Assembly: GCA_947165615.1 (NCBI GenBank)
Contig: CAMVBD010000023.1
Location: forward strand, 1 to 10,110
Length of the DNA stretch: 10,110 nt
From: an uncultured Clostridia bacterium
GTDB lineage: Bacteria; Bacillota; Clostridia; Oscillospirales; Acutalibacteraceae
Reading direction: 5' to 3'
Each line of letters starts with the position of its first letter. The first letter of the stretch is position 1. The notes beneath the pieces are model-generated. The model made no database searches. It saw only the letters and a program-made list of their open reading frames with translations, and had not been told where the DNA came from. Shown one piece after another: positions 1 to 10,110 of the stretch. The position numbers and the translations under genes are program-made.

Positions 1-70
1 CTTTCTGAGATTGCAGTCTTGTTTTTTTGGAGGGGACTTTTTTTACAGCCCCTTTCATTCGGTTTATCGC

Positions 71-1972
71 TTATTCGGCGTCTTTGGACTCCGCGTCGCG
101 GCGGGCGTTGAGTTCGTCGAGCATGCGGGTGTGCTCCTTATCGGTCATCGCGTACTTGAGGGTCGGGATGGCGGCAAGGATCATGCCGATCGCCGGCGGG
201 ATGGAGATGAGGAAGAACATAGCGGCGGCAAACTTGCCGATCTCGGCGCCGCCGAGGGTAAAGGGATTGTAGGTTTTGAAGTTGTCGCCCGCGATCAGCG
301 CGTTATTGAGCAGGGTGATCTTGGAGTCGGAGAAGCCGACGACGCCGTACACTGCGCCGGAAATGAGGGTAGCGATACCGGCGGAGAGCTTGGTGATGAA
401 GGACTGGCCGGAGAAGAACACGCCGTCGGGACGGGTGCCGTTGTGGTATTCCTCATAGTCGACGCAGTCGGCGATCATGACGGACTGCAGGACGTTGAGG
501 GAGCCCATGGAGGCGCCGGCCATAAAGAACAGCACGGACATGATGGCCATGGCGGGCCAGGTGAGGATGTTGCCCTTGAACGCAAGGAAGATCACAAAGA
601 TCAGCGCGAAGGGGATGGCGCCGACAAGGGAGAAGAAATTGTATAGTCTCTTTTTCTCGATCTTGCCGATGAGTCTCGGAACAAACAGCGGGAAGACGAT
701 CATGCCGCCGAAGAGCCCGACGACGAGAAGGGCGATCTTGGGGATCAGCGTGCCGTCCGTGGCAAGCGTTTTGCCGATGTCGTTATTGAAGAAATAATAC
801 ATGATCAGCGTCATGGCGATGATGCCGAGCAGTTGGATGGGACTTCTGAGGATACCGGAGATCAGAATCTGACGGAAGGGCTTGTTGCCGAACATGATCT
901 TGAAATTCTCTCTGATCGTGTATCTCTTTTCGTTTTTGGGCGTGACCTTTTCCTTGACGGAGAAGCCGGCGAACTGGAACAGGATCGTCGCAAACACGGT
1001 CATGACGACGGCAAGCGTGATGTAAGAGTATCTGAGCGCGTGCGCCTGATCCATGCCCTTGCTCATAAAGATGCCGTTGAAGGACGGGGCGATCATGGTG
1101 AACAAGGTGCCGATCATACCGACGTTGGCGACGGCGCGGGCAAGCGACAGGGCTTTTGCGCGGTCTTCCTGACTTTCGGTCATCAGAGACGTGACGCCCC
1201 AAAGCGGGATGTCGCCGATGGTGTAGGTCATGCCCCACAGGATGTAGGAGAGCGCCGCCCAGGCGATGATCAGGACGGCTCTGGTGCCGGTCTTCTTTTC
1301 AATACCTTTTTCTTCCTGGAATCTCTGGACAAGGGTCAGGCCGGCAGTCTTGTCGGTGACTTTTTCATAGCCGTTGTCGGTGACGCGGAAGATCACGGCG
1401 TCGTTTTTGACCATGTTGCCGCCGTCGTCAACAAGGTAGTTGCCGTTTTCATCTTTTTCAAGGTCCCAGGAGCCCTTTGCGGGCACGAGCACGTAAGCGC
1501 CGTTGAGTTCCTTGTTGTCTGCATCTTCATAGGTAAATTCTTCATGCAGAAGGTCTTCCCGATATTCGGCGACGACGGAGGCGTCCTCGGCGAACTGGAC
1601 GTAATACTTATCCGTGGGCTCCGCATACATGCTGTTGATGAACGGGAGGATGGTGGTCACAAGAATGACGACCGGCACGAACAGCAGGTAGGGCTTGCAC
1701 TTGCCCCACTTGGTCTTGGTCTTGTCGACAATGGTGCCCATCATGGGGTCGTTGATGGCGTCCCAGACGCGGGCGATGGCAAAAATCGCCGTATACGCAG
1801 CAACCGGAATAAAGATGACGCTCTGGAAATAGAACGCAAGACCGGAAGCGATGATGTTATAAATAATATTCTGTCCAGCGAGACCGGTCAGGTAGCCTGC
1901 CAGTTCCTTCTTGGTGTAGGTCTTGCTGTAATCTTTTTTGACCAGCGGCGACCCGGACGTCTTTTTGCCCAT
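71..1972 (-). CDS. GPH-family (MFS_2) sugar:cation symporter with extracytoplasmic insert
   Basis: Probable Na+/H+-coupled symporter for a glycoside, pentoside or hexuronide (MelB/XynP/GusB family) in the cytoplasmic membrane. Visible family marks are WDAINDPMMG (residues 70-79), followed by the basic loop KTKTKWGKCKPY (85-95), and in the second half a DYEEYHNGTRPDG stretch (505-517) before TM11. About twelve hydrophobic segments are present. At 633 residues it is well above the usual 450-500: residues about 116-228, between TM3 and TM4, form a hydrophilic, acid-rich domain, extracytoplasmic by topology; the TM11-TM12 loop (about 546-577) is also long. An in-frame ATG five codons upstream (1987) exists, but the GAGGA overlapping it sits 8-9 bases before the chosen ATG and the upstream ATG has no good SD. 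It is monocistronic here, with its own promoter. The substrate cannot be read from the sequence. Confidence 0.9.
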   Translation of the reverse strand: MGKKTSGSPLVKKDYSKTYTKKELAGYLTGLAGQNIIYNIIASGLAFYFQSVIFIPVAAYTAIFAIARVWDAINDPMMGTIVDKTKTKWGKCKPYLLFVPVVILVTTILPFINSMYAEPTDKYYVQFAEDASVVAEYREDLLHEEFTYEDADNKELNGAYVLVPAKGSWDLEKDENGNYLVDDGGNMVKNDAVIFRVTDNGYEKVTDKTAGLTLVQRFQEEKGIEKKTGTRAVLIIAWAALSYILWGMTYTIGDIPLWGVTSLMTESQEDRAKALSLARAVANVGMIGTLFTMIAPSFNGIFMSKGMDQAHALRYSYITLAVVMTVFATILFQFAGFSVKEKVTPKNEKRYTIRENFKIMFGNKPFRQILISGILRSPIQLLGIIAMTLIMYYFFNNDIGKTLATDGTLIPKIALLVVGLFGGMIVFPLFVPRLIGKIEKKRLYNFFSLVGAIPFALIFVIFLAFKGNILTWPAMAIMSVLFFMAGASMGSLNVLQSVMIADCVDYEEYHNGTRPDGVFFSGQSFITKLSAGIATLISGAVYGVVGFSDSKITLLNNALIAGDNFKTYNPFTLGGAEIGKFAAAMFFLISIPPAIGMILAAIPTLKYAMTDKEHTRMLDELNARRDAESKDAE

Positions 1973-2025
1973 AAAGTTTTTCCTCATTTCTGATGAATTT
2001 TTAACACATTATGAATGCGACTTAT

Positions 2026-2054
2026 ATTATATATGAATAAAATGGGATAGTCAA
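2026..2054 (-). promoter_or_regulatory. Sigma-A promoter of the GPH transporter gene
   Basis: On the minus strand TTGACT (2049-2054) and a perfect TATAAT (2026-2031) are separated by exactly 17 bases. Transcription would start near 2019, giving a 5' leader of about 47 bases before the chosen ATG at 1972. I see no clear operator palindrome in the leader. Confidence 0.85.
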
Positions 2055-2099
2055 ATACATTTTCGATAAACTTTTTTGTGCAGAATGACGAATTGGCGC

Positions 2100-2155
2100 G
2101 TGGTTCGTGGCTCGTGGCTCGTGACTCGTGGCTCGTGGGTCGTGGGTCGTGGGAT
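2100..2155. repeat. Tandem 7-bp repeat array (GTGGCTC family), copy 1
   Basis: Eight consecutive heptamers with consensus GTGGCTC and variants GTGGTTC, GTGACTC and GTGGGTC. The same order of the first four variant units recurs at 9042-9069, and an inverted shorter array lies at 9501-9528. The array sits between the HMA gene terminator and the transporter promoter. The rest of this gap (2156-2272) shows nothing I can name. Seven is not a multiple of three, so no frame is favoured and open frames across it are not genes. Confidence 0.9.
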
Positions 2156-2272
2156 ACGGGGTCGTGATATGCAAACAGAGTTTCCGGATAGAGCGTACTT
2201 TTCGATTCCTGAAACAGCATAACAGATCCCGCCGCCGGGCGCAGAAAACGGAAAAAAGATGATCGGACTGAC

Positions 2273-2302
2273 AAAAAAAAGACGGACGCCTGCGCGTCCA
2301 TC
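2273..2302 (-). terminator. Rho-independent terminator of the HMA protein gene
   Basis: Reading the minus strand, a 9-bp stem (2294-2302 with 2281-2289, one G-T wobble) closes a 4-base GCAG loop and is followed directly by eight T residues (2273-2280). It starts only 7 bases after the HMA gene stop codon. Confidence 0.9.
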
Positions 2303-2309
2303 CCTTCTG

Positions 2310-2561
2310 TTATTTTTTGCCGAAGAGGCCCTTTTTTTTGTAGGGCTCCGCGGTGATGTCGCCGACGGTGTAGCCGGTCTTTTCGATCGTCTCTCTGAGA
2401 GCGGCCTCGTCCAGCGCGTCCTCGCTGACGATCTCGGTGCATTTTTTGTTCCGGTCGGAGGAAACGCTTTTGACCTTGAACGTGTTGCGCACCGCGTCGT
2501 TGACGTGCGCTTCACACATGCCGCACATCATGCCCTCGACTGCGACTTTGGTTTTGACCAT
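2310..2561 (-). CDS. Heavy-metal-associated (HMA) domain protein, CopZ-like
   Basis: Small cytosolic metal-binding protein of 83 residues, likely a soluble Cu(I) chaperone or buffer. The N-terminus shows the HMA signature GMMCGMCEAHV (residues 10-20), with the CxxC metal site at Cys13 and Cys16; a beta-alpha-beta-beta-alpha-beta ferredoxin-like fold of about 70 residues fits the length. The tail after residue 70 is lysine-rich. Met in the CGMC position differs from the common MxCxxC of copper chaperones but keeps both cysteines. SD AGAAGG lies 7 bases before the ATG. The gene has its own promoter with a CsoR-like inverted repeat and its own terminator, so it is not part of the feo transcript although it follows it. 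HMA proteins can also bind Zn, Cd or Hg; copper is inferred from the operator-like sequence. No copper ATPase or CsoR gene is in the window. Confidence 0.88.
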   Translation of the reverse strand: MVKTKVAVEGMMCGMCEAHVNDAVRNTFKVKSVSSDRNKKCTEIVSEDALDEAALRETIEKTGYTVGDITAEPYKKKGLFGKK

Positions 2562-2593
2562 AAAAAAACCTTCTTTCCTGTTATTTCGTTGTC

Positions 2594-2623
2594 AGTATAC
2601 CCCAAAAGGGGGATTTTTGTCAA
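2594..2623 (-). promoter_or_regulatory. Promoter of the HMA gene with CsoR-like operator
   Basis: Minus-strand TTGACA (2618-2623) and TATACT (2594-2599) are 18 bases apart. The spacer is almost filled by an inverted repeat, on the plus strand ATACCCC-AAAA-GGGGGAT (2597-2614). CsoR/RcnR-family repressors are known to bind C/G-tract inverted repeats flanked by AT steps, overlapping promoters of copper genes. A repressor here would block RNA polymerase directly. The promoter is clear; the regulator assignment is inference. Confidence 0.75.
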
Positions 2624-2747
2624 GACGTCGGACAACAGAGAATGGAGCGGACCGAAAAGAGAAAACGAAACGCGAAACGAAGTGCCCCGGCGCTGCGCAC
2701 TATTTATAATGCGAACCGCAGGTTCCTTGTTTTATCTTTTCTCTTTT

Positions 2748-2930
2748 CTATTTGCTGTTTTGGAACTCGTGGCACTTTCCCGCCATCTGACAATGGGCGC
2801 AGTTGCTGCCGCAGGAGGAGCGCCCCGCTTTTTTGTCCCGCAGCATGGACCGTACGATCAGAAAGACGATCAGAACCAGCACGGCGACGACGAGGACCGT
2901 GCCGATATTGGAGGAAATCCAGGCAAGCAT
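2748..2930 (-). CDS. FeoB-associated Cys-rich membrane protein
   Basis: 60-residue protein with one N-terminal membrane helix (about residues 8-27, TVLVVAVLVLIVFLIV core), a basic stretch (RSMLRDKKAGR), then a cysteine cluster SCGSNCAHCQMAGKC (residues about 39-53, four Cys) that would face the cytoplasm. This matches the small FeoB_associated family that sits after feoB in many Firmicutes; it may assist FeoB-dependent Fe(II) transport or FeoB assembly, but its biochemical role is not settled. SD AAGGAG lies 8 bases before the ATG. It is the last gene of the feo cluster, 109 bases after feoB, and no promoter of its own is evident. No convincing T-tract terminator follows. Confidence 0.88.
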   Translation of the reverse strand: MLAWISSNIGTVLVVAVLVLIVFLIVRSMLRDKKAGRSSCGSNCAHCQMAGKCHEFQNSK

Positions 2931-2988
2931 TTGACGCGCTCCTTTCCGTTCATTTTGTGTTTCGGGGCTCCGCTGTTAAAAGCCTTTC

Positions 2989-3038
2989 CCCGTGCGCCCG
3001 TGTACGCGTGTGCCCGTGCGCCCGCTGCCGAAGGCAGC
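2989..3038. repeat. Hairpin and 8-bp tandem repeat between feoB and its small partner
   Basis: Directly after the feoB stop, GCTGCC-GAA-GGCAGC (3024-3038) forms a 6-bp hairpin. Next to it, 2991-3022 is a run of four octamers of the type CGTGNNCC/CGTGTACG, seen also as a 12-bp direct repeat CCCGTGCGCCCG at 2989-3000 and 3013-3024. No T tract follows the hairpin on the minus strand, so it more likely stabilises the upstream transcript or attenuates than terminates. Confidence 0.55.
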
Positions 3039-3039
3039 C

Positions 3040-5541
3040 TTATTTCGTGACCTTGACCTTCTTCGTCAGTTTTGTGCTCTCCTTGTAAGGCCGGAACAGC
3101 AGGAAGCAGAAGCAGGCGACGACGGCGACGGCGACGATCAGGCCGATGATATTGAGGTTGCCGGTAAAGGCGGACCAGATCTGATAGACCACGAGGGAAA
3201 CGAGATAGGCGAAGCCGCACTCGTAACCGATGGCCGCCCAGGTCCACTTGCGGTTGTTCATTTCGCGCTTGATGGCGCCGATGGCGGCGAAGCAGGGCGC
3301 GCAAAGGAGGTTAAAGAGCAGGAAGCTCATGCCGGCCGCGGAGGAGAACGCCTCACGCAGGGCGGCGTAGACGGATACTTCTCCGCCGCCGTAGAGGATG
3401 CCCATGGTGCCGACGATGTTTTCTTTGGCGACAAGACCCGTGACGGAAGCGACGGCTGCCTGCCAGTTGCCCCAGCCCAGCGGCGCGAAGATCCAGGCGA
3501 ACCAGTTGCCGATGGTGGCAAGAATGGAGTAGCCGATCTCATCCTCTTCCAGCATCCGGAAGCCGTCGGGCGCTTTGCCGAAGAAGGTCAGGAACCAGAC
3601 GACGATGGTGGAAAGCAGGATGATGGTGCCGGCCTTTTTGATGAAGGACCAGCCGCGCTCCCACATGGAACGAAGGACGTTGCCGACGGTGGGAAGGTGG
3701 TAGGCGGGCAGTTCCATGACGAAGGGAGCGGGCTCGCCGGCGAAGGCGCGGGTCTTCTTCAAAATGATACCGGAGCAGATGATGGCGGCCATACCGATGA
3801 AGTAAGCGCCGGTGGAGATCCAGGGGCTGCCGCCGAAGATGGCGCCCGCGATCATGGCGATAAAGGGCACCTTGGCGCCGCAGGGGATGAAGGTGGTGGT
3901 CATGATCGTCATGCGGCGGTCACGCTCGTTTTCGATGGTACGGGAGGCCATGATGCCGGGGATGCCGCAGCCGGTGCCGATGAGGATCGGGATGAAGGAC
4001 TTGCCGGACAGACCGAAGCGGCGGAAGATACGGTCCATGACGAAGGCGATACGCGCCATGTAGCCGCACGCCTCCAAAAACGCAAGCAGCAGGAACAGCA
4101 CAAGCATCTGGGGCACGAAGCCGAGCACCGCGCCGACGCCCGCGACGATCCCGTCAAGGATCAGGCCGCGTACGACGGGGGACTCCACGTGGATGGCGTC
4201 GAGCAGCCCTTCGATGAGGACCGGCACGCCGGGGACCCACACGCCGTCGGCGGCGGGATCGGGCTCCTCAAAGCCTTTTTCTTTAAAGTAAGAGACGGCG
4301 TCCTTAAAGGACAGGGCGTTGACTTCCTCTTCGTCGGCGTCCTCGGGGACGGACTCAAAATAGACGTCCAGTTCGCTCTCTTCAAGGGTCTCTTCGTCCT
4401 CGACCGTGAGGGCGACTTTTTCTTCTTCGGAAGCGTAGGCTTCCATGTCGGCAACCAGCGCGTCGCCGTTAAATTCTTCGTCCTCGACGTCGAATTCAAA
4501 CCCGAAGGCGTTCGCGGCGTTGACAGCCGCGCCGTATTCCTCGGCCTTTTCCTCGTAAGCGGAGGAGCCGATGCCGAACAGGTGGAAGCCGTCGCCGAAC
4601 AGCCCGTCGTTGGCCCAGTCGGTCGCCCAGGATCCCACGGTGACCATGGAGATGTAGTACACAAGGAACATCACGACCGCGAAAATGGGAAGGCCCAGCC
4701 AGCGGTTGGTGACGATCTTGTCGATTTTATCGGAGGTCGTCAGCGACCCCTTGTTCTTTTTCTTGTAGCAGCCCTTGATGACGGTGCCGATGTAGACGTA
4801 GCGCTCGTTGGTGATGATGGCCTCGGCGTCGTCGTCCAGTTCGGCCTCGGCGGCCTTGATGTCCTCTTCAATATGGGCAAGGGTCGCTTCCGGCAGGTTC
4901 ATGCGCTCGAGTACCTTGTCGTCGCGCTCAAAGAGTTTGATGGCGTACCAGCGCTGCTGTTCGGCGGGCATACCGTGCACGGCGGCCTCCTCAATGTGCG
5001 CCAGCGCGTGCTCCACGACGCCGGAAAAACTGTGCTGCGGAACGGTCTTCGTGCTTTGGGCGGCCTTGATCGCGGCTTCGGCTGCTTCGGCGACGCCTGT
5101 GCCCTTAAGGGCGGAGATCTCCACGACCGCGCAGCCGATGGCTTTGGAGAGCGCGGCGACGTCGATCTTGTCGCCGTTCTTTTTGACGACGTCCATCATG
5201 TTGATGGCGACGACGACCGGAATGCCGAGTTCCACAAGCTGGGTGGTGAGATAGAGGTTCCGTTCGAGGTTGGTGCCGTCGACGATGTTCAGGATCGCGT
5301 CGGGACGCTCGTCAATGAGGTAATTTCTCGCGACGACCTCTTCCAGCGTATAGGGGGACAGCGAGTAGATGCCGGGCAGGTCGGTGATCGTGACGCCGTC
5401 GTGCTTTTTAAGTTTGCCTTCCTTTTTTTCGACCGTGACGCCGGGCCAGTTGCCGACGAACTGATTGGAGCCGGTCAGGGCGTTGAACAGAGTCGTTTTG
5501 CCGCTGTTCGGGTTGCCCGCAAGGGCTATACGGATATCCAT
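3040..5541 (-). CDS. feoB: Ferrous iron transport protein B with acidic insert
   Basis: Membrane GTPase that imports Fe(II). The N-terminal G domain is complete: G1 GNPNSGKT (9-16), switch region with Thr36 (NWPGVTV), G3 DLPG (54-57), G4 NMMD (114-117), G5 SALKG (143-147), then a helical GDI-like region to about 270. The membrane part has the two gate-like motifs GTGCGIPG (522-529) and PCGAKVPF (553-560), the second repeating the Cys-Gly pattern. At 833 residues it is longer than the usual 650-780. The excess is residues about 316-435, between TM1 (283-303) and the GVGAVLGFVPQ helix (468-478); within 330-432 I count 37 Asp/Glu against 5 Lys/Arg. Topology puts this loop outside. SD AAAGGA lies about 9 bases before the ATG; feoA2 ends 39 bases upstream. 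Confidence 0.97.
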   Translation of the reverse strand: MDIRIALAGNPNSGKTTLFNALTGSNQFVGNWPGVTVEKKEGKLKKHDGVTITDLPGIYSLSPYTLEEVVARNYLIDERPDAILNIVDGTNLERNLYLTTQLVELGIPVVVAINMMDVVKKNGDKIDVAALSKAIGCAVVEISALKGTGVAEAAEAAIKAAQSTKTVPQHSFSGVVEHALAHIEEAAVHGMPAEQQRWYAIKLFERDDKVLERMNLPEATLAHIEEDIKAAEAELDDDAEAIITNERYVYIGTVIKGCYKKKNKGSLTTSDKIDKIVTNRWLGLPIFAVVMFLVYYISMVTVGSWATDWANDGLFGDGFHLFGIGSSAYEEKAEEYGAAVNAANAFGFEFDVEDEEFNGDALVADMEAYASEEEKVALTVEDEETLEESELDVYFESVPEDADEEEVNALSFKDAVSYFKEKGFEEPDPAADGVWVPGVPVLIEGLLDAIHVESPVVRGLILDGIVAGVGAVLGFVPQMLVLFLLLAFLEACGYMARIAFVMDRIFRRFGLSGKSFIPILIGTGCGIPGIMASRTIENERDRRMTIMTTTFIPCGAKVPFIAMIAGAIFGGSPWISTGAYFIGMAAIICSGIILKKTRAFAGEPAPFVMELPAYHLPTVGNVLRSMWERGWSFIKKAGTIILLSTIVVWFLTFFGKAPDGFRMLEEDEIGYSILATIGNWFAWIFAPLGWGNWQAAVASVTGLVAKENIVGTMGILYGGGEVSVYAALREAFSSAAGMSFLLFNLLCAPCFAAIGAIKREMNNRKWTWAAIGYECGFAYLVSLVVYQIWSAFTGNLNIIGLIVAVAVVACFCFLLFRPYKESTKLTKKVKVTK

Positions 5542-5580
5542 AGGTTTCTTTCCTTTCTGTCTCGTTTTTCTTCTGCCGCG

Positions 5581-5820
5581 TCAGGCGTTTTTGATTGCAA
5601 GGAATTCGACCTCGACCATGGCGGCGTCCGCCTTGCGGATCGAAAGCTCGTAGTCGCGGACCGTGACCTCGATCGGATCGCCGAGCGGCGCGACCTTGCG
5701 CACGTAGATCTCCACGCCCTTCGTAATGCCCATGTCCATGATGCGGCGCTTGACGGCGCCCTCGCCTGTCAGCTTTTTCACCCTGACGGTGCTGCCGATC
5801 TTTGCGTCTCTTAACGTCAT
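5581..5820 (-). CDS. feoA: FeoA family protein, second copy, next to feoB
   Basis: 79-residue SH3-like cytosolic protein that works with FeoB, probably by contacting it. Family features: the KIGSTVRVKKLTGEG start (7-21), then RRIMDMGITKGVEIYV (25-40), a proline/glycine turn (PLGDPIEV), and a final strand carrying the typical YELSIRKADA. SD AAGGAGG lies 9 bases before the ATG. It lies 39 bases upstream of feoB and 163 bases after feoA1, with a hairpin and two GGTTAG elements in between, so it may have partly separate control. Confidence 0.94.
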   Translation of the reverse strand: MTLRDAKIGSTVRVKKLTGEGAVKRRIMDMGITKGVEIYVRKVAPLGDPIEVTVRDYELSIRKADAAMVEVEFLAIKNA

Positions 5821-5880
5821 CCTGTTTTTCCTCCTTCTGAAATCTCCCGAATCGGGGTATTTGCGAAAATCAATCCTTTC

Positions 5881-5939
5881 GGTTTGTCTTTCCTAACCAA
5901 ACACATAGAATCAATACATTAAGTTGTCTTTTGCTAACC
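5881..5939 (-). promoter_or_regulatory. Pair of GGTTAG elements upstream of feoA2-feoB
   Basis: On the minus strand two direct repeats of type GGTTAGnAAAGACAA occur at 5922-5939 and 5881-5898, 41 bases apart. Their GGTTAG core matches both halves of the palindrome at the feoA1 promoter. Between and over them only a weak promoter is visible (AAGACA, 17 bases, TATGTG), so a second regulated start for feoA2-feoB is possible but unproven. Confidence 0.45.
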
Positions 5940-5947
5940 ATATGTCG

Positions 5948-5970
5948 AAAAAGAATCCCGGTCTCCCGGG
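5948..5970 (-). terminator. Weak terminator or attenuator after feoA1
   Basis: Minus strand CCCGG-GAGA-CCGGG (5957-5970), a 5-bp stem with a 4-base loop, then ATTC and five T residues. It begins 14 bases after the feoA1 stop. The short stem suggests partial termination that would lower feoA2-feoB expression relative to feoA1. Confidence 0.45.
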
Positions 5971-5983
5971 TAAGACAAAGGAC

Positions 5984-6196
5984 TCAGACCATGATCTTCT
6001 GCGCCATCTCCTTACTGATGGCGACGCGCGCCTCCTTGACCTTGACGATAATATTGCCGGCGACGGTGTTGATGACTTTGATCTCGCTGCCGACCACAAA
6101 GCCGAGGTTTTCAAGGTGCTTTTTGACTTCGGGCAGGCCGCCGACGCGTTTGACGATCAGATCCGCACCGGGATCCGCAAGGGTTAAGGGCAACAT
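5984..6196 (-). CDS. feoA: FeoA family protein, first copy
   Basis: 70-residue SH3-like FeoA protein, promoter-proximal gene of the ferrous iron cluster. Visible are VKRVGG (15-20), the helix with EVKKHLENLGFVVGSEIKVI (23-42), and the closing strands NIIVKVKEARVAISKEMAQKI. It is only distantly similar to the second FeoA at 5581-5820, so the pair is not a recent duplication; the two may have different partners. SD GGAGG sits 7 bases before the ATG. Its promoter and operator-like palindrome lie directly upstream. Confidence 0.92.
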   Translation of the reverse strand: MLPLTLADPGADLIVKRVGGLPEVKKHLENLGFVVGSEIKVINTVAGNIIVKVKEARVAISKEMAQKIMV

Positions 6197-6221
6197 GGTA
6201 CTTCCTCCGGTATTCGCAATA

Positions 6222-6239
6222 GGTTAGCGCTCGCTAACC
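6222..6239. promoter_or_regulatory. GGTTAGCG-CT-CGCTAACC palindrome, probable iron operator
   Basis: Perfect 8-bp inverted repeat with a 2-base centre, placed just downstream of the feoA1 -10 box and so over the likely start of transcription. The GGTTAG/CTAACC halves resemble DtxR/IdeR boxes, though the halves are further apart than in the classical DtxR site. A metal-dependent repressor of the DtxR/MntR type is the likely ligand; Fur-type GATAAT repeats are not seen. Confidence 0.7.
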
Positions 6240-6247
6240 AGTATTAT

Positions 6248-6275
6248 ATTATATCCGAAATACCCGGTTTGTCAA
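6248..6275 (-). promoter_or_regulatory. Sigma-A promoter of the feo locus
   Basis: Minus strand TTGACA (6270-6275), 16-base spacer, TATAAT (6248-6253), with a second overlapping TATAAT at 6243-6248. Predicted start near 6241, followed at once by the 18-bp palindrome. Confidence 0.85.
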
Positions 6276-6308
6276 TAGTTTTTTTTATTTTCTGAAAATA
6301 TTTGCTCC

Positions 6309-6331
6309 CTTCCGGCCGGAAGCGCCGGAAG
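6309..6331. other. GC-rich hairpin upstream of the feo promoter
   Basis: CTTCCGGC and GCCGGAAG form an 8-bp stem with a 7-base loop. No T tract follows on either strand, so it is not an intrinsic terminator. Related CCGG-rich sequence continues to about 6355. I cannot assign a role. Confidence 0.4.
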
Positions 6332-6396
6332 AGAAGACCGGAGGAAGGCCGGACAGATCGGCGCGGAACAAAAAATGACAAGAATCGGGTCAAAAG

Positions 6397-6536
6397 TTAC
6401 AAGTTTGTAATTTTTATGGTTTTTTGTGATACCGTACAATCAGCAAGTAAAAGTTTTTCACCTTCCTCCAAGAAATCGCCGCGGGGTTCCTCCCCGCGGC
6501 AATTCTTTTGCCGTCCGCACGGACCGCCGTTTTTTT
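6397..6536 (+). ncRNA. Possible small RNA or structured leader (hairpin cluster)
   Basis: No gene of ordinary length fits here, yet structure is dense. TTACAA-GT-TTGTAA (6397-6410) is a perfect palindrome beside a weak TACAAT (6435-6440). A strong 9-bp hairpin GCCGCGGGG-TTCCT-CCCCGCGGC (6478-6500) follows. CGGCAA/TTGCCG (6497-6513) overlaps it and could form instead. GTCC-GCAC-GGAC (6513-6524) and seven T residues (6530-6536) could end a plus-strand transcript. Unpaired C-rich CCTTCCTCC and TTCCTCCCC segments could pair with SD sequences. No good -35 is present, so this is a candidate only. Confidence 0.25.
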
Positions 6537-6585
6537 CCGACACAACCTCCAAAGAGATCTGTTCCAAACTGTGAAACCTGCCTAA

Positions 6586-6614
6586 TTGACAAGACCGGAT
6601 TTTGGGAGTAAAAT
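6586..6614 (+). promoter_or_regulatory. Sigma-A promoter of the 34-residue peptide gene
   Basis: Plus-strand TTGACA (6586-6591), 17-base spacer, TAAAAT (6609-6614). The start of transcription is expected near 6621, about 31 bases before the peptide ATG. It cannot serve any long gene: the next on this strand is beyond a strong terminator. Confidence 0.82.
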
Positions 6615-6651
6615 AAAAGAGGAAATTTATGAAAGAAAGGTGTTTTATTTT

Positions 6652-6756
6652 ATGGAAATGCTTCCCGCCGCCGTACAGGCTCTTATTGCGTGGCTCGAAT
6701 TCGTCGTTGCGACCATTATGACATTTTTCAAAAAAAAGAATTCCGACGAGGAATAA
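6652..6756 (+). CDS. 34-residue hydrophobic small protein, unrecognised
   Basis: A complete small gene too short for usual cut-offs. The peptide begins MEMLPAAVQALIAW, continues with a hydrophobic helix to about residue 26 (LEFVVATIMTFF), then three lysines (27-29) and an acidic end NSDEE. This is a likely single membrane-spanning or membrane-surface helix with a positively charged cytoplasmic side. SD-like AAAGGTG lies 9 bases upstream, inside the predicted transcript; a promoter is about 38 bases upstream and a perfect terminator starts 24 bases after the stop. I do not recognise the family. Type I toxin, membrane-protein modulator or signalling peptide are all possible; no antitoxin-like antisense RNA or peptidase/exporter genes are adjacent to favour one. 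Confidence 0.62.
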   Translation: MEMLPAAVQALIAWLEFVVATIMTFFKKKNSDEE

Positions 6757-6780
6757 GACCCTACGCAACGGATACAAACA

Positions 6781-6809
6781 AAAAACTGCCCCGCGGGGCA
6801 GTTTTTTTT
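6781..6809. terminator. Bidirectional terminator between small ORF and psuG
   Basis: Perfect palindrome CTGCCCCGCGGGGCAG (6786-6801), flanked by A residues on the left and eight T residues (6802-6809) on the right. On the plus strand it ends the 34-residue peptide transcript; on the minus strand it lies 8 bases after the psuG stop and is followed by a T-rich run, so it serves both convergent genes. Confidence 0.92.
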
Positions 6810-6817
6810 GTATTTTT

Positions 6818-7747
<930 letters not shown>

Positions 7748-7783
7748 ATTGGGGGCTCCTTTCAAAAATCAGAGATTGGCAAT

Positions 7784-7832
7784 GCAAAATGCAGAACACA
7801 AAATGCAAAATACAAAATAAAAAATACAAAAT
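7784..7832. repeat. AT-rich 7-bp tandem repeat (ACAAAAT family)
   Basis: Seven head-to-tail heptamers of the type GCAAAAT/ACAAAAT fill the gap between the kinase-regulator gene and psuG. The base composition is very unlike the coding DNA on both sides. It shares the period of 7, but not the sequence, of the GTGGCTC arrays at 2100, 9042 and 9501. Confidence 0.88.
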
Positions 7833-7837
7833 TGAGG

Positions 7838-7854
7838 ACGGGGCTGCGCCCCGT
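7838..7854 (-). terminator. GC hairpin after the kinase gene, possible weak terminator
   Basis: ACGGGGC-TGC-GCCCCGT, a 7-bp perfect stem with a 3-base loop. On the minus strand it is followed by CCTCAATTTTGTATTTTTTA, an interrupted T-rich tract provided by the adjacent heptamer array. It could lower read-through from the kinase gene into psuG, or be part of the repeat unit itself. Confidence 0.35.
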
Positions 7855-7896
7855 ACCCCTTTCAAAATGCGGGTCGTAACGGGCCGGTCGGCAAAT

Positions 7897-8973
7897 TCAC
7901 AAGCTGCGCAGCTTGTTTTCCACCGCCTCCCGGCTCATGTCGGAAGCGATGGTGTCGGGGCTTTCGACCGCGACGGCGGCAGCGGCGGAGGCAAAGCGGA
8001 CCGTGGACGGCAGGTCCCTGTTGTCAAGGAACGCCGCGACCAGTCCCGCCATAAAGGCGTCCCCGGCGCCGGTGGTGTTGACGGCGTCGGCCCTGACCGG
8101 CGGAAAAAAGCCCTTCGTCTCTCCGTCGTCCGCGTACACGCCGCGTTTTCCGAGGGAAATAAAAACGCGCCTGACGCCCTTTTGCCGCAGAACGGCCGCC
8201 GCCTTTTCGACGTCCGCGTCCGTGCGGATCGCAACGCCGGACAGCGCCTGGGCCTCCGGCAGATTCGGCTTCAGGGTGTGGATCCCCGGCAGGCAGTCTT
8301 TCAGTTTTGCCGCCTTTGTGACGCTGACGGGGTCGACGAACAGCGGCACGTCCGGCAGGGACGAGAGATACCGCAGCGTTTCCTCCGGGATATTGGTGTC
8401 CGCGACGACGACGCCGGGGTCCGGCGGCAGTTTTTCCTGCAGGAACGCGGGCGTGATATGCCGGAAGATGTCCATGTCCGCGACGGCCAGCGCCATGTCC
8501 CCGTCCCTGCCGGCAATATAGAGATACACGCCGGTGCGCTCGCCTGAGATCTTCAGGGAGGAAGAGACGTCCACGCCGTGCTTTTTGCAGCTCTCCTCGA
8601 TCCGTCCGGCGAACACGTCGTCGCCAAACGCGGTCAGCAGCCGCACCCGCACGTCCAAAAGACTCAGATTGTGGGCGATGTTGCGCCCCACTCCCCCGGG
8701 GGTGACGGAAACCGTCCCGGGGTTCGAGTCCCGCTCGATCAGCGCTTCGGCGGAAACGCCGCCGACGTCCACGTTGCACCCGCCGACGACCGTGACGTCG
8801 CAGCGCCGGCCGAGCACGTACCCGCGCCCCGCAAGATACCCCTTTTTCATCAGATTGGACACGTGCACCCCGACGCTCGAGCGCGTGATGCCCGCTTTTT
8901 CGGCAAGCGCCTCCTGACTGATCAGCGGGTCCTCCTCGATCCAGCCGAGGATCTGCCGTTCGCGCGCGGTCAT
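7897..8973 (-). CDS. wHTH-PfkB fusion: probable pseudouridine kinase and regulator
   Basis: 358 residues. Residues 1-50 form a winged helix-turn-helix (ILGWIEEDPLISQEALAEKA, then recognition helix around TRSSVGVHVSNLMKKGYL). From about 58 on it is a PfkB/ribokinase sugar kinase: VVGGCNVDVGG (62-72), signature 1 TPGGVGRNIAHNL (91-103), DPVSVTK (214-220), KPN (235-237), and signature 2 DAVNTTGAGDAF (296-307) with catalytic base Asp305. Next to psuG, its likely job is ATP-dependent phosphorylation of pseudouridine to the 5'-phosphate that PsuG splits. HTH-PfkB fusions of this design are known (E. coli YeiI is similar); the HTH suggests self-regulation through sites in its promoter. Start: AAGGAGG lies about 7 bases before this ATG and the promoter is just upstream, so the longer open frame reaching 9417 is not coding. 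Another nucleoside as substrate is possible. Confidence 0.92.
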   Translation of the reverse strand: MTARERQILGWIEEDPLISQEALAEKAGITRSSVGVHVSNLMKKGYLAGRGYVLGRRCDVTVVGGCNVDVGGVSAEALIERDSNPGTVSVTPGGVGRNIAHNLSLLDVRVRLLTAFGDDVFAGRIEESCKKHGVDVSSSLKISGERTGVYLYIAGRDGDMALAVADMDIFRHITPAFLQEKLPPDPGVVVADTNIPEETLRYLSSLPDVPLFVDPVSVTKAAKLKDCLPGIHTLKPNLPEAQALSGVAIRTDADVEKAAAVLRQKGVRRVFISLGKRGVYADDGETKGFFPPVRADAVNTTGAGDAFMAGLVAAFLDNRDLPSTVRFASAAAAVAVESPDTIASDMSREAVENKLRSL

Positions 8974-8988
8974 AAGCACCCCTCCTTT

Positions 8989-9023
8989 TAAGCATCTGCT
9001 TAGAGTATACAGCATTTGTTTAG
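8989..9023. promoter_or_regulatory. Two operator-like repeats in the kinase promoter
   Basis: TAAGCA-TC-TGCTTA (8989-9002) is a perfect 14-bp palindrome located downstream of the -10 box. A related copy, AGCATTTGTTTAG (9011-9023), matches AGCATCTGCTTAG (8991-9003) at 11 of 13 positions and lies 20 bases away, in the -35/-10 spacer. Spacing of two helical turns suits two dimers on one DNA face. The HTH of the adjacent kinase fusion is the obvious candidate ligand. Confidence 0.65.
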
Positions 9024-9032
9024 GTTTGTCAA
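9004..9032 (-). promoter_or_regulatory. Sigma-A promoter of the kinase-regulator/psuG unit
   Basis: Minus strand TTGACA (9027-9032), 17-base spacer, TATACT (9004-9009). The repeat sites at 8989-9023 overlap its spacer and start region. Confidence 0.87.
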
Positions 9033-9041
9033 GAGGAATTC

Positions 9042-9076
9042 GTGGTTCGTGGCTCGTGGCTCGTGACTCGTGAGAG
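9042..9076. repeat. Tandem 7-bp repeat array (GTGGCTC family), copy 2
   Basis: Heptamers in the order GTGGTTC, GTGGCTC, GTGGCTC, GTGACTC and a degenerate fifth, the same first four units in the same order as at 2100-2127. It sits 10 bases upstream of the kinase -35 box. Confidence 0.88.
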
Positions 9077-9115
9077 CACGGCTCCCATTTATATAGGAGG
9101 TCGGCGATCTTTTTC

Positions 9116-9308
9116 GTAGGGGCCGACGCCCTCGGCGGCCCGCTCGGCTGCTTCTTCGTAGGGGCCGACGCCCTCGGCGGCCCGCTCGGCTGCTTCTTCG
9201 TAGAGGCCGACGCCCTCGGCGGCCCGCTCGGCTGCTTCTTCGCAGGGGCCGACGCCCTCAGCGACCCGCTCGGCTGCTTCTTCGTAGGGGCCGACGCCCT
9301 CGGCGGCC
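9116..9308. repeat. 42-bp tandem repeat array, four full units and a partial fifth
   Basis: Units start at 9119, 9161, 9203, 9245 and 9287, an exact period of 42 with few substitutions; the last stops after about 22 bases. The unit core GGCCGACGCCCTCGGCGGCC can fold as GGCCG-A-CG, loop CCCT, CG-G-CGGCC, which recalls REP-type elements. Because 42 is divisible by 3 and no stop occurs in several frames, long spurious open frames cross it. No unique spacers separate the units, so it is not a CRISPR array. Confidence 0.93.
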
Positions 9309-9432
9309 CAAAGCCCATTGGAAGACAGAACCCCGATGGGAATCCGAAACCCGATTGTTGTTTTGTATGGGCAAGAGGGCACGACGCTCGGCTTTTTACC
9401 TCAGTTTTTGGCTTCATCTGGATACCCGGTTT

Positions 9433-9460
9433 GCGGGCCGCCGAGGGCGTCGGCCCCTAC
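9433..9460. repeat. Inverted single copy of the 42-bp repeat core
   Basis: These 28 bases are the exact reverse complement of 9116-9143, the start of the first tandem unit. The stretch between (9309-9432) shows no gene, promoter or recognisable site. The inverted copy and the array could fold into a large hairpin if transcribed. Confidence 0.9.
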
Positions 9461-9500
9461 AAAAGTGTGTGTCGGAGCCGGATCTGCACGTGTTCACAAA

Positions 9501-9528
9501 CCACGAGCCGCGAGCCACGAGCCGCGAT
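9501..9528. repeat. 7-bp repeat array (GTGGCTC family), inverted copy
   Basis: Four heptamers, CCACGAG alternating with CCGCGAG, the reverse complement of the arrays at 2100 and 9042. It ends the symmetrical repeat block begun at 9042. From 9529 to 9600 the DNA is T-rich, without a recognisable gene. Confidence 0.82.
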
Positions 9529-9603
9529 TGAAGCCGCCGCCGAGGGGGGTTCTTTTTCCGGTTTTTTTCAATTCTTTTTCTTCCAAAACTTTTTGAAAAG
9601 GTC

Positions 9604-9633
9604 TTGCATTCCCCGGGAGGCATATTGTATAAT
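9604..9633 (+). promoter_or_regulatory. Sigma-A promoter of the rRNA methyltransferase gene
   Basis: TTGCAT (9604-9609), 18-base spacer, perfect TATAAT (9628-9633). The start of transcription is expected near 9640, about 36 bases before the ATG. Confidence 0.78.
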
Positions 9634-9675
9634 GTAGGTTGAATTATTATATTAAATAAGAAATCAGGAAACGAT

Positions 9676-10110
9676 ATGGCTGAGCAGAAAGACCGATACA
9701 GCCCCCATTCCGGCAGAAGACCCGGCCCGCGCAGGACCGGAGAAGCGGAGCCGGAGCGCAGCGAGGGCAGAAAACAGACCTTTGAGGAACGGAAAAACGA
9801 GACGGACGAGTCGCTCATCGTCGGCAGAAACGCCGCGGCGGAAGCCCTGAAGTCCGGCCGTCCCCTGCATACGCTTTACGTCAAAAAGGGCGAAAAGACC
9901 GGCGCCATCCTGCCAATCCTGGCCGCCTGCCGGGAGAAAAACGTCCCGGTCAAGGAGGTCGACGCCAAAAAGCTCGACTTTATGTGCGGGCACGGCAACC
10001 ATCAGGGCGTCATTCTCGTCGCGGCCGTCAAGGACTACGCGACCGTGGAGGACATTTTCGCCAAGGCGGAAGAAAAGGGCGAAGAGCTTCAGATAGTCGT
10101 ACCAGTCGTC
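9676..10110 (+). CDS. rlmB: RlmB-like 23S rRNA 2'-O-methyltransferase (5' part)
   Basis: The first 145 codons of a SpoU/TrmH-family RNA ribose methyltransferase, open to the window end. Residues 1-45 are a charged, probably disordered extension rich in Arg, Glu and Pro. From LIVGRNAAAEALKSGRPLHT (47-66) onward comes the SpoU substrate-binding domain with LYVKKGEK, VPVKEVDAKKLDFM and the family mark HGNHQGVILVAA. The knotted SAM-binding catalytic domain lies beyond the window. RlmB methylates the 2'-O of a conserved guanosine in the 23S rRNA peptidyl-transferase loop; a tRNA-specific relative cannot be excluded from this half. SD CAGGAA lies about 6 bases before the ATG, with a promoter just upstream. 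Confidence 0.88.
   Translation, partial: MAEQKDRYSPHSGRRPGPRRTGEAEPERSEGRKQTFEERKNETDESLIVGRNAAAEALKSGRPLHTLYVKKGEKTGAILPILAACREKNVPVKEVDAKKLDFMCGHGNHQGVILVAAVKDYATVEDIFAKAEEKGEELQIVVPVV

Follow-up and report, generated by a model that had tools for sequence, protein, structure and literature searches.

A 34-codon open reading frame (ORF) in the 10,110-nt stretch of DNA analyzed here (the window) belongs to the core genome of one Clostridia genus of gut bacteria, in which the gene is an autonomous, stand-alone unit. Judged from the pattern of substitution among relatives, the ORF is a real coding gene under purifying selection, and we put at roughly 0.6 the probability that its product is a constitutive single-span membrane microprotein whose helix acts by touching a larger membrane protein or itself. 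The peptide belongs to no recognized family; it looks not like a toxin but like a new family within a well-known class of small proteins.

Each signal that the preliminary description had reported for the plus strand was present in the sequence. A -35 box, TTGACA (positions 6586 to 6591), is separated by 17 nt from a -10 box, TAAAAT (6609 to 6614), and is followed by an SD-like AAAGGTG (6636 to 6642) located 9 nt 5' of the start codon, by the 34-codon ORF (ATG at 6652, TAA at 6754 to 6756) for a predicted single-helix membrane microprotein, and by an intrinsic terminator made of a GC hairpin and eight T residues (6780 to 6809). In the promoter scan the two boxes scored 11 of 12, and in the hairpin scan the terminator had 12 pairs. 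The peptide encoded at 6652 to 6756 is MEMLPAAVQALIAWLEFVVATIMTFFKKKNSDEE (34 amino acids). A longer frame in the window, with TTG at 6586 and 56 amino acids, was rejected as the coding frame; it begins within the -35 box, and the conserved residues of the closest relatives start at the ATG matching 6652. The further statement, that these signals have nothing else to serve on that strand, needs correction. A second small plus-strand unit is found just upstream, at ~6397 to 6510, so the peptide gene is not alone on the plus strand there. Moreover, since the hairpin at 6780 to 6809 is symmetric and appears in the minus-strand listing as well, it can also serve the convergent psuG-like gene that ends at 6818, and it is probably a terminator common to both genes.

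Pfam matches named the genes on either side of the unit in the window. To the left, on the minus strand, are two feoA genes, feoB, and genes for a FeoB-associated protein and an HMA protein; to the right, on the same strand, are the psuG-like gene (stop at 6818) and a PfkB-type kinase gene, whose frame spans 7897 to 9417, followed by a plus-strand gene for a SpoU-type methyltransferase (PF08032; 9676 to 10110). Judged by FeoB, the nearest named record, at 93% identity, is RUG12588 ('Ruminococcaceae bacterium'), one of a series of rumen metagenome-assembled genomes. A perfect TTGACA-N16-TATAAT promoter match (6248 to 6275, minus strand) precedes the feoA-feoA-feoB block, and the inverted repeat GGTTAGCGCTCGCTAACC lies between this promoter and feoA, at 6222 to 6239. 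In the 5'-terminal part of the PfkB-kinase frame (9089 to 9417, minus strand), repeated ASAPTKKQPSGPPR-like units were seen by eye, and this stretch probably represents intergenic repeats read through rather than protein.

When the peptide was used as a single-sequence query, it was recovered in the window's own genome and in 20 of 25 other genomes of the same genus at E values of 0.02 or less; G021 was matched only at an E value of 0.86, and five genomes outside the genus gave matches at 0.40 to 0.96. A profile built from 21 copies (A1), in which 21 of the 26 genus genomes are thus represented, matched all 26 examined genus genomes, once each, with a worst E value of 2.9e-6. The ORF was open in every one of these 26 copies; homologous loci with stops or frameshifts in the ORF beside intact hairpins, which had been named beforehand as an observation that would count against a gene, did not occur. 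Outside the genus, weak profile matches were obtained in 2 of 392 genomes of the family (398 were searched, 6 of them within the genus), in 4 of 393 genomes of an order sample, and in 8 of 390 genomes of a class sample, the three samples overlapping in part. These matches spanned E values of 7e-5 to 0.01, and about 4 chance matches per 400 genomes are expected at an E value of 0.01. The LPG...W pattern was absent from the outside matches that were inspected (three of the four in the order sample and four of the eight in the class sample). The best match of the order sample (E value of 7e-5) sits antisense to an apparent membrane-protein start, and none of the three inspected there was convincing.

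The transcription signals are conserved together with the ORF. A sigma-A-type promoter scoring 11 to 12 of 12 was found in all 25 genus copies with upstream sequence (11 in 6 copies, the window included, and 12 in 19), G017, whose contig stops 22 nt 5' of the start codon, being left out of this count. Among 1,000 base-shuffled 120-nt upstream sequences, 40 for each of the 25 copies, a best score of 11 was reached four times and a score of 12 never. The promoters are of the form TTGACA-N17/18-TATAAT; the -35 box is TTGACA in 24 of the 25 copies and TTGACT in G004, and the -10 box is TATAAT in 20, TAAAAT in 3, and TATACT in 2. Most relatives carry AAAGGAG at the site where the window has its SD-like sequence. 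A terminator-like hairpin with a T-rich tail follows the ORF in 26 of 26 genus copies under a lenient rule applied without a shuffle control, and some of these hairpins, such as that of G015, are weak. Promoter, ORF, and terminator travel together while the upstream neighbors change by subclade (GH27, TrpS, Hsp20, a MATE-like membrane protein, or FeoA). By eye, a GTGCAA...TGCAC-like dyad was seen directly upstream of the -35 box in G009 (L031), with a similar one in G011 (L030) and a degenerate one in the window; it is possible that this dyad is a regulator site.

Across the genus, the peptide gene adjoins feo and psuG genes in G000 and G009 and psuG only in G011, follows a GH27 gene in six genomes, trpS in four, and hsp20 in three, and lies beside a MATE-like gene on the opposite strand in four. 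The remaining 6 of the 26 have either a small shared neighbor (G010 and G025) or no match among the genes tried (G002, G008, G012, and G017). The names GH27, TrpS, Hsp20, ArsR, SHMT, metal ATPase, and MATE are what we take these genes to be from their sequences, not library matches. The largest cluster of shared neighbors, that of the SpoU-type methyltransferase, covers 7 of the 26 loci. These are the window and the six genomes with the GH27 context, where the gene is located within a few kilobases of the peptide, a pattern suggesting that these contexts are related and may go back to an old common neighborhood. No neighbor gene was common to most of the genus among the clustered neighbors of the 26 loci, a few of which, low in GC, had most of their genes missed by the gene caller, and the context therefore names no partner.

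Selection on the protein was measured in 10 pairs of copies, selected as near neighbors and only approximately independent, which gave a pooled dN/dS of ~0.23 (pS of 0.41 versus pN of 0.125; Fisher P value = 8e-24). Over 417 codons, differences at codon positions 1, 2, and 3 numbered 62, 37, and 136, or 0.15, 0.09, and 0.33 per codon. The members of one pair (G018/G020) are almost identical, another (G021/G013) showed little difference between pS (0.16) and pN (0.11), and the pair G000/G011 was left out of the pool.

The family was extended by searching a 25-row profile (A3) against 5.8 billion predicted proteins, which returned 109 proteins at E values up to 1, the window's own peptide included. 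No Pfam domain was present in any of the 109; the source name was missing for 107 of them, and the other two were named 'hypothetical protein [Clostridia bacterium].' Together with the 26 genome copies, and after one protein with a probable wrong-frame N terminus (P0109) was dropped, these made 126 distinct sequences, in which database members of more than 55 residues, perhaps products of over-extended gene starts, were kept in the counts. The consensus is MExLPGxVQVLIxWLIxxxxTxxTFFxKK. Trp14 is invariant (126 of 126), all members have Q, H, R, or K as residue 9, and Pro5 is present in 125, residue 20 as G, S, or A in 122, Val10 in 120, Leu11 in 117, and Thr21 in 110. Positions 13 and 16 are about one helical turn apart. 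An acidic residue occupies only position 13 in 75 members and only position 16 in 28; no member has acids at both positions, and 23 have none at either, so that exactly one is present in 103 of 126. The net charge is negative in 119 of the 126. Some members (e.g., G004 and G010) have an N-terminal extension of ~20 residues, and the subclade of G001, G013, G016, and G021 has a different tail.

The general layout is a hydrophobic helix of ~20 residues with basic residues right behind it and an acidic tail. In the 26 genome copies the core hydrophobicity was 0.59 to 0.76 (0.70 in the window) and the moment was 0.25 to 0.44, values that fall in the transmembrane range of the Eisenberg plot. AlphaFold2 predicted one helix, residues 6 to 33, with a mean pLDDT of 89.5 (35-row alignment). 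At 34 amino acids and with this single predicted helix, the peptide has the size and form of small single-span membrane proteins (under 50 to 60 amino acids, one hydrophobic helix), and the pooled dN/dS value is the sign of protein-level selection that would be looked for in such a protein. The earlier reading of the ORF as a small membrane protein is supported by purifying selection on a coding gene, by the hydrophobic helix, and by the basic residues after the helix and the acidic tail. The peptide had been said to belong to no recognized family, and this also stands: among 25 members scanned, there was no significant match in Pfam, NCBIfam, or PHROGs (best E values of 0.018, 0.14, and 0.046, respectively) and no match in PADLOC, and the PDB held no significant relative (best E value of 0.36). 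In those parts of the literature that were searched the family was not found, which is not proof of its being unpublished.

On the favored reading, a housekeeping sigma factor would transcribe the peptide gene constitutively, because the promoter is of the housekeeping type. The peptide would then insert in the membrane as one helix, at about residues 6 to 26, with the Lys/Arg cluster and the acidic tail in the cytoplasm and the short N terminus outside. This predicted topology follows from the positive-inside rule applied to the Lys/Arg cluster; since 21 of the 126 members, the G001/G013/G016/G021 subclade among them, have no Lys or Arg at positions 27 to 29, the argument does not cover all members. 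The working surface would consist of Pro5, the Q/H/R/K at position 9, for most members one acid (at 13 or 16), Trp14, the small residue at 20, Thr21, and Thr24. By this surface the peptide may serve as an accessory or regulatory subunit, packed against itself or against a larger membrane protein. Known small single-span regulators of membrane complexes include AcrZ, KdpF, MgrB, and MgtS, which have ~30 to 50 residues, one helix, and short charged ends. Compared by description, the peptide resembles these in size, single helix, and charged ends and resembles AcrZ, KdpF, and MgrB also in the polar positions of the helix; it differs from them in having no significant Pfam or NCBIfam match and in being confined to one genus, and it differs from KdpF in that no partner is encoded in one operon with it.

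The polar or small positions 9, 13, 16, 20, and 24 along the helix would suit an interfacial amphipathic helix as well, and the peptide might therefore lie along the membrane without crossing it, as a curvature-binding peptide with a recruiting or shaping role in the manner of SpoVM. SpoVM, compared by description, is likewise a tiny membrane peptide encoded by a stand-alone gene, and SpoIVA was found in 21 of the 26 genus genomes and in every one of the 12 good genomes, which makes spore formation probable in the genus. However, the hydrophobicity of the helix is high and its moment is moderate, and a charge-flanked hydrophobic core of ~20 residues fits a helix that crosses the membrane. SpoVM is expressed under a sporulation sigma factor, whereas the promoter of the peptide gene was of the housekeeping TTGACA/TATAAT type, not the sporulation type, in 25 of 25 upstream sequences. 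By description, the peptide also has a more hydrophobic helix than SpoVM and occurs in one genus only. We therefore consider an interfacial peptide unlikely.

A short, monocistronic, hydrophobic product could also be a secreted peptide, either a signal or a leaderless antimicrobial. Such peptides are usually patchy in distribution, but this one is a universal single-copy gene in the genus, and nearly all distinct members (119 of 126) are net negative. Moreover, among neighbors that are partly annotated, no gene is common to most loci, and hence there is no dedicated transporter or immunity gene common to most loci. Secretion is accordingly a distinctly unlikely role.

The peptide could act as a bacterial 'regulin' that controls a P-type metal ATPase with its one helix, comparable in this to KdpF or to the small SERCA regulators. 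Five of the 26 genomes (L040 of G004, L045 of G018, L043 of G020, L038 of G019, and L081 of G006) carry an ArsR gene together with a gene for a ZntA/CadA-like P-type ATPase directly downstream of the peptide, with the ATPase start 0.8 to 1.8 kb from the peptide start, and this adjacency occurs under two upstream contexts, TrpS (G004, G018, and G020) and Hsp20 (G006 and G019). The ATPase is encoded once in 25 of the 26 genomes (E < 1e-100) and is missing only from the window's genome, which is 58% complete; in the window and G009, FeoAB is found next to the peptide. The ATPase gene is on another contig than the peptide gene in 19 of those 25 genomes and is ~12 kb away in G021. The link was noticed after the fact, and the adjacency may reflect an inherited neighborhood only; we hold this reading to be very unlikely. 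A metal ATPase as the partner would extend the control of P-type pumps by micro-peptides.

The second small plus-strand unit bears on the suggestion of the preliminary description that the peptide may be a type I toxin. Such a toxin would be held down by a small RNA, with the adjacent sRNA-like unit as the candidate antitoxin. In the window this unit (~6397 to 6510; sequence, scan, and a model match at 6442 to 6506) comprises a TTACA-N4-TGTAA element (6397 to 6410), a -10-like TACAAT (6435 to 6440), and ~65 nt containing CACCTTCCTCC and then a hairpin with T's; it carries the anti-SD string CCTTCCTCC. Across eight sequences, 7 of the 12 pairs in its terminator hairpin have changed on both sides, and no Rfam model matched the window, this unit included, at the gathering score. 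The unit was matched by a covariance model in 8 of the 26 genomes at E < 1e-9; since the model was built from these same eight, their E values hold by construction, and the other 18 genus genomes gave a best E value of 0.002. It lies beside the peptide gene in seven genomes, upstream in G000 and G009 and downstream in five others, and ~1.9 kb away in G011. Of the weaker model matches, nine were viewed by eye, five from four other genera of the family and four from within the genus, and set aside as chance or gene-start resemblance; a minus-strand reading of the unit, prompted by an RBS-ATG-AAA-like string, yielded by eye no conserved peptide.

In favor of a toxin are a hydrophobic peptide of under 40 amino acids and an sRNA-like unit with CCUCC or UUCCUU that, in seven of the eight genomes that have it, is no more than 150 nt away from the peptide ORF. 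The predicted pairing is nevertheless unremarkable. RNA duplex energies were computed between residues 9 to 40 of the unit and the peptide leader and were compared with those for 119 leaders of other genes and 200 base shuffles per genome (the leader was centered on an upstream ATG, ~27 and 24 nt early and with the SD still inside, for G007 and G011); in the eight genomes, 37 to 80 of the 119 other leaders and 28 to 163 of the 200 shuffles paired equally well or better. The unit is present in 8 of 26 genomes versus 26 of 26 for the peptide, and no minus-strand promoter-like site was listed in 6586 to 6810. Type I toxins have a patchy, often multicopy distribution, whereas the peptide gene is present in one copy in each of the 26 genus genomes. 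The toxin suggestion is thus not upheld, and we regard it as highly improbable.

The closest documented pair of a peptide and an sRNA that we encountered is TimP/TimR; in the accessible part of that report, TimP is repressed through base pairing with the adjacent, divergent sRNA TimR (PMC7667032). As far as that part goes, the peptide shares with TimP and with type I toxins a short membrane peptide under its own promoter and, in some genomes, an sRNA-like gene nearby, and it differs in that the sRNA-like unit here shares the strand of the peptide gene, occurs in only 8 of the 26 genomes, and has no specific pairing. That the ORF is incidental to a leader peptide or regulatory RNA is hardly credible: attenuators do have a terminator close behind an ORF, but the next gene in the window, psuG, is convergent, the downstream genes vary by subclade, selection acts on amino acids, and the window has no Rfam match at the gathering score.

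Genus restriction alone is common and not remarkable, since in the GMSC catalogue, from the part of its description available, 52,550,829 of 96,721,815 small-protein families, or over half, are genus specific (PMC11364881). Compared with the genus-specific families in that part of the description, the present family is additionally found once in every examined genome of its genus, and its moderate interest rests on this universality together with its sharp sequence rules. These rules (Trp14 invariant, Pro5 nearly so, and an acid placed at 13 or 16, never at the two together) lend themselves to easy mutation and cross-linking tests. For the genus itself, the single-span microprotein reading would mean that its members, among which the gene occurs once per examined genome, with no convincing counterpart in the other lineages sampled, share a lineage-specific membrane part that annotation has mostly left unnamed.
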